Positions 1-64,000 of a stretch of DNA of 64,000 bases are shown here, piece after piece. Position numbers and translations under genes: made by a program. The DNA is taken from the NCBI RefSeq assembly GCF_002953255.1, contig NZ_CP026498.1, forward strand, positions 6,956,211-7,020,210, read 5' to 3'. Origin of the DNA: Streptomyces sp. CB01881 (GTDB taxonomy: Bacteria; Actinomycetota; Actinomycetes; Streptomycetales; Streptomycetaceae). Numbering within the stretch: the stretch's first letter is position 1; every line of letters begins with the position of its first letter. The notes beneath the pieces were generated by a model, which had not been told where the DNA came from, searched no databases, and worked only from the letters and a program-made list of their open reading frames with translations.

Positions 1-2058
1 CCGCGCCGGGGCGTGCGGCCACTGCTCGGGGGCGGGAGCGTCACCCGCCGGAGCGGAGGAGGGAGCCGGGGACGGAGCGCCGGACGGCTCGGAGGACGCG
101 CCGGACGGCGTGCCGGAGGGCACGGCCGAAGGCGCGGCGGCGGGAACGGGCGGCTGCTCGACGGCGGGCCGGCCCCGGCGCCCGCGCCGCTCGGCCACCG
201 GCTCCTCGGCGGGCTGGTCGCCCGCCCGCCGCTCCGCTGCGGGCGCGGGGTCCTTGCCGCCGCCCGGCGCCGCCTCGGCGTCGTCCTCCGGGTGCCGCGC
301 GCTGGGCAGCTGCGGGATGCCCGGCAGGTCGGGCAGGACGGCGGAGTCGCTCTCCTTGGGCCGGTCCGAGCGCCCCTCGGCCGACGCGCGCTCGGCGGCG
401 GCCTTCGCGGCGGCCGGGTCCAGCGGCAGCTCGACGACGTAGGTGGTGCCGGCCTTGCCGGGCAGTTCGTGCGGCTGGAGCACGCCGCCGTGCCGCTCGA
501 CCACCGCGCGGGCGATCGGCAGGTGGACGGGGCTGCCGCCGCGGCCGGGGCCGCGGATCTCCACCCGGGCGACGTCGCCGCGCTGGGCGGCGGCGAGCAC
601 CACCATCGGCGCGTCGGCGCCGCCGGGCGGCAGCGCCGCGGTGCCGGGGGCGGCCAGGCCGGGGGAGGTGACGGTGGGCGGGGCGTCCAGCGAGAGTGCG
701 ACCCCGCTGACGTCGGCGACCAGGTGGGCGAGCGCCTGGGCGAGCCGCTGTTCGTCGGCGATCACCTCGACGGCGGCGGCGTGCACGGAGAACCGCACCC
801 GGCCGGCGCCGACCAGCTCGCCCGCGTGCTCGACGGCCTGCCGGACCACCTTGTCCAGGGCGACCGGGACGCGCTCGGGGGCCTTCTTCCCGCCCTTGCC
901 GTCGCCCTTGTCGTCACCTCTGCCGTCGTCGTCGCCGTCGCCGGGGCCGCCGGACGCGGAACCGGACCCCGATCCGGACTCGCCGGCCTCGGAGCGCTGG
1001 TGGGCGAGTACGCCGTCGATCAGCTTGCCGAACCGTCGGCACTCGTCGGCCAGCCGGCGCAGCGTCCAGTTGGCCTCCGGCCAGAGCTGGCCGGCCGGGT
1101 CGGCGGCGAGCGCGTCGATCCGCCGGTGCAGCGCGGTCAGCGCGCCGCCCAGCTCGCTCTCCAGGACGGCGGTGAGGTGCTCGTTGCGGGCGACGAGCGC
1201 CAGCTCGCGGCTGCGGTCGGTGAAGGTCATCACCGCGCCGACCAGCTGGTCGCCGTCCCGGACGGGGGCGGTGGTGAGGTCGACGGTGACGGGCCGGCCG
1301 TCCTTGCGCCAGAGCACGGTGCCGCGCACCCGGTGCTTGCGTCCGGAGGTGAGGGTGTCCAGCAGTGCGGACTCCTCCAGCGCCAGCGGGGTGCCGTCGG
1401 CCCGGGAGTGCTGGATCAGCGGGTGCAGCTCGCGCCCGCCCAGCTCGCTCGCCCGGTACTCGAGGATGTGCGCGGCGGCCGGGTTGACCAGCACGCAGCG
1501 GCCTTCGAGGTCCACGCCGAGCACGCCCTCGGCGGCGGCGCGCAGGATCATCTCGGTCTGCTTGTGCTGGCGCCGCAGCTCGGCCTCGACGCCGAGCCGG
1601 CTGGAGAGGTCGCGGACCAGCAGCAGGAGCAGGTCGCTGGCGGAGGGCCGGGAGCCGTCGCGGTACGGGTCGTAGGGGACGAGCGGCGAGAGCGCGTAGC
1701 CGCGGCCGTCGCCGGAGCGGGCACCGGACCCGTCGTCGGCGAAGTCGTTGCCGGAGACCTCGACCGGGAAGGTCGTGCCGTCGGTGCGGCGGGCGGTCAT
1801 CCGCACCGGGCGGTCGAGGGCGTCGTCCTCGCGCGGGGTCGGCCGCATCGAGCCGGGGATCCGGCTCGGGTCGAACTCCGGCAAGAGGTCGAGCACGCCC
1901 ATGCCGACCAGCGAGGTGCCGGGCGCCTGGAGCGCCTGGACGGCTGCGTTGTTGGCATCGACGACGGTGCCGTTGCTGTTCACCAGCAGCAACGCGTCGG
2001 GCAGGGCGTCGAGTATGGCGGCGAGGCGAGCAGCGCCTCGGATCGGCCTGCTGCTCAC
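1..2058 (-). CDS. PAS-domain sensor histidine kinase-like protein, 3' end cut by window edge
   Basis: Reads from a GTG (start MSSRPIRGAARLAAILDALP) through 686 codons to the left edge with no stop, so the C-terminus is missing. An N-terminal PAS fold has DALLLVNSNGTVVDANNAAV. A second PAS follows, with MILRAAAEGVLGVDLEGRC and RDGDQLVGAVMTFTDRSREL. After that come a helical segment and an ATPase-like region whose G-box-like stretch is IRGPGRGGSPVHLPIA. A canonical HExRxP phosphoacceptor motif is not visible, so autokinase activity is uncertain. The visible C-terminus is an Ala/Pro/Glu-rich tail. GGAG lies 9 bases before the GTG; an in-frame ATG 18 codons upstream is a weaker alternative. It is probably a cytoplasmic signalling protein, since no membrane helix is visible in the part seen. 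Confidence 0.85.
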   Translation of the reverse strand, partial: MSSRPIRGAARLAAILDALPDALLLVNSNGTVVDANNAAVQALQAPGTSLVGMGVLDLLPEFDPSRIPGSMRPTPREDDALDRPVRMTARRTDGTTFPVEVSGNDFADDGSGARSGDGRGYALSPLVPYDPYRDGSRPSASDLLLLLVRDLSSRLGVEAELRRQHKQTEMILRAAAEGVLGVDLEGRCVLVNPAAAHILEYRASELGGRELHPLIQHSRADGTPLALEESALLDTLTSGRKHRVRGTVLWRKDGRPVTVDLTTAPVRDGDQLVGAVMTFTDRSRELALVARNEHLTAVLESELGGALTALHRRIDALAADPAGQLWPEANWTLRRLADECRRFGKLIDGVLAHQRSEAGESGSGSGSASGGPGDGDDDGRGDDKGDGKGGKKAPERVPVALDKVVRQAVEHAGELVGAGRVRFSVHAAAVEVIADEQRLAQALAHLVADVSGVALSLDAPPTVTSPGLAAPGTAALPPGGADAPMVVLAAAQRGDVARVEIRGPGRGGSPVHLPIARAVVERHGGVLQPHELPGKAGTTYVVELPLDPAAAKAAAERASAEGRSDRPKESDSAVLPDLPGIPQLPSARHPEDDAEAAPGGGKDPAPAAERRAGDQPAEEPVAERRGRRGRPAVEQPPVPAAAPSAVPSGTPSGASSEPSGAPSPAPSSAPAGDAPAPEQWPHAPAR

Positions 2059-2234
2059 GTCGACAGGTCTCCTCGGCTCAGGGCAGCTCCTCCGGAGACC
2101 GCAGTATCTCATTCTTCTTTGCGGTGGGGACGACCCGCCTAGTAACGTTGGCGGTGGTTGGTGCCGAGCCCTTGGGTTGTGGCATCATCTCAGGCACACG
2201 GAGCGGGTCCGCCACGCGGGCACGGTTCATGTGG

Positions 2235-2328
2235 GGAGGCTTCGCCTAGTCCGGTCTATGGCGCCGCACTGCTAATGCGGTTTGGGTCTTAAAGCCCATC
2301 GAGGGTTCAAATCCCTCAGCCTCCGCCA
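2235..2328 (+). tRNA. tRNA-Ser(GCU)
   Basis: The acceptor arms GGAGGCT and AGCCTCC pair, followed by a G discriminator and an encoded CCA. The anticodon stem CCGCA/TGCGG (2264-2280) presents GCT at 2271-2273, and there is the long variable arm of class II serine tRNAs. It reads AGC/AGU codons. Confidence 0.97.
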
Positions 2329-2334
2329 GCCGGG

Positions 2335-2364
2335 AGCCCCGCCGACGATCACGTCGGCGGGGCT
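2335..2364 (+). terminator. Rho-independent-type terminator after tRNA-Ser
   Basis: A perfect 13-bp stem (AGCCCCGCCGACG with CGTCGGCGGGGCT) around an ATCA loop starts 7 bases after the tRNA CCA and is followed by TTCC. Confidence 0.85.
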
Positions 2365-2600
2365 TTCCGCATTTCCGGGCGGGATCCGGCCGACAGGTCC
2401 GGCAGGTCCGACGCCGCCGACACCTCCGATACCTCCGGCAGGTCCGGCAGGTCCGGTCGGTGGTCCGGGCGTGCGCGCGGGGGGTGGCCGTCGCGGCGGG
2501 AGCAGGTGTCCGGGGTGCCCGGATCAATCGATTTCGCCCCACGTCGCAGGTCATGTAATGTTGTCCCCGCACCGCCCCGGTGGCACGTTCACCAGGGCGA

Positions 2601-2676
2601 GCGCTCATAGCTCAACGGATAGAGCACTTGACTACGGATCAAGAGGTTGCAGGTTCGAATCCTGCTGAGCGCACCA
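2601..2676 (+). tRNA. tRNA-Arg(ACG), copy 1
   Basis: Acceptor GCGCTCA/TGAGCGC, A discriminator, encoded CCA. The anticodon stem CTTGA/TCAAG encloses CTACGGA, giving anticodon ACG. It needs A34-to-inosine editing to read CGU/CGC/CGA, the reaction of the TadA enzyme encoded at 26562-27101 in this window. Confidence 0.97.
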
Positions 2677-2707
2677 AACCCCGCAAGACCGGGTCCGCCC
2701 GGTACTT

Positions 2708-2783
2708 GCGCTCATAGCTCAACGGATAGAGCACTTGACTACGGATCAAGAGGTTGCAGGTTCGAATCCTGCTGAGCGCACCA
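2708..2783 (+). tRNA. tRNA-Arg(ACG), copy 2
   Basis: Identical over all 76 bases to the copy at 2601-2676, with 31 bases between them. The identity suggests a recent tandem duplication or gene conversion. No terminator separates the two, so they are probably co-transcribed. Confidence 0.97.
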
Positions 2784-2785
2784 GC

Positions 2786-2818
2786 GAGAAGCCCCCGGCC
2801 ACCGGCCGGGGGCTTCTC
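2786..2818 (+). terminator. Terminator after the tRNA-Arg pair
   Basis: A perfect 15-bp stem (GAGAAGCCCCCGGCC with its complement) around an ACC loop starts 2 bases after the second CCA and is followed by CGTTTCC. Confidence 0.85.
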
Positions 2819-2889
2819 CGTTTCCCGGGGAACCAGTCGGAGGAGGTCAGCGGCCGGGTCCGGTTGAAGGTCGCCGGCACCGGGCCGTG

Positions 2890-3512
2890 CCGGATCGGAT
2901 CGGACCGGGGCCGGGGCCGCCGGTAGCGCCCGGAGCCGGTCGTTCCGGGCGAGCAGCCGCCCGACGACGCCCAGGTCGTACTGCTCGGTGTCCGAGCGGG
3001 CGGCGAGCACCACGGTGACGCCGCGGGGAGAGCGTTCGGCGGTGAGCTGCTCCAGCAGTGCCAGGGCCCTGCCCCCAGCCGGTGCCGCCCGCGACGCCCG
3101 CCACCGCCGGCAGCGGCCGGGACGAGCCCGGGTCGAGCACGGCGTCACCGTGTAGGCCTCGGTCCACGCCTTCTCGGTCTCCGTGGTCCAGGCGTCCCCG
3201 GCGAAGTGGGCGGCGTGGCCGGCGGGCTCGCGCCGAGGGCGGGGAAGTGGCCCGTCAGCGCCCCGTGCCCGGCGTGCCGGGTGCCGAGGTCGCGCAGGAT
3301 GCCGACCGGCGTGTCGGTGCCCTCCAGGGGGTGACCGGCGCGCCGAGGGCGGCCCGGAGCCGGTCCTGCTGCTCGTCCAGGTGCTCGGCTAAGAGGTCGC
3401 GGACGCCGGGATCGTGCTCGAACGGGTGCTGGTGGAAGTAGCCGGTGGTGGCGGGGCCGTGGGGTTCGACGGCCGCGAAACTGCTCTTGATGAGAACGGG
3501 GTCGATAGTCAC
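2890..3512 (-). pseudogene. Flavohemoglobin pseudogene (globin plus reductase remnants)
   Basis: From a GTG at 3512 the minus strand reads a globin N-terminus (IDPVLIKSSFAAVEPHG, then FHQHPFEHDPGVRDLLAEHL). The globin homology then jumps frame to VGILRDLGTRHAGHGALTGH and again to HFAGDAWTTETEKAWTEAYT. After a large deletion removing the FAD-binding part, a third frame carries LALLEQLTAERSPRGVTVVL and AARSDTEQYDLGVVGRLLA, which resemble the NAD-binding end of actinobacterial flavohemoproteins. No single frame spans these pieces, so the gene is dead. The intact enzyme would detoxify nitric oxide. Borders are approximate. Confidence 0.75.
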
Positions 3513-3853
3513 GGGCCCCGACGCTGGTGAGCGGTCGGCCAATTCGAACAGATCCGCCGGATGAGTGGTCAGGTGCCGGACAGTGGCGTCCGGCCGGAAT
3601 CGCCGGGGTTCACGGGGATTCGTCGGGATTTCCCTCGATGCACCGCCTAATGGATGAAATACATCCCTTTCAGGTACATGCTGTCCTGCCGGTCGGATAA
3701 CCGCCAATCGGGTGGGAAGCGGCCATGAGTGCAGGTGTCGCAGTATGACCGGCCCGGGATCGTGATTCCGTTTTGTCGCATCTTGTGCCCAGACTGCGGA
3801 GCCCCTGGTGACTGGCCACCGGCCCCTGGCAGCCGACACCGGAGGAGAGCCGG
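3513..3853. promoter_or_regulatory. Intergenic region with an NsrR-box-like palindrome
   Basis: 341 bases between the flavohemoglobin wreck and the surface-protein gene, with no gene seen. It holds the inverted repeat GGATG-AAATA-CATCC at 3652-3666. Read on the minus strand this contains GATGTATTT, like half of the published NsrR box in other bacteria. That would fit the lost NO-responsive gene next door, but the assignment is inference. Confidence 0.35.
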
Positions 3854-6800
3854 ATGAGCCGACGGATTCCCCGCGACGCCGCCCTGTCCGCACCGGCCCC
3901 GCACCGGTGCGGCGCCCGGACGGGAGGGGTGCGGCGACTCCGGCTGGCGGCGGCCGGAGCGTCGGCGGCACTGGCGGCCGGCCTGCTGATCGGCTGGAAT
4001 CCGCCGCACTCCGCGGCCCAGCAGTCACCTGACGCCTGGTCGGGTGACCATTGGGCGGTCCTGCCCTCCGGTCTCGCCGTCCAGCTCGATTTCTCCGCCG
4101 CTCCCGGAGTGGCCGTCGCCGCCGAACCGGGTGAATTGGCCGACCGCGCCGGAGGCGGCCGGGCGGCCGCCCTCTATACCGACGGAGTTCGGCCCGGAGA
4201 TCCCGCGCAGACCTTCCGGATCGCGGAGGACCGTCCGCAGGCGGACGGTTCCTGGCGAACCGTCGGAACGCTTCAGATCGGCTTCTCCCGGCCGGTCCGG
4301 AATCCCCGGCTGCATCTCAGCGGACTCGCCGGAATCGCCGCCGGGAAAGACGGCGCCACCGGCACCGCGGCCCGGCTGACCCTCACCGGCGGCTCGCCGG
4401 CCGCCCCGACCCTGGTCAACCGGACCGACTTCCCCGGCTGGACGGTCGACGGGAACACCCTCGCCCCCGCCGGGGCGGACGGCGGCGCCGACCCCTCGAA
4501 CGGTTCGGCCGCCGAAGGCAGCCTGGAGCTGGCCGGCACCTTCCGCACCGCCGTCTTCCGCGTCGAGCAGCGCTCCACCGCCCGGGACGGCTCCACCACC
4601 GCGCCGCAGCCGCTCGTCGTGGCGGCCACCGTCACCCTGGACGAGGGCGTCGGCACCGCCCCCCCAGGGCTACGGGAACGCCTCCCACCTGCTCTCCGAC
4701 CTCTTCCTCGGCGCGGACGCCACGGCCCCGGCCCGGCTCGCCCGTGGGCCCGCCACCACCTCGCGGGGCCAGACCGACGAGCCGCTCGTCCAACTCGACC
4801 ACGGAGCCGCGCGGCGCAGCGTCTGGTCGAACCCGGCCCCGCCGCAGCTCCAGCCCGGGCGCGGCGAGTACCAGGGCGCCGACCCGGCCGTCAGCTACCC
4901 GGCGGAGGCGGCGATCGGCCACTACTACCGGCTCGTCGTACCGGTCGCGGTGGGCGGCGCGCCCGCCATCCTGGCCGGCTGGGTCGACTTCGACCGCAAC
5001 GGGCGCTTCGACCCCGCCGAGCGGGTGCAGGCCGAGATCCCGGCGGGCGCCGACACCGCCACCCTGGGGTGGACCGTCCCCGCCGGCGCCGCATCCGGGG
5101 AGACCTGGGCCCGGTTGCGGATCGGCCGGGACGCGACCCAGCTGGTGCCGGCCGGCGGCTTCGCCGATTCCGGGGAGGTCTCCGACCAGCGGATCCGGCT
5201 GACTGTCGGCGCCGCCCGGCCCGAGATCGCGATCCCGGTCGACGGCAGCGTGGTCTCCGACGCCCGTCCGCAGGTGCGTGGCGAGGGCGCCGTGACCGGT
5301 GCGACAGTGGAGGTCCGGGACGGTGACGCGGTGCTCTGCAAGGCCCGGGTCGAACGGGGCGGCGACTGGTCCTGCCGGCCGGGCAGCCCGCTCGGTGCGG
5401 GGGCGCACAGCCTGACTCCGGTCGAGACGACCAGCGGCGGTGTGGTGCTGCGCGGCGAGCCGGTCCGGATCACCGTGAAGACCGCGCCGCCCACCGCCCC
5501 CGTGCTCAGCCTCCCCGAGTACACCAACGACCCGGGCCTCCAGCTGACCGGCACCGGGGAGCCGGGCAGCACCGTCTCGGTGGCCGACCAGCCGGCCGGG
5601 GTCCGTGACGACGCCGCCGCCGAGCTGTGCAGCACGGCGGTCCGGTCGGACGGCGGCTGGGCCTGCCTGCCGGTCGAGAACCTGGCGGACGGGCGGTACC
5701 AGCTCACCCCGACCGCCGTCGACGCCGCCGGGAACCGGAGCCCGGGCCGGTCCGCCGCCCTGGTCGTCGACACCGTCCCGCCGGACCGTCCGGTGCTGAC
5801 CGCGCCGGCCGCCGGCGAGACCGTCCGGGCCGCCAGACCGAAGTTCGCCGGGCGGGCGGAGCCGGGCGCCAAGGTGACCGTCACCGCCCGGTCGGGCGGT
5901 GCGGCCTCGGCCGAGCGGATCGTCGCCTGCGGGGCCACCGCCGCCGCGGACGGCGGCTGGAGCTGCACGGCCGGCCGGGACCTGGCGGACGGCGATCAGT
6001 GGCTGGTCGTCACGGCGACCGACCTGGCGGGCAACGGGACGGCGGCCGACGCGGTCACCGTCAGGGTCGCGGGGGTCGGGGCGCCGGCAGCCCCGGCGGC
6101 CCCGACTTCGGTGGCCCCGAGCCCGGTGGCCCCGACTTCGGAGGCTTCGGCGGCGGTGCCTGTGGTGACCGGCGCTCCGGTGGTGCCTGGTGTTCCGTCA
6201 CCTGCCGCGCCGTCACCGGTGGGGCCGGGCTCTCCGGCGCCTTCGCCGGGGACGCCTTCGCCGACCGCGCCTTCGCCGGGGACGCCTGCGCCGACGGCTC
6301 CCGCGTCGCCCGTTCCCTCGCCCTCTGCGTCCCTGACCCCGGCGGCCGCGCCGTCGGCGTCCCCGGTGCCCGTGCCGACGGTGTCGCCCACGACGCCGGT
6401 CCCGCCGACTCCGCCGGTCCCGCCGACTCCGCCGGTCCCCGGCCCCGAAGCTGCGCTGGAACCCGTCCTGCCCGGCCTGCTGCCGATCGTCGTCCCTGCG
6501 GTCGCCGACCCGGCCGGCCGGCCGGTGGTGCCCGTGGCCACGGCCACCACCTCGGTCGGCGTAAAGCCGGGCCAGATTTTGAGCCAGAGCCCGAGCGTGA
6601 ACCCGAGCCCGAGCGTGAGCCCGAGCCCGAGCGTGAGCCCGAGCCCTGACGTGAGCCCGAGCCCGTCCCTCTCCGTTTCCCCGGGCTCCCCGTCCGTGTC
6701 GTCCGCGCCCTCGTCGTCCCCGTCCACCAGGGCGGCCGTTGCCCCGGCGGGAGTCCCTGGTGCGGCGCAGGCGGTGCCCGCCGGGCGGGTGTCCGCCGAG

Positions 6801-6995
6801 CCCGCCCGGGCGCTGGCCGCACCGCCGGCCGGGCAATCCGTCGAGGCCGGGACCGCGGCGTCGCAGGTGGCGGTCGCCCGGTCGCGGCCGGATGGCTGGC
6901 GCGCCGGCCTCGCCGGTGTCCTGCTGCTGCTCACCGGGGTCGGGCTGATCACCCGCAGGGTCTTCGCCCGTGGCCCCGGCGCGCGGCGACGCTGA
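3854..6995 (+). CDS. Large cell-surface protein with GEVED-like and Ig-like domains; one frameshift at 4659-4665
   Basis: Starts at ATG 3854 behind GGAGGAG. A signal peptide (hydrophobic LAAAGASAALAAGLLIGW, then cleavage near SAAQQ) is followed by about 240 residues of beta-rich secreted sequence. The frame is then lost in a run of seven C at 4659-4665. Removing one C restores a single frame of about 1046 residues. Downstream are a GEVED/CshA-type domain (LAGWVDFDRNGRFDPAERVQ), three bacterial Ig-like repeats each with a DGGWxC motif, a long Pro/Ser/Thr stalk, a C-terminal membrane helix (LAGVLLLLTGVGLITRR) and a basic tail. There is no LPXTG signal. It is probably an envelope-anchored adhesin-like protein. 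The C7 tract may be a sequencing error, a real mutation or a slippage switch. Confidence 0.8.
6593..6664 (+). repeat. Four 18-bp tandem repeats encoding the Ser/Pro stalk
   Basis: The unit GAGCGTGAGCCCGAGCCC occurs four times with few changes (starts 6593, 6611, 6629, 6647) and encodes SVSPSP-type hexapeptides in the wall-spanning stalk of the surface protein. Copy number could vary between strains. Confidence 0.85.
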
Positions 6996-7077
6996 ACCAT
7001 TCAGACCATTCGCTCATGCTGCCTGCGCGTCAGGTCGGCTTCGGATGATTCGTCAGTAAATGTCGACACGCTCTATC

Positions 7078-7094
7078 TCAAATGTCGCATTTGA
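7078..7094. promoter_or_regulatory. 17-bp perfect palindrome upstream of the SPFH gene
   Basis: TCAAATG-TCG-CATTTGA lies about 87 bases before the SPFH start in an AT-richer patch. It could be an operator for the SPFH/NlpC pair. No regulator is identified. Confidence 0.4.
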
Positions 7095-7180
7095 TGACGT
7101 ATGAACTTAGCCTGACTCTGGCACTGCCCGTCAGATCCGGGCCGCCCGTTGCGCGACACACCGAACCCGAGGATCCGTGC

Positions 7181-8476
7181 ATGGACGTCACCCGCGATTC
7201 TTCGCAGCGACCCGACAGCCTGCCCAAGGCGCCACCGCTGGCCCTGCCGGAACGTTCCGCCTCCGGCTCCAGTCCACTGGTCAGGACGGTGGCAAGGGTG
7301 TCGGCCACCCGAACTGCGGCCGCCCCGGCGCCCAAGACCGCCAAGCCGGCGGACTACGGCCCGGCCACCACCCCGTTGGCGGTGGTCCCCGGTCCGGTGA
7401 TCACGCCCGCCGACTTGCGGGACCCGCTGGAGACGGGCCCGGAGACCGTGGAGATCCCGGAGGCCACCCCGGCCGGCGCGGTCGCCGCCGCCACCTCCCG
7501 CCGCCCCCCGCGCGCCGACCAGTCGCTGCGCGAGCACGGCGCCACCGCGCTGCCCGGCTGGATCGCCCTGCTGGCGGTGCTGGCCGGCCTGGCGGCCGTC
7601 GTACTGGTGCTGCTGCACGCGGGCGTCATCCCGCACTGGGACGCGCTGCCCGACCTGCGCGGCGCCGTCGCCCTGGACGGCGGCCGGGCCGAGGTGGACG
7701 CCAGGTCGATCGCCGCCGTCACCGCGGCCGGCCTGCTGGTCGTCTTCTCGCTGGCCGGGCTGCTGGCCAACGCGGGTGGTGAGACCCGGGTGCTCAGCCG
7801 CTGGGGCCGCTACCGCGGCACCGTCCGGCGGACCGGCCTGGTCTGGGTCAACCCGCTGCTCCGCCGTCGCCGGGTCGACGTCCGGCTGCGGCACTGGCGC
7901 AGCGAGCCGGTCAAGGTGGTGGACCGGACGGGAACGCCGATCGTCGTCCGGCTGCTGATCGTGTGGCGGGTCAAGGACACCGCCCGGGCGCTGCTGGCGA
8001 TCGAGGACCACGAGGGCTACCTGCGCGAGCAGGTGCAGGCGGTGCTGACCCGGACCGCGTCCACGCTGCCGTGCGACAGCAACGCGGCGCCCGGCCCGGC
8101 GCTGCGGGACGGCCAGTGGTTCGCCGACGAGATGACCCGGGCGCTGGCCGCCGAGGCCGCCCCGGCCGGCCTGGAGGTGTACTCGGTGCAGTCGCTGGCG
8201 CTGGACTACGCGCCCGAGGTGGCCGAGTCGATGCGCCGCCGCCGGCTGGCCGATCTGGACGCCGACCTGCGCACGGTGCTGGTGGACGATGCGGTGGAGG
8301 CGGCGGCGCTCGCCGTCCGCCGGCTGGAGCGCGCCACCGCGCACGAACTGGACGAGGCCGCCCGCAGTGCGCTGATGGAGCAGTTGCTGGTCGCCTTCGT
8401 CGCCCCGGCCGGAGTGGCCGCCTCGGTACCGTCCCCGGCCGCCCGGGCCGGGCGGAAGGAAGGACGACCGGCATGA
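7181..8476 (+). CDS. SPFH (band 7) domain membrane protein
   Basis: The start MDVTRDSSQ is chosen over an in-frame upstream ATG because CGAGGA sits 9 bases before it. The 431-residue protein has a disordered, Pro/Ala-rich N-terminus of about 120 residues. Two membrane segments follow (LPGWIALLAVLAGLAAVVLV, and AAVTAAGLLVVFSLAGLLA). Next is a stomatin/prohibitin-type SPFH domain (WVNPLLRRRRVDVRLRHW, then VIVWRV-like LLIVWRVKDTARALLAIED). The C-terminus is a charged helical coiled region. SPFH proteins scaffold membrane microdomains. The stop overlaps the next gene's ATG by 4 bases, so this and the NlpC/P60 gene form a coupled operon, linking the scaffold to cell-wall hydrolysis. Confidence 0.9.
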   Translation: MDVTRDSSQRPDSLPKAPPLALPERSASGSSPLVRTVARVSATRTAAAPAPKTAKPADYGPATTPLAVVPGPVITPADLRDPLETGPETVEIPEATPAGAVAAATSRRPPRADQSLREHGATALPGWIALLAVLAGLAAVVLVLLHAGVIPHWDALPDLRGAVALDGGRAEVDARSIAAVTAAGLLVVFSLAGLLANAGGETRVLSRWGRYRGTVRRTGLVWVNPLLRRRRVDVRLRHWRSEPVKVVDRTGTPIVVRLLIVWRVKDTARALLAIEDHEGYLREQVQAVLTRTASTLPCDSNAAPGPALRDGQWFADEMTRALAAEAAPAGLEVYSVQSLALDYAPEVAESMRRRRLADLDADLRTVLVDDAVEAAALAVRRLERATAHELDEAARSALMEQLLVAFVAPAGVAASVPSPAARAGRKEGRPA

Positions 8477-9423
8477 GGATAGCCACCGGCACGGAAGCCG
8501 ACTTCGGGACGGACTTCGCCCCGGTGTCCGGCGCGAAGGCCGACGCCGGGCTCGAAGCCCGGCTCGATGCCGAGTTCGACGCGGACTTCGACGCGGACTT
8601 CGACGCCGCGCTCGATACCGACTTCGGTGCGGAGTTCGCCGGCTTCGACGCCGACGCCGCGCTGATCGACTTCGAGGAGAGCCTCGGCAGCGTTCCCGCG
8701 ATAGCGGGCTGCGCCTGCCCGAACTGCGTGCTCCGGCCGCGGTTCGCCCGCCCGGCGGTGGCCGGGGTGTCCGGTGGCGGACGAATACACCGCGCCGTGC
8801 GAAGTACCTGCCTGGCCACCACCGTGCTGGCCGGTGCCGGCGTGGTCGGCCTGACGGCCGGGGCCGGGTCCGCACACGCCGCGGCCGGGAAGCAGGGCTG
8901 GGACGGTTCGAAGTACTGGTTCAAGAACGGCAGCGGCGAGTGGCGGTACACCAGCCACTACGACGTCTACCTGAACCGCACCGGCCAGTCCGGCGGCGGT
9001 TCGGCCCCCGCGCCCGACCGGCCCGCGAGCCGGCCGGACCCGGACGACGCGCCGGACTCCGGCAGCGTCGAGGCGGCGATCGACTACGCACTCGCCCAGC
9101 TCGGCAAGCCGTACGTCTGGGGCGGCAACGGCCCGTCCGGCTACGACTGCTCGGGGCTGGTCCAGCAGGCGTACCGGCGCAGCGGGATCAGCCTGCCGCG
9201 GGTGGCCGACGACCAGTACGCGGCCACCACCCCGATCGGCGCGGGGCAGCTGCGCCGCGGTGACCTGCTGTTCTGGTCGGACTCCGGCCGCGCCTCCGGC
9301 ATCCACCACGTGGGGATCTACCTGGGCGGCGGCAAGTTCGTCGAGGCGCCCCGGCCGGGCAAGGCGGTACGGGTCTCCACCATCAGCAGCGGCTTCTACC
9401 CGACGCACTTCGGCCGACCCTAG
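8473..9423 (+). CDS. NlpC/P60 cell-wall endopeptidase with an acidic N-terminal extension
   Basis: 316 residues. The C-terminal NlpC/P60 domain has the catalytic Cys in GYDCSGLVQQAYRRSG, the His in SGIHHVGIYLGG, and a final conserved segment. Such enzymes cut gamma-D-Glu to diaminopimelate linkages in peptidoglycan. Unusually, about 105 residues come before the export signal: Asp/Phe-rich repeats (DAEFDADFDADFDAALDTDF), then a CACPNC cysteine cluster. Only then comes a hydrophobic segment (CLATTVLAGAGVVGLTAGAG) ending in SAHAAAG. Either the true start lies at a later, unmarked codon, or the protein has a cytoplasmic acidic tail and works as a signal-anchored enzyme. ATGA overlap with the SPFH gene supports the early start. 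Confidence 0.88.
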   Translation: MRIATGTEADFGTDFAPVSGAKADAGLEARLDAEFDADFDADFDAALDTDFGAEFAGFDADAALIDFEESLGSVPAIAGCACPNCVLRPRFARPAVAGVSGGGRIHRAVRSTCLATTVLAGAGVVGLTAGAGSAHAAAGKQGWDGSKYWFKNGSGEWRYTSHYDVYLNRTGQSGGGSAPAPDRPASRPDPDDAPDSGSVEAAIDYALAQLGKPYVWGGNGPSGYDCSGLVQQAYRRSGISLPRVADDQYAATTPIGAGQLRRGDLLFWSDSGRASGIHHVGIYLGGGKFVEAPRPGKAVRVSTISSGFYPTHFGRP

Positions 9424-9462
9424 CACCGGGCCCCTGGTGTAGGTTCCCGCTAGACCTGTCAC

Positions 9463-9513
9463 TTTCCCAACGTTCTGTCGTCAACTTGTCGTTGGCGACA
9501 GAACGTTAGGAAA
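9463..9513. terminator. Bidirectional hairpin between convergent genes
   Basis: AACGTTCTGTCG (9469-9480) pairs with CGACAGAACGTT (9496-9507). It is extended by TTTCC/GGAAA across one C-A mismatch, with a 15-base loop. The hairpin lies between the converging NlpC/P60 and aldo/keto reductase genes. Confidence 0.7.
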
Positions 9514-9565
9514 CGGATGGAGCCGAGCCGGTCACGTCATCGTGACGAGTGGAGGGGGGCTCCGC

Positions 9566-10531
9566 TCAGGCGGAGGCGGTGCTCAGCAGGGTGAGCTGTT
9601 CCGGGGTGAGGCGCAGGGAGACGGCGGCCAGCAGCGGAGGGAGTTGCTCGACCGTGCGGGCGCTGGCGATCGGGGCGGCGACCGTCGGGCGGGCGTTGAG
9701 CCAGGCCAGGGCGACCGTGGCGGGCTCGGCACCGTGCTCGGCGGCGACGGTGTCCAGCGCCTCCAGGACCTTGGGGCCGCGCGGGTCGGCCAGGTAGCGG
9801 GAGGCGCCCTCGGAACGGGCGCTCGCGACCTCGCCGCCGCCGGGGCGGTACTTGCCGGTCAGGAAGCCGGAGGCGAGCGCGTAGTACGGGACGGTGGCCA
9901 GGCCGTGGTCGGCGACCACGTCGGCCAGCGGGCCCTCGAAGGTGGCGCGGGAGACCAGGTTGTAGTGCGGCTGGACGGCGACGTACTTGGCCAGGCCCTC
10001 GCTCGCGGCGAAGGCCAGCGCCTCGGCGAGCCGCTCGGCGCTGATGTTGGAGGCGGCGATCTCGCGGATCTTGCCCTCCTTCACCAGCTCGTTCAGCGCG
10101 GTGACGAACTCCTCGACCGGGGTGTCGTCGTCCTGGTGGGTGTAGTAGAGGTCGATGCGGTCGGTGCCGAGGCGGCGCAGCGAACCCTCGACCGAGGACT
10201 TGATGTTGGCCGCGCTCAGGCCGCGGGCCTCGGGGTGCAGGCCGACCTTGGTGGCGATCACCAGGTCGTCGCGGTTGCCCCGGCTGCGGATCCAGTTGCC
10301 GATGATGGTCTCGGACTCGCCGCCGACGTTGCCGGGTACCCAGGAGGAGTAGGTGTCGGCGGTGTCGACGAAGTTGCCGCCGGCGGCGGCGTAGGCGTCG
10401 AGGACGGCGAAGGACTGCTCCTCGTCGGCCGTCCAGCCGAAGACGTTGCCGCCGAGGGAGAGCGGGTACACGGCGAGGTCGGAGGTGCCCAGCCGGACCC
10501 GGCCGGGGGCGTCACTGTGGTTTCCGGTCAT
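9566..10531 (-). CDS. Aldo/keto reductase
   Basis: 321 residues beginning MTGNHSDAPGRVRLGTSDL. It has the family hallmarks: an NFVDTADTYSSW segment with the Asp/Tyr catalytic pair, VIATKVGL with the Lys, YYTHQDDDTPVEE with the His, and the C-terminal NADPH-binding part (SARTVEQLPPLL). It should reduce aldehydes or ketones with NADPH in the cytoplasm; the substrate cannot be told. A longer upstream reading in the same frame lacks a ribosome site and looks non-coding. It stands alone between a hairpin and a divergent small gene. Confidence 0.92.
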   Translation of the reverse strand: MTGNHSDAPGRVRLGTSDLAVYPLSLGGNVFGWTADEEQSFAVLDAYAAAGGNFVDTADTYSSWVPGNVGGESETIIGNWIRSRGNRDDLVIATKVGLHPEARGLSAANIKSSVEGSLRRLGTDRIDLYYTHQDDDTPVEEFVTALNELVKEGKIREIAASNISAERLAEALAFAASEGLAKYVAVQPHYNLVSRATFEGPLADVVADHGLATVPYYALASGFLTGKYRPGGGEVASARSEGASRYLADPRGPKVLEALDTVAAEHGAEPATVALAWLNARPTVAAPIASARTVEQLPPLLAAVSLRLTPEQLTLLSTASA

Positions 10532-10721
10532 GACCGGAGTCAACCGGATCGGGCGGGTGGGCATTCCATGATCCGGACGGACTTCACACGCTTGTCGCAC
10601 CCCCGTCGCAAGGGCGCGGGGGCGAACCCTGGGAGGACAGGAGGGGGGAGACGTGGGGGGAGCGTGCCGGAGGAGGGTCCGGGGTGTCGGCGGGGTCCAC
10701 GGATTCGTTAGAGTCCGTGCC

Positions 10722-10922
10722 ATGGCTGACAACGACTACGACCCCGCCGGCAGCACCCAGATGTTCCGGGCGTTCGTCGACGAGAGCCCGGCACCCCAGG
10801 CGCCGGGCTCCGTCTCCACCTACGGCAGCACCAGCAATGGCAGCCGGACCGGCCTGATCGCGGTGATCGCCGTCGTCGCACTGGCCGTTCTGGGTGCCGT
10901 CATCTGGTTGGCGGTCAAGTAA
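10722..10922 (+). CDS. Small single-pass membrane protein
   Basis: 66 residues: a polar acidic N-terminus (MADNDYDPAGSTQMFRAFVD), a Ser/Gly linker and one C-terminal membrane helix (LIAVIAVVALAVLGAVIWLA) ending VK. Function unknown; I recall similar short proteins in other streptomycetes. There is no strong Shine-Dalgarno site. The gene runs toward the minus-strand polysaccharide locus, whose last stop is 43 bases away. Confidence 0.75.
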   Translation: MADNDYDPAGSTQMFRAFVDESPAPQAPGSVSTYGSTSNGSRTGLIAVIAVVALAVLGAVIWLAVK

Positions 10923-10964
10923 CACGCTGGACGGAGTGCCTGGCGGACTGCCCGCCCTGCCGGG

Positions 10965-11987
10965 TCAGCAGGGCTTCCGCCAGGCGTCCAGTTCGAGCTT
11001 CTTCTGCATCGAGCTGAAGCCGAGGGACTTGGTCTTCTCGCAGAACTTCTCCGTGCCGAGCTTGTACTCGACGTGGAAGACCGCCTTGCCCGCCTGCACG
11101 AACGGCGAGAGCCGGGCGCACTCGTTGAACTGGGCGCACTCCTCGTTCACGGCGAAGTCGAAGTCGGGCAGCAGGGCGGGGATCTGCTCCAGGTCGTTCT
11201 TCAGGCCGATCGCCATGCCGCGTTCGTGCGCGAGTCCGGCCAGCATGCGGTTGTACCGGAGCTGGTCGTCGGCGGTCAGCGGGAAGCCGCTGTTCTGGTT
11301 GTAGGCCTCGATGGTGTCCGGTTCGACGGCGTCGAACCCCTTGCTCCTGCACATGTCGAAGCGGGAGGCCATCAGGGGCTTCAGCTGGTCGATCTTGCGG
11401 ATGTCGAACCACTTCTCGCCCTTCCAGCCGTTGCCGTCCCCCTGGAGGGCCTTGGCGAAGGCGGTGGAGTCGGGGCGGAAGTCCTCCCAGGAACCGGCGT
11501 TGATGTAGCAGATCACCTTGCGGCCCTTGGCGTGCAGGGCGGCGACGGTCGCGGCGTCGGTCTCGAAGCCGTCGATGTCGTAGACCGGGACGTCCACCGA
11601 CTGGTCGACGCCGCCGCCGAGTTGCCACTGCCAGGCGAGGCCGGGGGTTGGCTGCCAGCGGGAGCCGGCGGGCTGCGGCGGCGTGCCGGGCGTGCCGGGG
11701 GCGGACGGACTGCCGGGGGTTCCCGGGGTCGCCGGGGTGGTTCCGGGAGTGCCCGGGGTGCTGGGCGTGCCGGGGGTCGCGGGAGTTCCGGGAGTTTCGG
11801 GGGTGGCCGTCGTGGGTGCCGACGGGGTGCCCGGGGCGGTGGTGCCGGTGGCCGCGGGCGGCTGGGTGCCGGTGGCGTCGGCCGAGGGGTCGTCCCCGTC
11901 CTCCGAACCCGAGCTGCTGCACGAGGTCGCCAGCAGGGCGGTGGTCAGGGCGAGGGCGGCCAGCAGGGGCCGGGTGCGGCGTGTCAC
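10965..11987 (-). CDS. GH114-family lipoprotein (endo-alpha-1,4-polygalactosaminidase type)
   Basis: 340 residues. The signal sequence ends in a lipobox (ALLATSCSSSG), so the mature protein is probably a lipoprotein. A spacer rich in PGTP/ATP repeats follows, then a GH114 TIM-barrel: WQWQLGGGVDQSVDVPVYDI, KVICYINAGSWEDFRPDS, the acidic-cluster motif GFDAVEPDTIEAYNQN, and IGLKNDLEQIPALLPDFDFA. Characterised GH114 enzymes such as fungal Ega3 cleave alpha-1,4-linked galactosamine polymers. As the last gene of the locus it may trim or release the exopolysaccharide made by the upstream genes. GGAG lies about 10 bases before the GTG start. Confidence 0.9.
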   Translation of the reverse strand: MTRRTRPLLAALALTTALLATSCSSSGSEDGDDPSADATGTQPPAATGTTAPGTPSAPTTATPETPGTPATPGTPSTPGTPGTTPATPGTPGSPSAPGTPGTPPQPAGSRWQPTPGLAWQWQLGGGVDQSVDVPVYDIDGFETDAATVAALHAKGRKVICYINAGSWEDFRPDSTAFAKALQGDGNGWKGEKWFDIRKIDQLKPLMASRFDMCRSKGFDAVEPDTIEAYNQNSGFPLTADDQLRYNRMLAGLAHERGMAIGLKNDLEQIPALLPDFDFAVNEECAQFNECARLSPFVQAGKAVFHVEYKLGTEKFCEKTKSLGFSSMQKKLELDAWRKPC

Positions 11988-12049
11988 GGTGGTCGAACTC
12001 CGGATCAGGTCGGTTCGGCGACGGTGCGGCGAGCAGGTCGGGTGGTCGG

Positions 12050-12733
12050 TCAGACGGCCAGGCCGTGCGGAAGGGTGCTCCAGGGGTTCTCCCCGGCGCC
12101 CGGGACGACGCAGCCGACACCGGCCCGGCGTGCGGCGATCAGGGCGACGGCGTCCCGGGCCTGGTCGGCGGGGACGTCGTACACGAGGTGGCAGAACCGG
12201 GCGGCGGCGTGCCGTCCGGTCCAGAGCGGCAGGGTCATCTCCCGGTAGGCCGTCCAGTCGCCCTCGAAGGTGACCAGCAGGTCGGCGAGGCCGACCTCGG
12301 CGTAGCCGGGATCGGGGTGGTCGCCGTGGCCGAACACCACTGTGGCGCAGCCGGCGGCGCGGGCCGCGGTGGCGAGCCGTCGGTAGTGCGCCAGCGCGCC
12401 CGGATGGGTGGCGACCTGGTCGAGGTAGACGCCGGTGATGCCGTGGCGGTGACGGTAGGTCAGGATGTCGTTCACCACGGCGGCGTGCGGCCGTCGGCCG
12501 TAGTCGGTGTCGGCGTAGCCGAGCAGCGGGAGGCCGGCCTTGCGCAGCTCGTCGGCGGCCTCGGCGAAGACGCTGTCGGGGGTGTCGCCGGGGCCGTCGG
12601 CGAGGTTGAGCACGACGGCGGCGATCCGGCCCGGGTCGGCGGCGGCGACCGCCTGCCAGGCCGCCGGGTCCACCGCGGGGTGGACGTACAGCGGCACCAG
12701 CAGGCGGCCGTCGTTCGGGCTTGCGCCGGTCAT
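12050..12733 (-). CDS. Spherulin-4 family protein (GH135-like)
   Basis: 227 residues matching the spherulation-specific family 4 fold: LLVPLYVHPAVDPAAW, AAVVLNLADGPGD, GITGVYLDQVATHP and LLVTFEGDW. In Aspergillus Sph3 (GH135), as I recall, an Asp-Glu pair and a later Glu are catalytic. Here the pair reads D105-Q106 and the later acid is E157, so the second acid is changed. There is no signal peptide, so it would act inside the cell unless exported another way. Its ATG overlaps the upstream stop (ATGA), showing translational coupling. A role in processing a galactosamine polymer is inference from family and neighbours. Confidence 0.8.
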   Translation of the reverse strand: MTGASPNDGRLLVPLYVHPAVDPAAWQAVAAADPGRIAAVVLNLADGPGDTPDSVFAEAADELRKAGLPLLGYADTDYGRRPHAAVVNDILTYRHRHGITGVYLDQVATHPGALAHYRRLATAARAAGCATVVFGHGDHPDPGYAEVGLADLLVTFEGDWTAYREMTLPLWTGRHAAARFCHLVYDVPADQARDAVALIAARRAGVGCVVPGAGENPWSTLPHGLAV

Positions 12734-13635
12734 GCGGCGACCAGTGGGCCGGTGCTGAGCCAGAGGTCGCGCAGGGTGTCGGCGAGGCCGGTCTCCGGGT
12801 GCCAGCCGAGCTCCCGGGCGGCGGCCGAGACGTCGGCCTGCTGCCAGGAGACGGCGGCCGAGCGCTCGGAGCCGGCACCGCTCTCGTCGATCCGGCCGGT
12901 GAACCCGGCCGCCGCGACCAGGCCGTCGGCGATCGCCCGGACCGGCTGCGCCCGGCCGGAGGCCAGGTTGAGCACCCGGGGCAACGGGCGCTCGGCGGCG
13001 ACGGCCAGGCCGACCGCGCGGGCGACGTCCCGGGCGTCGACGAAGTCGCGGTGGGCCGAGAGGTCCCCGACCTTCACCACGCCGTCGGCACCCTCCGGGG
13101 CGGCCCGGCGCAGCTCGGCGGCGAGCCGGCCGGGCAGCGAGCCGGCCGGGGCACCCGGGCCGACCGGGTTGAACACCCGCAGCACCACGGCGTCCAGCGG
13201 CGAGCCGGCCACCGCGAGGGAGCCGGCCAGCTTGGTGGCGCCGTAGACGCCGACCGGGCGGGCGTCGGCGTCCTCGGCGAGCGAGCTGCCGGGGGCACAG
13301 ACGCCGTACTCGCCGGCCGAGCCGATGTGCACCAGCCGGGCCTTCGCGGCACCCTCCCGGAGCGCCTCGCAGAGCACGGCCGGGCCGCGGGCGTTGACCT
13401 CGGCGAGCGTGACCGCGCTGCCGGCCACCGCGCCGGCGAAGTTGACCACCGCGTCGGGGGCGAGCGCGGCCAGCTCCTCGCCGAGCGGGCCGGCCTGGGC
13501 GGTGGCCAGGTCGAGACGCAGGTCGTGGTCGGGCCGGCGCCCGGCGGTCAGCACGGTGGCGCCGGGCAGTGACCGCAGGACGGTAAGGGCGTGCCGGCCG
13601 AGGAAGCCGTCCGCGCCGAGCAGCAGGATCCTCAC
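12730..13635 (-). CDS. NAD-dependent epimerase/dehydratase (short-chain, extended SDR type)
   Basis: 301 residues. The Rossmann glycine motif is LLLGADGFLGRHAL; the active site has a Ser-rich strand (HIGSAGEYG) and the YxxxK pair in GVYGATKLAG. The C-terminal half (RDFVDARDVARAVGLAV, then LNLASGRAQPVRAI) is typical of NDP-sugar epimerases. It starts at a GTG overlapping the upstream stop (GTGA) and hands on to the next gene by ATGA. It probably converts the nucleotide sugar for the polymer, for example a C4 epimerisation; the exact substrate is unknown. Confidence 0.85.
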   Translation of the reverse strand: MRILLLGADGFLGRHALTVLRSLPGATVLTAGRRPDHDLRLDLATAQAGPLGEELAALAPDAVVNFAGAVAGSAVTLAEVNARGPAVLCEALREGAAKARLVHIGSAGEYGVCAPGSSLAEDADARPVGVYGATKLAGSLAVAGSPLDAVVLRVFNPVGPGAPAGSLPGRLAAELRRAAPEGADGVVKVGDLSAHRDFVDARDVARAVGLAVAAERPLPRVLNLASGRAQPVRAIADGLVAAAGFTGRIDESGAGSERSAAVSWQQADVSAAARELGWHPETGLADTLRDLWLSTGPLVAA

Positions 13636-14486
13636 GCGGCCCGTCCGTCCTTCTCGGGGCCGGCGGCGGCCGTGGCGGACTGGTCGGGTGCGGCGGCGAG
13701 ACCGGCGTCCGGTGCGGTGCGGGCGGCCGGGACCGGCAGATCCTGCCCGCCCGGGACGGCGTACAGGCCCTCGGACTCGGCCGGCATCAGCTGCGAGCGG
13801 ATGAGCGAGAACTCGGCGTTGGCCCGGTCGTAGTCGTCGGGGCGGCCGATGTCCAGCCAGTAGCCGCCGAACTCGTAGGCGGCCGGCGGGGTCTGGGCGG
13901 CGAGCAGGTCCAGCACCAGCTCGTCGAAGCCGAGCGGCAGGCCGGGCGTGTACTTGGCGAGCGCCGAGCGGGAGACGCCGTAGACGCCCATCGAGACCCG
14001 GTAGTCGATGCTCGGCTTCTCCTGGAAGCCGGTGATTGAGCCGGAGTCGGTGGTCAGCACGCCGAAGTCGATCTTGACCTGGCGGGCGTAGGTGGCGATG
14101 GTGAGCGGTGCCCCGGAGGCCTCGTGGTGCTTGAGCACCCCGGCGAAGTCCAGGTCGGTGAGGATGTCGCCGTTCATCACCAGGAAGTTCTCGGGCAGCC
14201 GGTCCTGCATGGTGAGCAACGGGCCCATGGTGCCGAGCGGGCTGTCCTCGACGGCGTAGCCGACCCGCAGGCCCCACTGGGAGCCGTTGCCGACGTACGC
14301 GCGGATGATGTGGCCGAGGTGGCCGATGGCCAGGGTGACGGTCTTGAAGCCCGCGGCGGCGAGCTGGCGCATCACGATCTCCAGGATCGCGTGCTGGTCG
14401 CCGATCGGGACGAGCGGCTTGGGGAGCGCGGTGGTGTAGGGGCGGAGACGGACGCCCTTACCGCCGGCCAGGATCACTGCATGCAT
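13632..14486 (-). CDS. Sugar-phosphate nucleotidyltransferase
   Basis: 284 residues. The N-terminal signature is LAGGKGVRLRPYTTALPKPL, followed by FLVMNGDILTDLDF (metal-binding Asp), GFQEKPSIDYRVSMGVY and YWLDIGRPDDYDRA. These define the family that makes NDP-sugars from sugar-1-phosphates and NTP in the cytoplasm. The last 45 residues are Ala/Pro-rich and non-conserved. It would supply the activated sugar used by the flanking epimerases and by PelF. A GTGA overlap couples it to the next gene. Confidence 0.9.
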   Translation of the reverse strand: MHAVILAGGKGVRLRPYTTALPKPLVPIGDQHAILEIVMRQLAAAGFKTVTLAIGHLGHIIRAYVGNGSQWGLRVGYAVEDSPLGTMGPLLTMQDRLPENFLVMNGDILTDLDFAGVLKHHEASGAPLTIATYARQVKIDFGVLTTDSGSITGFQEKPSIDYRVSMGVYGVSRSALAKYTPGLPLGFDELVLDLLAAQTPPAAYEFGGYWLDIGRPDDYDRANAEFSLIRSQLMPAESEGLYAVPGGQDLPVPAARTAPDAGLAAAPDQSATAAAGPEKDGRAA

Positions 14487-14557
14487 GGTGTTTCCCCCAC
14501 GGAATTTAGTGCGACAGGAGCCTTGGTTAGCGAGTTCTGGCAGGTGGTGCGGCGGCG

Positions 14558-15550
14558 TCAGACGTTGTAGATGTCGGTCTTGTAGCGGGCCAGGTTGGCC
14601 GGGTCGCGGAAGAACTCGATGGTCTGCTCCAGGCCCTCCTCCAGGGAGAAGGCGGGCGCCCAGCCGGTGGCGGTGCGCAGCCGGGTGGCGTCCGCCACGA
14701 GCCGCATGACCTCGGAGTTGGCCGGGCGGATGCGCTGCTCGTCCTCCTTCACCAGGAGGTCGACGCCCATCAGCTTGCCGACCAGGGTGACCAGGTCGCC
14801 GACCGAGATCTCGCCGCCGGTGCCGGCGTTGAAGGTCTTGCCGACCACGGTCTCGGCCGGGGCGGTGCCGACCGTGCGGAAGGCGTTGGCGGTGTCCTTG
14901 ACGAAGGTGAAGTCGCGGGTGGGGCGCAGGTCGCCGAGGGTGATCTCGGTCTCGCCGGCCGCGACCTGGGCGATCACGGTCGGGATGACGGCGCGCATCG
15001 ACTGGCGCGGGCCGAAGGTGTTGAACGGGCGCAGCGTGACGACCGGGGTCTCGAAGCTGGCGTGGTAGCTGTCGGCCAGCCGGTCCCCGCCGGCCTTGGA
15101 GGCGGCGTACGGGGACTGGGTGTTGATCGGGTGGTCCTCGGTGATCGGCACGGTCTGCGCGGTGCCGTAGGTCTCGCTGGTGGAGGTGTGCACCAGGCGG
15201 GGGATCTCCAGGTGGCGCACGGCCTCCAGCACGTTGAGGGTGCCGGTGACGTTGGTGTCGACGTACGAGTGCGGGGCCCGGTACGAGTACGGGATCGCGA
15301 TCAGGGCGGCCAGGTGGTAGACCGCCTCGGTGCCCTTGACCAGGCCGTTGACGGAGCCCGGGTCGCGGACGTCTCCGAGGACGATCTCGACCGACTCCAG
15401 CACCTCCTTGGACAGGGTCTCCAGCCAGCCGAAGGAGGAGAAGGAGTTGTACTGGACCATGGCGCGGACCTGGTGGCCGTCGGCAACCAGGGCCTCGACG
15501 AGGTGGGAGCCGATGAAGCCCTCGGCTCCGGTGACGGCGACGCTGCTCAT
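14558..15550 (-). CDS. LegB-like NAD-dependent NDP-sugar 4,6-dehydratase/epimerase
   Basis: 330 residues. The Rossmann motif is VTGAEGFIGSHLVEALVADG. The family-specific segment VQYNSFSSFGWLETL is followed by HLAALIAIPYSYRAP, catalytic TSTSETYGT, the YxxxK pair in SPYAASKAGGDRLA, and RPFNTFGPRQSMRAVIPT. The pattern is closest to LegB-type UDP-N-acetylglucosamine 4,6-dehydratases but fits other extended SDR sugar enzymes. It acts on a UDP-amino sugar precursor in the cytoplasm. It lies 99 bases after the membrane-protein gene and 71 before the nucleotidyltransferase. Its ribosome site is weak. Confidence 0.85.
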   Translation of the reverse strand: MSSVAVTGAEGFIGSHLVEALVADGHQVRAMVQYNSFSSFGWLETLSKEVLESVEIVLGDVRDPGSVNGLVKGTEAVYHLAALIAIPYSYRAPHSYVDTNVTGTLNVLEAVRHLEIPRLVHTSTSETYGTAQTVPITEDHPINTQSPYAASKAGGDRLADSYHASFETPVVTLRPFNTFGPRQSMRAVIPTVIAQVAAGETEITLGDLRPTRDFTFVKDTANAFRTVGTAPAETVVGKTFNAGTGGEISVGDLVTLVGKLMGVDLLVKEDEQRIRPANSEVMRLVADATRLRTATGWAPAFSLEEGLEQTIEFFRDPANLARYKTDIYNV

Positions 15551-15649
15551 GCGTGATTCGCTTTCTGTTCTTCGGGGACGGCCGGGCGGGAGGTCAGTGG
15601 TGGCCCGGCGTGCACCGGCCGTGGCCGGTGGTCGGTGGTGTCGGACGGT

Positions 15650-17176
15650 TCAGCGGTGCTTGGTGGTGCGGCCGAGCACGGGCCCGGCGATTGCGGTGAG
15701 GACGGCCGCCGCGGCCCCGCAGCCGATCAGCTGCAGGACGGTCGGGTCCACTCCGGTCAGCAGCGCGGTGCACTCGGCGCCCGCGGCTGCCAGACAGATC
15801 AGGGCCGTGCTCCAGCTGAGCCCGAAGGCGTTCAGCAGCAGCGCCAGCCAGAGCGAGCCGCCCAGCAGCAGCAGCGCACCGAGCTCCGGGACGCCGAGCG
15901 CTGGGGCGCCGGGCCAGAGCACGGTGGCGGCGGCGTCCAGCGCGGCCACGGTGGTGAGGTAGATGAACAGGCAGCCGAGCAGCACGCCGCCGGTGCGGCG
16001 GGCGAACGCGGCCGGGGTGTGGCTGGTCCGCAGCGCGGCGACGGCCATCGCCCGGTAGCGGAAGAGCAGCCACTCGGCGAGCCCGAGGCTGAGCGTCAGC
16101 GCGATCATCGCCGGCCCCGTCGGGCTGGCTGACGCGCCTTCGGCGGCGCCGGTGCGGACCGCCTGGTGGACGGTGGCGCCGAGGCCGGCGATCAGGGTGA
16201 GCGCGCCGACCGCCAGCCCGAACAGCAGGTGCGGCAGCTCGTGCAGGAGCGGGAGCCTCAGTGCCGTGGAGTCCTGCTCGCTGCGCAGGCAGCGGACGAT
16301 CTCCCGGGCGGCCAGCCCCACCGCCAGCCCGAGCGAGGCCAGCAGGACGACCGTCCGGGCCAGTTGCGGCACGTCGACGGCGAGCACCACGCCCGCGCCG
16401 ACCGAGGACGGCGCCAGCGCGACCAGCAGGAACTTCTCCCGGCCGAGCACCAGCAGCACGGTGGCCGCCGCCAGGTAGCCGGACTGCCCGGCGGCGAAGC
16501 AGAGCGCCCCGAGCGGGCCGCCGATCACGTACCCGGCGGTGGCCGCGACCAGCGCGCCCAGCGGAGCTCCGACGGCCAGGCAGAGCCCGGCCGCCCGGCG
16601 CCGGCCGCGGCCGAGCCAGGCGTACGAGCGGTGCGCCAGCGCCTGGTTCCAGGACCAGCTGACCAGGGTGGCCACCGAGAGCGCGAGCATCCCCGAGGGG
16701 AGGCCGAAGCGCATCCGGGTGGCCGCGAACAGGTTGGCGCCGAGCAGGTAGCCGAGCCCGGGCAGGGCGAAGACCAGGCCGCGCACCACGCAGCGCCAGG
16801 GGTCGGCCCGCCAGGGGTTGGCGAACTCGGCGCTCGGGCCGGGGTAGCGGCGCTCGACCTTCTCGAACAGCTCCTCGGCGACGGTGAACGCGTCGGGGCG
16901 GCCGTACAACAGCCCGGCCTGCTCGTCGGAGAGGCCGTCGGACTCCAGGAAGGCCGCGATCTCGTAGGGGTGGACGGCGTCCGCGCAGACGTCGGCGAGC
17001 CGTTCGGCCAGCTCGTCCAGCGGGTCGGGAGAGAGGTCGAGCTGCTCCTGCGGCTCGACCGGCTGCGTGGGCACCGCCTGCCGCCGGCGCTTGCGCGGGA
17101 GGGTGCGCAGCTGCACAGTCTGCTCGGCCCAGTCCGGGCCGGCCTCGTCGGGGACGAGACGGAGGGGACCACTCAT
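15650..17176 (-). CDS. Polytopic membrane protein of the exopolysaccharide locus
   Basis: 508 residues starting MSGPLRLVPDEAGP. About 120 N-terminal residues are cytoplasmic and charged (LDELAERLADVCADAVHPYE). They are followed by roughly 12 hydrophobic segments, for example VVRGLVFALPGLGYLLGANL and GLCLAVGAPLGALVAATAGY. I do not recognise a named family. Its position right after pelF suggests a partner of PelF in polymer synthesis, export or flipping, as PelG/PelE are in Pel systems, but no sequence motif proves this. The ATG overlaps the stop of the last 77-bp-repeat mini-ORF (ATGA), and its GAGGTGG ribosome site lies inside that repeat. Confidence 0.75.
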   Translation of the reverse strand: MSGPLRLVPDEAGPDWAEQTVQLRTLPRKRRRQAVPTQPVEPQEQLDLSPDPLDELAERLADVCADAVHPYEIAAFLESDGLSDEQAGLLYGRPDAFTVAEELFEKVERRYPGPSAEFANPWRADPWRCVVRGLVFALPGLGYLLGANLFAATRMRFGLPSGMLALSVATLVSWSWNQALAHRSYAWLGRGRRRAAGLCLAVGAPLGALVAATAGYVIGGPLGALCFAAGQSGYLAAATVLLVLGREKFLLVALAPSSVGAGVVLAVDVPQLARTVVLLASLGLAVGLAAREIVRCLRSEQDSTALRLPLLHELPHLLFGLAVGALTLIAGLGATVHQAVRTGAAEGASASPTGPAMIALTLSLGLAEWLLFRYRAMAVAALRTSHTPAAFARRTGGVLLGCLFIYLTTVAALDAAATVLWPGAPALGVPELGALLLLGGSLWLALLLNAFGLSWSTALICLAAAGAECTALLTGVDPTVLQLIGCGAAAAVLTAIAGPVLGRTTKHR

Positions 17177-17552
17177 GCGTCCACCTCGTTGCACTCGGCG
17201 GCCGCTTCGCGGGACACGCTGCTCTTCACGGTTCGCTCGCTGTGCTCGTTCACGCCGCCACCTCGTTGCACTCGGCGGCCGCTTCGCGGGACACGCTGCT
17301 CTTCACGGTTCGCTCGCTGTGCTCGTTCACGCCGCCACCTCGTTGCACTCGGCGGCCGCTTCGCGGGACACGCTGCTCTTCACGGTTCGCTCGCTGTGCT
17401 CGTTCACGCCGCCACCTCGTTGCACTCGGCGGCCGCTTCGCGGGACACGCTGCTCTTCACGGTTCGCTCGCTGTGCTCGTTCACGCCGCCACCTCGTTGC
17501 ACTCGGCGGCCGCTTCGCGGGACACGCTGCTCTTCACGGTTCGCTCGCTCAC
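17173..17552 (-). other. Array of five overlapping mini-ORFs (translational relay)
   Basis: Mini-ORFs on the minus strand run 17552-17481 (23 codons), 17484-17404, 17407-17327, 17330-17250 and 17253-17173 (26 codons each), plus stops. Each starts with GTG, begins VNEHSERTVKSS (the first VSERTVKSS) and ends AECNEVAA (the last AECNEVDA). Each stop overlaps the next start as GTGA, and each has GAGGTGG 5-7 bases before its start. The first overlaps the pelF stop; the last overlaps the membrane gene ATG. 77 is not a multiple of 3, so the frame shifts at each unit, yet the relay is kept. Whether the peptides have a role is unknown. Confidence 0.7.
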
Positions 17553-17558
17553 GCCGTC
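17183..17558 (-). repeat. Five tandem 77-bp direct repeats between pelF and the membrane-protein gene
   Basis: Copies start at 17183, 17260, 17337, 17414 and 17491. The first four are identical over 77 bases. The fifth lacks 9 bases near its end and runs into the pelF stop. Each unit, read on the minus strand, contains GAGGTGGCGGC then GTG. The array covers the whole gap between the two genes. The junction at the pelF end (GACGAGGTGACGGCGTGA) resembles the repeat edge, so the array probably expanded from this gene junction by slippage or unequal crossing-over. Confidence 0.95.
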
Positions 17559-19054
17559 ACCTCGTCGCGCTCGCCCAGGGCCACGGGCTCGTCCCAGCCG
17601 GCCGGGGCGCCGTCCTGGACCGCGACCACGCCGTTCGGCAGCCAGCGGGAGGTGCCCAGCAGCTCGGTGTAGATGCCGCGGAAGCCGTCGATGTTCTGGC
17701 GGAGCGTGAACTGCTCGATCACCCGCAGCCGGGCCTGCTCGCCCAGCCGGGCGCGGCGCTCGGGGTCGCGCAGCAGCTCGATGGCGGCGGCGGCCATGGG
17801 TTCGGGTTCGCGCGGGGGGACGACCAGGCCGGTGTCGCCGACGGCCTCGCGCACGCCGCCCACGTCGGTCGAGACGGTGGAGCGGCCGCAGGACATCGCC
17901 TCGATCAGGGTGAACGGGAAGCCCTCGCTGATGCTGGAGAGCATCACCACGTTCCCCGCCGCGTACGCGTCGGTGATGTCGGCGACGCGGCCCTCGAAGG
18001 CCACCGAGTCGGCGATGCCGAGCTCGGCGGCCAGGGCTATGCAGCCGTCGCGGTACGCCTCGCCGCCCTTGGGCGTGCCGCCGAACAGCCGCAGCCGGGC
18101 CTCGGGTATCTCGCGCTGGACGATCGCGAAGGCCCGGATCAGCGTCTCCAGGTCCTTGATCGGGTCGACCCGGCCGGCCCAGCTGAGCGTGGGCGTCTGC
18201 GGCTCGGGTCCGGCGGGCGGGAAGGCCGCCGGGTCCACGCCGTTGTAGACGGTGCGGATGTGTGCGGACGGCGTGCCGCCGCGCTCCTCCCAGCGCCGGT
18301 TGTACCGGTTGCCGGGGGTGACCAGCGCGGCCCGCCGGTAGCTTTCCTCGGCGAGCATCCGGTAGAAGCCCAGCAGCAGTGCCTTGACCGGCCAGCGGTA
18401 CGGGCCGGTGCGGTAGCCGAGGTAGCGCTCGCGCAGGTAGATGCCGTGCTCGGTGAGGAGAAACGGTACGCCGTACTGCTGTGAGGCGATCAGCCCCGGC
18501 AGGGTGGCCAGGCCGCCGCTGGCGGCGTGCGCGACGCCCTCCTTGGGCGGCTCGGCCGAGAGCGGGCGCAGCGCGTGTTCCAGCAGGTCGGTGGCGTTGA
18601 GCGCGTCGTGCAGGGTGGGCCTGGAGACGGCGGTGGAGAGGTAGTCGCGGGTCCACACGTGCTGGAGGGTGCGCAGGGCGCGCTCGCTCCGCAGGGCCGG
18701 GCTGAGCAGCCCGCGGCGGGCGAGGTCGGCGAAGCCGTACAGCTCGGTGCCGAAGTGGGTGGTGTAGACCGGGTCGAGGATGGAGTGCAGGAAGCGCTCG
18801 TACGCGTTGAGGAAGCGGCGCATCTCCTTGCCCCGCGGGGCTCTGCCCTCGATGGCCGGGCCCCAGAGCGGCGCGGTCGTGACGGACCGCACGTTGGCGG
18901 GCAGCTCCCAGGCCAGCGGTTCGTGGCCGGTGCCCGTGACGGCGATGATGTCGAAGTCGACGTCCGGCATGCCCTGGACGAGCTGGTCGCACCAGACGCT
19001 CACACCGCCGTGCTGGTGCGGGTACGTCCCCTCGGTGAGCAGGGTGACGCGCAT
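17549..19054 (-). CDS. pelF: PelF-type GT4 glycosyltransferase
   Basis: 501 residues with the PelF N-terminal signature MRVTLLTEGTYPHQHGGVSV and WCDQLVQGMP. A long insert follows, then the GT4 C-terminal Rossmann half: VYNGVDPAAFPP, LSWAGRVDPIKDLETLIRAF and the nucleotide-sugar motif ISEGFPFTLIEAMSCG with E377 and E385. There are no membrane segments, so it acts in the cytoplasm and would polymerise a UDP-sugar, in Pel the N-acetylgalactosamine donor. It has a strong AGGAGGGGGG ribosome site 106 bases after the deacetylase-like gene. Its end overlaps the first mini-ORF of the 77-bp repeat array. Confidence 0.9.
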   Translation of the reverse strand: MRVTLLTEGTYPHQHGGVSVWCDQLVQGMPDVDFDIIAVTGTGHEPLAWELPANVRSVTTAPLWGPAIEGRAPRGKEMRRFLNAYERFLHSILDPVYTTHFGTELYGFADLARRGLLSPALRSERALRTLQHVWTRDYLSTAVSRPTLHDALNATDLLEHALRPLSAEPPKEGVAHAASGGLATLPGLIASQQYGVPFLLTEHGIYLRERYLGYRTGPYRWPVKALLLGFYRMLAEESYRRAALVTPGNRYNRRWEERGGTPSAHIRTVYNGVDPAAFPPAGPEPQTPTLSWAGRVDPIKDLETLIRAFAIVQREIPEARLRLFGGTPKGGEAYRDGCIALAAELGIADSVAFEGRVADITDAYAAGNVVMLSSISEGFPFTLIEAMSCGRSTVSTDVGGVREAVGDTGLVVPPREPEPMAAAAIELLRDPERRARLGEQARLRVIEQFTLRQNIDGFRGIYTELLGTSRWLPNGVVAVQDGAPAGWDEPVALGERDEVTA

Positions 19055-19110
19055 GGCTTCCCCCCTCCTGTCCTTGCGTCAAGCGTCCGGCCCGAAGGGC
19101 CGGTCGGGTG

Positions 19111-19150
19111 CCGGTGGCGGGGCCGGGGGACGGCCCGGCCCCACCACCGG
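19111..19150 (-). terminator. Strong hairpin between the deacetylase-like gene and pelF
   Basis: CCGGTGG-C-GGGGCCGGG pairs with CCCGGCCCC-A-CCACCGG around a 6-base loop: 16 pairs with one mismatch. It sits just after the deacetylase-like stop, inside the presumed operon, so it may attenuate pelF or end a shorter transcript. Confidence 0.6.
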
Positions 19151-19160
19151 TATCACCTGT

Positions 19161-21515
19161 TCAGCGGGTGCCGGTCGTCCCGGCGGTGTTCTTCGCCGGG
19201 GCGGCCTTCCCCCCGGAGGCCTTGCCGGTCTTGCTGCTGCCCTGGGCGGTGCCCTTGCCGGCGGAACCGGTGGTGGCGCCCTTGCCCGCGACCGGTGCCC
19301 CGCTGCCGGGGACCAGCACCGGCGCGTCGGTCCGGGCGGTGTCGCCGGGACCGGCCGGGACGGCGTCGGCGGTGCCCTGCGGCACGACCTTCTTGTCGGC
19401 CGGCGCCGGTGCGGTCACCGACTGGGCGGCGACGTTCGGCGTGACGGCCGGGGCCGCCGCCGGGGCTGCGGCCAGCTTCAGCGTCACGGTGCTCTGCAGC
19501 AGCGCGGGCTTCACCCAGCCGGACAGCGTACCGGCGTACGCGGTGCCGAACGGCGTGGTGCCGATGGACAGCTTCTGCGTGGTGCCGGTGGGCATGGTGG
19601 CCTGGACCTGGACGCCGGCCGGGGCGGACACCGTGACGGTGTCGCCGACCCGGTACGCGGTGACCTGGCCGGAGGCGAGGGCCGCGTTCCAGGCCGCGCG
19701 CCGCTGGAACTCGGCGCCGATGTCCTTCTGCGCCAGGTTCACGATCGGGGCGTTGTCGGCGTGCAGCGAGCGGTAGGTCGAGAGGACCTTCTCCAGCACC
19801 GGGTAGACGATCCGGTCCTCGGACAGGTTCGACTGGTGGATGAAGTGCGGCCGCGGGTCGTTGCTCAGCACGTGGCCGAGGTCGATCCGGGCCTCCAGCG
19901 GGACGATGTACGACTGGTAGCCGGTGTTGACGTCCAGCGGTGCCGGCAGGCAGGTGGAGTTGGCGTTGTTCTCGCAGACGCCGCTGCCGCCCTTGGCCGC
20001 GCTGGTGTAGATCCAGTTGTACTCGTCGGCCTCCTCCTTCGCCGTGCCGGCGTTGTAGAAGACGTTCATCGGGTACCGCGGCACGGTCAGCGTGGACGAG
20101 CCGACGGCCCGCTGGGCGGGCTCGCGGGAGGCGTCGCTGGCCGTCCACTTGACGCCGTTGGTGACCAGCGAGGGGGCCAGGTACGGGTTGTCGCTGGTCT
20201 CCTGCGGGGCGGTCAGCAGACCGGAGTGCTCACCGGTGACCAGCTCGGTCTTGTCCAGGTGCAGGTTGCGCGCCGTCGCCCAGTCGAGGTTGTTCTTGAT
20301 CTGGGAGGTGATGGTGGCCTGGTCGACCCAGACGGTGTTGCCGGAGGCGTCCTTCGTGCACTTCCACGGCACCACCGAGACGTCCTGGAGACAGCCCAGG
20401 TACGGGTGCGTGTAGGTGTGGTTGATCCACCGGTAGCTGGCCTGGTCGGCGACCATCTGGTCCACCACCGGGTCGGTGGTGGCCGAGTGGTCGGCCTTCC
20501 AGTCCTCGCTGCCGCCGCCGTTGAACACCATGTCCATGGTGAAGTTGTTGGCGGTCTGCCACTGCTTGGCGTACTGCGCGTCGGCGACCGTCATCCGGAT
20601 CGGGTTGGCCGTCTCGGGGGTGCCGGGCGGGCAGGTGACGTCGCCGGGGGTGCACTTCAGCGCGGTGTCCCAGCGGTCGTCGGCCAGGAAGACGTCGTCC
20701 ACGTGGGCCGCGAAGTAGTTGCGGTCGTAGCCGAGGTGGACGCCCTGGGTTATCCAGTCGACTATGCCGCGCGCCAGCAGCCGGTACTGCTGCTGGTACT
20801 GGTTGTAGACGAAGGTGACGACCAGTTCCTTGCGGCCGTCGTGGCTGTACTCGCCGACCAGCGAGCCGCGCGCGGTGGAGCCCGGGATCGGGGCGTCCAC
20901 CAGCGGCGTGAACGAGGCGTCGGCCGGCAGGGAGGCCAGCGGGGTGGCCAGGTAGCCGTAGCTCTCGTCCACCGACGGGTCGTTGTCCTCGAAGGGCACG
21001 GCGCCCTTGAGGTAGCCGAACGGGCCGGCCAGGCCGGCCGTGGTGACCTGGCCCTGGACGCCGTCCAGCTTGCCCATGTAGCCCGGGTTCGCCGCCCAGT
21101 TCAGGCCGACGTCCGGCTGGGCGTAGGTGTACGCGTCGACCTGGCGCACGCCGAAGGCGGCCTCGTAGGTGGCGAGGGCCGTCATCTCGGCGGAGCCCGC
21201 CGTGAACGGGTTGTTGTTGGGCATCACGATGCCCTGGTACTTGCCGCGAGGCTGCCCGTTGACCGTGTCGCTGAGGAAGGCGGCATCGATGACCGGGCGG
21301 TTGGCGTCGTTGAGGTCGACGACCTTGTACGGGGTGCCCTGGCTCTTCAGCTCGGCGGCGACGGCCGCCGTCGCGGGTCCGCCGTCGCTGATCACCAGGA
21401 CCGTGAGGTCGATCCTGGGAGCCGTGGTGGCGCCGTGTGCGAGGGACGACTGCAGGCCGCCGGCCAGCAGGACTGCTGCCGCGCACGCGGCAACTCTTCG
21501 GGTCGCTCGACCCAT
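19161..21515 (-). CDS. Secreted polysaccharide deacetylase-like protein (Agd3/CE18-like)
   Basis: 784 residues from MGRATRRVAACAAAVLLAGG, chosen because GGGGAGGT lies 6 bases upstream. A signal peptide ends near SLAHGA. An N-terminal domain starts IDLTVLVISDGGPATAAVAA. The central deacetylase-like part has HVDDVFLADDRWD (271-283) and WINHTYTHPYLGC (363-375). These match the metal-binding Asp/His and HxxxHP motifs of CE4-like enzymes. A beta-rich segment follows, then a Gly/Ala/Lys/Thr tail. The architecture resembles fungal Agd3, which deacetylates galactosaminogalactan; Pel loci use PelA for the same step. It is probably the first gene of the operon and acts outside the membrane. The assignment to CE18 rests on motif and context. 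Confidence 0.8.
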   Translation of the reverse strand: MGRATRRVAACAAAVLLAGGLQSSLAHGATTAPRIDLTVLVISDGGPATAAVAAELKSQGTPYKVVDLNDANRPVIDAAFLSDTVNGQPRGKYQGIVMPNNNPFTAGSAEMTALATYEAAFGVRQVDAYTYAQPDVGLNWAANPGYMGKLDGVQGQVTTAGLAGPFGYLKGAVPFEDNDPSVDESYGYLATPLASLPADASFTPLVDAPIPGSTARGSLVGEYSHDGRKELVVTFVYNQYQQQYRLLARGIVDWITQGVHLGYDRNYFAAHVDDVFLADDRWDTALKCTPGDVTCPPGTPETANPIRMTVADAQYAKQWQTANNFTMDMVFNGGGSEDWKADHSATTDPVVDQMVADQASYRWINHTYTHPYLGCLQDVSVVPWKCTKDASGNTVWVDQATITSQIKNNLDWATARNLHLDKTELVTGEHSGLLTAPQETSDNPYLAPSLVTNGVKWTASDASREPAQRAVGSSTLTVPRYPMNVFYNAGTAKEEADEYNWIYTSAAKGGSGVCENNANSTCLPAPLDVNTGYQSYIVPLEARIDLGHVLSNDPRPHFIHQSNLSEDRIVYPVLEKVLSTYRSLHADNAPIVNLAQKDIGAEFQRRAAWNAALASGQVTAYRVGDTVTVSAPAGVQVQATMPTGTTQKLSIGTTPFGTAYAGTLSGWVKPALLQSTVTLKLAAAPAAAPAVTPNVAAQSVTAPAPADKKVVPQGTADAVPAGPGDTARTDAPVLVPGSGAPVAGKGATTGSAGKGTAQGSSKTGKASGGKAAPAKNTAGTTGTR

Positions 21516-21928
21516 GTGTGTACCTCCCCTGGGCAGGGCGCTCCGCTGCTCGGCGCTCGCCTGCCCTGTCGCTGTTCGCGGGCAGCAGGCTGCCCGGCGC
21601 CCATCCTGGTGGAGACTCCGCACCGATTGGGACCAAATGGGCGGGAGTGCAGCGAATCTGTTACCAACGTTCATGGCGATGCCATGAAGGCGCTGATTGT
21701 GGCCGGAACTGCACCCGCTGCGCAAATAATGAATTGAAAATTAATAACCGAAGCCTGAGCGTTACTGCTGGTCACCCACCGTGCGCTGGGGCTGGCTGTG
21801 GTGCGCCCTACACTGGCGGCGTTGCGCATGACACTCTGGCACACCCTCCCGTTCCGTCGGGCAGGTTCATGCAATATCGCGCAGGGTTGTGCCATGTCAC
21901 AGTCCGAATATCCAATGGAGGCCGCCGC
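21516..21928. promoter_or_regulatory. Divergent promoter region of the polysaccharide operon and phosphatase gene
   Basis: 413 bases between two outward-facing genes, with an AT-rich patch at 21721-21750 that stands out from the GC-rich surroundings. It should hold the promoters of both genes. I see no clear operator palindrome and no small gene. Confidence 0.5.
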
Positions 21929-22882
21929 GTGACCGAGCAGCAGACCGAGACCGCCGTTATCGAGGCCACCCGGAAAGCGGCGCAGGGCGCCCCGGACGCG
22001 GGCCTGGAGGCCCGGAGCCTCGGCCTGCAGGGCGCCGTCAACGCCCGCGATCTCGGCGGCTACCGGGCGGCCGGCGGCACGGTGCTGCGGCACGGCGTCG
22101 CGCTGCGCAGCGACGGCCTCAACCGGCTCACCGACGAGGATCTCGGCCTGCTCGGCTCGCTCGGCCTGCGCCAGGTGGTCGACCTGCGCAGCCTCGACGA
22201 GGTCCGCGAGGCCGGCCCCGACCGCGTCCCCGGCCTGCCGGTCGCCGCGATCGCGGCCGCCGAGATGTCGGCCACCCCGATCACCGTGGAGCCCGCCACG
22301 CCGGACGGCGTGACCCTGCACCACGTGCCGGTCTTCGCCGCCGACTTCGACATCTACGTGACGCTGCGTGACGCCCTGGCGGACCGCAGCCCGGAGAAGC
22401 AGCGCGCCCTGCTCGGCAACGGCAGGGCCGCCGCGATGATGACCGGCCTCTACCGCTGGTTCGTCACCGACCGGGTGGCCCGCGAGCGCTTCGCCATGGT
22501 GCTGCGCCTGCTGGCCGCGCCGGACGGCCCGCCGCTGCTCTTCCACTGCTCGGCCGGCAAGGACCGCACCGGCTGGACGGCCGCGATCCTGCTGACCGCC
22601 CTCGGCGTGGACCGCGAGACGGTCTTCGCCGACTACCTGCTCACCAACGAGCGCTCCGCCGGGATCGTCGAGAACATCGTCGACAGCTTCTTCACCCGCG
22701 GCCTGATGCAGGAGCCGGAGCTGCTGCTCCCGGTCTTCCGGGCGGAGCGCTCCTACCTGGAGGCGGCCTTCGAGGAGGTCGCGACCGGCTGGGGCACCTT
22801 CGAGGGGTTCTGGCGGGACGGACTCGGGCTGGGCGACGAGGTGCTGGAGGGCCTGCGGGCCAACCTGCTCACGGCGCCCTGA
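21929..22882 (+). CDS. Tyrosine-protein phosphatase (PtpB/dual-specificity type)
   Basis: 317 residues from GTG 21929, with TGGAGG 8 bases upstream. It begins with the family's substrate-side motif VNARDLGGYRAAGGTVLRHG and RSDGLNRLTDEDL. The P-loop is LFHCSAGKDRTGWTAAILLT, which contains the C(x)5R catalytic signature with Cys and Arg intact. No signal peptide or membrane helix is seen, so it is cytoplasmic. In bacteria such phosphatases often control exopolysaccharide kinases, but no tyrosine kinase is in this window. It is divergent from the polysaccharide operon, so a regulatory link is possible but unproven. Confidence 0.9.
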   Translation: MTEQQTETAVIEATRKAAQGAPDAGLEARSLGLQGAVNARDLGGYRAAGGTVLRHGVALRSDGLNRLTDEDLGLLGSLGLRQVVDLRSLDEVREAGPDRVPGLPVAAIAAAEMSATPITVEPATPDGVTLHHVPVFAADFDIYVTLRDALADRSPEKQRALLGNGRAAAMMTGLYRWFVTDRVARERFAMVLRLLAAPDGPPLLFHCSAGKDRTGWTAAILLTALGVDRETVFADYLLTNERSAGIVENIVDSFFTRGLMQEPELLLPVFRAERSYLEAAFEEVATGWGTFEGFWRDGLGLGDEVLEGLRANLLTAP

Positions 22883-22898
22883 GCGCCCCTCAGGGCGC
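22874..22898. terminator. Hairpin over the phosphatase stop codon
   Basis: GCGCCCTGAG (22874-22883) pairs perfectly with CTCAGGGCGC (22889-22898) around a 5-base loop. It contains the TGA stop and lies between convergent genes, so it may end both transcripts. Confidence 0.55.
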
Positions 22899-22937
22899 GT
22901 CAGGACGCCGGGTGACGCCTCACCCCCGGGCGCGCCG

Positions 22938-23891
22938 TCAGCCCTCGCTGATCAGGCCCTCGCGCAGTTGGGTGAGGGTCCTGGTCAGCAGCCGGGAGAC
23001 GTGCATCTGGGAGATGCCGATCTCCTCGCCGATCTGCGACTGGGTGAGGTTGGCGAAGAACCGCAGCATGATGATCCGGCGCTCGCGCGGCGGCAGCTTG
23101 GCCAGCAGCGGCTTCAGCGACTCGCGGTACTCCACGCCCTCCAGCGCGAGGTCCTCGTAGCCGAGCCGCTCGGCCAGCGGGCCGTCGCCGTCCTCCTCGC
23201 CGGGGCTGGAGTCCAGCGAGCTGGCGGTGTACGCGTTGCCCACCGCCAGGCCCTCGACCACGTCCTCCTCGCTGACGCCCAGGCAGGCGGCCAGCTCGGC
23301 GACGGTGGGGGAGCGGTCCAGCCGCTGGGCCAGCTCGTCGCCGGCCTTGGTGAGCGCCAGCCGCAGCTCCTGGAGCCGCCGGGGCACCCGGACCGACCAG
23401 CTGGTGTCCCGGAAGAAGCGCTTGATCTCGCCGACGACGGTCGGCATCGCGAAGGTGGGGAACTCCACCCCGCGCTCCGGGTCGAACCGGTCGATCGCCT
23501 TGATCAGGCCGATCGTGCCGACCTGGACGATGTCCTCCATCGGCTCGTTGCGGCTGCGGAACCGGGCCGAGGCGTACCGGACCAGCGGCAGGTTGAGCTC
23601 GATCAGGGTGTCGCGGACGTACGTGTGCTCGGCGCTGCCGGCCTCCAGGGCGGCCAGCCGCAGGAAGAGCGAGCGGGAGAGCGTCCGGGTGTCCAGCGCG
23701 GCGCCGGACGGGGCCTCCGCGGGCGTCTGGGCGGCCGCCCCGGGCACTGCCCGTTCGACGGCCCCCGGCGGGGCCCCGGGGGCGGGCGGGGCTGCGGCCG
23801 GGCCGCGCTGGACCGGGATCAGGTCGACGGCGACCGTTGTGCCACTGGCCCGACCACCGTGGATCTCCGCAGCGCCCAGATCTCCGGACAT
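22938..23891 (-). CDS. RNA polymerase sigma factor, SigB/SigF/SigG family
   Basis: 317 residues from ATG 23891 behind GGGGGTGG. After a Pro/Ala-rich N-terminus of about 65 residues come region 2 ([40 protein letters not shown]), region 3 ([20 protein letters not shown]) and region 4 ([39 protein letters not shown]). These give promoter recognition for stress or developmental genes. By position it matches the sigN-like member of the SCO4034/SCO4035 pair, but I leave the symbol open. No anti-sigma or anti-anti-sigma gene is adjacent. Confidence 0.93.
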
Positions 23892-24079
23892 GCACCCACC
23901 CCCTTGTGACTGACAGTTGAACGGGGGCTGTCGCACTGAGGTTCCCGGCGACGCCCTCCCCCTCCATACCGGAACACGGTCCCCGGCAAACCCGAACGTC
24001 GCAAGACGTCACGCGTCGGTAACGCGCAGCAATCCTGTTCCGGGTGCCCTTTTGCCGTGCTCTGAGGGGATTGTGATGC

Positions 24080-25129
24080 TCAGTCTTCCCAGGAGTTGCC
24101 GGTCCGAAGCCTGGCCAGGATCCGGGACAGAAGGCGTGAGACGTGCATCTGGGACATCCCCAGCTCGGTGCTGATCTGCGACTGCGTCAGGTTGGCGAAG
24201 AACCGCAGCATGACGATCCGCCGCTCCCGCTCCGGCAGCTGCACCAGCAGGTGGCGGACCATGTCCCGGTGTTCGACCTCGGCCAGCGCCGAGTCCTCGT
24301 AGCCGAGCCGGTCCAGCAGGGCGAGCCCGCCCTCGTGCTCCTGCGCCGCCTCCAGCGAGGCCGCGTTGTAGGCCCGGCCGGCGTCCAGGCAGGCCCGGAC
24401 GTCCTCCTCGGGGATGCGCAGGCTGGCGGCGATCTCCGGCACCTTGGGGGCCCGGCCGTGGGTCACCGTCAGCTCCTCCATCGCGCCACTGACCTGCACC
24501 CAGAGCTCCTGGAGCCGGCGCGGCACGTGCATGGTGCGGACGTTGTCCCGGAAGTACCGCTTGATCTCGCCGAGGATGGTCGGCAGGGCGTAGGTCGGGA
24601 ACTGGACGCCGCGGGCGGGGTCGAACCGGTCGATCGCGTTGATCAGGCCGATCGTGCCGACCTGGACGACGTCCTCCATCGGCTCGCTGCGGCTGCGGAA
24701 CCGGGTCGCCGCGTAGCGGACCAGTGGGATGTTGACCTCGATCAGGGCGGCCCGGACCCGCTCCCGCTCGGGGGCGTCCGGGGGCAGCTCGGCGAGCCGC
24801 TCGAAGAGCACCCGGGTCAGCGTCCGGACGTCCACCACGGGGCGCCCGCCGGGGCCGCGCAGGCCGTCCGGGCGCAGTTCGCCGGCCGGGCCGATGACGG
24901 CGGCCAGCACCTCCTCGGGCGGCATGGCCTGAACGGGGGGCTGGGCGGGGGGCTGAACGGGAGCCTGGGTCTGAACCGAGGCCTGGGTCTGGGGCGGGGG
25001 CTGGGCCGGGGGTTGCGCCTGGCCCTGTGCGGGCGGGGCCGGCGCCGGTGCGGCGGCCGTCGTACTGGTCTGTGCAGTGGCCGGCCCGGTATCGGTTCCC
25101 GGCGCGCTCCCTGGTGTCCGCACGGACAC
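24080..25129 (-). CDS. RNA polymerase sigma factor, SigF-like
   Basis: 349 residues. It has the same region 2-4 pattern as the neighbouring sigma factor: [60 protein letters not shown] and [19 protein letters not shown]. The first 75 residues are a low-complexity Gln/Pro/Ala run, longer than I expect in the family. The two paralogues are tandem and probably arose by duplication. In synteny with S. coelicolor this one sits where sigF, a late-sporulation sigma factor, lies. The GTG start at 25129 is preceded by GGAAGGG. Both genes read toward the phosphatase. Confidence 0.93.
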
Positions 25130-25339
25130 GTCACCCTTCCCAAAGTCGACAATGGTGGGACTTGCGGATCGGGCGTCGCGTCTCGGTTCATCACCTCGCC
25201 ATGTCCGGCAAAACCGGTCATAGCATCACAAGAGGGGCGCAGGTCGGGCAAGCACCGCGTAGAGGTGTGTTGGTGGTGTGGGGGTGCTTCACCGGGTCTT
25301 CCGCCGCGGCCTCCGGAGGATCGTTCCGGGACAGAGCAA

Positions 25340-25370
25340 GGCGCCCCGCCCGGGTCTCGGGAGGGGCGCC
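25340..25370 (-). terminator. Terminator after the Dabb gene
   Basis: GGCGCCCC (25340-25347) pairs with GGGGCGCC (25363-25370), with an inner CCCG/CGGG stem. It lies 27 bases downstream of the Dabb stop in its reading direction. Confidence 0.65.
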
Positions 25371-25397
25371 GCGGTCCGTCCGGGGGATGTCCCGGGA

Positions 25398-25691
25398 TCA
25401 GACCTCGATGTCGGCGATCACCCAGGTGGCGAACTCGCGCCACTGGCCGGCCGCGGCCTGGTGGGCCGGGTGGGTGAGGTAGGCCTGGAGCGCCTCACGG
25501 TCCTCGACCAGGCTGTTGATCGCGTAGTCGTGGGCGATGTCGCGCTCGGTGGTGTTCCAGCCGCACTCCCACTCGCGCAGCTCGGGGATGACCGGGCCGA
25601 GGGCCTCGAAGGCCTTGGCGCCGGCGAGCGCGCGCTCGTCGTCCTTGCTGACGCCTTCATTGAGCTTGAACAGGACCAGGTGCCGGATCAC
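25398..25691 (-). CDS. Dabb (stress-responsive A/B barrel) protein
   Basis: 97 residues from GTG 25691 with GAGGAG 7 bases upstream. The dimeric ferredoxin-like Dabb pattern is clear: VIRHLVLFKLNEGVSKDDER, LREWECGWNTTERDIAHDY, then VEDREALQAYLTHPAHQAA. The function is unknown; family members bind small molecules or serve in stress responses and polyketide cyclisation. It stands alone in the conserved block near the sigma factors. Confidence 0.9.
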   Translation of the reverse strand: MIRHLVLFKLNEGVSKDDERALAGAKAFEALGPVIPELREWECGWNTTERDIAHDYAINSLVEDREALQAYLTHPAHQAAAGQWREFATWVIADIEV

Positions 25692-25753
25692 GATGCCGCT
25701 CCTCGCGGACGGGGGGTTGAGGGACGCGCCCACCGTAGCCGGTGCCGGAGCGG

Positions 25754-25918
25754 CTACTTCACCAGCCCGGTCATGAAGGTGCCGATCGCCTTGGCGGCGT
25801 TCGAGATGCCCTCGAAGCCCAGTTGGACGAGCTCGGCGGCGCGGGCCGGCGAGGTGATGATCGTGTAGAGCACGAAGACGAGCAGGAGAACCATGCCGAT
25901 CTTCTTCGCCTGCGCCAT
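25754..25918 (-). CDS. Small membrane protein
   Basis: 54 residues: short basic start MAQAKKIG, one hydrophobic helix (MVLLLVFVLYTIITSPARAA), then an amphipathic tail ending FMTGLVK. The ATG at 25918 is preferred because GGAGGAAGG lies upstream; an in-frame ATG 12 codons earlier is possible. The helix followed by ARAAEL could also be a signal peptide. Function unknown. It lies 62 bases before the Dabb gene in the same direction. Confidence 0.7.
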   Translation of the reverse strand: MAQAKKIGMVLLLVFVLYTIITSPARAAELVQLGFEGISNAAKAIGTFMTGLVK

Positions 25919-26330
25919 CCGGTGGCCTTCCTCCCTGCTGTGGGCCGCCGCCATTCGGTCCCCGAGCGTCCCTCTGCATTGGGCAGCTTATCCACCGGAC
26001 GGCCTATCAAGTGTGCGACGCGTTCGCCCGGCGGGACGAAGGTCCCCGTGAGTGGGGCCTTTCTCCGGGTGCCCCGGAGCGATGTGTCGAGCAGGATGGT
26101 TGATGTGCCGAGGATCTGGCAGGAATCCCCGGTGTGTGGATCCGGAGCTCCCCGCTGTGGGACCGGGCGCCGCGGCTTCCCCCGACGCGGCCCCGGTTGT
26201 GGGACTCCGCAGGGGGAGCGGTTGTTCCCCCCGAACCGCTCCCCCCTCCAGGCTCCGTGCTCGAAGAGCGTTGGTGGTCATCGGCTCAGGGCGCGGAGCC
26301 CTTTCCGTGTATGAGGGTGCGCGGAAACGA
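25919..26330. other. 412-base intergenic region with two hairpins
   Basis: No convincing gene. One hairpin at 26039-26061 (AAGG-T-CCCC against GGGGCCTT) is followed by TTCTCC. A stronger one at 26212-26245 has a perfect 12-bp stem, GGGGGAGCGGTT with AACCGCTCCCCC, and a 10-base loop. The promoter of the small membrane-protein gene should also be here. Confidence 0.45.
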
Positions 26331-26363
26331 CGAGGGCCCCGTCCGGTGCGGACGGGGCCCTCG
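26331..26363 (-). terminator. Terminator after tRNA-Ser(CGA)
   Basis: A perfect 14-bp stem (CGAGGGCCCCGTCC with its complement) and a 5-base loop, 7 bases beyond the tRNA 3' end, followed in that direction by TCGTTTCC. Confidence 0.8.
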
Positions 26364-26369
26364 TGTTGC

Positions 26370-26459
26370 TGGCGGTAGCGGTGGGATTCGAACCCACGGT
26401 GGAGTTGCCCCCACACACGCTTTCGAGGCGTGCTCCTTTGGCCGCTCGGACACGCTACC
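26370..26459 (-). tRNA. tRNA-Ser(CGA)
   Basis: The minus strand has acceptor GGTAGCG/CGCTACC, a G discriminator and encoded CCA. The anticodon stem CACGC/GCGTG encloses CTCGAAA, giving CGA. A long variable arm marks it as serine. It reads UCG. Confidence 0.97.
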
Positions 26460-26561
26460 GAGGGGAACTCTACCGGACGGGTGGCTCCGTCACGAAATCC
26501 GTATCGGGAGGGGGTCCTGTGGGTGGCCTGCGGGGGTGTGCGGCGGGGTTCGACGGGGTGT

Positions 26562-27101
26562 TCAGCGGTGGGTGTCGAAGAAGGCGCGGAGCTGTTCGGC
26601 GCAGTCGTCGGCGAGGACGCCCGGGACGACCTCGGGGCGGTGGTTGAGCCGGCGGTCGCGCATCACGTCGAAGAGGGAGCCGGCGGCGCCGGCCTTCTCG
26701 TCGAGGGCGCCGTAGACCACCCGGTCGATCCGGGAGAGGACGATGGCGCCCGCGCACATGGTGCAGGGCTCCAGGGTGACCACGAGGGTGCAGCCGCTCA
26801 GGCGCCACTGGCCGGTCTTGGCGGCGGCCTCGCGGATGGCGACCACCTCGGCGTGGGCGGTCGGGTCGCCGACCGCCTCGCGCTCGTTGTGGCCGCGTCC
26901 GATCACCTCGCCGTCCGGGCCCAGGACGAGCGCCCCGACCGGGACGTCCCCGGTGGCCGGCGCCAGTGCGGCCTCGGCGATGGCGAGGCGCATCGGCGCC
27001 GCCCAGCGGTCGCGGACCGGGTCGGGGCGGACGGGGGCGGGGAGCGGGGCTATCTGCGGGACAGCCGGCGGGACTGTCTGGCGGGCGGACGCGGACTGCA
27101 T
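26562..27101 (-). CDS. tadA: tRNA-specific adenosine deaminase TadA
   Basis: The zinc-dependent deaminase motifs are intact: HAEVVAIREAAAKTG (His ligand and catalytic Glu) and TLEPCTMCAGAIVLSRID (two Cys ligands). It converts A34 of tRNA-Arg(ACG) to inosine; two such tRNAs are at 2601 and 2708. From the ATG at 27101 the protein is 179 residues with about 35 unconserved N-terminal residues. Starts at GTG 27134 or ATG 26993 (nearer the usual family length) are possible, since no start has a clear ribosome site. It follows the associated-protein gene closely. Confidence 0.93.
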   Translation of the reverse strand: MQSASARQTVPPAVPQIAPLPAPVRPDPVRDRWAAPMRLAIAEAALAPATGDVPVGALVLGPDGEVIGRGHNEREAVGDPTAHAEVVAIREAAAKTGQWRLSGCTLVVTLEPCTMCAGAIVLSRIDRVVYGALDEKAGAAGSLFDVMRDRRLNHRPEVVPGVLADDCAEQLRAFFDTHR

Positions 27102-27140
27102 GGCATCCAGTGTCCGGCATCCGGTGACGGGCACCGGTCG

Positions 27141-27689
27141 CTACCGGACCGCCTCCAGGACCTCGCCGCAGCCGAGGGCCTCGGCGATCTCCTCCAGGGC
27201 GTCGCCCGGAACGGCGCCCTCGCCGCTGAGGGCGAGCAGCTCCTCGGAGGGCAGCCCGAACTCGGAGAGCAGGTGGGAGTCGCCCAGCGGGCCGACCGGG
27301 ACGCCGCCGCGGGTGCCCGCGTCGTCGTCCTCCTCCGGCTCCTGCGCCTGCTCCTCGTCCTCCAGCTCGGCGACCAGGTTGTCGAGGTCGCCGAACTCGC
27401 TCTCGCCGGCCTGGTCGACCAGCTCGTCGGTGAGGACGGAGCCGTACGAGCTGCGGGCGGCGGCGGCGCCGTCCGACACGAAGATGCGCGGGTCCTCCTC
27501 GCCGTCGACCCGGACGACGGCGAACCAGGCGTCCTCCTGTTCGATGAAGACCAGGACGCTGTCGTCGTCCTGGGCCGCCTCGCGGGCCAGATCGGCCAGA
27601 TCGACCAGGGTTTCGACGTCGTCGAGTTCCGTCTCGCTCACATCCCACCCGTCCTCGGTGCGAGCAAGCACTGCAGCGAAGTACGCCAC
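27141..27689 (-). CDS. tRNA adenosine deaminase-associated protein
   Basis: 182 residues from GTG 27689, chosen for GGGAG 7 bases upstream; a TTG five codons earlier is less likely. It begins VAYFAAVLARTEDGWDVSET and is strongly acidic (DLADLAREAAQDDDSVLVFI, and a Glu/Asp-rich centre with EDEEQAQEPEEDDD). Actinobacterial proteins of this type are always found beside tadA and are named for that; a biochemical role is not known to me. The stop lies 39 bases before the tadA start used here. Confidence 0.85.
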   Translation of the reverse strand: MAYFAAVLARTEDGWDVSETELDDVETLVDLADLAREAAQDDDSVLVFIEQEDAWFAVVRVDGEEDPRIFVSDGAAAARSSYGSVLTDELVDQAGESEFGDLDNLVAELEDEEQAQEPEEDDDAGTRGGVPVGPLGDSHLLSEFGLPSEELLALSGEGAVPGDALEEIAEALGCGEVLEAVR

Positions 27690-27988
27690 CAGGGACACTC
27701 CCAAGATCTCGGTCTCGGCTGTCGGCGCTCTCGGGCAACGCGGAACCTGGCCGCCCCCGCGCCAGAGGCGGTCCGCTGTTCGGACCGTCCCATCGGAATC
27801 GTGACAGAAAGCCCGCCGTTGCGGGGGGTGTTCGGCAGCGCGTCTTTGCAGGTCGTGTCGGAAGGACTGGCCGGGGGCCGGTGTACGCCCGCCGGGGCGC
27901 GCCGAGACCGCTCGAACGGCGGTTGCACGGTGGCCGGAGGGGAGCCCGGGGGAAACGGGGGAGTGATCCGGAGGGGACGGGAGGCCGT

Positions 27989-28213
27989 TCAGATCCGGAA
28001 GGTTCGCATCCGCAGGGCTTCGCGCATCCGCCGTTCCTTGGTCCGGCGGGGCTGCACCCGCTCACGCAGTTCGCGCGCCTCGGCGAGCTCGCGCAGGAAG
28101 ACGGCCCGCCGCTTGCGGCGTTCCGCCTCGGTCTCCGGAAGGTCCGGGCGCCCGCCCGACGGGCCCGGGAGCCCGTCCGCCGAGCCGTCCCCGGTCCTCG
28201 GGTTGCTCGTCAT
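27989..28213 (-). CDS. Small basic conserved protein
   Basis: 74 residues from ATG 28213. A Gly/Pro/Ser-rich first third is followed by a strongly basic helix (ETEAERRKRRAVFLRELAEA, then RRTKERRMREALRMRTFRI). Such a helix could bind nucleic acid, but no domain is recognised. It is divergent from upp; I recall a hypothetical gene at the same place in S. coelicolor. A longer in-frame reading upstream lacks a ribosome site. Confidence 0.65.
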   Translation of the reverse strand: MTSNPRTGDGSADGLPGPSGGRPDLPETEAERRKRRAVFLRELAEARELRERVQPRRTKERRMREALRMRTFRI

Positions 28214-28363
28214 ACGACGTGACTTTCCCAGATCGGCCCGGTTGATACCACAGGAGGCCGTTCCGTCCTGAGAGCCGCGGTGCGTCACGGCGTGTCACGG
28301 CAGGGTGAACACGGCAGGCCGCGGCGTGTCGTACGGGCGTCCGGGCCGGGCTAACCTCGATGT

Positions 28364-28999
28364 ATGCGGATCCACGTCGTCGACCATCCCCTGGTCGCCC
28401 ACAAGCTCTCCACCCTGCGCGACGAGCGCACCGACTCGCCGACCTTCCGTCGCCTGACCGACGAGCTGGTGACCCTCCTCGCCTACGAGGCCACCCGGGA
28501 CGTCCGCACCGAGGAGGTGGAGATCACCACCCCCGTGGCGGTCACCACCGGCACGCGGCTGAGCTACCCGCGCCCGCTGGTGGTGCCGATCCTCCGGGCC
28601 GGCCTCGGCATGCTGGACGGGATGACCCGGCTGCTGCCGACCGCCGAGGTCGGCTTCCTCGGCATGGTGCGCAACGAGGAGACCCTGGAGGCCTCCACCT
28701 ACGCCACCCGGATGCCGGACGACCTCTCCGGCCGCCAGGTCTACGTGCTCGACCCGATGCTGGCGACCGGCGGCACGCTGGTCGCGGCGATCCGCATGCT
28801 GATCGAGCGGGGCGCCACCGACGTCACCGCCGTGGTGCTGCTGGCCGCGCCCGAGGGCGTCGCGGTGATGGAGAAGGAGCTGACCGGCCTTCCGGTCACC
28901 GTCGTCACCGCCGCGGTCGACGAGCGGCTGAACGAGAACGGCTACATCGTCCCCGGCCTGGGCGACGCGGGCGACCGCCTCTACGGCACCGCGGGCTGA
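28364..28999 (+). CDS. upp: Uracil phosphoribosyltransferase
   Basis: 211 residues, the usual length. It makes UMP from uracil and PRPP in pyrimidine salvage. Visible motifs are [20 protein letters not shown] at the start, [14 protein letters not shown], the PRPP-binding loop [20 protein letters not shown], and the uracil-binding end [20 protein letters not shown]. The ATG follows a TAACCT-type -10 element by only a few bases with no ribosome site, so the mRNA may be leaderless. A strong terminator follows. Confidence 0.98.
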
Positions 29000-29018
29000 G
29001 CACCTCCCCCGAACAGCT

Positions 29019-29051
29019 GAGAGCCCCCCGGCACCGTGCCGGGGGGCTCTC
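29019..29051. terminator. Terminator between upp and the LytR_C gene
   Basis: A 14-bp stem, GAGAGCCCCCCGGC with GCCGGGGGGCTCTC, and a 5-base loop, between converging genes, 19 bases after the upp stop. Confidence 0.8.
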
Positions 29052-29072
29052 GTACGTCCGGGGCCGGGCCGC

Positions 29073-29741
29073 TCAGCAGCTGCCGGTGGCGCTCGGGGTC
29101 GGGGAGGGCTTGGTGGCCAGGGCCAGTGCCGCGGCGGCCTGGGTCTCGTCCAGCAGGGCGTTGTAGCTGTCGCCGACGACGACGTCCACGCTGCTGTCGG
29201 TGCGGGCGTCGGTGCTGATGGTGGCCCCGGCGATCTGCGAGCTGATCAGGGTGGCGGCTCCGGCGCCGGCCGGGCCGGCGATCACCACGGCGGTGCCGGG
29301 CACCTTCTTGTCGAGCTCGGCCGGGGCGTTGCCCTTCTTGTCCACGGTGAAGCCGCGCTTCGTGAACTCGTCGGCGGTCCGCCCGGCCAGGCCGGACTTG
29401 GTGGTGGCGTTGAAGACGTTCAGCTTGAAGCCGGTCGGCTGCGGGATGGCGTGCGGGTCGCCGCCGGGGGCGCCGGGGGACGCGTCCGGGGTGGGGGTGG
29501 GCGCGGCCAGCGCCTTGCCGGACGGCGAGGCGCAGGCCTGGGCGGAGGCGTTCTTGCCCTTGCCGGTGAAGATGTCGTAGAGCTGGACGCCGCCGAGCGC
29601 GATGAGCGCCAGTGCGAGCAGCGAGCCGATCAGGGCCATGACCTTGCGGCTCTTCTTGGGGGGCCGGCCCAGCCGTGGATAGCTGTTGCCGGTGATGCGG
29701 TACTGCTTCCCCTTCAGGCCTTGGGGAGTCAACATGCTCAC
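29073..29741 (-). CDS. LytR C-terminal-domain envelope protein
   Basis: 222 residues from GTG 29741 with GGGGGAG 7 bases upstream (ATG two codons later is possible). A short basic cytoplasmic part (YPRLGRPPKKSRK) precedes one membrane helix (VMALIGSLLALALIALGGVQ). A Pro/Thr-rich linker leads to an extracytoplasmic LytR_C domain (FKLNVFNATTKSGLAGRTAD, EFTKRGFTVDKKGNAP, SVDVVVGDSYNALL). It lacks the LCP ligase domain, so it is an envelope-associated accessory protein. The place after upp is conserved in Streptomyces as I recall. Confidence 0.88.
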   Translation of the reverse strand: MSMLTPQGLKGKQYRITGNSYPRLGRPPKKSRKVMALIGSLLALALIALGGVQLYDIFTGKGKNASAQACASPSGKALAAPTPTPDASPGAPGGDPHAIPQPTGFKLNVFNATTKSGLAGRTADEFTKRGFTVDKKGNAPAELDKKVPGTAVVIAGPAGAGAATLISSQIAGATISTDARTDSSVDVVVGDSYNALLDETQAAAALALATKPSPTPSATGSC

Positions 29742-29970
29742 GGTTTGTCTCCCCCTCGTGCCAGGGCGGGGATCGGGTGACGGGTCGGCCGGGGTTGGCG
29801 TTCGCCGTGGTCGCGGCCGTAGTCAGCAGACTAGTGCCGGACGGCTGTGAAGGTACTAAATGATCATCATCTGGAGCACGCCGGTACCCGAACGGAGGTA
29901 TCCGGGTACGAACCGACCGCCTTCCGGCGGACGGCCGGAAGGCGGTGCGGGGGCACGCGGGAGCGGCCCG

Positions 29971-30267
29971 TCACTCCATTTCGAGGACACGGGCGTGCAG
30001 CACCTGGCGCTGTTGCAGCGCGGCGCGCACGGCCCGGTGCAGCCCGTCCTCCAGGTAGAGGTCGCCGTGCCATTTCACGACGTGGGCGAAGAGGTCGCCG
30101 TAGAAGGTGGAGTCCTCCGCGAGGAGGGTCTCCAGGTCGAGTTGGCCCTTGGTGGTCACCAGCTGGTCCAGCCGCACCGGGCGCGGGGCGACGTCCGCCC
30201 ACTGGCGGGTGCTGGTCCGGCCGTGATCCGGGTACGGCCGCCCATTGCCGATGCGCTTGAAGATCAC
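29971..30267 (-). CDS. Conserved 98-residue actinobacterial protein (often labelled VapB-type antitoxin)
   Basis: Begins MIFKRIGNGRPYPDHGRTST, continues VRLDQLVTTKGQLDLETLLA and ends ALQQRQVLHARVLEME. I recall near-identical proteins across streptomycetes, sometimes annotated as a VapB-family antitoxin, but there is no toxin gene next to it and no ribbon-helix-helix motif I can point to. A TAGGCT -10-like box lies 8 bases before the GTG with no ribosome site, so it may be translated from a leaderless mRNA. Confidence 0.85.
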   Translation of the reverse strand: MIFKRIGNGRPYPDHGRTSTRQWADVAPRPVRLDQLVTTKGQLDLETLLAEDSTFYGDLFAHVVKWHGDLYLEDGLHRAVRAALQQRQVLHARVLEME

Positions 30268-30416
30268 ACGGAAAGCCTACCGTTTGGGCGGCGGATGGCC
30301 CAGCAGCCGCGGCGCCGCCACGCGCTCCAACGTGAGCTGCGGGCGGACGATTGCGGCTGTTTCATGGGAAATGTCGCGAACGTCGTTCCTCAGCTCTGCC
30401 TCTGGAGTGTGATCCG

Positions 30417-32099
30417 ATGTCCACCGCCGAGCCGCCGGCCCCCGCCGAGCCGCCGGCCCCCGCCGGGCCGCCGTCCACCACCGTCCTGCCCGCCCGGGTG
30501 CGGGAGATCGCCGACGGGTACGCCTTCACCGGGCCGGCCCTCGACCTCGGTGCGGTGCTGCTGGACGGCACCGCCCACGCCGGCGCCCAGGTGCGGGTGC
30601 CGCTCGGGGTGCTCAACCGCCACGGACTGGTGGCGGGCGCCACGGGCACCGGCAAGACCAAGACCCTCCAGCTGATCGCCGAACAGCTCTCCGCGCAGGG
30701 CGTGCCGGTGTTCCTGGCCGACGTCAAGGGCGACGTCTCCGGCGTCTCCGTACCCGGTACGCCGAGTGAGCGGACCACCGCCCGTGCCGCCGAGGTCGGG
30801 CAGAGCTGGTCGCCGCAGGGCTGCCCGGCCGAGTTCTACGCACTCGGCGGCCTCGGCACCGGAATCCCGGTCCGGGCCACCGTCACCAGCTTCGGCCCGC
30901 TGCTGCTCGCCAAGGTGCTGGACCTGAACGAGACCCAGGAGTCCTCGCTCGGGCTGGTCTTCCACTACGCCGACCGCAGCGGCCTGGAGCTGTACGACCT
31001 CAAGGACCTCACCGCCGTCATCACCTTCCTCACCTCGCCGGAGGGCAAGGAGGAGCTGAAGGGCATCGGCGGCCTCTCCGCTGCCACCGCCGGGGTGATC
31101 CTGCGTTCGCTGACCCTGCTGGAGGACGAGGGCGCGGGGGCGTTCTTCGGCGAGCCGGAGTTCGACACGGCCGAGCTGTTGCGGACGGCGGATGGGGACA
31201 CCTCCCGCCCGGAGGGTGGGGGAGGGCGGGGCGTCGTCTCGGTGCTGGAGCTGCCCGCGGTGCAGGACCGGCCGCGGCTCTTCTCCACCTTCCTGATGTG
31301 GCTGCTGGCCGACCTCTACCAGGAGCTGCCCGAGGTGGGGGACCTGGAGAAGCCCAAGCTGGTCTTCTTCTTCGACGAGGCGCACCTGCTGTTCAACGGC
31401 GCGTCCAAGGCCTTCCTGGAGGCGATCACCCAGACCGTCCGGCTGATCCGGTCCAAGGGCGTCGGGATCTTCTTCGTCACCCAGACGCCGAAGGACGTCC
31501 CGTCGGACGTGCTGGCCCAGCTGGGCAACCGGGTGCAGCACGCGCTGCGGGCCTTCACCCCGGACGACGCCAAGGCGCTCAAGGCGACGGTCTCGACCTT
31601 CCCCAAATCCTCCGCGTACGACCTGGGTGAGCTGCTGACCTCGCTCGGCACCGGCGAGGCGGTGGTGACGGTGCTCTCGGAGAGGGGCGCGCCGACGCCG
31701 GTGGCGGCGACCAGGCTGCGGGCGCCGCAGTCGCTGATGGGGCCGGTCGAGGCGGGGGCGTTGCGGGCGGTGGTGGACGCGTCCGCCCTGACGGCCCGGT
31801 ACCGGGACGCGGTCGACCGCGAGTCGGCGTACGAGAAGCTGGCGGCGCGGGCGGCGCGACCGGAGGCCGCCCCGGTGGCGGAGCCCGCGCCCCCGGGCGG
31901 GCAGGAGCCCCCGGCGGGGCGCGCGTCCTCGGGGAGCGGACGGGAGCAGAAGGAGGAGCGGGAGGAGAAGGACGGCGGCGGGCTGCTCGGGGCGCTGATG
32001 AGCAACGCGGCGCTGAAGTCCTTCGCCCGCTCGGCCGGGACGCAGCTCGGCCGGGAGATCTCGCGCAGCCTGTTCGGGACGTCCCGGCGGCGGCGCTGA
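30417..32099 (+). CDS. HerA/DUF853-type ATPase
   Basis: 560 residues from ATG 30417 with TGGAG upstream. After a short Pro/Ala repeat (EPPAPAEPPAPAG) come the Walker A loop GLVAGATGTGKTKTLQLIAE, a LADVKGDVSGVS segment, Walker B PKLVFFFDEAHLLF, and an arginine-finger region near VGIFFVTQTPKDVPSDVLA. This is the YjgR/DUF853 branch of HerA-FtsK helicase-like ATPases, probably hexameric DNA translocases; the precise role is unknown. A Gly-rich insert lies near residue 265. The C-terminus carries a Glu/Lys-rich linker and a basic tail ending SLFGTSRRRR. Confidence 0.9.
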   Translation: MSTAEPPAPAEPPAPAGPPSTTVLPARVREIADGYAFTGPALDLGAVLLDGTAHAGAQVRVPLGVLNRHGLVAGATGTGKTKTLQLIAEQLSAQGVPVFLADVKGDVSGVSVPGTPSERTTARAAEVGQSWSPQGCPAEFYALGGLGTGIPVRATVTSFGPLLLAKVLDLNETQESSLGLVFHYADRSGLELYDLKDLTAVITFLTSPEGKEELKGIGGLSAATAGVILRSLTLLEDEGAGAFFGEPEFDTAELLRTADGDTSRPEGGGGRGVVSVLELPAVQDRPRLFSTFLMWLLADLYQELPEVGDLEKPKLVFFFDEAHLLFNGASKAFLEAITQTVRLIRSKGVGIFFVTQTPKDVPSDVLAQLGNRVQHALRAFTPDDAKALKATVSTFPKSSAYDLGELLTSLGTGEAVVTVLSERGAPTPVAATRLRAPQSLMGPVEAGALRAVVDASALTARYRDAVDRESAYEKLAARAARPEAAPVAEPAPPGGQEPPAGRASSGSGREQKEEREEKDGGGLLGALMSNAALKSFARSAGTQLGREISRSLFGTSRRRR

Positions 32100-32115
32100 G
32101 GCAGCGCTCCGGGGC

Positions 32116-33282
32116 CTACCCGGCGAGGGCGGCGCCGATCCGGTCCATCGAGGAGAGCCGCATCAGGCCGTAGTTGTAGAACTCGACCTCCGGCACGCCC
32201 AGCTCGCGCAGGGTGGCGATCTTGGCGGCGAGGTTGGCCGGGCCGTCGCAGTCCGAGGCCGTCGGACGCAGGATCACCGCCATCTCCTGCGGGCGGACGC
32301 CGTGCAGGGCGAAGGCGGCGATCTTCTCGCGGACGGCCTCCGGGGTCCTCGCGTAGCCGAGGGTCTCGATCTGGTCGGCGGCCTTGGTGAGCGCGGGCAG
32401 GTCGATGCCGGAGAGCCAGCCCTTCCCCGGGCCGCCGCCGTCCATGAAGCTCAGCCGCATGCCGTGCCGCCGCGCCTCCGCGGCCACCTCGGCGGCCAGC
32501 GAGGTCACCGTCGCGGCGGAGGCGTCCACGTAGGCGGCGAACGCGCCGCCGGCCAGTTCGTCCAGGGCGCCCGGTGCGGCGGCGGCCGCGTCGTCGGCCA
32601 GCCGGCGGCGCAGTTCGGCGCGGACGGCCGTGGCCACCTCGTCGGCCGGCACGCCGGCGCGGGTGGCGGCGGTGCGGCAGTGGTCGCAGAAGCAGATGCC
32701 GAGCAGGGCCTCGGCGACCGGGCCCAGCTCCTCGAAGTAGCGCTCGTGGTGGTAGCCGTGGCGCAGGCCGTGGAAGTGCAGCGACTCGGCCCGGATCGCG
32801 TCCACCCCGTACCGGGCCAGCTCGCCGACCAGGGTCACCGCGTACTCGCGGACCTCCGGGGCGGCCGGGCAGAGCTCGGTCAGGTGACGGTCGCCGAAGG
32901 CGTTGGCGGGCGCGCAGTCCGGGTGCTCGAAGCCGAGCCGGTCGTTGTGGCAGAAGACCGTCCAGGCGTGCAGCCTCAGTCCGCGGCGCCCGGCCTCGGC
33001 GGCGGCCTCGGCGAAGGGGTCGCGGTCGCCGATCGCGGTGGAGGGGGCGGGCCGCAGCCGCCGGCCGGCCCAGCGGGCGGGGTCGGGCCGGAAGTAGGCG
33101 GCGCCGGGCTCCAGGTAGCGGATCACCCGGTGCGGGTTGTGCGGGAAGACGTCCCGGGCCTCGTGGTAGACCGAGGCGAGGGTGACGCCGCCGACGCCCG
33201 CCCGGTCGGTGAGGTTGCCGAAGAAGGTGTCGGGGCCTTCGTCGAGCAGGTCGGTGGCGAAGGCGAGGACGGACGACTCCAC
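32116..33282 (-). CDS. Putative TIM-barrel hydrolase-like protein
   Basis: 388 residues from GTG 33282 with CCGGAG 8 bases upstream. Segments such as LHAWTVFCHNDRLGFEHPDC, YGVDAIRAESLHFHGLRHGY, GICFCDHCRTAATRAGVPAD (CxxC, possible metal site) and QEMAVILRPTASDCDGPANL suggest a glycoside-hydrolase-like barrel. I cannot name a characterised family. There is no signal peptide, so it is cytoplasmic. It converges on the HerA-like gene with a 16-base gap. Confidence 0.7.
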   Translation of the reverse strand: MESSVLAFATDLLDEGPDTFFGNLTDRAGVGGVTLASVYHEARDVFPHNPHRVIRYLEPGAAYFRPDPARWAGRRLRPAPSTAIGDRDPFAEAAAEAGRRGLRLHAWTVFCHNDRLGFEHPDCAPANAFGDRHLTELCPAAPEVREYAVTLVGELARYGVDAIRAESLHFHGLRHGYHHERYFEELGPVAEALLGICFCDHCRTAATRAGVPADEVATAVRAELRRRLADDAAAAAPGALDELAGGAFAAYVDASAATVTSLAAEVAAEARRHGMRLSFMDGGGPGKGWLSGIDLPALTKAADQIETLGYARTPEAVREKIAAFALHGVRPQEMAVILRPTASDCDGPANLAAKIATLRELGVPEVEFYNYGLMRLSSMDRIGAALAG

Positions 33283-33413
33283 GGTGCGGCTCCGGAGCAG
33301 GGGGCGGGTGCCCTCCCACGCTAGCCGGAGGGGGTGGGCTGGTCTAGACCTGGCCGGCCGGGCGCGCCTGCGGCACGTCTGCCGCCTCGGGCCCCGCAGG
33401 CCCTCGGTGTGGC

Positions 33414-34088
33414 TCAGAGGCCCAGGTCCTCCAGCTCCTTGTGCAGGGCCGCCCGGGGGCCGGTCGTGGTGGCTGCGGTCGCGGCGGCCGGTCGCGGGGC
33501 GGCGGACGCGCGCGGGCTCCGGTTGCGGAAGAGCCAGGCGCCGACGAGGCCGCCGAGCAGCCCGCCGAGGTGGCCCAGCCAGCTGATCCCCGGGTCGCCG
33601 GGCAGGACGCCGAGCAGGACGTACGCGTACACCGCCGCGATCACGACGCCGACGACCGCGTCCAGCGGGTTGCGGTCGAGGAGGCCTCGCAGCACCACGT
33701 AGCCGAAGTAGCCGTAGACCATGCCGCTCGCGCCGACCGTCACCGCCTCGGGCCGCTCGAACAGCCAGATCGTCAGGCCGCCGGTGAGGAGGATGACCAG
33801 GGAGACCCAGAGGAACTTCTTCATGCCGCGGTAGGCGGCGAGGAAGCCGAAGGCGAAGAGGGGCCAGGAGTTGGCCTCGATGTGTTCCCAACTTCCGTGC
33901 AGCAGCGGCATGGTGAACATGTCCGGAAGTTCGTCCAGGCGCTGCGAGCGCAGGCCCCACTCGCGGGAGAGCCCGTAGTCGTCCGTCCAGTTCACCAGCT
34001 GCACCAGCCAGATGACGGCCAGGACGCCGAGCATGGTGAAGAGCGCGCGGCGGGAGTCGGTGAGCAGGCGGGCGAGTTTGGAGGCCAT
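33414..34088 (-). CDS. Rhomboid family intramembrane serine protease
   Basis: 224 residues with six hydrophobic segments. The catalytic Ser is in VTVGASGMVYGYFGYV and the His in ISWLGHLGGLLGGLVG, the rhomboid GxSG...H dyad. The early loop LLHGSWEHIEANSWPLFAFG supplies the HxxxN part. It should cleave membrane-protein substrates within the bilayer; substrates are unknown. The last 45 residues are an Ala/Arg-rich cytoplasmic tail. ATG 34088 has no strong ribosome site. Confidence 0.92.
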   Translation of the reverse strand: MASKLARLLTDSRRALFTMLGVLAVIWLVQLVNWTDDYGLSREWGLRSQRLDELPDMFTMPLLHGSWEHIEANSWPLFAFGFLAAYRGMKKFLWVSLVILLTGGLTIWLFERPEAVTVGASGMVYGYFGYVVLRGLLDRNPLDAVVGVVIAAVYAYVLLGVLPGDPGISWLGHLGGLLGGLVGAWLFRNRSPRASAAPRPAAATAATTTGPRAALHKELEDLGL

Positions 34089-34231
34089 GTCCCGACTGTA
34101 GGACGGGGCGGCCCGTGGTGGCACCCCACTACAGTGAATCGCGTCATTCGGCCTGGTCCGAGCCGTTCCCGGCTCCCCCGGCCGTCCTTGGCCGTCCGCG
34201 GCCGTTCCGGCTTGTCGAGAGGTGACCATTC

Positions 34232-34750
34232 ATGAGTGTCCGTCCGCCGCTGCCGTACGAGTTCCTGCCGCAGGTGCCCTCCTTCCCGCTGACCAGCGAG
34301 GACATCACCGAAGGCGGCACGCTGGCCAAGGAGTTCGTCTACTCCGGCGGCAACCTCTCGCCGCAGCTGGCCTGGTCCGGCCTCCCGGAGGGCACCCGGT
34401 CCATCGCCGTCACCTGCTACGACCCGGACGCCCCGACCGGTTCCGGCTGGTGGCACTGGCTCGCCCTCAACCTGCCCGCCGGCACGGCGGCCCTGGCGCG
34501 CGGCGCCGGTTCGTCCGACGCCGGCCTGCCCGGCGAGGCGTCCTTCCACGCCCGCAACGACTTCCCCGGCCACAAGTACGACGGCGCCGCCCCGCCGCCC
34601 GGCGCCCCGCACCGGTACGCGTTCGCCGTGCACGCGCTGGACGTGGACGCGCTGGACGTCACCGCCGACACGCCGGCGGCCCAGGTCGGCTTCCACATCA
34701 CCTTCCACACGCTGGCGCGCGCGGTGATCACCGCCGAGTTCGGCGTCTGA
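34232..34750 (+). CDS. YbhB/YbcL (PEBP, Raf-kinase-inhibitor-like) protein
   Basis: 172 residues, typical length, behind GAGAGGTGACC. PEBP motifs are FVYSGGNLSPQLAWSGLPEG, SIAVTCYDPDAPTGSGWWHW and FHARNDFPGHKYDGAAPPPG, with the anion-binding DPDAP and the GxP turn. The family binds phosphate-bearing ligands; the bacterial role is uncertain. It is 12 bases upstream of a propeller-like gene, probably co-transcribed. Confidence 0.93.
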   Translation: MSVRPPLPYEFLPQVPSFPLTSEDITEGGTLAKEFVYSGGNLSPQLAWSGLPEGTRSIAVTCYDPDAPTGSGWWHWLALNLPAGTAALARGAGSSDAGLPGEASFHARNDFPGHKYDGAAPPPGAPHRYAFAVHALDVDALDVTADTPAAQVGFHITFHTLARAVITAEFGV

Positions 34751-34762
34751 GATTCTTCTCGG

Positions 34763-35647
34763 ATGAACGATCCGGTTGAGGTCTGGCGGCTGCCCGAGCA
34801 GGAGTTCAAGGCGGGCCGCCGGGCCTTCGGATGGACGGTGGGGCCGGGCGGCGAGCTGGTCGTGCTGGTGGTGTCCGAGGAGCAGCTGTCGAACGCCTAC
34901 GGCTGGGTGCGCCTCGACCTGCCCTGCGACGCCGAGTTGGTGACGGTGACGCCGGAGGGCGAGTGGCGGATGCTGCTGCGCGGCGTCACCGTCCACCCGG
35001 ACCACCTGGCGCTGCTGCCCGGCGGCCGGACCCTGGTGGCGTGTGCCGGCGCCGACGAGCTGGCGGACGGGTGGGAGCGCAACGCCGTCGTGCACGGGCC
35101 CGACGGCCTGCCCGCCCGGGAGCTGACGCTCGGCCACGACATCCAGGCACTGGTGACCGACCGCGACGGCCGGATCTGGACGGCCTACGGGGACGAGGGC
35201 GTTTACGGCGACCACCCCGCCTCGCAGACCGGGCTGCACGGGATGGACGCGGCCGGCCGCACGGTGTGGAGCCCGGGGCGGGGCGAGCTGCCCGGGCACC
35301 CGCTGGAGGGGCTCGCCGCCGCCACCGAGGGCCGGGCTGTCTGGCTGGCCTGGTACCCGGACACCAAGGGGAGCTTCCTCACCCGGGTCGATCCCTCGGG
35401 CGGGCCGTCGTCGTCGCTGCCGCTCCCGGTGCGCGAGCCGGTCGGGTTCGCCGTCGGCGGTGACCGGGCGGTCTTCCTGGACCACCGGTCCGGGCTGCTC
35501 TGGGCCGAGCGCGTCGGAGACGGCTGGAAGGAGCTCCGGCGCGCGCCGCTCGGCCTGCCGGGCGAGCTGGACCGGCAGCGGGCGTACGGGCGCAACGGGG
35601 TGCTCTGGTTCCGGTCGGGGAACGGCTGGTACCGGGTGGCGGCCTGA
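34763..35647 (+). CDS. Hypothetical beta-propeller-like protein
   Basis: 294 residues starting MNDPVEVWRLPEQEFKAGRR. Repeated blade-like strands (LLPGGRTLVACAGADELADG, ALVTDRDGRIWTAYGDEGVY, LAAATEGRAVWLAWYPD) suggest a propeller fold. No catalytic motif or signal peptide is seen, so it is probably cytoplasmic. I do not recognise a named family. It follows the YbhB gene by 12 bases and converges on the WYL regulator. Confidence 0.75.
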   Translation: MNDPVEVWRLPEQEFKAGRRAFGWTVGPGGELVVLVVSEEQLSNAYGWVRLDLPCDAELVTVTPEGEWRMLLRGVTVHPDHLALLPGGRTLVACAGADELADGWERNAVVHGPDGLPARELTLGHDIQALVTDRDGRIWTAYGDEGVYGDHPASQTGLHGMDAAGRTVWSPGRGELPGHPLEGLAAATEGRAVWLAWYPDTKGSFLTRVDPSGGPSSSLPLPVREPVGFAVGGDRAVFLDHRSGLLWAERVGDGWKELRRAPLGLPGELDRQRAYGRNGVLWFRSGNGWYRVAA

Positions 35648-35654
35648 CGGGGCG

Positions 35655-36626
35655 CTACCGGCCGCCGTTGTCCGCCGCCCGGTTGGCGCGGGCGGCGAGG
35701 GCGCGCAGGTGGGTGTGCATCTCCGGGGGATCGTGCACCTCGAACTCGCAGCCCAGCATGAGCAGGCGCATCGCCAGGTAGTCCAGCGAGTCGGCCCGGG
35801 AGCGGAGGCGGCAGCTCCGGTCGTCGAGCGGTTCGACCGTGGTGTCGTTGGCGTGGCTGATCCAGCGCTCGACCTCGGTGGCGGGCATGTGCAGGGTCGC
35901 CACCAGGGTGTGGACGGCCGCGGGCCGGCGGAGCTTGCTCGCCACGTACGCGGCCGCGTCCTCGGCGGGGAGTTCGCGCGGGGTGAAGCGGACTCCGGTG
36001 GCGAACGGCTCGCTGATCCGGTCCACCCGGAAGAGCCGCCAGTCGTCGCGGTCGAGGTCGAACCCGACCAGGTACCAGCGCCGCCCGGCGGAGACCAGGC
36101 GGTCGGGCTCGACCTGGCGGCGGGTCTCGGCGCCGTCGGCGGCCCGGTAGCCGAAGCGGAGCCGCTCCCGGGCGGCGACGGCGCCCGCGAGCACGGTGAG
36201 GTCCTCGGGGTCGACGGTCGCCCCGTCGCCGGTGAGCAGCGGGACGGTGGCCGTGTTCAGCGTGCCGACCCGGTGGCGCAGGCGGCCCGGCAGCACCTGG
36301 AGCAGCTTGCCGAGCGCACGGACGGACGCCTCCTCGATGCCGACCACGGCGTGCCCGGCCGCCGCCCGGAGGCCGACCGCGATGGCCACCGCCTCCTCGT
36401 CGTCCAGCAGCAGCGGCGGCATGGCCGTCCCCGCCACCAGCCGGTAGCCGCCGACCGCGCCCATCGTCGCCTGCACCGGGTAGCCCAGCTCGCGCAGCCG
36501 GTCGATGTCGCGCCGGATCGTCCGCGGGCTGACCTGGAGGCGCTCGGCCAGCTCGCTGCCGGGCCACTCGCGCGGGGTCTGGAGGAGGGAGAGCAGGTTC
36601 AGCAGCCGTGCCGGGGTGTCCGTCAT
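35655..36626 (-). CDS. HTH/WYL-domain transcriptional regulator (YafY type)
   Basis: 323 residues. The N-terminal HTH_11 reads ARLLNLLSLLQTPREWPGSE and LQVSPRTIRRDIDRLRELGY. A middle WYL domain (ERLRFGYRAADG, RRWYLVGFDLDRDDWRLFRV) is followed by the WCX C-terminal segment. WYL proteins sense small ligands or nucleic acids. It is divergent from the MFS efflux gene, 96 bases apart, so it probably represses that pump and itself. The GGAGG upstream of ATG 36626 sits only 2 bases away, closer than usual. Confidence 0.93.
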   Translation of the reverse strand: MTDTPARLLNLLSLLQTPREWPGSELAERLQVSPRTIRRDIDRLRELGYPVQATMGAVGGYRLVAGTAMPPLLLDDEEAVAIAVGLRAAAGHAVVGIEEASVRALGKLLQVLPGRLRHRVGTLNTATVPLLTGDGATVDPEDLTVLAGAVAARERLRFGYRAADGAETRRQVEPDRLVSAGRRWYLVGFDLDRDDWRLFRVDRISEPFATGVRFTPRELPAEDAAAYVASKLRRPAAVHTLVATLHMPATEVERWISHANDTTVEPLDDRSCRLRSRADSLDYLAMRLLMLGCEFEVHDPPEMHTHLRALAARANRAADNGGR

Positions 36627-36722
36627 GGCCTCCAGGATGCCGGACAACGCGGACAGGATCTGACCTACATCCCCCCTATCGTCGTCGACGTGCCGAAGAG
36701 CGAGGTAGTGGAGGAGAGCGTG

Positions 36723-38210
36723 ATGGGTGCAGTGGAACCGGGGGTGGTGTCCGACCGGCGGAGGTGGATAGCGCTGGCGATCGTGATGACGGCCTCGTTC
36801 ATGGACCTGGTGGACGTCACCATCGTGAACATCGCCGTCCCGAGCATCCAGGCCGACACCGGTGCCTCGTTCAGCGCCGTCCAGTGGGTGACCGGCGGCT
36901 ACGCGCTGGCCTTCGCGATCGGGCTGATCACCGGCGGGCGGCTGGGCGACATCTACGGCCGCAAGCGGCTCTTCCTGCTCGGCATCGGCGGGTTCACCGT
37001 CGCCTCCGCGCTGTGCGGCCTGGCGAGCGGCGCCGAGATGCTGGTCGCGATGCGGGTGGTGCAGGGCGGGACGGCCGCGCTGATGGTGCCGCAGGTGCTG
37101 TCGATCATCCACGCGACCTTCCCGGCGGAGGAGCGCGGCAAGGTGTTCGGCCTGTTCGGCGCGGTGGTCGGCCTCGGCGCCGTCTCCGGCCCGCTGATCG
37201 GCGCGCTGCTCACCGAGTGGGACCTCTTCGGCCTGGCCTGGCGGCCGATCTTCCTGATCAACCTGCCGGTCGGCATCGCCGGCCTGCTGCTCGGCCGCGC
37301 GTTCATCGGGGAGTCGCGGGCGGAGAAGGCGCTGAAGCTGGACCTGGTGGGCGTGCTGCTGGTCAGCGTCGGCCTGCTGATGCTGATCTACCCGCTCACC
37401 CACGGCCGGGAGGCCGGCTGGCCGCTCTGGGGCTACCTGTCGATGGCCGGTTCGCTGCCGGTGTTCGCGCTGTTCGTCGCCTACGAGCGGGTCAAGACGC
37501 GGCGGGACGGCTCGCCGCTGGTGGAGCTGTCGCTGTTCCGGGTGAAGAGCTTCGCGGCCGGCATCGGCGTGCAGCTGACCTTCGGCGTCGCCACCGGGAT
37601 CTTCTTCCTGGTCTGGACGCTCTACATGCAGCTGGGCCTGGGCTGGAGCCCGCTGAAGGCCGGGACGACCGGCATCCCGTTCTCGATCGCCGTCTCGGTG
37701 GCCGCCGGGGTCTCGGTGCAGAAGCTGGTGCCGCGCTTCGGGCGCAAGGTGCTCCAGGCGGGCGCGCTGGTGATGGCGGCGGGCGTGGTCACGTACATCT
37801 GGGAGGCCGAGCGGTACGGGACGGCCATCGCGCCGTGGCAGATGGCGCTGCCGCTGGTGGTGATGGGCCTCGGGATGGGCCTGATCGTCGCGCCGATCAC
37901 GGACGCCGTCCTGGCCGAGGTGCCGCGCGAGCACGCCGGCTCGGCGTCCGGGCTGATCAACACGGTGAACCAGATGGGGAACGCGCTGGGGCTGGGCCTG
38001 GTGTCGGTGGCGTTCTTCGGCCGGATCGACGACGTGATCGCGCCGGAGGCGGTGGGCGCCGCCTTCAACGGGGCGTTCGTCCACGCGATGTGGTGGGTCG
38101 TGGGGGTGATGGCGGCGGTGTTCCTGCTGATGTGCGCGCTGCCGCGGCGGAAGGCGGCGGTGGTTGCGGACGCCGTCGCGGCCGAGGACCAGGTGCCCGT
38201 CCTGGTCTGA
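36723..38210 (+). CDS. MFS drug-efflux transporter, DHA2 (14-helix) type
   Basis: 495 residues with about 14 membrane helices. Motif A is GGRLGDIYGRKRLFLLG. The N-terminal D1 motif is MDLVDVTIVNIAVPSIQADT, and motif C-like glycine stretches follow (GAVVGLGAVSGPLIGALL). It should export drugs in exchange for protons across the inner membrane. ATG 36723 has GGAGGAG 6 bases upstream. The divergent WYL regulator probably controls it. A terminator hairpin follows. Confidence 0.95.
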   Translation: MGAVEPGVVSDRRRWIALAIVMTASFMDLVDVTIVNIAVPSIQADTGASFSAVQWVTGGYALAFAIGLITGGRLGDIYGRKRLFLLGIGGFTVASALCGLASGAEMLVAMRVVQGGTAALMVPQVLSIIHATFPAEERGKVFGLFGAVVGLGAVSGPLIGALLTEWDLFGLAWRPIFLINLPVGIAGLLLGRAFIGESRAEKALKLDLVGVLLVSVGLLMLIYPLTHGREAGWPLWGYLSMAGSLPVFALFVAYERVKTRRDGSPLVELSLFRVKSFAAGIGVQLTFGVATGIFFLVWTLYMQLGLGWSPLKAGTTGIPFSIAVSVAAGVSVQKLVPRFGRKVLQAGALVMAAGVVTYIWEAERYGTAIAPWQMALPLVVMGLGMGLIVAPITDAVLAEVPREHAGSASGLINTVNQMGNALGLGLVSVAFFGRIDDVIAPEAVGAAFNGAFVHAMWWVVGVMAAVFLLMCALPRRKAAVVADAVAAEDQVPVLV

Positions 38211-38240
38211 CGGCCCCCGGATGGTTGACGGCGGGTGACA

Positions 38241-38269
38241 GGCCCCGGTCGCGGTGCGCGGCCGGGGCC
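38241..38269 (+). terminator. Terminator after the MFS gene
   Basis: GGCCCCGG pairs with CCGGGGCC, with inner CGC/GCG pairing, 31 bases after the transporter stop, followed by CTCGTG. Confidence 0.6.
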
Positions 38270-38292
38270 CTCGTGCGCACACTGGAAGGGCC

Positions 38293-38505
38293 ATGGACCG
38301 TACGGCGGTGGACTCGTCGGTGCTGCGCTCGGTCGGTTACGACGCGGCGCTGCTCGTGCTGGAGCTGGAGTTCACCGGCGGGCGCGTCTACGTGTACGAG
38401 GCCGTGCCCGGGCGGGTGCACCGGGAGCTGATGGCGGCGGAGAGCCACGGGCGGTACTTCGTCCGGGAGATCAGGGGGCGCTACGCGTACCGGCGCCTGG
38501 CCTGA
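38293..38505 (+). CDS. KTSC-domain protein
   Basis: 70 residues from ATG 38293 behind GAAGGG. The KTSC pattern is VDSSVLRSVGYDAALLVLEL, FTGGRVYVYEAVPGRVHREL, then GRYFVREIRGRYAYRRL. These small proteins often sit next to, or at the end of, nucleic-acid enzymes, but their role is unclear. It converges on a DUF2087 gene. Confidence 0.88.
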   Translation: MDRTAVDSSVLRSVGYDAALLVLELEFTGGRVYVYEAVPGRVHRELMAAESHGRYFVREIRGRYAYRRLA

Positions 38506-38547
38506 AGCCGGTGCTGGGCCTGAAGCCCGGCGCTGGACCACCCGTTG

Positions 38548-38817
38548 CTACGCCACCCGCCGGTAAGTGCTGCCGTCCTCGGGGCGGGCGAGGTGGCCGC
38601 CCTCGACCAGGAAGCGGCGCAGGGCCGGGTAGTCGTCGTGGACCGTCCGCAGCACGTCGTTGACCTCGCGCTCGGTGTAGGCGCGGTCCGGCTCGAACAG
38701 GGTGCCGGTGAGGTGCGTGAGCAGCTGCTGACGGCGGGCCGCCCTGCGGGGGATCGCGGGCAGGCGGCCGTCGGCGGAGAAGAGCGCGGACACGCCGGGG
38801 GCGGTGGCATCGGTCAT
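38548..38817 (-). CDS. DUF2087 domain protein
   Basis: 89 residues. The core reads GRLPAIPRRAARRQQLLTHL, then AYTEREVNDVLRTVHDDYPA, LRRFLVEGGHLARPEDGSTY, a winged-helix-like DUF2087 module often fused to ArsR or MarR regulators. It may be a small DNA-binding regulator; nothing shows its target. The ATG at 38817 follows a modest purine stretch. Confidence 0.85.
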   Translation of the reverse strand: MTDATAPGVSALFSADGRLPAIPRRAARRQQLLTHLTGTLFEPDRAYTEREVNDVLRTVHDDYPALRRFLVEGGHLARPEDGSTYRRVA

Positions 38818-38871
38818 CCGTCGAGCGTCGCCCGGCGGGTGATCGGCGGGCAACCCGTTTTCGCCCGTCCG

Positions 38872-39513
38872 CTACCGCGGCCAGTCCGGGGCGGGGTCGG
38901 TGGCGAGGAGCGGGCGGAGGGCCCCCAGGACGGCGCCGATGCAGACGTCGCGCAGCTCGGTGCGGGTGCAGGTCTCCTTGGTGAGCCAGTCCACGCAGAG
39001 CACCTGGACGAAGACCAGCCAGCTCTTCAGGACCCCGGACACCGCCTCGCGCGCGTCGGCGTCGGCGAGCGGGAGGACGCCCAGCAGCCGGGCGCGGAGG
39101 GCGTCCAGCTCGTTGGTCATGATCGTCTGGATCACCGGGTCGCCGGCGAGCACCCGGTTGGCGGCGAGGACGGCGTTGCGGTTGGCGACGAAGTAGTCGA
39201 GGTGGGTGTCCATGCCCTGGATCAGCTGCTCGACCAGCGTGTCGGCGGGGTCGAACCGTGTCCCGGCGAGCAGTTGGTCGGCCGCCTGCTGGTAGACCGC
39301 CGCGAAGAGCTCCTGCTTGCCGGGGAAGTGCCGGTAGAGCAGCGCGCGCGAGACGCCGGCCTCCGCGGCGACGTCCTCCATCAGCACGTCCTCGTAGGGG
39401 TGGGCGGCGAAGAGCCGCGCGCTGACGGCGAGGAGCTGGGCGCGGCGGTCGGCGGGGCTGAGCCGTTGGCGTCGCGGGCTCTGCTGGTGCGGGCGCTGCT
39501 GGTGGGGAGGCAC
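38872..39513 (-). CDS. TetR family transcriptional regulator
   Basis: 213 residues. The HTH is RAQLLAVSARLFAAHPYEDV, LMEDVAAEAGVSRALLYRHF, followed by PGKQELFAAVYQQAAD and a helical ligand-binding domain. The GTG start at 39513 faces the divergent DUF4345-like gene. A large inverted repeat lies between them and is probably its own operator. Confidence 0.93.
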   Translation of the reverse strand: MPPHQQRPHQQSPRRQRLSPADRRAQLLAVSARLFAAHPYEDVLMEDVAAEAGVSRALLYRHFPGKQELFAAVYQQAADQLLAGTRFDPADTLVEQLIQGMDTHLDYFVANRNAVLAANRVLAGDPVIQTIMTNELDALRARLLGVLPLADADAREAVSGVLKSWLVFVQVLCVDWLTKETCTRTELRDVCIGAVLGALRPLLATDPAPDWPR

Positions 39514-39526
39514 GGGGGAATCCTAC

Positions 39527-39574
39527 TTGACACGTGTCTACTAGCGGGCGCCTACTTAAGTAGACGTGTGTCAA
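39527..39574. promoter_or_regulatory. Probable TetR operator (inverted repeat)
   Basis: TTGACACGTGTCTACT (39527-39542) and AGTAGACGTGTGTCAA (39559-39574) are inverted copies differing at 2 of 16 positions, 16 bases apart. Two palindromes are embedded: GACACGTGTC at 39529 and CTACTTAAGTAG at 39552-39563. The site lies in the 85-base gap between the tetR gene and its divergent neighbour. Confidence 0.75.
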
Positions 39575-39598
39575 CCAGCTCCGAGGGGTGAGTCGGTC

Positions 39599-40006
39599 AT
39601 GACCAGAGCCAAGGCGCTGTGGGTACTCGCGTGGGCGATGGGGGTCGTGGACGTGGCGATCGGGCTGTTCCACGTCCTGGGCGGCAACACCGCGATCCCG
39701 GGCGCGGCGGACGCGGGCCCGACGATCGACAGCATGGGCCGCTTCTTCGGCGCGATATTCGTCGGGTACGGGCTCGCGTGGATCTGGGCCGCCCGGCAGA
39801 CGCCGATCCCGGCGGCGGCCGTCCGGATGCTGACCGGCGTCTTCCTGCTCGGCGCGCTCGGACGGGTGCTCTCGATCGCGGTGGAGGGGTGGCCGCACGG
39901 GTTCCAGGTGGGGCTGATGGTGCTCGAACTCGCCCTGTCGCCGCTGTACTTCTGGCTCGCCGACGCGGACGAGAAGGCGGCCCGGGCGGAGCCCGGGCGG
40001 GCGTAG
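39599..40006 (+). CDS. DUF4345-like membrane protein
   Basis: 135 residues with four hydrophobic helices: ALWVLAWAMGVVDVAIGLFH, FFGAIFVGYGLAWIWAAR, MLTGVFLLGALGRVLSIAV and LMVLELALSPLYFWLA. The C-terminus is acidic then ends PGRA. The layout fits DUF4345-type four-helix proteins of unknown function. GAGGGG precedes the ATG. It is divergent from, and probably repressed by, the TetR regulator. Confidence 0.82.
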   Translation: MTRAKALWVLAWAMGVVDVAIGLFHVLGGNTAIPGAADAGPTIDSMGRFFGAIFVGYGLAWIWAARQTPIPAAAVRMLTGVFLLGALGRVLSIAVEGWPHGFQVGLMVLELALSPLYFWLADADEKAARAEPGRA

Positions 40007-40368
40007 GCGACCGTGCGCAAGTGGGCGGGCGATGCCGGCGGGTGCTCCATAAGTCCTGCTTCGGGATGTCGAATCGCCGCTTCTGAACCCTCATCGACAG
40101 TAACATTGCACTAACTGTGTGCAATTTTACGCATTCGTGAGATGTCCTGGAATTTTCTCGGATCGGTAATGATTGCGTAACTGTGGACTAGGCCATTATA
40201 GCCACTGATGGGCAACGAGGCGGCCAGTGGCGAAAAGTGACTGAACGTCATGGTGTGATGTTGAAAACGGGGTCATCTCCCCCGGAATTGCTCGTTCCGG
40301 TTGTTGTGCGTCTCTGCCAGAATCCCCAGAATTCGGTTTCACCGTAAACGGGGAGTGAGATCTGACGC
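40007..40368. promoter_or_regulatory. AT-richer intergenic region with a hairpin and the protease promoter
   Basis: 362 bases, no gene seen. ATTGCAC-TAACTGT-GTGCAAT at 40105-40125 is a 7-bp hairpin followed by TTTT, a likely terminator of the DUF4345 gene. The remaining AT-rich part (for example CCATTATAGCC near 40192) should hold the promoter of the papain-like protease operon. Confidence 0.5.
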
Positions 40369-41211
40369 ATGAACAGACACCGTAGGAAGTCACGTCGGGC
40401 GGCGGTGGTGGCGGCCGCCGCCACCCTCCTGGCCGGCACGATCGCGTTCGGCGTGGGTGCGATAGCCCAGGCCGACCTGATCAAGGGCACTGTCGTCGGG
40501 GGACAGGGCAACTTCAGCACCGTCAACGAGCGTGTGCTCCCATCGCTTTCGGCCCGGAGCACCGGTCAGGCCCAGGTGGGCGACCGGATCCCGATGGTCT
40601 GCCGCACCACGGGCGACACGGTCGAGAGCAACAACCGCTGGATCTGGTCCGGCGCCTTCTACATCGCCGACGCCTTCATCAGGGAGAACACCGGCAACCT
40701 GCCGGTCTGCAGCTCCACCCGGCCGACCAGCTGGACGGCGCTCGACATCACCATGCAGAAACAGGTCCAGGACCAGTGGTGTTGGGACGCCTCCGGCCTG
40801 ACCATCGCCAACTACTGGGGCTACACCCAGTACAACCAGTACGACTTCTGCCGCCTCGCCGCGCAGGGCCGCTGGCTCGACTGCAACGACAAGCCCGCGA
40901 CGCTGGAGGACATGGCCGGTGGCCTGTCCCGGATCGGCTTCCGCAACAGCGGCTACAGCCTGAACCGCAACGCTTCGTTCAGCGAGGTTGCCAACGAGAT
41001 AGCCGGCGGACGCCCGCTCGCCGTGCGGATCGGCTGGCGGTCCGGCGGTGGCCACATGAACGTCATCTACGGCTACGACAGCACCAGCAACATGATCGCG
41101 GTGGGCGATCCGTGGCCCAGCACGCAGACCTACACCTGGTGGAACTTCGACACCTACGTCAACAACAACTCGTTCCAGTGGACCCACTCACGAACGGGCA
41201 TCCACGCATGA
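40369..41211 (+). CDS. Secreted papain-like cysteine protease
   Basis: 280 residues. The signal peptide is MNRHRRKSRRAAVVAAAATL then LAGTIAFGVGAIAQA. The first mature part resembles an SH3-like or prodomain segment (RIPMVCRTTGDTVESNN). The protease domain (C39/C70-like, as in AvrRpt2-type proteins) has the oxyanion Gln and catalytic Cys in QVQDQWCWDASGLTIANYWG, the His in SGGGHMNVIYGYDS, and a following Asp in VGDPWPSTQ. It acts outside the cell; the substrate is unknown. Its stop overlaps the leader of the next gene, so the two are an operon. Confidence 0.88.
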   Translation: MNRHRRKSRRAAVVAAAATLLAGTIAFGVGAIAQADLIKGTVVGGQGNFSTVNERVLPSLSARSTGQAQVGDRIPMVCRTTGDTVESNNRWIWSGAFYIADAFIRENTGNLPVCSSTRPTSWTALDITMQKQVQDQWCWDASGLTIANYWGYTQYNQYDFCRLAAQGRWLDCNDKPATLEDMAGGLSRIGFRNSGYSLNRNASFSEVANEIAGGRPLAVRIGWRSGGGHMNVIYGYDSTSNMIAVGDPWPSTQTYTWWNFDTYVNNNSFQWTHSRTGIHA

Positions 41212-41225
41212 GGAGGCGAACAGGC

Positions 41226-42176
41226 ATGCAGAAGCGGAGCGTTGTCGCTCTGACCGCCGCAGTGCTGGTGGGAGTGGGCGCCGTCGCGACGCCGGCGTGG
41301 GCCGACGGCGGGAGCGGCGGTACGGGCGGGAGCGCCGCGAGTGACGTGCCGGACTACGGCGCCGCGCAGCAGGTGCTCCGCTCTGGCCAGACCCAGACCA
41401 CCGTCTCCCGCTTCCTCGGCGCGGCGAAGAACGCCGCCACGCCCGGGGGCGGGGGCACGGGTGCCGACGGCGGTGCCACGGGCGCGCGACCGAACGCCCC
41501 GAAGGCGGCGGGGGCACCGTCGTTCGAACTGAAGGACCCGGTCCCGCTGTACGAGCTGGCGCCGGACTTCGTCTCGGGCAAGGCCCAGCCGGCGGCGCAG
41601 AACGCGCTGAGCCTGTCCTACCTCGCCTCGCGGGTGAACGCCGCCGACGGCCACCAGGCGGCCGTGCTGCTCGCACCCCAGCCGAAGGGCGGCAGCGGCT
41701 GGCAGCTGGCCGGCATCCGGGACGGCGACAGCGAGGTCAAGCTGGCGGAGGGCGCCACCGCCGGCGCCCGTACCTTCAGCGAGTCGCAGATCCACGCCTG
41801 GTATCGACTCACGCCGAGCGGGGATGTCGTGCCGCTCAACTCCGAGGCCACCAAGGGGCTGGGGGGCAAGCAGAGCGTCACGCTGGCCGCGTACCAGAAG
41901 CTCGTGTCCGGGCGGTACGCGGACAAGCAGCCCGGCTCCGGGTACGACCAGAAGGGTCTGGCCGGCGGTTTCGGGCTGGCGGACGCCCAGGCGGCGGCCG
42001 GGGCTCAGACGGTGGCCGAGCCGGTGGCCGACGCGCAGCCGGTGGTCGAGGCACAGCCGGTGGCATCGGCGGAGTCGCACTCCGCGGGGGCCTGGCAGGC
42101 CGCTGTCGTCGGGGCCGCGGTGGTGGTTGCCGGCGGTGGGATCTACCTACGCCGTCGCCGCGCAGCGGATCGCTGA
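41226..42176 (+). CDS. Secreted, C-terminally membrane-anchored partner of the papain-like protease
   Basis: 316 residues. ATG 41226 is chosen because AGGAGG lies 8 bases upstream, inside the alternative reading that begins MRRRTG. The signal peptide VVALTAAVLVGVGAVATPAW ADG is followed by a Gly/Ala-rich part, a middle domain (FELKDPVPLYELAPDFVSGK, AVLLAPQPKGGSGWQLAG, DSEVKLAEGATAGARTFSE), Ala/Val/Gln repeats (AEPVADAQPVVEAQPVASAE) and a terminal membrane helix (WQAAVVGAAVVVAGGGIYL) with RRRR. No known domain. It may anchor, chaperone or inhibit the protease encoded just before it. Confidence 0.8.
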   Translation: MQKRSVVALTAAVLVGVGAVATPAWADGGSGGTGGSAASDVPDYGAAQQVLRSGQTQTTVSRFLGAAKNAATPGGGGTGADGGATGARPNAPKAAGAPSFELKDPVPLYELAPDFVSGKAQPAAQNALSLSYLASRVNAADGHQAAVLLAPQPKGGSGWQLAGIRDGDSEVKLAEGATAGARTFSESQIHAWYRLTPSGDVVPLNSEATKGLGGKQSVTLAAYQKLVSGRYADKQPGSGYDQKGLAGGFGLADAQAAAGAQTVAEPVADAQPVVEAQPVASAESHSAGAWQAAVVGAAVVVAGGGIYLRRRRAADR

Positions 42177-42288
42177 GGGCCCGGAAGGTTTTTTCGGCGC
42201 TCGTGTCACACGCGGGCGGTGCGGCGGGTCAGAGGGGCGAAAGAGCGCGATCGACCCGCCTGGCACCACCCGATGAGGAGAACCTCCG

Positions 42289-42630
42289 ATGTCCACCACT
42301 TACGTCGTCGTCACCGTGCTGGCCGCCTTCATGGCGGGTTTCTCCGGCGGGGCGATCTTCTTCAAGGCCGCGTTCGTGGTGGACCCGCTGGTCGAGTACG
42401 GGGTGCCGCGTTCGTGGTGGAACTGGCTGGGTGCGGCGAAGGCCGCCGGTGCGGCCGGCCTGGTGGCCGGCCTGTTCCTGCCGGTGATCGGGGTGTTGGC
42501 GGCGATCGGCCTGGTGCTCTACTTCGCCGGGGCCGCCGTCACCGTGATCCGGGCCCGCTCGTACGCCCACGTCGTGTGGCCGCTGATGTACCTGGCTCCG
42601 GCCGCCGCCTCGCTGGTGCTGTTCGCCTGA
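42289..42630 (+). CDS. DoxX-like small membrane protein
   Basis: 113 residues, four membrane helices: YVVVTVLAAFMAGFSGGAIF, WNWLGAAKAAGAAGLVAGLF, VIGVLAAIGLVLYFAGAAVT and VVWPLMYLAPAAASLVLFA. The spacing fits the DoxX family, quinol-linked or redox-related membrane proteins. GAGGAG lies 9 bases before the ATG. A terminator follows. Confidence 0.85.
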   Translation: MSTTYVVVTVLAAFMAGFSGGAIFFKAAFVVDPLVEYGVPRSWWNWLGAAKAAGAAGLVAGLFLPVIGVLAAIGLVLYFAGAAVTVIRARSYAHVVWPLMYLAPAAASLVLFA

Positions 42631-42668
42631 GACGCCTGAGCCGGCCAGAACGGAGGCTCCCCGACGCG

Positions 42669-42703
42669 CCGGTCCCGGCACTCCTCGTGAGTGCCGGGAC
42701 CGG
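42669..42703. terminator. Terminator between convergent DoxX and HhH-GPD genes
   Basis: A 15-bp stem, CCGGTCCCGGCACTC with GAGTGCCGGGACCGG, and a 5-base loop, 38 bases after the DoxX stop. Confidence 0.8.
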
Positions 42704-42713
42704 GCGGGTGGGG

Positions 42714-43304
42714 TCAGGCCTTGGCCTTGGCCTCCTTGGCGGCGCGCTTGACCTCCTGCTTGTGGGCGCGGACCTTCTCCAGGGACTCCGGGCTGGTGAT
42801 GTCCGCGACCGAGTGGTACGACCCCTCCTCGCCGTACGTGCCCGCCGCCTCGCGCCAGCCCTCGGGCTGCACGCCGTACTGCTTGCCGAGCAGGGCGAGG
42901 AAGATCTGCGACTTCTGCTTCCCGAACCCGGGGAGGGCGTTGAGGCGACTGAGCAGCTCCCGGCCGGACTTGGCGTCCCGCCAGATCCCGGTTGCGTCGC
43001 CGTCGTACTGGGCGACGAGGAACTGGCAGAGCTGCTGCACCCGTTTGGCCATCGCGACCGGGTAGCGGTGGACGGCCGGTTTCTCGGAGAGCAGCGCGAC
43101 GAACTCCTCCGGGCTGTACACGGCGATCTCGTGTGCGTCGAGGTCGTCCCGCCCGAGCCGCTGCGCGATGGTGAGCGGACCGGTGAACGCCCATTCCATG
43201 GGTACCTGCTGATCGAGCAACATCCCGACGAGCGCGGCGAGCGCGCTGCGCCCGAGCAGCGCGTCGGCCTCGGGCTGCTGTGCGAGCCGAACGGTGACGT
43301 TCAT
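42714..43304 (-). CDS. HhH-GPD-type base-excision repair protein
   Basis: 196 residues. The N-terminal part (ALVGMLLDQQVPMEWAFTGP) and helix-hairpin-helix LLSRLNALPGFGKQKSQIFL ALLGKQYG match the short actinobacterial HhH-GPD family of DNA glycosylase-like proteins. The usual catalytic Asp or Lys after the hairpin is not obvious, so glycosylase activity is unproven. The C-terminus is a basic helix rich in Lys/Ala. AGGAGGGC precedes the ATG. Confidence 0.9.
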   Translation of the reverse strand: MNVTVRLAQQPEADALLGRSALAALVGMLLDQQVPMEWAFTGPLTIAQRLGRDDLDAHEIAVYSPEEFVALLSEKPAVHRYPVAMAKRVQQLCQFLVAQYDGDATGIWRDAKSGRELLSRLNALPGFGKQKSQIFLALLGKQYGVQPEGWREAAGTYGEEGSYHSVADITSPESLEKVRAHKQEVKRAAKEAKAKA

Positions 43305-43689
43305 GGGAAAGCCCTCCTCGGATGTGGAGACTCGGGTCGCGGCCCAGTCTGGTGGACGGGGCGGGAGGGGGAGGGGTCAACACGCCAGGGGGTGGTGATT
43401 CCCTGGAAACGCTGGGTGGTTCGTTGGCAGAGTTATTGCGTCGTCGCACATTGCGCGGAGTATTGGTCTGCTCTGCCCGGCGTGAGGGCTGATCAATCGT
43501 GTCCGGATCGATTTGATTGGCCGGGGCCGGTTCAATCAAGTGCGGGCTGGAATGGTCGATTGACGGCGAAAATGTCAACGGGCTTTGTGTGCACGGTTGT
43601 TGTGGTACGTTCCGTGGCCTCATGGAAAAATAGTCGACCCCGGCAGCGCGCCAACGCTCCGGGGCCAGGCACCAGGAGTAGAGCTCCAG
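43305..43689. promoter_or_regulatory. Intergenic region with inverted repeat upstream of the HTH gene
   Basis: 385 bases without a convincing gene. The part 43430-43640 is clearly richer in A/T. TTGATTG (43513-43519) and CAATCAA (43533-43539) form an inverted repeat around CCGGGGCCGG. The promoter of the downstream gene probably lies at 43580-43615. Confidence 0.45.
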
Positions 43690-44604
43690 ATGCACATCCA
43701 TCGTACCGAACTGGTACGCAACTTCACCGTGCTTCCCAACGGCCTGTTGCAGGACCGGCGGCTCAGCTACACCGCCCGCGGGCTGCTCGCCGACCTCCTC
43801 TCCCGCCCCGACGGCTGGCGGGAGGACGGGCGGCACATGGCCGACACCAGCCCGCAGGGGCGCGGCCCCGTCCGCCGGGCGCTGAAGGAACTGACCGAGG
43901 CCGGGTACTACCGGGTCGAGAAGATCCGGATGCCGGACGGGAGGATCCGCAGCGAGGCCCACGTCTACGACACCCCGCAGCGGGCGCTTCCGGGTGCCAC
44001 CCGTCCGGCGGCCGGTGAGGCGGGGGCCGGCTCCGCAGGCGTCCCTGTAGTAAAGAACCGGAAGCAAGAACCCACCCTCCCCGCGGAGTTGGCCGACGAG
44101 GCCGACGAGGCCGGGGTGCTCGGGGTGGTCGGGGCGTCGGACGAGCAGGTCCGGGAGGCGGTGGCCGTGCTGTTCCGGGCGATCCGCCCGGAGCCCCGGT
44201 TACGGCTGGGCGAGCCGGAGGCCGTGGCGCTGGCGCCGCTCGTCGCGCAGTGGCTGGAGCGGGGCAGTACGGCGGCGGACCTGACCCGGGCCCTGTTGCC
44301 CGCCCTGCCCGTCCCGATGCACTCGGCGGCCGGGGTGCTGCGGTACCGGCTGGTGCAGAAGATGCCGCCCGTCCCTGAGGCCGGCCCGCCCCCGGTGGCG
44401 CGGCTCGCCGAGTGCGCCGAGTGCCGCGATCCGGTGCCGCAACCGGGCATCTGCGGCGCCTGCGCGGGAGTTGAGCGGCGCCCGGCACCCGCCGCCGGGG
44501 GCGCGGCGGTCACAGTCGGGGGCGTGGCGCGGGCCCGGGCGATCCTGCTGGCCGGCAAGGCCGCCCTGGCGGGCCCCCGCCCGGCGGTGGCACCGGCCGG
44601 TTGA
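43690..44604 (+). CDS. Winged-helix DNA-binding protein with C-terminal zinc-ribbon-like motif
   Basis: 304 residues. The N-terminus MHIHRTELVRNFTVLPNGLL and LSYTARGLLADLLSRPDGWR resembles replication-initiator-type winged helices that sense gene copy or phage-like elements. An acidic, poorly conserved middle is followed by CAECRDPVPQPGICGAC, a four-Cys zinc-binding pair. Proteins of this layout are common in streptomycetes and plasmids, and their role is unclear. The ATG at 43690 follows AGGAG by 11 bases. The AT-rich upstream region and the nearby transposase wreck suggest an accessory patch. Confidence 0.8.
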   Translation: MHIHRTELVRNFTVLPNGLLQDRRLSYTARGLLADLLSRPDGWREDGRHMADTSPQGRGPVRRALKELTEAGYYRVEKIRMPDGRIRSEAHVYDTPQRALPGATRPAAGEAGAGSAGVPVVKNRKQEPTLPAELADEADEAGVLGVVGASDEQVREAVAVLFRAIRPEPRLRLGEPEAVALAPLVAQWLERGSTAADLTRALLPALPVPMHSAAGVLRYRLVQKMPPVPEAGPPPVARLAECAECRDPVPQPGICGACAGVERRPAPAAGGAAVTVGGVARARAILLAGKAALAGPRPAVAPAG

Positions 44605-44658
44605 GGCAGCGGGGGCCTATCACAGGGATGAGTACTGCCTGATCGAGGAGGTGGGCTC

Positions 44659-44853
44659 ATGAGCCGGACAGTGATCGATCTGGATGACGAACTGCTCGCG
44701 GACGTGGCCAAGGCTCTCGGGACCAGAACCAAGAAGGACACGGTCAACACCGCTCTTCGTGAGGTGCTGGAGAACAGGAAGGCTGCGCCGGCCCTTGCCG
44801 GGCTGCGTGCCACAACGGACGAAGGGTGCGGATTGCCGGGAGTGACTTCGTAG
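44659..44853 (+). CDS. VapB-type antitoxin without a visible VapC partner
   Basis: 64 residues: [20 protein letters not shown] and [20 protein letters not shown] are the ribbon-helix-helix DNA-binding part of VapB antitoxins. The C-terminus, normally the toxin-wrapping part, continues [17 protein letters not shown] and stops. No PIN-domain VapC gene follows; instead a transposase remnant begins at once on the other strand. The toxin gene has probably been lost or displaced. GAGGAGGTGGGCTC precedes the ATG. Confidence 0.85.
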
Positions 44854-45000
44854 GCCAAGCAGCGAGTTGGTAGCGGGCCTGGTGGTTGCGCCGGTGCTCT
44901 TGGCCCAGATGGCAGGTCCAGTAGCGGTCGAAGCCGCCGTTGGCGAGCAGTGCACGGAGTTTCAGGACGGCTTCGGCGCCGGCGCTCCGCCCGGCCGTCG
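44850..45000 (-). pseudogene. Transposase C-terminal remnant
   Basis: The minus strand reads [20 protein letters not shown] and [20 protein letters not shown], which resembles the C-terminus of ISKra4-type transposases. No start, catalytic part or terminal inverted repeats are seen here. It fills the gap where the VapC gene would be expected. Confidence 0.7.
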
Positions 45001-45059
45001 ACGCGTTCGTCCGACAAATTCGCTACCTGGCGGCCGGAGCACCGCGATACACAACCGAC

Positions 45060-45833
45060 GTGCAAAACATCTTGGAGTTCCCCGAGGTCCTGCGGCTGAT
45101 CGAAGACCGCTCGGCCGCGTTCCGCGCCGCGATCGCGTCCGCCCCCGACCTTGACGTCCAGGTCCCGACCTGCCCGGACTGGACGCTGCGCGAACTGGCG
45201 CAGCACCTCGGCGACGGCCGCCGCCGCCAGGCCGCCATCGTCGCGGCGGGCCCGGGCGCCGAGCCCCCGGCGAGGACGGACCCGAAGGGCGCCCCGACCG
45301 CGCCCCGCGACCGCGAAGCCCTGGACGCCTGGCTCGCCGAGTCGACCGAGCTCATGCTCGACGCGATGCGCGAGGCCGGCCCGGACCGCGGCTGCTGGAC
45401 CTGGTGGGGCCGCTCGCAGGCCCCGGAGACCAGCGGAGCCGTGGCCCGGCACCAGATCCAGGAGATCGCCGTCCACACCTACGACGTCCAGCTCACCCAG
45501 GGGGCCGCACAGCCGCTGCCGACGGACGTCGCGGTCGAGGGCGTCGACGAGTTCCTGACGACCGTCTCGGCGACGACCGTCCCCTGGCCGTTCAAGCCGG
45601 CGACCATCGACCTGCACACGACCGAGGGCCGCTCCTGGCGCCTGACCCTCAACGCCGACGGCGTCCGCTGCGACGACCTCGCCGCCGACGCGGAGCCGGG
45701 CGACATGGTGATGCGAGGCGCAGCGAGCGAACTGGTCCTCTACTTCTACGATCGCATCCCGCTCGACAGCCTGGAGAACACCGGCGACACCGAGCCGATG
45801 GAGCAGCTCGCAGACTGGGACCCGAACGCGTAG
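45060..45833 (+). CDS. Maleylpyruvate isomerase family, mycothiol-dependent enzyme
   Basis: 257 residues from GTG 45060; a longer in-frame reading starts inside the transposase remnant and is rejected. The MDMPI/DinB-like N-terminal domain has LRLIEDRSAAFRAAIASAPD, VPTCPDWTLRELAQHLGDGR with the metal-ligand His, and RHQIQEIAVHTYDVQLTQG with two more His. The C-terminal domain follows (WRLTLNADGVRCDDLAADAE). These enzymes use mycothiol; the substrate is unknown. There is no ribosome site, and GATACA lies about 12 bases before the GTG, so the mRNA may be leaderless. Confidence 0.88.
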   Translation: MQNILEFPEVLRLIEDRSAAFRAAIASAPDLDVQVPTCPDWTLRELAQHLGDGRRRQAAIVAAGPGAEPPARTDPKGAPTAPRDREALDAWLAESTELMLDAMREAGPDRGCWTWWGRSQAPETSGAVARHQIQEIAVHTYDVQLTQGAAQPLPTDVAVEGVDEFLTTVSATTVPWPFKPATIDLHTTEGRSWRLTLNADGVRCDDLAADAEPGDMVMRGAASELVLYFYDRIPLDSLENTGDTEPMEQLADWDPNA

Positions 45834-45991
45834 AACGCGCACTTGTGACGCATCTGTCGATGGTGCGCGCGCTCCTGCAGGCGCCACTGGGCCCGGGGTT
45901 GCGGACATCGCGCGGCTGCGGGCAGGCTGCGGGCCTGCTGTTCAAGGGCGAAGGGCGCACCGGCGGGCGGCTCGCGCTCACTTGGGCAGCA

Positions 45992-46011
45992 TGCCAGGCG
46001 TACACCTGGCA
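45992..46011. terminator. Short hairpin after the mycothiol enzyme gene
   Basis: TGCCAGG-CGTACA-CCTGGCA, followed by GGGGCGTTTC. It lies in the 297-base gap (45834-46130), which otherwise shows no gene. Confidence 0.45.
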
Positions 46012-46130
46012 GGGGCGTTTCACAGTCCCGGTGATCATGTGAGTCCGCAGGCCGTGGCGGCGTGACGAGTCCGGGCCGCCGTCACCCCTTCCACATGCGA
46101 GGCGGGGCGGCGGCGGCCGGCGGGTGAGGC

Positions 46131-46562
46131 CTACTCGTGGAACTCGAAGATCCAGGCCTGGCCGAGGTTCTCCGGCTCCAGCGGACGCAGCGCCGTCATC
46201 GGGGGGAAGATCCGGAGCAGGCTGAGGTCCACCACCAGTTCGACACCGTCGACCGGGCCGCCGGGGACGACGACATGGAACATGAACGGCTCGGCGGACT
46301 GCCGGAGCTGCCACTCGGTGGCCTGCGAGGAGCCGCGGAGCATCTTGTTGATCTCCGGAACGCCGTCGAAGCTGAGGTACGTTCCGTGCCGCAGGTTCTT
46401 GATGGTGACGTTGCCGTTGGAGAGGCCCCCGACGTGCCACTCCTGCTCACCGGGCTGACCGGTCGGCGGCAGGACGACCGCAGGGGCCTTCTCGTCCTGG
46501 AGCGTCAGGTACTGCTCGCCGCGCTTGGCGATTCCATAGGGGCCGTTGGGGATCGGTGCCAT
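46131..46562 (-). CDS. I66-like beta-trefoil serine proteinase inhibitor
   Basis: 143 residues from ATG 46562 with GAGGAG 9 bases upstream. Beta-trefoil-like repeats read PNGPYGIAKRGEQYLTLQDE, NVTIKNLRHGTYLSFDGVPE, and LVVDLSLLRIFPPMTAL. The pattern fits the I66 family, first known from mushroom serine-protease inhibitors; in bacteria it is rare and unstudied to my knowledge. There is no signal peptide, so it would be cytoplasmic. It stands alone. Confidence 0.7.
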   Translation of the reverse strand: MAPIPNGPYGIAKRGEQYLTLQDEKAPAVVLPPTGQPGEQEWHVGGLSNGNVTIKNLRHGTYLSFDGVPEINKMLRGSSQATEWQLRQSAEPFMFHVVVPGGPVDGVELVVDLSLLRIFPPMTALRPLEPENLGQAWIFEFHE

Positions 46563-46722
46563 GGCAGGTGTCTCCTCGGGAGGGGAACTCGTCGGTGCGG
46601 TGCTCCAGCCGGAGCGCACACACACGATCCTTGCCGTGAGACCGTGCTACGCGCGATGGGCTCGCCCAGCGGTCGTCCGATCGGGTGACGTGGACCGGGG
46701 ACGGGCGGGCGCGCGGCGGCTG

Positions 46723-46935
46723 TCAGGCGTCGAACTCGCCGGTGTGGACGGCGGTGAGGAAGGCGCTCCAGGCGGTCGGGGTGAACGTGAGGGCGGGGCC
46801 GCTCGGGTCCTTACTGTCACGCACCGGGACGAGGCCGGGGAATCCGGGGGCCACCTCGACGCACTCGCCGCCGTTTCCCCCCGAGTAGCTGCTCTTGCGC
46901 CACGCCGCGTTCGTCAGATCGAGGGCTTGGGACAC
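46723..46935 (-). CDS. DUF397 domain protein
   Basis: 70 residues: [55 protein letters not shown]. This is the standard DUF397 partner of XRE/DUF5753 regulators, part of a module found many times per Streptomyces genome; BldB-related regulators use similar pairs. The GTG start at 46935 has GAGAGGAC upstream. Its first 119 bases overlap the end of the XRE gene in another frame. Confidence 0.93.
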
Positions 46936-47764
46936 TGTTGCTCAGTCCTCTCATGATGCGGTGGATCAGCTGCATGGACTCCGAGTCGGACAGAGCTGCT
47001 GCCCTGGTCCGATCATAGTGAGCGGCCCAGCGTCGGACCTCCGCCGCATCATCGATGAAGTGACCTCGGTTCAGGCTCTCCGAGTAGACGCGGCGCCGGC
47101 CGTCCGGCATCTCCAGGAGAACCATTCCCGGCATCCAGGCGCGAGTCGCCGCCCTGTAGGGCAGCACCTGGATGATCACGTTGGGGCGGCTCATCATGTC
47201 GATCAGGTGTTGAAGTTGCTCCGCCATGGCGTCCGGTCCACCGATGACTCTTTCGAGGGTCGCCTGTTCGAGAACGGAGATGATCAGGGGAGCTTCATCC
47301 GGCAGGAGAAGGAGTCGCTGCCGTTCCATTCGGCCTGTGATCATGCCGTCGATCTCGTTGGGGGCAAGGCCTTCGTTCTCTTCGACGAACAGTGCGCGCA
47401 TATAGCGCTCGGTTTGCAGCAGGCCTGAGATTCGGCCGGTCTGGAGTTGTCGGATCACAACGGCCTTCGCCTCCGACTTCGCGAACTCCTGGAACCAGTC
47501 CGGGTGGTAGTCGTGCAGGTACGGCGCGATCAGCTCGTAGCTCCGCACCAGCTGTCCGCCTGTCCCGAGCGCCCGGTCGAACATCTCCGCGTCCTTGAGT
47601 GTCGGCGGTGCCTTGCTCAACTCGAACTGTGACACGCGGGTCTGATGGATGTTCACCAGCCCGGCGACCTCGTCCTGCCGCAGGCCGGCCGCCTGCCGCC
47701 AGTGCGCCAGCTCGTCGCCCCAGGTCCGCGGCCGATCGCCCGGATCCACCTTCCTGCGAGCCAT
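46817..47764 (-). CDS. XRE-family regulator with DUF5753 domain
   Basis: 315 residues. The HTH is [38 protein letters not shown]. The DUF5753 ligand-like domain follows ([60 protein letters not shown]). The usual family end comes near [10 protein letters not shown]; here the frame runs on for about 38 basic residues (ending RIPRPRPGA) over the DUF397 start. A one-base shift near 46945-46965 would give the usual short overlap, so the tail may come from a frameshift or reading error. The ATG at 47764 follows GGGGGTG. Confidence 0.9.
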
Positions 47765-47935
47765 ACCGGCTCACCCCCCGCTGTAAGAGCGCCTGAAGTG
47801 GCTTGTGGAAACCCTTGGTGATCCCACGGTCACAGACCGACACTTCCTCCGCAAGGGATTTGCGAAAACGCGACGACCCTTGCGGTCCTCCTGCATTCCC
47901 TCCGCATCGGATCGCCCTCGAACAGTGGATTGGAC

Positions 47936-48262
47936 ATGACGAACCTCATCATCGAGCGGAACTTCCCGCCCTGCCTCTGCGCGCACTGCAACGACGCCGT
48001 CCCCGAGGCCCGTCTCAACGGTGACGACCTCGCCCCCGCCGCGCCCGCGGCCGTCCCGGGCGCCGTTCCGCCCGTCCTGCCGTATCTCCCCGTCCGCCGG
48101 GGCGAGGCCGTCTTCGACGTCCGCAGCGGCCGCTGGGGCGCCTTCATGGCCGTCCACCAGGGCGTGGTGTTCCTCCGCCCCTTCGGCGGCGGCGTCGAGT
48201 GGGACGCCGACCCCCGGTGGCTCTCGCAGCACAAGCCGCCGAAGTCCTCCGTCGTCTCCTGA
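47936..48262 (+). CDS. Hypothetical protein with a CxxC motif
   Basis: 108 residues: MTNLIIERNFPPCLCAHCND at the start, with CLCAHC as a possible metal site; a Pro/Ala/Val-rich middle; then RRGEAVFDVRSGRWGAFMAV and GVVFLRPFGGGVEWDADPRW. It is divergent from the XRE/DUF397 pair and probably belongs to the same accessory module. I recognise no family. The ribosome site before ATG 47936 is weak. Confidence 0.7.
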   Translation: MTNLIIERNFPPCLCAHCNDAVPEARLNGDDLAPAAPAAVPGAVPPVLPYLPVRRGEAVFDVRSGRWGAFMAVHQGVVFLRPFGGGVEWDADPRWLSQHKPPKSSVVS

Positions 48263-48292
48263 GCCGGCCAACTCCCCATCCGAGGAACCACT

Positions 48293-48517
48293 ATGAGCAT
48301 CCTGGGCAGGATGACGGCTGACGACCGCCGTCGCGCCGCCGACGCCTTCGACGACTTCCAGGCCACCCTCGCCGCCGCCGGCCTCACCCTCCCCTCGGCG
48401 GGCGTGGACTGGCGGTCGGCGCAGACCACCGGGGTCGTGCTGATCGACCTGGGCGCCGTCCGGGCGGACGTCGTCGAGCGGCTCACCGACCTCGTCCGCA
48501 GGGGACTTCGCCGGTGA
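48293..48517 (+). CDS. Small hypothetical protein
   Basis: 74 residues behind GAGGAACC, 30 bases after the CxxC protein. It reads MSILGRMTADDRRRAADAFD, DFQATLAAAGLTLPSAGVDW, then VLIDLGAVRADVVERLTDLV. No domain is recognised. It is probably co-transcribed with the gene before it. Confidence 0.72.
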   Translation: MSILGRMTADDRRRAADAFDDFQATLAAAGLTLPSAGVDWRSAQTTGVVLIDLGAVRADVVERLTDLVRRGLRR

Positions 48518-48534
48518 GCCCCGCGTGACGGCTG

Positions 48535-49260
48535 CTATCCGCGGCCCTCTTCGGGCTTCAGGTGGAGGACCTCGCGGGCCTGGTCCGCGGCGCGGGCGAT
48601 GCTCTCGCTGACGAAGTCGAGGAAGCGGGCGACGTTCTCCAGGCGGTTGGCGGCCGGGGTGTCGGGGCCGAGGACCTTGACGCCCTGCCGCGCGGTCTCG
48701 GCGACGAGGGTGGTGCCGCGGACGCTGGCCATCATCGACTGGTACCAGACGTCGTCGTCGACGACGTAGCGCTCGCGCCGGCGTTCGTCGCGTTCCCGGC
48801 GCACGAGGCCCTGTTCCTCAAGGAACGCGACCGCCTTGGAGATGGACGCCGGGCTGACCTGGAGGCGCTGGGCCAGTTCGGACGCGGTGAGGCTGCCCGC
48901 GTCGTTGGTGCAGAGGGCGGCCAGCACCCGGGCCATCATCTTGGGCGTGCCCGACGCCATGAAGACGGTGGTGAACGTCTCCTCGAACTCGCGCACCGCC
49001 TCGGGGTCGCGCCCGTGGGCCTGTTCGGGTGCCTGCGGCTGCCGGGGTGCGGTCTGCCTGCGCTGGTGGGCGCGGCGTTCGGTGGCGCGGTGGGCCAGGT
49101 CGGCGCGGTAGCCGGTGGGGCCGCCGTTGCGCATCACCTCGCGCGTGATGGTCGAGGTGGGGCGGTCGAGACGCCTGGCGATCTCCGCGTAGGCGAGCCC
49201 GTCGCCCACCCCCAGCGCGATCTGCTGGCGTTCCTGCTGGGTGAGCCTGCCTCCCGGCAT
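48535..49260 (-). CDS. Regulator fusing an IS30-type HTH to a MarR-like domain
   Basis: 241 residues from ATG 49260 with GGGAG 7 bases upstream. The N-terminus LTQQERQQIALGVGDGLAYA and EIARRLDRPTSTITREVMRN is like the HTH of IS30-family transposases. The C-terminal half (VLAALCTNDAGSLTASELAQ, RLQVSPASISKAVAFLEEQG, LVRRERDERRRERYVVDDD) is a MarR/GbsR winged helix with a wing. The fusion is unusual. It is divergent from the DUF4097/ABC operon, and its target is probably the GCAACG motif cluster in between. Confidence 0.88.
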   Translation of the reverse strand: MPGGRLTQQERQQIALGVGDGLAYAEIARRLDRPTSTITREVMRNGGPTGYRADLAHRATERRAHQRRQTAPRQPQAPEQAHGRDPEAVREFEETFTTVFMASGTPKMMARVLAALCTNDAGSLTASELAQRLQVSPASISKAVAFLEEQGLVRRERDERRRERYVVDDDVWYQSMMASVRGTTLVAETARQGVKVLGPDTPAANRLENVARFLDFVSESIARAADQAREVLHLKPEEGRG

Positions 49261-49319
49261 CGCGATCTCCCTTCGAGCTTCCCTGATGGGCGCCAGCATA
49301 GCGTTCACAGTGGGTCCAA

Positions 49320-49442
49320 TGCAACGAGTGGGACAACTGGCGTTGCGTTAGATTCAGGACTGTTGCAACGAAATTTCTACTCCGACCTGCGCTGATGCTG
49401 ATTCCGTGCAACGAAGTGATTGCGTGATCCTTGAACGCAACG
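49320..49442. promoter_or_regulatory. Cluster of five GCAACG motifs between divergent genes
   Basis: GCAACG or its complement occurs at 49321, 49341 (inverted), 49365, 49408 and 49437 in 122 bases of AT-richer DNA between the MarR-type regulator and the DUF4097/ABC operon. GTTGCAAC at 49362 is palindromic. This is a good candidate operator for the regulator. Confidence 0.6.
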
Positions 49443-49484
49443 TAGCTTTTGCGATGTCGGAAACAACAAGTGCAGGAGAGCACG

Positions 49485-50150
49485 ATGCAGAAGTTCCAGA
49501 CCCCCGCCCCGATCACCGCCGTCCTCGACATCCCCGCGGGACGCATCCAGGTCATCGCCGCCGAGCGGCCCGACGCCATCGTCGAGATCCTGCCTGCCAA
49601 CCCCTCCAAGAAGCGCGATGTCCAGGCCGCCGAGCAGACCACCGTCGCCTACGCCGACGGCGTCCTGCGGATCCTCACCCCGCCGGCCAAGAACCAGCTC
49701 CTCGGCCCCTCCGGATCGCTGGAGGTCACCGTCAAGCTGCCCGCCGGCTCCCGCATCGAGGCGAAGACGGCCTGCACCGAGTTCCGCGCCGTCGGACGGC
49801 TCGGTGACATCGGCTTCGAAGGCGCGTACCGCCAGATCAAGATCGACCAGGCCGCGGGACTGCGCCTCACCGCGGTCGACGGCGACGTCGAGGTCGGCCG
49901 GCTGGGCGGTCCCGCCGAGATCACCACCGCAAGGGGCAGCATCCGGATCGCGGAGGCCGCGAGCGGGACGGTCGTGCTCAGCACCCAGTCCGGCGACATC
50001 TCGGTCGGAGCCGCCGCCGGCGTCTCCGCCTCCCTGGACGCGGGCACCGGCTACGGCCGCATCACCAACGCCCTCAAGAACGACGGCACCCCCGGCCTGG
50101 ACATCCGCGCCACCACGTCCTACGGCGACATCGACGCCCGCAGCCTCTGA
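49485..50150 (+). CDS. DUF4097 family beta-strand protein
   Basis: 221 residues from ATG 49485 with AGGAG 7 bases upstream. DUF4097 beta-helix repeats read TAVLDIPAGRIQVIAAERPD, GSLEVTVKLPAGSRIEAKTA, and SASLDAGTGYGRITNALKND. No signal peptide or membrane segment is seen. Such proteins are often encoded beside ABC transporters and envelope-stress regulators. It is the first gene of the operon, 22 bases before the ATPase gene. Confidence 0.9.
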   Translation: MQKFQTPAPITAVLDIPAGRIQVIAAERPDAIVEILPANPSKKRDVQAAEQTTVAYADGVLRILTPPAKNQLLGPSGSLEVTVKLPAGSRIEAKTACTEFRAVGRLGDIGFEGAYRQIKIDQAAGLRLTAVDGDVEVGRLGGPAEITTARGSIRIAEAASGTVVLSTQSGDISVGAAAGVSASLDAGTGYGRITNALKNDGTPGLDIRATTSYGDIDARSL

Positions 50151-50172
50151 ACACCCTGAAGGAGCACCGATC

Positions 50173-51135
50173 ATGACCAACCTGGCCATCGCGGCGAACG
50201 GGCTGCGCAAGTCCTACGGCGACAAGACCGTGCTCGACGGCGTCGACCTCGCCGTCCCCGAAGGGACGATCTTCTCCCTGCTCGGCCCGAACGGCGCCGG
50301 CAAGACCACCGCCGTGAAGATCCTCTCCACCCTCATCTCGGCCGGCCCCGGCTCCGGCGACATCCACATCGGCGGCCACAACGTGGCCACCAACCCCCAG
50401 GCGGTCCGCGCCGCGATCGGCGTCACCGGCCAGTTCTCCGCCGTCGACGGTCTGATCACCGGCGAGGAGAACATGCTCCTCATGGCGGACCTGCACCACC
50501 TCTCCCGCAGCGAGGGCCGCCGCACCGCCGCCGCCCTGCTGGAGCGCTTCGACCTCGTCGAGGCCGCGAAGAAGCCCGCCTCCACCTACTCCGGTGGCAT
50601 GAAGCGCCGGCTGGACATCGCCATGACGCTGGTCGGCGGCCCGCGGATCATCTTCCTCGACGAGCCGACCACCGGCCTCGACCCGCGCAGCCGCCACAAC
50701 ATGTGGCAGATCATCCGCGAGCTCGTCTCCGACGGCGTCACCGTCTTCCTCACCACCCAGTACCTGGAGGAGGCCGACGAACTCGCCGACCGCATCGCGG
50801 TGCTGAACGACGGCAGGATCGCCGCCGAGGGCACCGCCGAGGAACTGAAGCGGCTCGTCCCCGGCGGACACGTCCGGCTCCGCTTCACCGACCCGGCCGC
50901 CTACCAGCGCGCCGCCCTCGCCCTGGACGGGGCCACCCGCAACGACGAGACGCTGTCGCTCCAGGCCGCCAGCGACGGCAGCCAGCGCGAGCTGCGCTCC
51001 ATCCTCGACCGGCTGGACTCCGCCGGCGTCGAGGCGGACGAACTGACCGTGCACACCCCCGACCTCGACGACGTGTTCTTCGCCCTCACCGGCGGCGCCC
51101 GCATCCCCAGCCAGACCAAGGAGACCGTCCGATGA
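50173..51135 (+). CDS. ABC transporter ATP-binding protein (DrrA-type)
   Basis: 320 residues. Walker A is SLLGPNGAGKTTAVKILSTL, the signature is STYSGGMKRRLDIAMTLVGG, Walker B is RIIFLDEPTTGLDPRSRHNM, and the switch His region is VFLTTQYLEEADELADRIAV. The C-terminal extension (DELTVHTPDLDDVFFALTGG) marks the DrrA/daunorubicin-resistance class of exporters. It powers the permease encoded next, with a 4-base ATGA overlap. The likely role is multidrug or lipid export. Confidence 0.95.
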   Translation: MTNLAIAANGLRKSYGDKTVLDGVDLAVPEGTIFSLLGPNGAGKTTAVKILSTLISAGPGSGDIHIGGHNVATNPQAVRAAIGVTGQFSAVDGLITGEENMLLMADLHHLSRSEGRRTAAALLERFDLVEAAKKPASTYSGGMKRRLDIAMTLVGGPRIIFLDEPTTGLDPRSRHNMWQIIRELVSDGVTVFLTTQYLEEADELADRIAVLNDGRIAAEGTAEELKRLVPGGHVRLRFTDPAAYQRAALALDGATRNDETLSLQAASDGSQRELRSILDRLDSAGVEADELTVHTPDLDDVFFALTGGARIPSQTKETVR

Positions 51136-51923
51136 GCTCCCTCTCCCTCGCCCTGCGCGACTCGTCCACCATGCTGCGCCGCAACCTCCTGCACGCCCGG
51201 CGCTACCCGTCCCTCACCCTGAACCTGCTGCTCACCCCGGTGATGCTGCTGCTGCTCTTCGTCTACATCTTCGGCGACACGATGAGCGCGGGCATCGGCG
51301 GCGGCGCCCCGGACCGCGCCGCCTACATCGCCTACGTCGTCCCGGGCCTGCTGCTGATGACCGTCGGCAGCACCGTGATCGGGACGGCGGTGTCCGTCTC
51401 CAACGACATGAGCGAGGGCATCATCGCCCGCTTCCGCACGATGGCGATCCACCGCCCCTCGGTGCTGGTCGGGCACGTCGTCGGCAGCGTGCTGCAGTCG
51501 GTCATGAGCGTGGTCCTCGTGGGCGCCGTCGGCGTGGCCATCGGCTTCCGGTCCACGGACGCGACCGTCCTGGAGTGGCTGGCGGCGTTCGGGCTGCTCG
51601 TGCTCTTCGCCACGGCGCTCACCTGGATCGCGGTCGGCATGGGCCTGGTCAGCCCGAACGCCGAGGCCGCCAGCAACAACGCGATGCCGCTGATCCTGCT
51701 GCCGCTCCTGTCCAGCGCCTTCACCCCGGTCCACTCCATGCCCGGCTGGTTCCAGCCGATCGCCGAGTACCAGCCCTTCACGCCCGCCATCGAGACCCTC
51801 CGGGGCCTGCTGCTCGGCAGCGAGATCGGCAACAACGGCTGGCTCGCCGTCGCCTGGTGCGTGGGCCTCGCGGTCCTCGGCTACTTCTGGTCGACCTCGA
51901 CCTTCAACCGCGACCCGAAGTAG
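51132..51923 (+). CDS. ABC transporter permease (DrrB/ABC-2 type)
   Basis: 263 residues, six helices: YPSLTLNLLLTPVMLLLLFV, AYIAYVVPGLLLMTVGSTVI, VVGSVLQSVMSVVLVGAVGV, LAAFGLLVLFATALTWIAVG, MPLILLPLLSSAFTPVHSMP and LAVAWCVGLAVLGYFWS. The ABC-2 signature segment EGIIARFRTMAIHRPSVLVG is present. It forms the membrane half of the exporter and is coupled to the ATPase gene. Confidence 0.94.
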   Translation: MSSLSLALRDSSTMLRRNLLHARRYPSLTLNLLLTPVMLLLLFVYIFGDTMSAGIGGGAPDRAAYIAYVVPGLLLMTVGSTVIGTAVSVSNDMSEGIIARFRTMAIHRPSVLVGHVVGSVLQSVMSVVLVGAVGVAIGFRSTDATVLEWLAAFGLLVLFATALTWIAVGMGLVSPNAEAASNNAMPLILLPLLSSAFTPVHSMPGWFQPIAEYQPFTPAIETLRGLLLGSEIGNNGWLAVAWCVGLAVLGYFWSTSTFNRDPK

Positions 51924-54828
<2,905 letters not shown>

Positions 54829-54988
54829 CGGCACGCCGCCGTTGCCGGGACGGCCCGCCGGGTGGGTGCACCGGCGGGCCGCCGCCGTTCGGGCGGTGGA
54901 CGGGTACGGGTGGCCGGGGTGGCTCGGGGCGCGGCCGGGCGGGGGACTGGCTACTGTGGCGAATCGGGGCAAAACATCACAGATGTCC

Positions 54989-55009
54989 CACTTGTCACTT
55001 GTCACCTGT
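54989..55009. promoter_or_regulatory. Three heptamer direct repeats upstream of the glyoxalase gene
   Basis: CACTTGT-CACTTGT-CACCTGT in a row, ending 21 bases before the start codon. It could be an operator or a leader element; no regulator is identified. Confidence 0.4.
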
Positions 55010-55029
55010 CACTGGAAGAGGGCAGACCC

Positions 55030-55830
55030 ATGGCCGTGCTACCCGAGGGCACACCCTGTTGGGCCGACGCGATGTTCGCCGATTTGGACGGGGCGAAGGC
55101 GTTCTACGGCGACGTGCTCGGCTGGACCTTCGGCGAGAGCTCGTCGGAGTTCGGCAACTACACGACGGCGTACTCCGACGGCAAGGCGGTCGCCGCCATC
55201 GTGCCGCCGATGCCGGGAGCGGACGCGCCACCGTCCGCCTGGTGCCTGTACTTCGCCTCGCCGGACGCCGCCGCCACCGCCGAGGGCATCCGCGCCAACG
55301 GCGGCGAGGTACTGATGGGCCCGATGCAGGTCGGCGACTTCGGCACCATGGCGATCGCCAAGGACCCGGGCGGCGTCGCGTTCGGCGTCTGGCAGGCCGG
55401 CAGCCACGAGGGCTTCGAGAAGCAGGGCGCACCCGGCGCGTACACCTGGGCCGAGGTGCTCACCCGCGAGCCCGGAAAGGCGGACGGGTTCTTCCCCGCG
55501 GTCTTCCCGTTCACCACCAAGAAGATGGAGAGCGGGGAGATGGACTACAAGATCTTCCACGTCGAGGGCCAACCCGTTCTCGGCCGGATGAAGATGGGCC
55601 CGGAGGACCTCCCGCCCGAGGCGCCGTCCTACGTCAGCGTGTACTTCGCCGTGAACGACTGCGACGTGGCCATCGCCAGGATCACCGAGCGCGGCGGAAA
55701 GCTGTACGCCGGGCCGATGGACACCCCGTTCGGCCGGTTCGCGGCGGTCGGCGACCCGCAGGGCGCGGCCTTCGGCATCATCGACCTCGGCAGGACGTCG
55801 GGGGAGATGCCCGTGATGGCGGACGCGTGA
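55030..55830 (+). CDS. VOC family protein (two glyoxalase-like domains)
   Basis: 266 residues from ATG 55030 behind GAAGAGG. Two vicinal-oxygen-chelate modules are seen: CWADAMFADLDGAKAFYGDV, LGWTFGESSSEFGNYTTAYS in the first, and YTWAEVLTREPGKADGFFPA, VYFAVNDCDVAIARITERGG in the second. Related streptomycete proteins act as resistance or glyoxalase-like enzymes; the substrate is unknown. The downstream DinB gene may be co-transcribed. Confidence 0.92.
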   Translation: MAVLPEGTPCWADAMFADLDGAKAFYGDVLGWTFGESSSEFGNYTTAYSDGKAVAAIVPPMPGADAPPSAWCLYFASPDAAATAEGIRANGGEVLMGPMQVGDFGTMAIAKDPGGVAFGVWQAGSHEGFEKQGAPGAYTWAEVLTREPGKADGFFPAVFPFTTKKMESGEMDYKIFHVEGQPVLGRMKMGPEDLPPEAPSYVSVYFAVNDCDVAIARITERGGKLYAGPMDTPFGRFAAVGDPQGAAFGIIDLGRTSGEMPVMADA

Positions 55831-55861
55831 TGGGCGGACGCGTGACGGACGGGGTGCCCCG

Positions 55862-56350
55862 GTGAGCAGCGAGCGCGCCGACCTGCTGCAGACGCTGGAC
55901 AAGCACCGCGGCTTCCTGCGCCACACCGTCCGCGACCTCACCGACGAACAGGCCGCCCGGCGCACCACCGTGAGTGAGCTGTGCCTGGGCGGCCTGATCA
56001 AGCACGTCATGGGCGTCGAAACGCGGTGGATGCGGTTCGCGGTCGGCGGCGCGGACGCGATGAACAGCGAGCCGGTCGACTGGGAGGGCCAGTTCCGGAT
56101 GGCGGACGGCGAGACGCTGGAGTCGCTGCTGGCCGCGTACGAGCGGGTGGCGCACGAGACCGACGAGCTGGTCTCGACCCTGCCCGACCTGGACCGCACC
56201 CACCCGCTGCCGCAGGCGCCGTGGTTCGAACCGGGCGCCGGCTGGTCGGTGCGGCGGGTGCTGCTGCACGTCATCGCGGAGACCGCGCAGCACGCCGGGC
56301 ACGCGGACATCATCCGGGAGTCGCTGGACGGGGCGAAGACGATGGGATGA
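55862..56350 (+). CDS. DinB family protein
   Basis: 162 residues from GTG 55862. The four-helix DinB fold shows LLQTLDKHRGFLRHTVRDLT, LGGLIKHVMGVETRWMRFAV with the first His, and RRVLLHVIAETAQHAGHADI with two His for the metal site. It is probably a thiol- or mycothiol-linked transferase. It is 31 bases after the VOC gene. Confidence 0.93.
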   Translation: MSSERADLLQTLDKHRGFLRHTVRDLTDEQAARRTTVSELCLGGLIKHVMGVETRWMRFAVGGADAMNSEPVDWEGQFRMADGETLESLLAAYERVAHETDELVSTLPDLDRTHPLPQAPWFEPGAGWSVRRVLLHVIAETAQHAGHADIIRESLDGAKTMG

Positions 56351-56377
56351 CGAAGACGGTGGGGATGAGGGGCGCGC

Positions 56378-57079
56378 TCAGGCGAGCCGGAGGCCGAGCA
56401 GCTCGCTCAGGGCCCGGTCGCCGTCGGCCGTCACCCGCAGGGCCCGGCCGGAGCCGATCCGCTCCACCCAGGCCCGGTCCAGCGCCGTCCGGCAGAGGGC
56501 GGCGCCCAGCACCCCGCCCAGATGGGTGCGGCGCTCCGTCCAGTCCAGGCAGCCGCGGACCAGCGGCCGGCCGCCGCCGCGCCCCGCCCGGGCCGGGAGT
56601 TCGATACCGGCGGCGGCCAGCCACTCCCGCCCGCTCCCGGTGACGGCGAGCCCGGCGTCGTCCGCCACCAGGCCGCGGGCCAGCACGGCATCGGTGACCG
56701 CCACGCCGAGGCGGCCGGCCAGGTGGTCGTAGCAGGTGCGGGCGCGGGCCTCGGCGCTCAGCCGGGTGGACTCGCGCAGATTGCGGGGGGCCTTGGCGGG
56801 CGCCTTCGCGGGTGCCGACTCCGCGAAGGAGGCGAGGTCCTCGATCAGCGCCGCCGCCTCCGGGCCGGCCAGCCGGACGTACCGGTGCCGCCCCTGCCGC
56901 TCCTCGGCCAGCAGGCCCCCGGCGATCAGCCGGGACAGGTGCTCGCTGGCCGTGGACGGCGCGACGCCGGCGTGGCGGGCCAGCTCGCCGCCGGTCCAGG
57001 CCCGGCCGTCCAGCAGGGCGGTGCAGAACGCGGCGCGGGTCGGGTCGGCGAGCAGTGCGGCGAGCTGGGCGAGTGGCAT
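56378..57079 (-). CDS. ArsR-type helix-turn-helix regulator
   Basis: 233 residues. The winged helix is LAALLADPTRAAFCTALLDG, RAWTGGELARHAGVAPSTAS, EHLSRLIAGGLLAEERQGRH. A long C-terminal part with RTCYDHLAGRLGVAVTDAVL and CLDWTERRTHLGGVLGAALC contains Cys residues that could bind a metal or ligand. It is divergent from the P450-DinB fusion and probably controls it. The ATG at 57079 has no clear ribosome site. Confidence 0.9.
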   Translation of the reverse strand: MPLAQLAALLADPTRAAFCTALLDGRAWTGGELARHAGVAPSTASEHLSRLIAGGLLAEERQGRHRYVRLAGPEAAALIEDLASFAESAPAKAPAKAPRNLRESTRLSAEARARTCYDHLAGRLGVAVTDAVLARGLVADDAGLAVTGSGREWLAAAGIELPARAGRGGGRPLVRGCLDWTERRTHLGGVLGAALCRTALDRAWVERIGSGRALRVTADGDRALSELLGLRLA

Positions 57080-57144
57080 GGGTCCATGGTGCCCCGGGCA
57101 CGGTTCGGCCGGGGCCGAAACGTTCCGCGCCTAGCGTGACGGGC

Positions 57145-58554
57145 ATGAGCACCCCGAGCATCTTGAGCATCTCCGGGACGTCCGAACGGTCCCAGGAGCG
57201 TTCCCTGGAGCGGTCCTTCGAGCGGTACGACGATGTCGTGGACGCCCTCGCCCACCCCGACCTGGTGCCGCTGCCCGCCGCCTCCGGGCCGGCCGGGGGC
57301 GTGGCGTGGCTGCGGGCGGCCGTCGCCCGGTTCAGCGCGGGGGAGGAGCACGCGGCCCGGCGCGCCATGGTCGAGGCGGACCTCGCCCGGCTCGACCCGG
57401 CCGCCCTGCGGGTGGCCGCCGCGGCCGGGTTCGAGCCGGACGCGCGGCTGCGGGCCGTCCGCGCCCTCGCGCAGGGCCTCGGGCTGGCGGAGCCGGACGC
57501 CGTCGCGCAGGCGGTCTCCGTGGTGGCGCGGGCGTACTTCGCGGAGGCGCCGGACGACGCCGAGGCGGACGCGGCGGTGGCCTGGCTGCTGCCGCGGATG
57601 GCCGCGGGCGGCGGGGCGGAGGACGGGGCGAGCGTCGGGGTGGGCGTCGGGGGCCCGGTTCCGGAGGAGCTCGCCGCCAACCGGATCGGCCTGCTCGTCC
57701 AGGCCTGCGACGCCACCGCCACCCTGGTCGGGAACGCCCGGCGGGCCGGCTGCCGCAGCGCGGCGGGAGACGCGCCGGGCGGCGAGGGCCTGCTCGACCG
57801 GGGCCTGCTCGACCGGACGCTGCGCCACGACCCGTCGGTGCCGGTGATGCGGCGGCTGGCCGTGCGCGACGCGGTGGTGGGCGGGGTCCGACTGCCGGCC
57901 GGCACACGGGTCGTCCTGGACGTCGCCGCCGCCCAGCAGGGCGCCCCCGGCCGGCCGCCGCTCACCTTCGGGGGGCCGCCGCGGGTCTGCCCCGGCCGCA
58001 CCCACGCGCTCGCCCTCGCCGCCGGCATCCTGCACGGCGCGTCCGACCCGGCGGGCCCGACGGCCGCCGACACCCCCGTGACCGACGGACGCGACCCGGG
58101 GGCGGTGGTGTCCGCGACGGTGGAGCACGTGCTGGCCCTCGCCGCGACGTGGACGGAGTGGGACGGGCGCCCGGTGGCCGCCGACGGCCGGACGTACACC
58201 CCGCACAAGGCGGTCCGCCGGGTTGCCGACCATCTCCTCGACCACCTCGCCGAGTTGGAGGCCCGGCTGGCCGGCGAGGCCACCGAACCCGACCACTGGC
58301 ACGCCTCCGCCGCCACCACCCCGGCCGACCTCGCGCCGTTCACCCCGGCCGACCTGGACGAGGCCCGCAGCCGCCTCACCCGGCTCGCCCGGATCTGGGC
58401 CCGGCGCCTCGCCGCCCTCACCCCGGAGCAGCTCGACCACTCACCCGGTACGGGCTGGACGTTCCGGCAACTCGCCTTCCACGTCGCCGAGTCGGCGTAC
58501 TACGCGGACGCGGTGGGCGACCTGCGCGCCGGTGCGGAAGGGGCCGCGTCGTGA
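57145..58554 (+). CDS. Cytochrome P450-like domain fused to a DinB-like domain
   Basis: 469 residues from ATG 57145. Residues 1-330 are P450-like: DVVDALAHPDLVPLPAASGP, an I-helix-like RIGLLVQACDATATLVGNAR, and the heme loop LTFGGPPRVCPGRTHALALA with Cys282. The K-helix ExxR reads R224-TLR instead, so the conserved Glu is gone. The oxygen-binding Thr pattern is also weak. Residues 350-469 (HKAVRRVADHLLDHLAELEA, WTFRQLAFHVAESAYYADAV) form a DinB-like helical domain. The fusion and lost Glu suggest a non-catalytic or repurposed heme protein. Its GTGA end couples it to the next gene. Confidence 0.8.
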   Translation: MSTPSILSISGTSERSQERSLERSFERYDDVVDALAHPDLVPLPAASGPAGGVAWLRAAVARFSAGEEHAARRAMVEADLARLDPAALRVAAAAGFEPDARLRAVRALAQGLGLAEPDAVAQAVSVVARAYFAEAPDDAEADAAVAWLLPRMAAGGGAEDGASVGVGVGGPVPEELAANRIGLLVQACDATATLVGNARRAGCRSAAGDAPGGEGLLDRGLLDRTLRHDPSVPVMRRLAVRDAVVGGVRLPAGTRVVLDVAAAQQGAPGRPPLTFGGPPRVCPGRTHALALAAGILHGASDPAGPTAADTPVTDGRDPGAVVSATVEHVLALAATWTEWDGRPVAADGRTYTPHKAVRRVADHLLDHLAELEARLAGEATEPDHWHASAATTPADLAPFTPADLDEARSRLTRLARIWARRLAALTPEQLDHSPGTGWTFRQLAFHVAESAYYADAVGDLRAGAEGAAS

Positions 58555-59345
58555 CTCCGTTCGCCGCACTCCACCACCGGCCCGGCGAGCCGCTGCTGCT
58601 CCCCAACGCCTGGGACCACGCCTCCGCCGCCGCCCTCGCCGGGCAGGGCTTCGCCGCGATCGGCACCACCAGTCTCGGCGTGGCCGCGGCCGCCGGTCTG
58701 CCCGACGGCGTGGCCGCCACCCGCCGGGAGACCCTCCGGCTCGCCCGCCGGCTCGGGCGGGGGCGGTTCCTGCTCTCGGTCGACGTCGAGTCCGGGTTCT
58801 CCGACGATCCGTCCGAAGTGGCCGATCTGGCGGTCGAGTTGGCTGGCCTCGGTGCGGTCGGCATCAATCTGGAGGACGGCCGGGGGGACGGCACGCTCGC
58901 GCCCGTCGCCGTGCACGCCGCGAAGATCGCGGCGGTGAAGGCGGCCGCCCCCGACCTCTTCGTCAACGCCCGGACGGACACCCACTGGCTGGGGACCGCC
59001 GACCCCGGGCCGGAGACCGACCGGCGCCTCGCCGCCTACCAACAGGCGGGCGCGGACGGCGTGTTCGTCCCCGGGCTGGCCGATCCGGCGGCCATCGAGG
59101 CCCTGGCCGGGCGGCTCGCCGTCCCGCTCAACATCCTGCACAGCCCGGCGGGCCCGCCGCTGGGGCGGCTCGCGGACCTCGGTGTCGCCCGGGTCAGCCT
59201 CGGCTCGCTGCTCTACCGGGCGGCGCTGGCGGCCGCCGTGCAGACGGCGGTCGCCGTCCGGGAGGGCGGGGCCGGGCCGATGGCGGGTGCGGTGCCCGCG
59301 TACGGGGAGGTCGCGGGGCTGCACCGGGACGGGGGTCAGGGGTAG
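58551..59345 (+). CDS. Isocitrate lyase/PEP mutase family protein
   Basis: 264 residues from GTG 58551. Family motifs are LLLPNAWDHASAAALAGQGF, RFLLSVDVESGFSDDPSEVA, VGINLEDGRGDGTLAPVAVH and LFVNARTDTHWLGTADPGPE. They give the Mg-binding Asp/Glu set of carboxyphosphonoenolpyruvate mutase-like lyases. The usual loop Cys is not seen, which points to the oxaloacetate-decarboxylase-like subgroup. Translation is coupled to the P450-DinB gene. Confidence 0.9.
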   Translation: MTPFAALHHRPGEPLLLPNAWDHASAAALAGQGFAAIGTTSLGVAAAAGLPDGVAATRRETLRLARRLGRGRFLLSVDVESGFSDDPSEVADLAVELAGLGAVGINLEDGRGDGTLAPVAVHAAKIAAVKAAAPDLFVNARTDTHWLGTADPGPETDRRLAAYQQAGADGVFVPGLADPAAIEALAGRLAVPLNILHSPAGPPLGRLADLGVARVSLGSLLYRAALAAAVQTAVAVREGGAGPMAGAVPAYGEVAGLHRDGGQG

Positions 59346-59465
59346 TCCTCGGCGGGATGGCGTCGAAACGGGCGCAGGGGGCCGCGCCTGACGGGGCGGC
59401 AGCCGACGGAAGAGCCGATAGCTAAACCATCGACATATCCCAATGGCTGACCTATGCTCCCGATC

Positions 59466-59843
59466 ATGGGAAACCGTCAACTACAGGAGCCGACCAGGCT
59501 CGTGCTCACCGCGCTGGCCGACGCCCCGCGGCACGGCTACGCGATCGTCCAGGAGGTCCTGGCCATCTCCGGCGGCCGGACCAAGCTCCTCACCGGCACC
59601 CTCTACACGGCGCTGGACCGCCTCCTCCAGCAGGGCCTGATCCGGATCGACCAGGAGGAGGTCGTGGGCGGACGGCTGCGCCGCACCTTCGCCCTCACCG
59701 AGGACGGCCGCGGCGTACTGGCCGAGGAGACGGAGCGCCTGCGCGCCGGGGTCGTCGAGGCGGAGCGCCGCCTCGCCCTCGGCCGCCGGCCCGGCCTCCA
59801 GGCGGGTTTCGTGCGGCTCGCGCCGGCCGGGGGTGCGGCATGA
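59466..59843 (+). CDS. PadR family transcriptional regulator
   Basis: 125 residues from ATG 59466. The winged helix is LQEPTRLVLTALADAPRHGY, AIVQEVLAISGGRTKLLTGT, LYTALDRLLQQGLIRIDQEE, followed by RLRRTFALTEDGRGVLAEE. PadR proteins usually repress the gene next to them; here the membrane protein whose ATG overlaps this stop (ATGA). Confidence 0.92.
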   Translation: MGNRQLQEPTRLVLTALADAPRHGYAIVQEVLAISGGRTKLLTGTLYTALDRLLQQGLIRIDQEEVVGGRLRRTFALTEDGRGVLAEETERLRAGVVEAERRLALGRRPGLQAGFVRLAPAGGAA

Positions 59844-60835
59844 GCGCCTCGTCCCCGCAGTTCGGCCTGCCCACCCGCCTCCCGCTGCTCGGCCTCTACC
59901 CCGCCAAGTACCGGGCTGCGAACGGGGCGGAGATCGCCGCCGTCCTCTCCGAGAGCCTTGAGGGCGCCGACCGCCGCACCGTGCTGCGCGAGTGGGCCAC
60001 CGTCGCCGCGCACGCCGTCCGGCTGCGCACCCGGCTCAGCTCCAGCGACCCGGCGGGCCGCTTCCTTGCCGGCGCCGCGCCGTACCTGCTGGCCGGCGGG
60101 GCGGGCCTGGCCGTGGTCCACCTGCTGCTCGGGCTCTTCCTGCCCGACCAGTTCGGCGACGAGGGCCACCCCGCCCTGCGGGTCGCCGTGGGCGCGGTGC
60201 AGACCGTCCCGTGGATCCTCGCCCTGCTCTGCGCGGCCGGCGGCCGCTGGGGGGCGGCCCGGCTCCTGGTCCTGGCGGGCACCCTGATGCGGACGGCGGC
60301 CGCCGCGGCCTTCTTCGCCCACGAGAGCCTGGCGCTGTTCCAGTACCTCCCCCTGGCCGGCTTCTGGCTCCTCCTCAGCGTCCTGCTCCTCGCCCCGCCG
60401 GACGGCGTCGACCACTCCCGGCGTGCCCGCACCGAGATGGTGGCCACCGCGCTCGCCCTCGCCCTGCCGATGGGTGCGCTCGCCATGATCTGGCCCTGGC
60501 CGGACGAGGGCCTGGCCGCCGACCACGTCTTCTCCGACGCCAACCGCACCCTGCTGGACGTCTCCACCGCCTGGCCGGCCGTCGTGATGAGCATCGCGCT
60601 GCTGCTCAACCTCGCCCGCCGGGGCGTCGACCGCGTCCGCGCCGCCGGGGTCGCGCTGGCCGTCCTGCCCTGGACGGCCATGCTGGCCCCGCCGTACTAC
60701 TGGCGGCCGCCGTTCGACGGGCACGACCTGCTGCGCAACCTGCTCGTCGTGCTCGCGCTGCTGGCCTTCACCGCCACCGTGGCGGCCACCCGCCACCGGG
60801 TCCGCCCCTCGGTGGAGCCGGTCGAACCGGCCTGA
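59840..60835 (+). CDS. Membrane protein coupled to PadR regulator
   Basis: 331 residues. A soluble N-terminus of about 60 residues (LLGLYPAKYRAANGAEIAAV) is followed by about eight membrane helices (AAPYLLAGGAGLAVVHLLLG, LALFQYLPLAGFWLLLSVLL, EMVATALALALPMGALAMIW). I know no function for the family, but PadR plus such a membrane protein is a common actinobacterial pair. The N-terminal part looks like a conserved start of PadR-linked permeases. Confidence 0.82.
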   Translation: MSASSPQFGLPTRLPLLGLYPAKYRAANGAEIAAVLSESLEGADRRTVLREWATVAAHAVRLRTRLSSSDPAGRFLAGAAPYLLAGGAGLAVVHLLLGLFLPDQFGDEGHPALRVAVGAVQTVPWILALLCAAGGRWGAARLLVLAGTLMRTAAAAAFFAHESLALFQYLPLAGFWLLLSVLLLAPPDGVDHSRRARTEMVATALALALPMGALAMIWPWPDEGLAADHVFSDANRTLLDVSTAWPAVVMSIALLLNLARRGVDRVRAAGVALAVLPWTAMLAPPYYWRPPFDGHDLLRNLLVVLALLAFTATVAATRHRVRPSVEPVEPA

Positions 60836-60943
60836 GTCCGGCAGCGCGCCCCCCGGCCCGGAGCGCAGGCCCGGGCCGGCCGGTGCGCCCGGGTCGTCTT
60901 GCCCCGGGCCGCCCGCGCCGCCCGCGCCGCCGCGACCCCGGCG

Positions 60944-62365
60944 TCAGGCGGCCGAGCGCGGGTCGACCGGGGTGAACACGCCGAGCCGGTCCTCGACGGC
61001 CTGGGCCGCGTCGAGGCAGAGGTCCTCGCGGAACGGGCGCCCGACGAGTTGGACGCCGACCGGCAGCCCGTCGGTCACCCCGGTCGGGACGGCCACGCCG
61101 GGGACGCCGACGAAGCTGGTCACCGAGCAGAGGCGCATCGCCGAGGCGACCCGGTCCCGGCCGGCCCGGTCGCGCGACTCCAGGCCGGGCCCGACGGGCG
61201 GCTCGGTGAACACCGGTGCGAGCAGCAGCGGGTACTCGTCCAGGAATTCGGCCCAGGAGCGGCGGATGTTCAGCCAGGTCCCCATCAGCCTCACGAGCTC
61301 GTCGGAGGTGGCCGGCCGCACCCGCTCCATCATCATCCCGATGAAGCGGTCCCCGCCCTCGCCGAGCAGCCCGCGGACGGCCGGCCAGCTCGGGGCGAAC
61401 TCGGTGACGGTGATCCGGTCGTACGCCTCCAGCGCCTCGTCCAGCCGCGGCACGTCCGGCACCTCGCGCACGTCGTAGCCCGCGTCGCGCAGCGCCTCGG
61501 CGGCGGTCCCGACGGCGGCGCGGACCGCCGGGTGGACGCCGTGGCCGCCGGGGTCGGCGACCACCGCGACCTTCACCGGCCCGGGGAGCCGTGCGCCGCG
61601 GACGGGCACCGGGACGGCCCACGGGTCACGCGGGTCGCTGCCCGCCAGCACCTCGTAGGCGAGCCGCAGATCGTCCACGCTCCGGGCCAACGGGCCGTCG
61701 GTGACCAGGAACTGGGTGGCCGGCCCGGGGTCGTCCGGGCCGAGGACACGGCGATCGGCCGGGAACCGCCCGGTGGAGGGCTTCAGCGCCGTCACGCCGC
61801 AGAACTGGGCCGGGATGCGGACCGATCCGCCGGAGTCGTTGCCCAGCCCGAGCGCGGCCATGCCGGTGGCGACGGCCACCGCGTCGCCCCCGCTCGTCCC
61901 GCCCGGGGTGCGGCCGGCGTCCCACGGGTTGGCGGTGTCGCCGAACAGCTCGCTGCGGGTGTGCATCCCGGACAGGATCAGGGTGGGCATGTTGCTGTGC
62001 CCGATCGGGACCGCCCCGGCCGCGCGGAGCCGGGCCACGGGGAGCGCGTCGGCCGGCGCCACCAGGTCGCGGAAGCGCTTGACGCCGAAGGTGGTCGGCA
62101 CGCCCTCGACGGGGGTGCTCTCCTTCACCGTGAACGGTACGCCCGCGAGCGGCCCCAGCTGTCCGCCCGCCGCGCGGTGCCGGTCCGTCGCCGCCGCGGC
62201 CTCGCGGGCGCGGTCGGCGAGGAGCTGGGTGACCGCGTTCACCTGCGGGTTGACCACGGCGATGCGGGCCAGGTGGCTGTCGACCACTTCGACGGCGGAG
62301 ACCTCGCCGCTGCGCACCGCCGCCGCCTGCTCGGCGGCCGTCATCGTCCAGATGGTGTCCTGCAT
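60944..62365 (-). CDS. Amidase-signature enzyme
   Basis: 473 residues from ATG 62365. The Ser-cisSer-Lys triad is visible: Lys in GVPFTVKESTPVEGV, cis-Ser in RTPGGTSGGDAVAVATGMAA, nucleophile Ser in LGLGNDSGGSVRIPAQFCG. It hydrolyses amide bonds of small molecules in the cytoplasm; the substrate is unknown. No signal peptide. It is divergent from a TetR regulator, with operator-like repeats between them. Confidence 0.94.
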   Translation of the reverse strand: MQDTIWTMTAAEQAAAVRSGEVSAVEVVDSHLARIAVVNPQVNAVTQLLADRAREAAAATDRHRAAGGQLGPLAGVPFTVKESTPVEGVPTTFGVKRFRDLVAPADALPVARLRAAGAVPIGHSNMPTLILSGMHTRSELFGDTANPWDAGRTPGGTSGGDAVAVATGMAALGLGNDSGGSVRIPAQFCGVTALKPSTGRFPADRRVLGPDDPGPATQFLVTDGPLARSVDDLRLAYEVLAGSDPRDPWAVPVPVRGARLPGPVKVAVVADPGGHGVHPAVRAAVGTAAEALRDAGYDVREVPDVPRLDEALEAYDRITVTEFAPSWPAVRGLLGEGGDRFIGMMMERVRPATSDELVRLMGTWLNIRRSWAEFLDEYPLLLAPVFTEPPVGPGLESRDRAGRDRVASAMRLCSVTSFVGVPGVAVPTGVTDGLPVGVQLVGRPFREDLCLDAAQAVEDRLGVFTPVDPRSAA

Positions 62366-62403
62366 CGCCCCTGCCGTCCTCTCGTCGTCCTCTTGCCGTA
62401 CGT

Positions 62404-62454
62404 CGGGCACGTGTTGCCGCACTCGGGCACGTGTTGCCTACGCGGGCACGTACC
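62404..62454. promoter_or_regulatory. Direct repeats CGGGCACGTGTTGCC upstream of the amidase
   Basis: CGGGCACGTGTTGCC occurs at 62404 and 62424, with a third partial copy CGGGCACGTACC at 62443; spacing is 20 and 19 bases. Each holds the palindrome CACGTG or part of it. Confidence 0.55.
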
Positions 62455-62511
62455 GATGCGCTCGTATCGGAACGCGCTCACTGTAGCCTGTGAACCGATA
62501 CGAGCGCATCG
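62454..62511. promoter_or_regulatory. Probable TetR operator pair (17-bp inverted repeat)
   Basis: CGATGCGCTCGTATCGG (62454-62470) and its exact complement (62495-62511) are 24 bases apart. Each arm is itself nearly palindromic. The downstream arm ends 16 bases before the tetR start, so the regulator probably controls itself and the amidase. Confidence 0.75.
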
Positions 62512-62527
62512 AATAAGGAGGCGGCCG

Positions 62528-63157
62528 ATGCCCCGGCAGGTGGACCACGAGGAGCGGCGCCGCGTCATCGCCGAGGCGGTCTGCGCCCTCGCCGACGAGC
62601 GCGGGCTGGAGGGCGTCACCGTGCGCGACGTCGCCGACCGTGCGCAGATCTCGATGGGGGCCGTCCAGCGCTGCTTCCGCACCAAGGAGGAGATGCTCGT
62701 CTTCGCGCTCGCCCACGTCGGCGAGCGCATCGGTGAACGCGTCCGGGCCCGTCTGGTCCGCACCCCGGCCCAGTCCGCCGCGACCGCCCTCGGCCACGCG
62801 GCCGCCGAGGTCTCCCTGCTCGGCGAGGAGCACCGCGCCGAGGCCCGGGTCTGGCTCGCCTTCGTCGCCCAGGCCGTCGTCAGCGCGCCGCTCGCCGAGA
62901 CCCTGCGGGCCGGCTACGCACCGCTGGAGGACGCGTTCGCCCGCCTGATCGAGGAAGGCGCGGTCCGGGGCGCCGGCGAACCCGCCGGGGAGGACGCGCC
63001 CCTGGACGCACGGCGAGAGGCCCGTACGGTCCTCGCCCTCGCCGACGGCCTCACCGTGCACGTCCTCGCCGGCCACCTCACGCCGCAGGAGGCCGGCGAC
63101 GTCCTCCACGCCCATCTGGCCCGTCTCTGGGCGGGGCGGCAGCCCCCGCCGGCGTGA
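62528..63157 (+). CDS. TetR family transcriptional regulator
   Basis: 209 residues from ATG 62528 with AAGGAGG 7 bases upstream. The HTH is RRRVIAEAVCALADERGLEG, VTVRDVADRAQISMGAVQRC, FRTKEEMLVFALAHVGERIG; the ligand domain follows. It is divergent from the amidase, with a perfect 17-bp inverted repeat between. Confidence 0.93.
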   Translation: MPRQVDHEERRRVIAEAVCALADERGLEGVTVRDVADRAQISMGAVQRCFRTKEEMLVFALAHVGERIGERVRARLVRTPAQSAATALGHAAAEVSLLGEEHRAEARVWLAFVAQAVVSAPLAETLRAGYAPLEDAFARLIEEGAVRGAGEPAGEDAPLDARREARTVLALADGLTVHVLAGHLTPQEAGDVLHAHLARLWAGRQPPPA

Positions 63158-63300
63158 CCGTCCGAGGCGCTCGACGGGGAAGACGATCGGACATCTTTCG
63201 AAGACTGAAGGATATTCAGCGGCTCGTCCGGCCTTCCTAGAGTTGAGGACATCAGAAGCCGCCCGGCAGCCGGGCGGACGAGCCGGAAGGAAGAACCCCC

Positions 63301-64000
63301 ATGCGTGCAGTCATCCAGAAGTCCTTCGGCGGCCCCGAGGTCCTTGAGCTCGTCGAGGCCGAGCGTCCCGCCCCCCTCGGTGGCGAGGTCCTCGTCCGCG
63401 TGCACGCCAGCGGGGTCAACCCGGTTGACGTGGCAGTCCGTTCGGGCGCCTACCCGTTGCTCGGCGAGCCGCCCTACGGGGTCGGCTGGGACATCTCCGG
63501 CGTGGTCGAGGAGGCCGGCCCGGGGGCCAGGTTCAAGGTCGGCGACGAGGTGTTCGGCATGCCGTTCTTCCCGCGGGCCGCCACTGGCTACGCCGACTAC
63601 GTCGCCGTGCCGTCCCGGCAGGTGGCCCGCAAGCCCGCGACGCTCGACCACGTGCAGGCCGCCGCCCTTCCGCTGTCCGCCCTCACCGCCTGGCAGGGCC
63701 TGGTCGATGCGGCGCAACTGTCCGAGGGGCAGCGGGTGCTGGTGCACCGCGCGGCCGGCGGCGTCGGCCACTACGCGGTCCAGATCGCGAAGGCCCGCGG
63801 TGCCCACGTGATCGCCCTCGCCAGCGAGTCCAAGCACGAGTTCGTGCGCGGCCTCGGCGCCGACGAGGTCATCGACTACCGGATCACCGACTACACCGAG
63901 GTGGTGCGCGACGTCGACGTCGTCTTCGACTCGTCCTCCGAGGGCACCCGTGCACTGTCGGTGCTGCGGCCCGGCGGCACCCTGGTCAGCATCATGGAGC
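63301..64000 (+). CDS. NADP-dependent oxidoreductase, quinone-reductase type, 3' end cut
   Basis: 233 codons are visible, open to the right edge. ATG 63301 has GAAGGAAG upstream. Features: MRAVIQKSFGGPEVLELVEA, the GroES-like part (VRVHASGVNPVDVAVRSGAY), GVGWDISGVVEEAGPGARFK and the Rossmann motif VLVHRAAGGVGHYAVQIAKA. It lacks zinc-ligand Cys, fitting the zeta-crystallin/quinone oxidoreductase branch. CTGAA-GGATA-TTCAG at 63205-63219 upstream may be an operator. Confidence 0.93.
   Translation, partial: MRAVIQKSFGGPEVLELVEAERPAPLGGEVLVRVHASGVNPVDVAVRSGAYPLLGEPPYGVGWDISGVVEEAGPGARFKVGDEVFGMPFFPRAATGYADYVAVPSRQVARKPATLDHVQAAALPLSALTAWQGLVDAAQLSEGQRVLVHRAAGGVGHYAVQIAKARGAHVIALASESKHEFVRGLGADEVIDYRITDYTEVVRDVDVVFDSSSEGTRALSVLRPGGTLVSIME

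Follow-up and report, generated by a model that had tools for sequence, protein, structure and literature searches.

The window, a stretch of 64,000 nt from Streptomyces sp. CB01881, contains on its minus strand, between positions 10965 and 19054, a gene group which resembles a Pel-type exopolysaccharide locus and comprises, besides pelF, genes of a GH114 protein (PF03537), a GDP-mannose dehydratase/epimerase and a nucleotidyltransferase. On this strand, pelF is followed by five coupled mini-ORFs and a gene of a membrane protein (Table 1) for which a Pfam search returned zero families. The mini-ORFs start at 17552, 17484, 17407, 17330 and 17253, followed by the ATG of the membrane gene at 17176. 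Tandem Repeats Finder (TRF) reports a repeat at 17181-17549 with a period of 77, 4.8 copies and 100% matches, whose score of 738 is the highest in the window; further repeats detected by this program, with periods of 18 bp and 20 bp, are located at 6580-6665 and 62393-62451. The end of pelF reads GTGA (17552-17549), the final mini-ORF stop and the membrane-gene ATG share ATGA (17176-17173), and the sequence GAGGTG is found 5 nt upstream of every start. Both the sequence and TRF confirm what the original prediction had described, namely five repeats each furnished with a ribosome site, a start and a stop which overlap at the joints, and coupling at all six joints, each of which turns out to be a 4-nt overlap. 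The spacing of 77 bp and the peptide length of 26 residues assigned to the repeat apply to units 2 to 5, but not to unit 1, which has a spacing of 68 bp (9 bp less) and encodes 23 residues.

Table 1. Features of the array between pelF and the membrane-protein gene (positions within the window).
Feature	Position	Strand	Evidence
pelF, upstream gene, PelF-type glycosyltransferase	17549..19054	-	PF11997 DUF3492 (E=2e-58) and GT4 domains
Probable remnant of another unit in the pelF C-terminus (GAGCGCGACGAGGTGACGGC, ...ERDEVTA, stop)	17553..17572	-	Sequence; pelF tails of relatives
Unit 1 mini-ORF, 23 aa, short form lacking 9 bp of HP1	17481..17552	-	Sequence
Unit 2 mini-ORF, 26 aa, VNEHSERTVKSSVSREAAAECNEVAA	17404..17484	-	Sequence
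Unit 3 mini-ORF, same as unit 2	17327..17407	-	Sequence
Unit 4 mini-ORF, same as unit 2	17250..17330	-	Sequence
Unit 5 mini-ORF, ...NEVDA, stop overlapping the membrane-gene ATG	17173..17253	-	Sequence
Unit 5 HP3, GCGGCCGCC-GA-GT-GCA-AC-GA-GGTGGACGC, contains the membrane-gene Shine-Dalgarno	17177..17205	-	MFE and centroid fold; family pair counts
Membrane-gene Shine-Dalgarno GAGGTG, from unit 5; same motif at each internal start	17182..17187	-	Sequence
Membrane-protein gene, downstream; ATGAGT start at the last joint	15650..17176	-	ORF; empty sites of relatives

The occupancy of the pelF joint varies among relatives. The joint is clean and empty in four distant relatives, holds one unit in six species, two units in two and five in Streptomyces sp. 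CB01881, while in four nearer relatives no whole unit is present and the pelF tail ends in SEV(G/R)A, a remnant of the unit. Across these 17 species the copy number is therefore 0, 1, 2 or 5, and the variation for which a check had been suggested does exist. Relatives with both genes but without any mini-ORF, which had been named as evidence against a relay, exist as well, yet they point to a history of insertion rather than to the absence of a relay. The pelF products of relatives end in ...AAAERSEVGA, ...PSEVGA or ...ERSEVTA, and such a tail is missing from pelF of the distant relatives with clean empty sites. In Streptomyces sp. CB01881 itself, GAGCGCGACGAGGTGACGGC in the pelF tail probably represents the remnant of one more unit. 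The native start of the membrane gene in the empty-site relatives is ATGAGY or GTGAGC.

A DNA search of the genome revealed that the array matches seven additional loci, where one to four units are situated at the start codons of ordinary genes. By means of a sequence-only covariance model built from 13 units, which served for the family search, 32 strong units were found in the Streptomyces sp. CB01881 genome. The consensus peptide is MSERSERxxxRCALREAPAERSEVGA, and the unit ends in GAGGTGGGCGC-ATGA or near it. Units are present in 62 of 70 Kitasatospora genomes (0-65 per genome) and, within an even sample of the actinomycete class, in 19 of 297 genomes and 12 of 115 genera; pattern matches on named contigs belong, for example, to K. 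aureofaciens CPD02 and K. xanthocidica, and also to Micromonospora, Planosporangium and Streptacidiphilus. The host genes, which include dnaJ, nuoI, cobQ, kdpF, lipB and pafC, are unrelated, and some sites (dnaJ, kdpF, pelF) are filled across several species. Since a family of identical joint architecture recurs at dozens of unrelated loci, the array is well beyond chance. The notion of a device special to pelF and the membrane gene is not supported, as the repeat is dispersed genus-wide and precedes unrelated genes; a pelF-specific regulator was rejected for the same dispersal. The repeat unit has no match in Rfam, Pfam or NCBIfam, and a description of the element was not found in the open-access literature, either by sequence or by concept.

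Pairs of filled and empty sites allow the point of insertion to be defined. At the nuoH-nuoI joint, eight relatives show the empty sequence ...GCGATC(T/G)C directly followed by ATGAGY, while in G023, G008, G021 and G004 the joint is filled at the same base and reads ...GCGATCTC followed by ATGA...GGGCGC and then by ATGAGY. Further filled/empty pairs were obtained for cobQ, pafC, a nuo neighbour, fabH and others. The 77-bp insertions are clean, their flanks are 90-97% identical to the empty site, and TGAG is the target sequence that is repeated. Of ten informative loci, nine have as left base R the base which prevails among the native starts; at the tenth, L095, it differs from the native start of the relatives. 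The last joint carries ATG in every array, even where the native start is GTG. From the match of the left base and the constant right-hand ATG we conclude that the native start is kept on the left while a new ATG arises on the right. AGY is present at the joints of 114 of 121 units, internal ones included (ATGAGY in 111 of 121); among ordinary coupled junctions it occurs in 13 of 59. According to a rough count, RTGAGY is found in intergenic regions at least as often as at start codons, and no intact copy of the element resides there, meaning either that start codons are targeted or that insertions elsewhere have been lost. Comparison of the filled with the empty sites shows an insertion of 77 bp exactly at a native RTGAGY start codon.

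The array set used to assess coupling consists of 113 entries from about 25 genomes, a few being duplicate fetches. A script scored 102 of these entries as coupled. Inspection of the remaining 11 by eye revealed that seven are coupled and four are fused in frame (L053, L101, L103, L114). Among the coupled ones, the joint is TTGA in one case, and in the rest a second hairpin repeat lies in frame. Joints are ATGA or GTGA throughout and rarely TTGA. In every one of the roughly 110 arrays translation is open into the downstream gene, by coupling or by in-frame fusion, and with 0 breaks the coupling on which the proposed stop/start relay depends proves to be strongly constrained. On public contigs, which stem partly from the same genomes as the main set, 104 of 107 arrays are coupled, one is fused and two which the script had missed (L225, L263) are coupled on inspection. 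Distant-family copies likewise lie at starts and are coupled, the joint of L400 being shifted inside the unit. Indels relative to the consensus occur in 47 of 123 distinct units, and each net frameshift is either compensated, as in L006 (+1/-1), L052 (-1/+1) and further instances amounting to roughly ten independent cases, or yields an in-frame fusion with the next unit or gene. The sole exceptions seen are L385 and L387 in the Streptomyces sp. CB01881 genome, decayed remnants which do not lead to a start codon; L389 is a fragment lacking a clear start of its own. What is kept is the frame, the peptide sequence being conserved only weakly.

Some units deviate from the consensus. In L388 and L275 an internal deletion has left nine codons of the mini-ORF (MSERSEAGA or MSERSEVGA, followed by the stop), and coupling is still present. 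In L053 (genome G006), which consists of three units in a row, and in L103 (G004), located upstream of a probable TetR-type regulator, the units have turned into in-frame extensions at the N-terminus of the host protein. The second hairpin repeat, TGGGGGTNCCCCCGGCCGAAGGCTGGGGGAG, which is likewise dispersed, sits inside units at L134, L140, L141, L146, L197 and L263; in these units, which belong to K. aureofaciens and relatives, the mini-ORF is open and coupled, and the inserted repeat is read in differing frames.

Three hairpins can be assigned to the unit. HP1, spanning positions 1-23, folds the start codon onto the unit interior; its outer pairs are R1-Y23, T2-A22, a tandem G-A/A-G, G5-C19 and C6-G18, and its inner pairs, closing a GNA loop, are a tandem G-A/A-G, G9-C15 and C10-G14. 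Thirteen units show a joint exchange of the tandem G-A/A-G at 3-21 and 4-20 for G-C and A-T. HP2 (NCGC-GAA-GCGN') includes the top mutual-information pair of the whole unit, 42-52 (G-C 48, T-A 14, C-G 14), and is perfect in 70 of 91 units versus 14 in column shuffles, a frame-shifted variant, GGGC-GAAT-GCCC, being included. HP3 (49-77), which again has a GNA loop, encloses the Shine-Dalgarno of the following start; the predicted unpaired fraction of this motif amounts to 0.26 at filled versus 0.46 at empty sites (p=2e-10). HP2 and HP3 cannot form together, and each of them is conserved. The covariation score of HP1 together with HP2 is 0.281, compared to 0.127 when shuffled and at most 0.129 in any slid control, while that of HP1 together with HP3 is 0.168 compared to 0.129 when shuffled. 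Minimum free energies of the units are neither below those of dinucleotide shuffles nor unusual for the base composition, so that the support for the hairpins comes solely from covariation. A DNA fold of HP1 by itself is weak except for the CTC variant; the stability of tandem G-A pairs and GNA loops may, however, be underestimated by the energy models.

The outermost pair of HP1 links the element to its host site. In first units, R1 and Y23 are paired in 88 of 100 cases (A-T 43, G-C 45, mismatches 12), the partner of R1 being Y14 in short units; Fisher's test on the 99 T/C cells yields p=2e-16, a value which overstates independence as the sequences are related. In arrays whose first unit begins with G, about half of the later units break this rule, which therefore reflects the insertion junction and not a need at each joint. 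It is probable that the host R(T)GA pairs during insertion with the element bases GAAY at the foot of HP1. A shortened form of the unit also occurs: the first or single units of L001, L002, L004, L007, L008, L035, L060, L071, L078, L095, L096 and L135 are devoid of 9 bp corresponding to one GNA segment of HP1, with the R-Y pair to the start codon kept.

Concerning a possible mobiliser, no Y1 transposase (PF01797) was found in G000 (32 units), G011, G012, G016 and G066. Carriers without Y1 include the Streptomyces sp. CB01881 genome, and some other carriers possess one. A RAYT/Y1 transposase as mobiliser is not supported, Y1 being absent from several carriers. IS110 (PF02371) is present in six of six high carriers and missing from five of the eight genomes that have few elements or none; exceptions are G002, with seven matches and at most one weak element, and G066, with one match and 32 units.

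On the basis of these observations we consider it likely that the array arose by local amplification from a small dispersed insertion element of actinomycetes, which is non-autonomous and resides at start codons. Comparison among genomes shows its dispersal, its insertion at start codons and the preservation of coupling. Upon insertion the native R remains on the left and opens the mini-ORF, while the element equips the host gene on its right with a new Shine-Dalgarno and a new ATG. A ribosome that comes from the upstream gene or starts at the native site would read the mini-ORF of 23-26 codons, unfold HP3 and thereby expose the next Shine-Dalgarno, stop at the TGA within ATGA or GTGA and restart on the host gene. 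HP3 would render this handover obligatory, and HP2, vying with HP3 for one strand, may prevent the site from closing again once the ribosome has passed. Later duplications would account for the tandem copies and add relay steps. A relay through the mini-ORF would make the insertion close to expression-neutral, and the element is probably neutral or nearly neutral for the host gene.

An insertion element is not the only conceivable origin of such a distribution. Similar gene starts might have exchanged ancestral copies through ectopic gene conversion or recombination, without a dedicated enzyme and thus without strict mobility. We regard this as unlikely, despite the facts that no transposase is linked to the repeat, that ATGAG is nearly always present at the right joint and that units within an array are near-identical, so that recombination acts on them; the 77-bp insertions, clean and flanked by sequence 90-97% identical to the empty site, speak against it, and gene conversion would not predict the complementarity of R1-Y23 to the host base. 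An error of sequencing or assembly, by which a tandem array was collapsed or expanded, could be suspected from the near-identity of the five units and from a genome completeness score of 88%. However, independent assemblies of relatives show 0, 1 or 2 coupled units at the same joint and arrays of 2-4 units recur at other loci, which renders an artefact extremely improbable.

The remaining alternatives ascribe a function to the repeat. As a cassette beneficial to the host it could adjust or condition downstream translation through an HP2/HP3 switch or through ribosome supply, tuned by array length as the original prediction had suggested. The conserved mutual exclusion of both hairpins, the predicted sequestration of the Shine-Dalgarno, the filling of the dnaJ, kdpF and pelF sites in several species and the varying unit number at the pelF joint would all fit. 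Yet there is no evident common function among the target genes, any given copy is missing from most relatives, and a range of 0 to 65 copies per genome within one genus fits spread better than need, so we judge a cassette to be rather improbable. Still less can be said for the peptides acting themselves, as leader or arrest peptides or as free small proteins, which had been proposed along with the relay and which we consider very improbable. Frames are indeed open in all arrays and third codon positions are somewhat more variable, but this excess falls largely in two CGN codons of synonymous appearance, which correspond to the free loop bases of the GNA hairpins. Moreover, pN/pS between orthologous sites amounts to 0.70, compensated frameshifts (L006, L052, L059) swap whole stretches and rewrite half the peptide while the frame stays open, and units are found fused, cut to 9 codons or with a foreign hairpin in frame. 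A cysteine-attenuation leader was rejected since the Cys codon is not conserved throughout.

Among known systems, IS608 picks its tetranucleotide target via base pairing with the element (PMC5934647). Like IS200/IS605 elements (IS608) and REP/RAYT, the present repeat is small and hairpin-bearing, and the R1-Y23 complementarity may be akin to the target pairing of IS608. Unlike both, it is located at start codons and bears a Shine-Dalgarno and a mini-ORF. It also differs from REP/RAYT in lacking the GTAG tag and in possessing three hairpins, two of them overlapping; instead of a GTAG- or CGTC-tagged extragenic palindrome of 20-40 bp we found a 77-bp unit which is not extragenic and always continuous with coding frames. 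Rickettsia palindromic elements (RPEs) occur as in-frame insertions within protein genes (PMC2229807, a review). As in RPEs, Correia/NEMIS, ERIC and RU-2, we are dealing with small dispersed repeats tolerated since frames stay open. However, RPEs and ORF-bearing MITEs lie within or between genes and become part of a protein or of intergenic RNA, whereas here insertion occurs at the start codon, giving rise to a separate peptide and to expression passed on by stop/start coupling. The mini-ORF is nearly always separate and coupled, in-frame fusions of the RPE kind being few (L053, L101, L103, L114, L391); in comparison with MITEs (ERIC, RUP, Correia), the ends CGAGCGNAGC and GGTGGGCGCATGAG do not form inverted repeats and there is no TA duplication.

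Coupling with a sequestered ribosome-binding site and a -4 nt overlap is exemplified by phage f1 VII/IX (review PMC12548453). The repeat shares with it the ATGA/GTGA overlaps and a hairpin on the downstream Shine-Dalgarno which a translating ribosome could open, both the stop/start overlap and the occluded downstream ribosome-binding site being present by prediction; the upstream ORF, in contrast, is an inserted repeat, occurs in tandem and precedes dozens of unrelated genes. For mycobacteria, short upstream ORFs have been proposed to bring ribosomes downstream (Shell et al. 2015, PMC4633059, as cited in PMC12548453). They resemble the repeat in that a short ORF perhaps serves ribosome delivery alone, and differ in being gene-specific, while the repeat units form one homologous dispersed family. 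Small interspersed repeats and coupling with a sequestered ribosome site (PMC12548453) are already known. What would be new is a family situated at start codons and carrying its own relay, no example of which was encountered in the open-access literature.

Small bacterial repeats are mostly intergenic, presumably as insertions into operons break expression. The present family appears to have solved this problem by landing on start codons and rebuilding initiation via coupling, up to five times consecutively, and this within operons, among them nuo and dnaK. It is a tentative idea, about which we are slightly more doubtful than confident, that start codons are recognised by pairing of GAAY with RTGA, that each insertion constitutes an obligatory ribosome relay and that tandem growth adds steps before essential operon genes, which would make the family the first class of mobile element whose target and survival strategy are the translation start. 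The family raises the new question of which enzyme or process selects start codons. If the solution by coupling is real, the dozens of filled/empty pairs would represent a natural experiment on the strength, cost and sequence needs of coupling, and the element would account for odd mini-ORFs and N-terminal extensions in actinomycete genomes.
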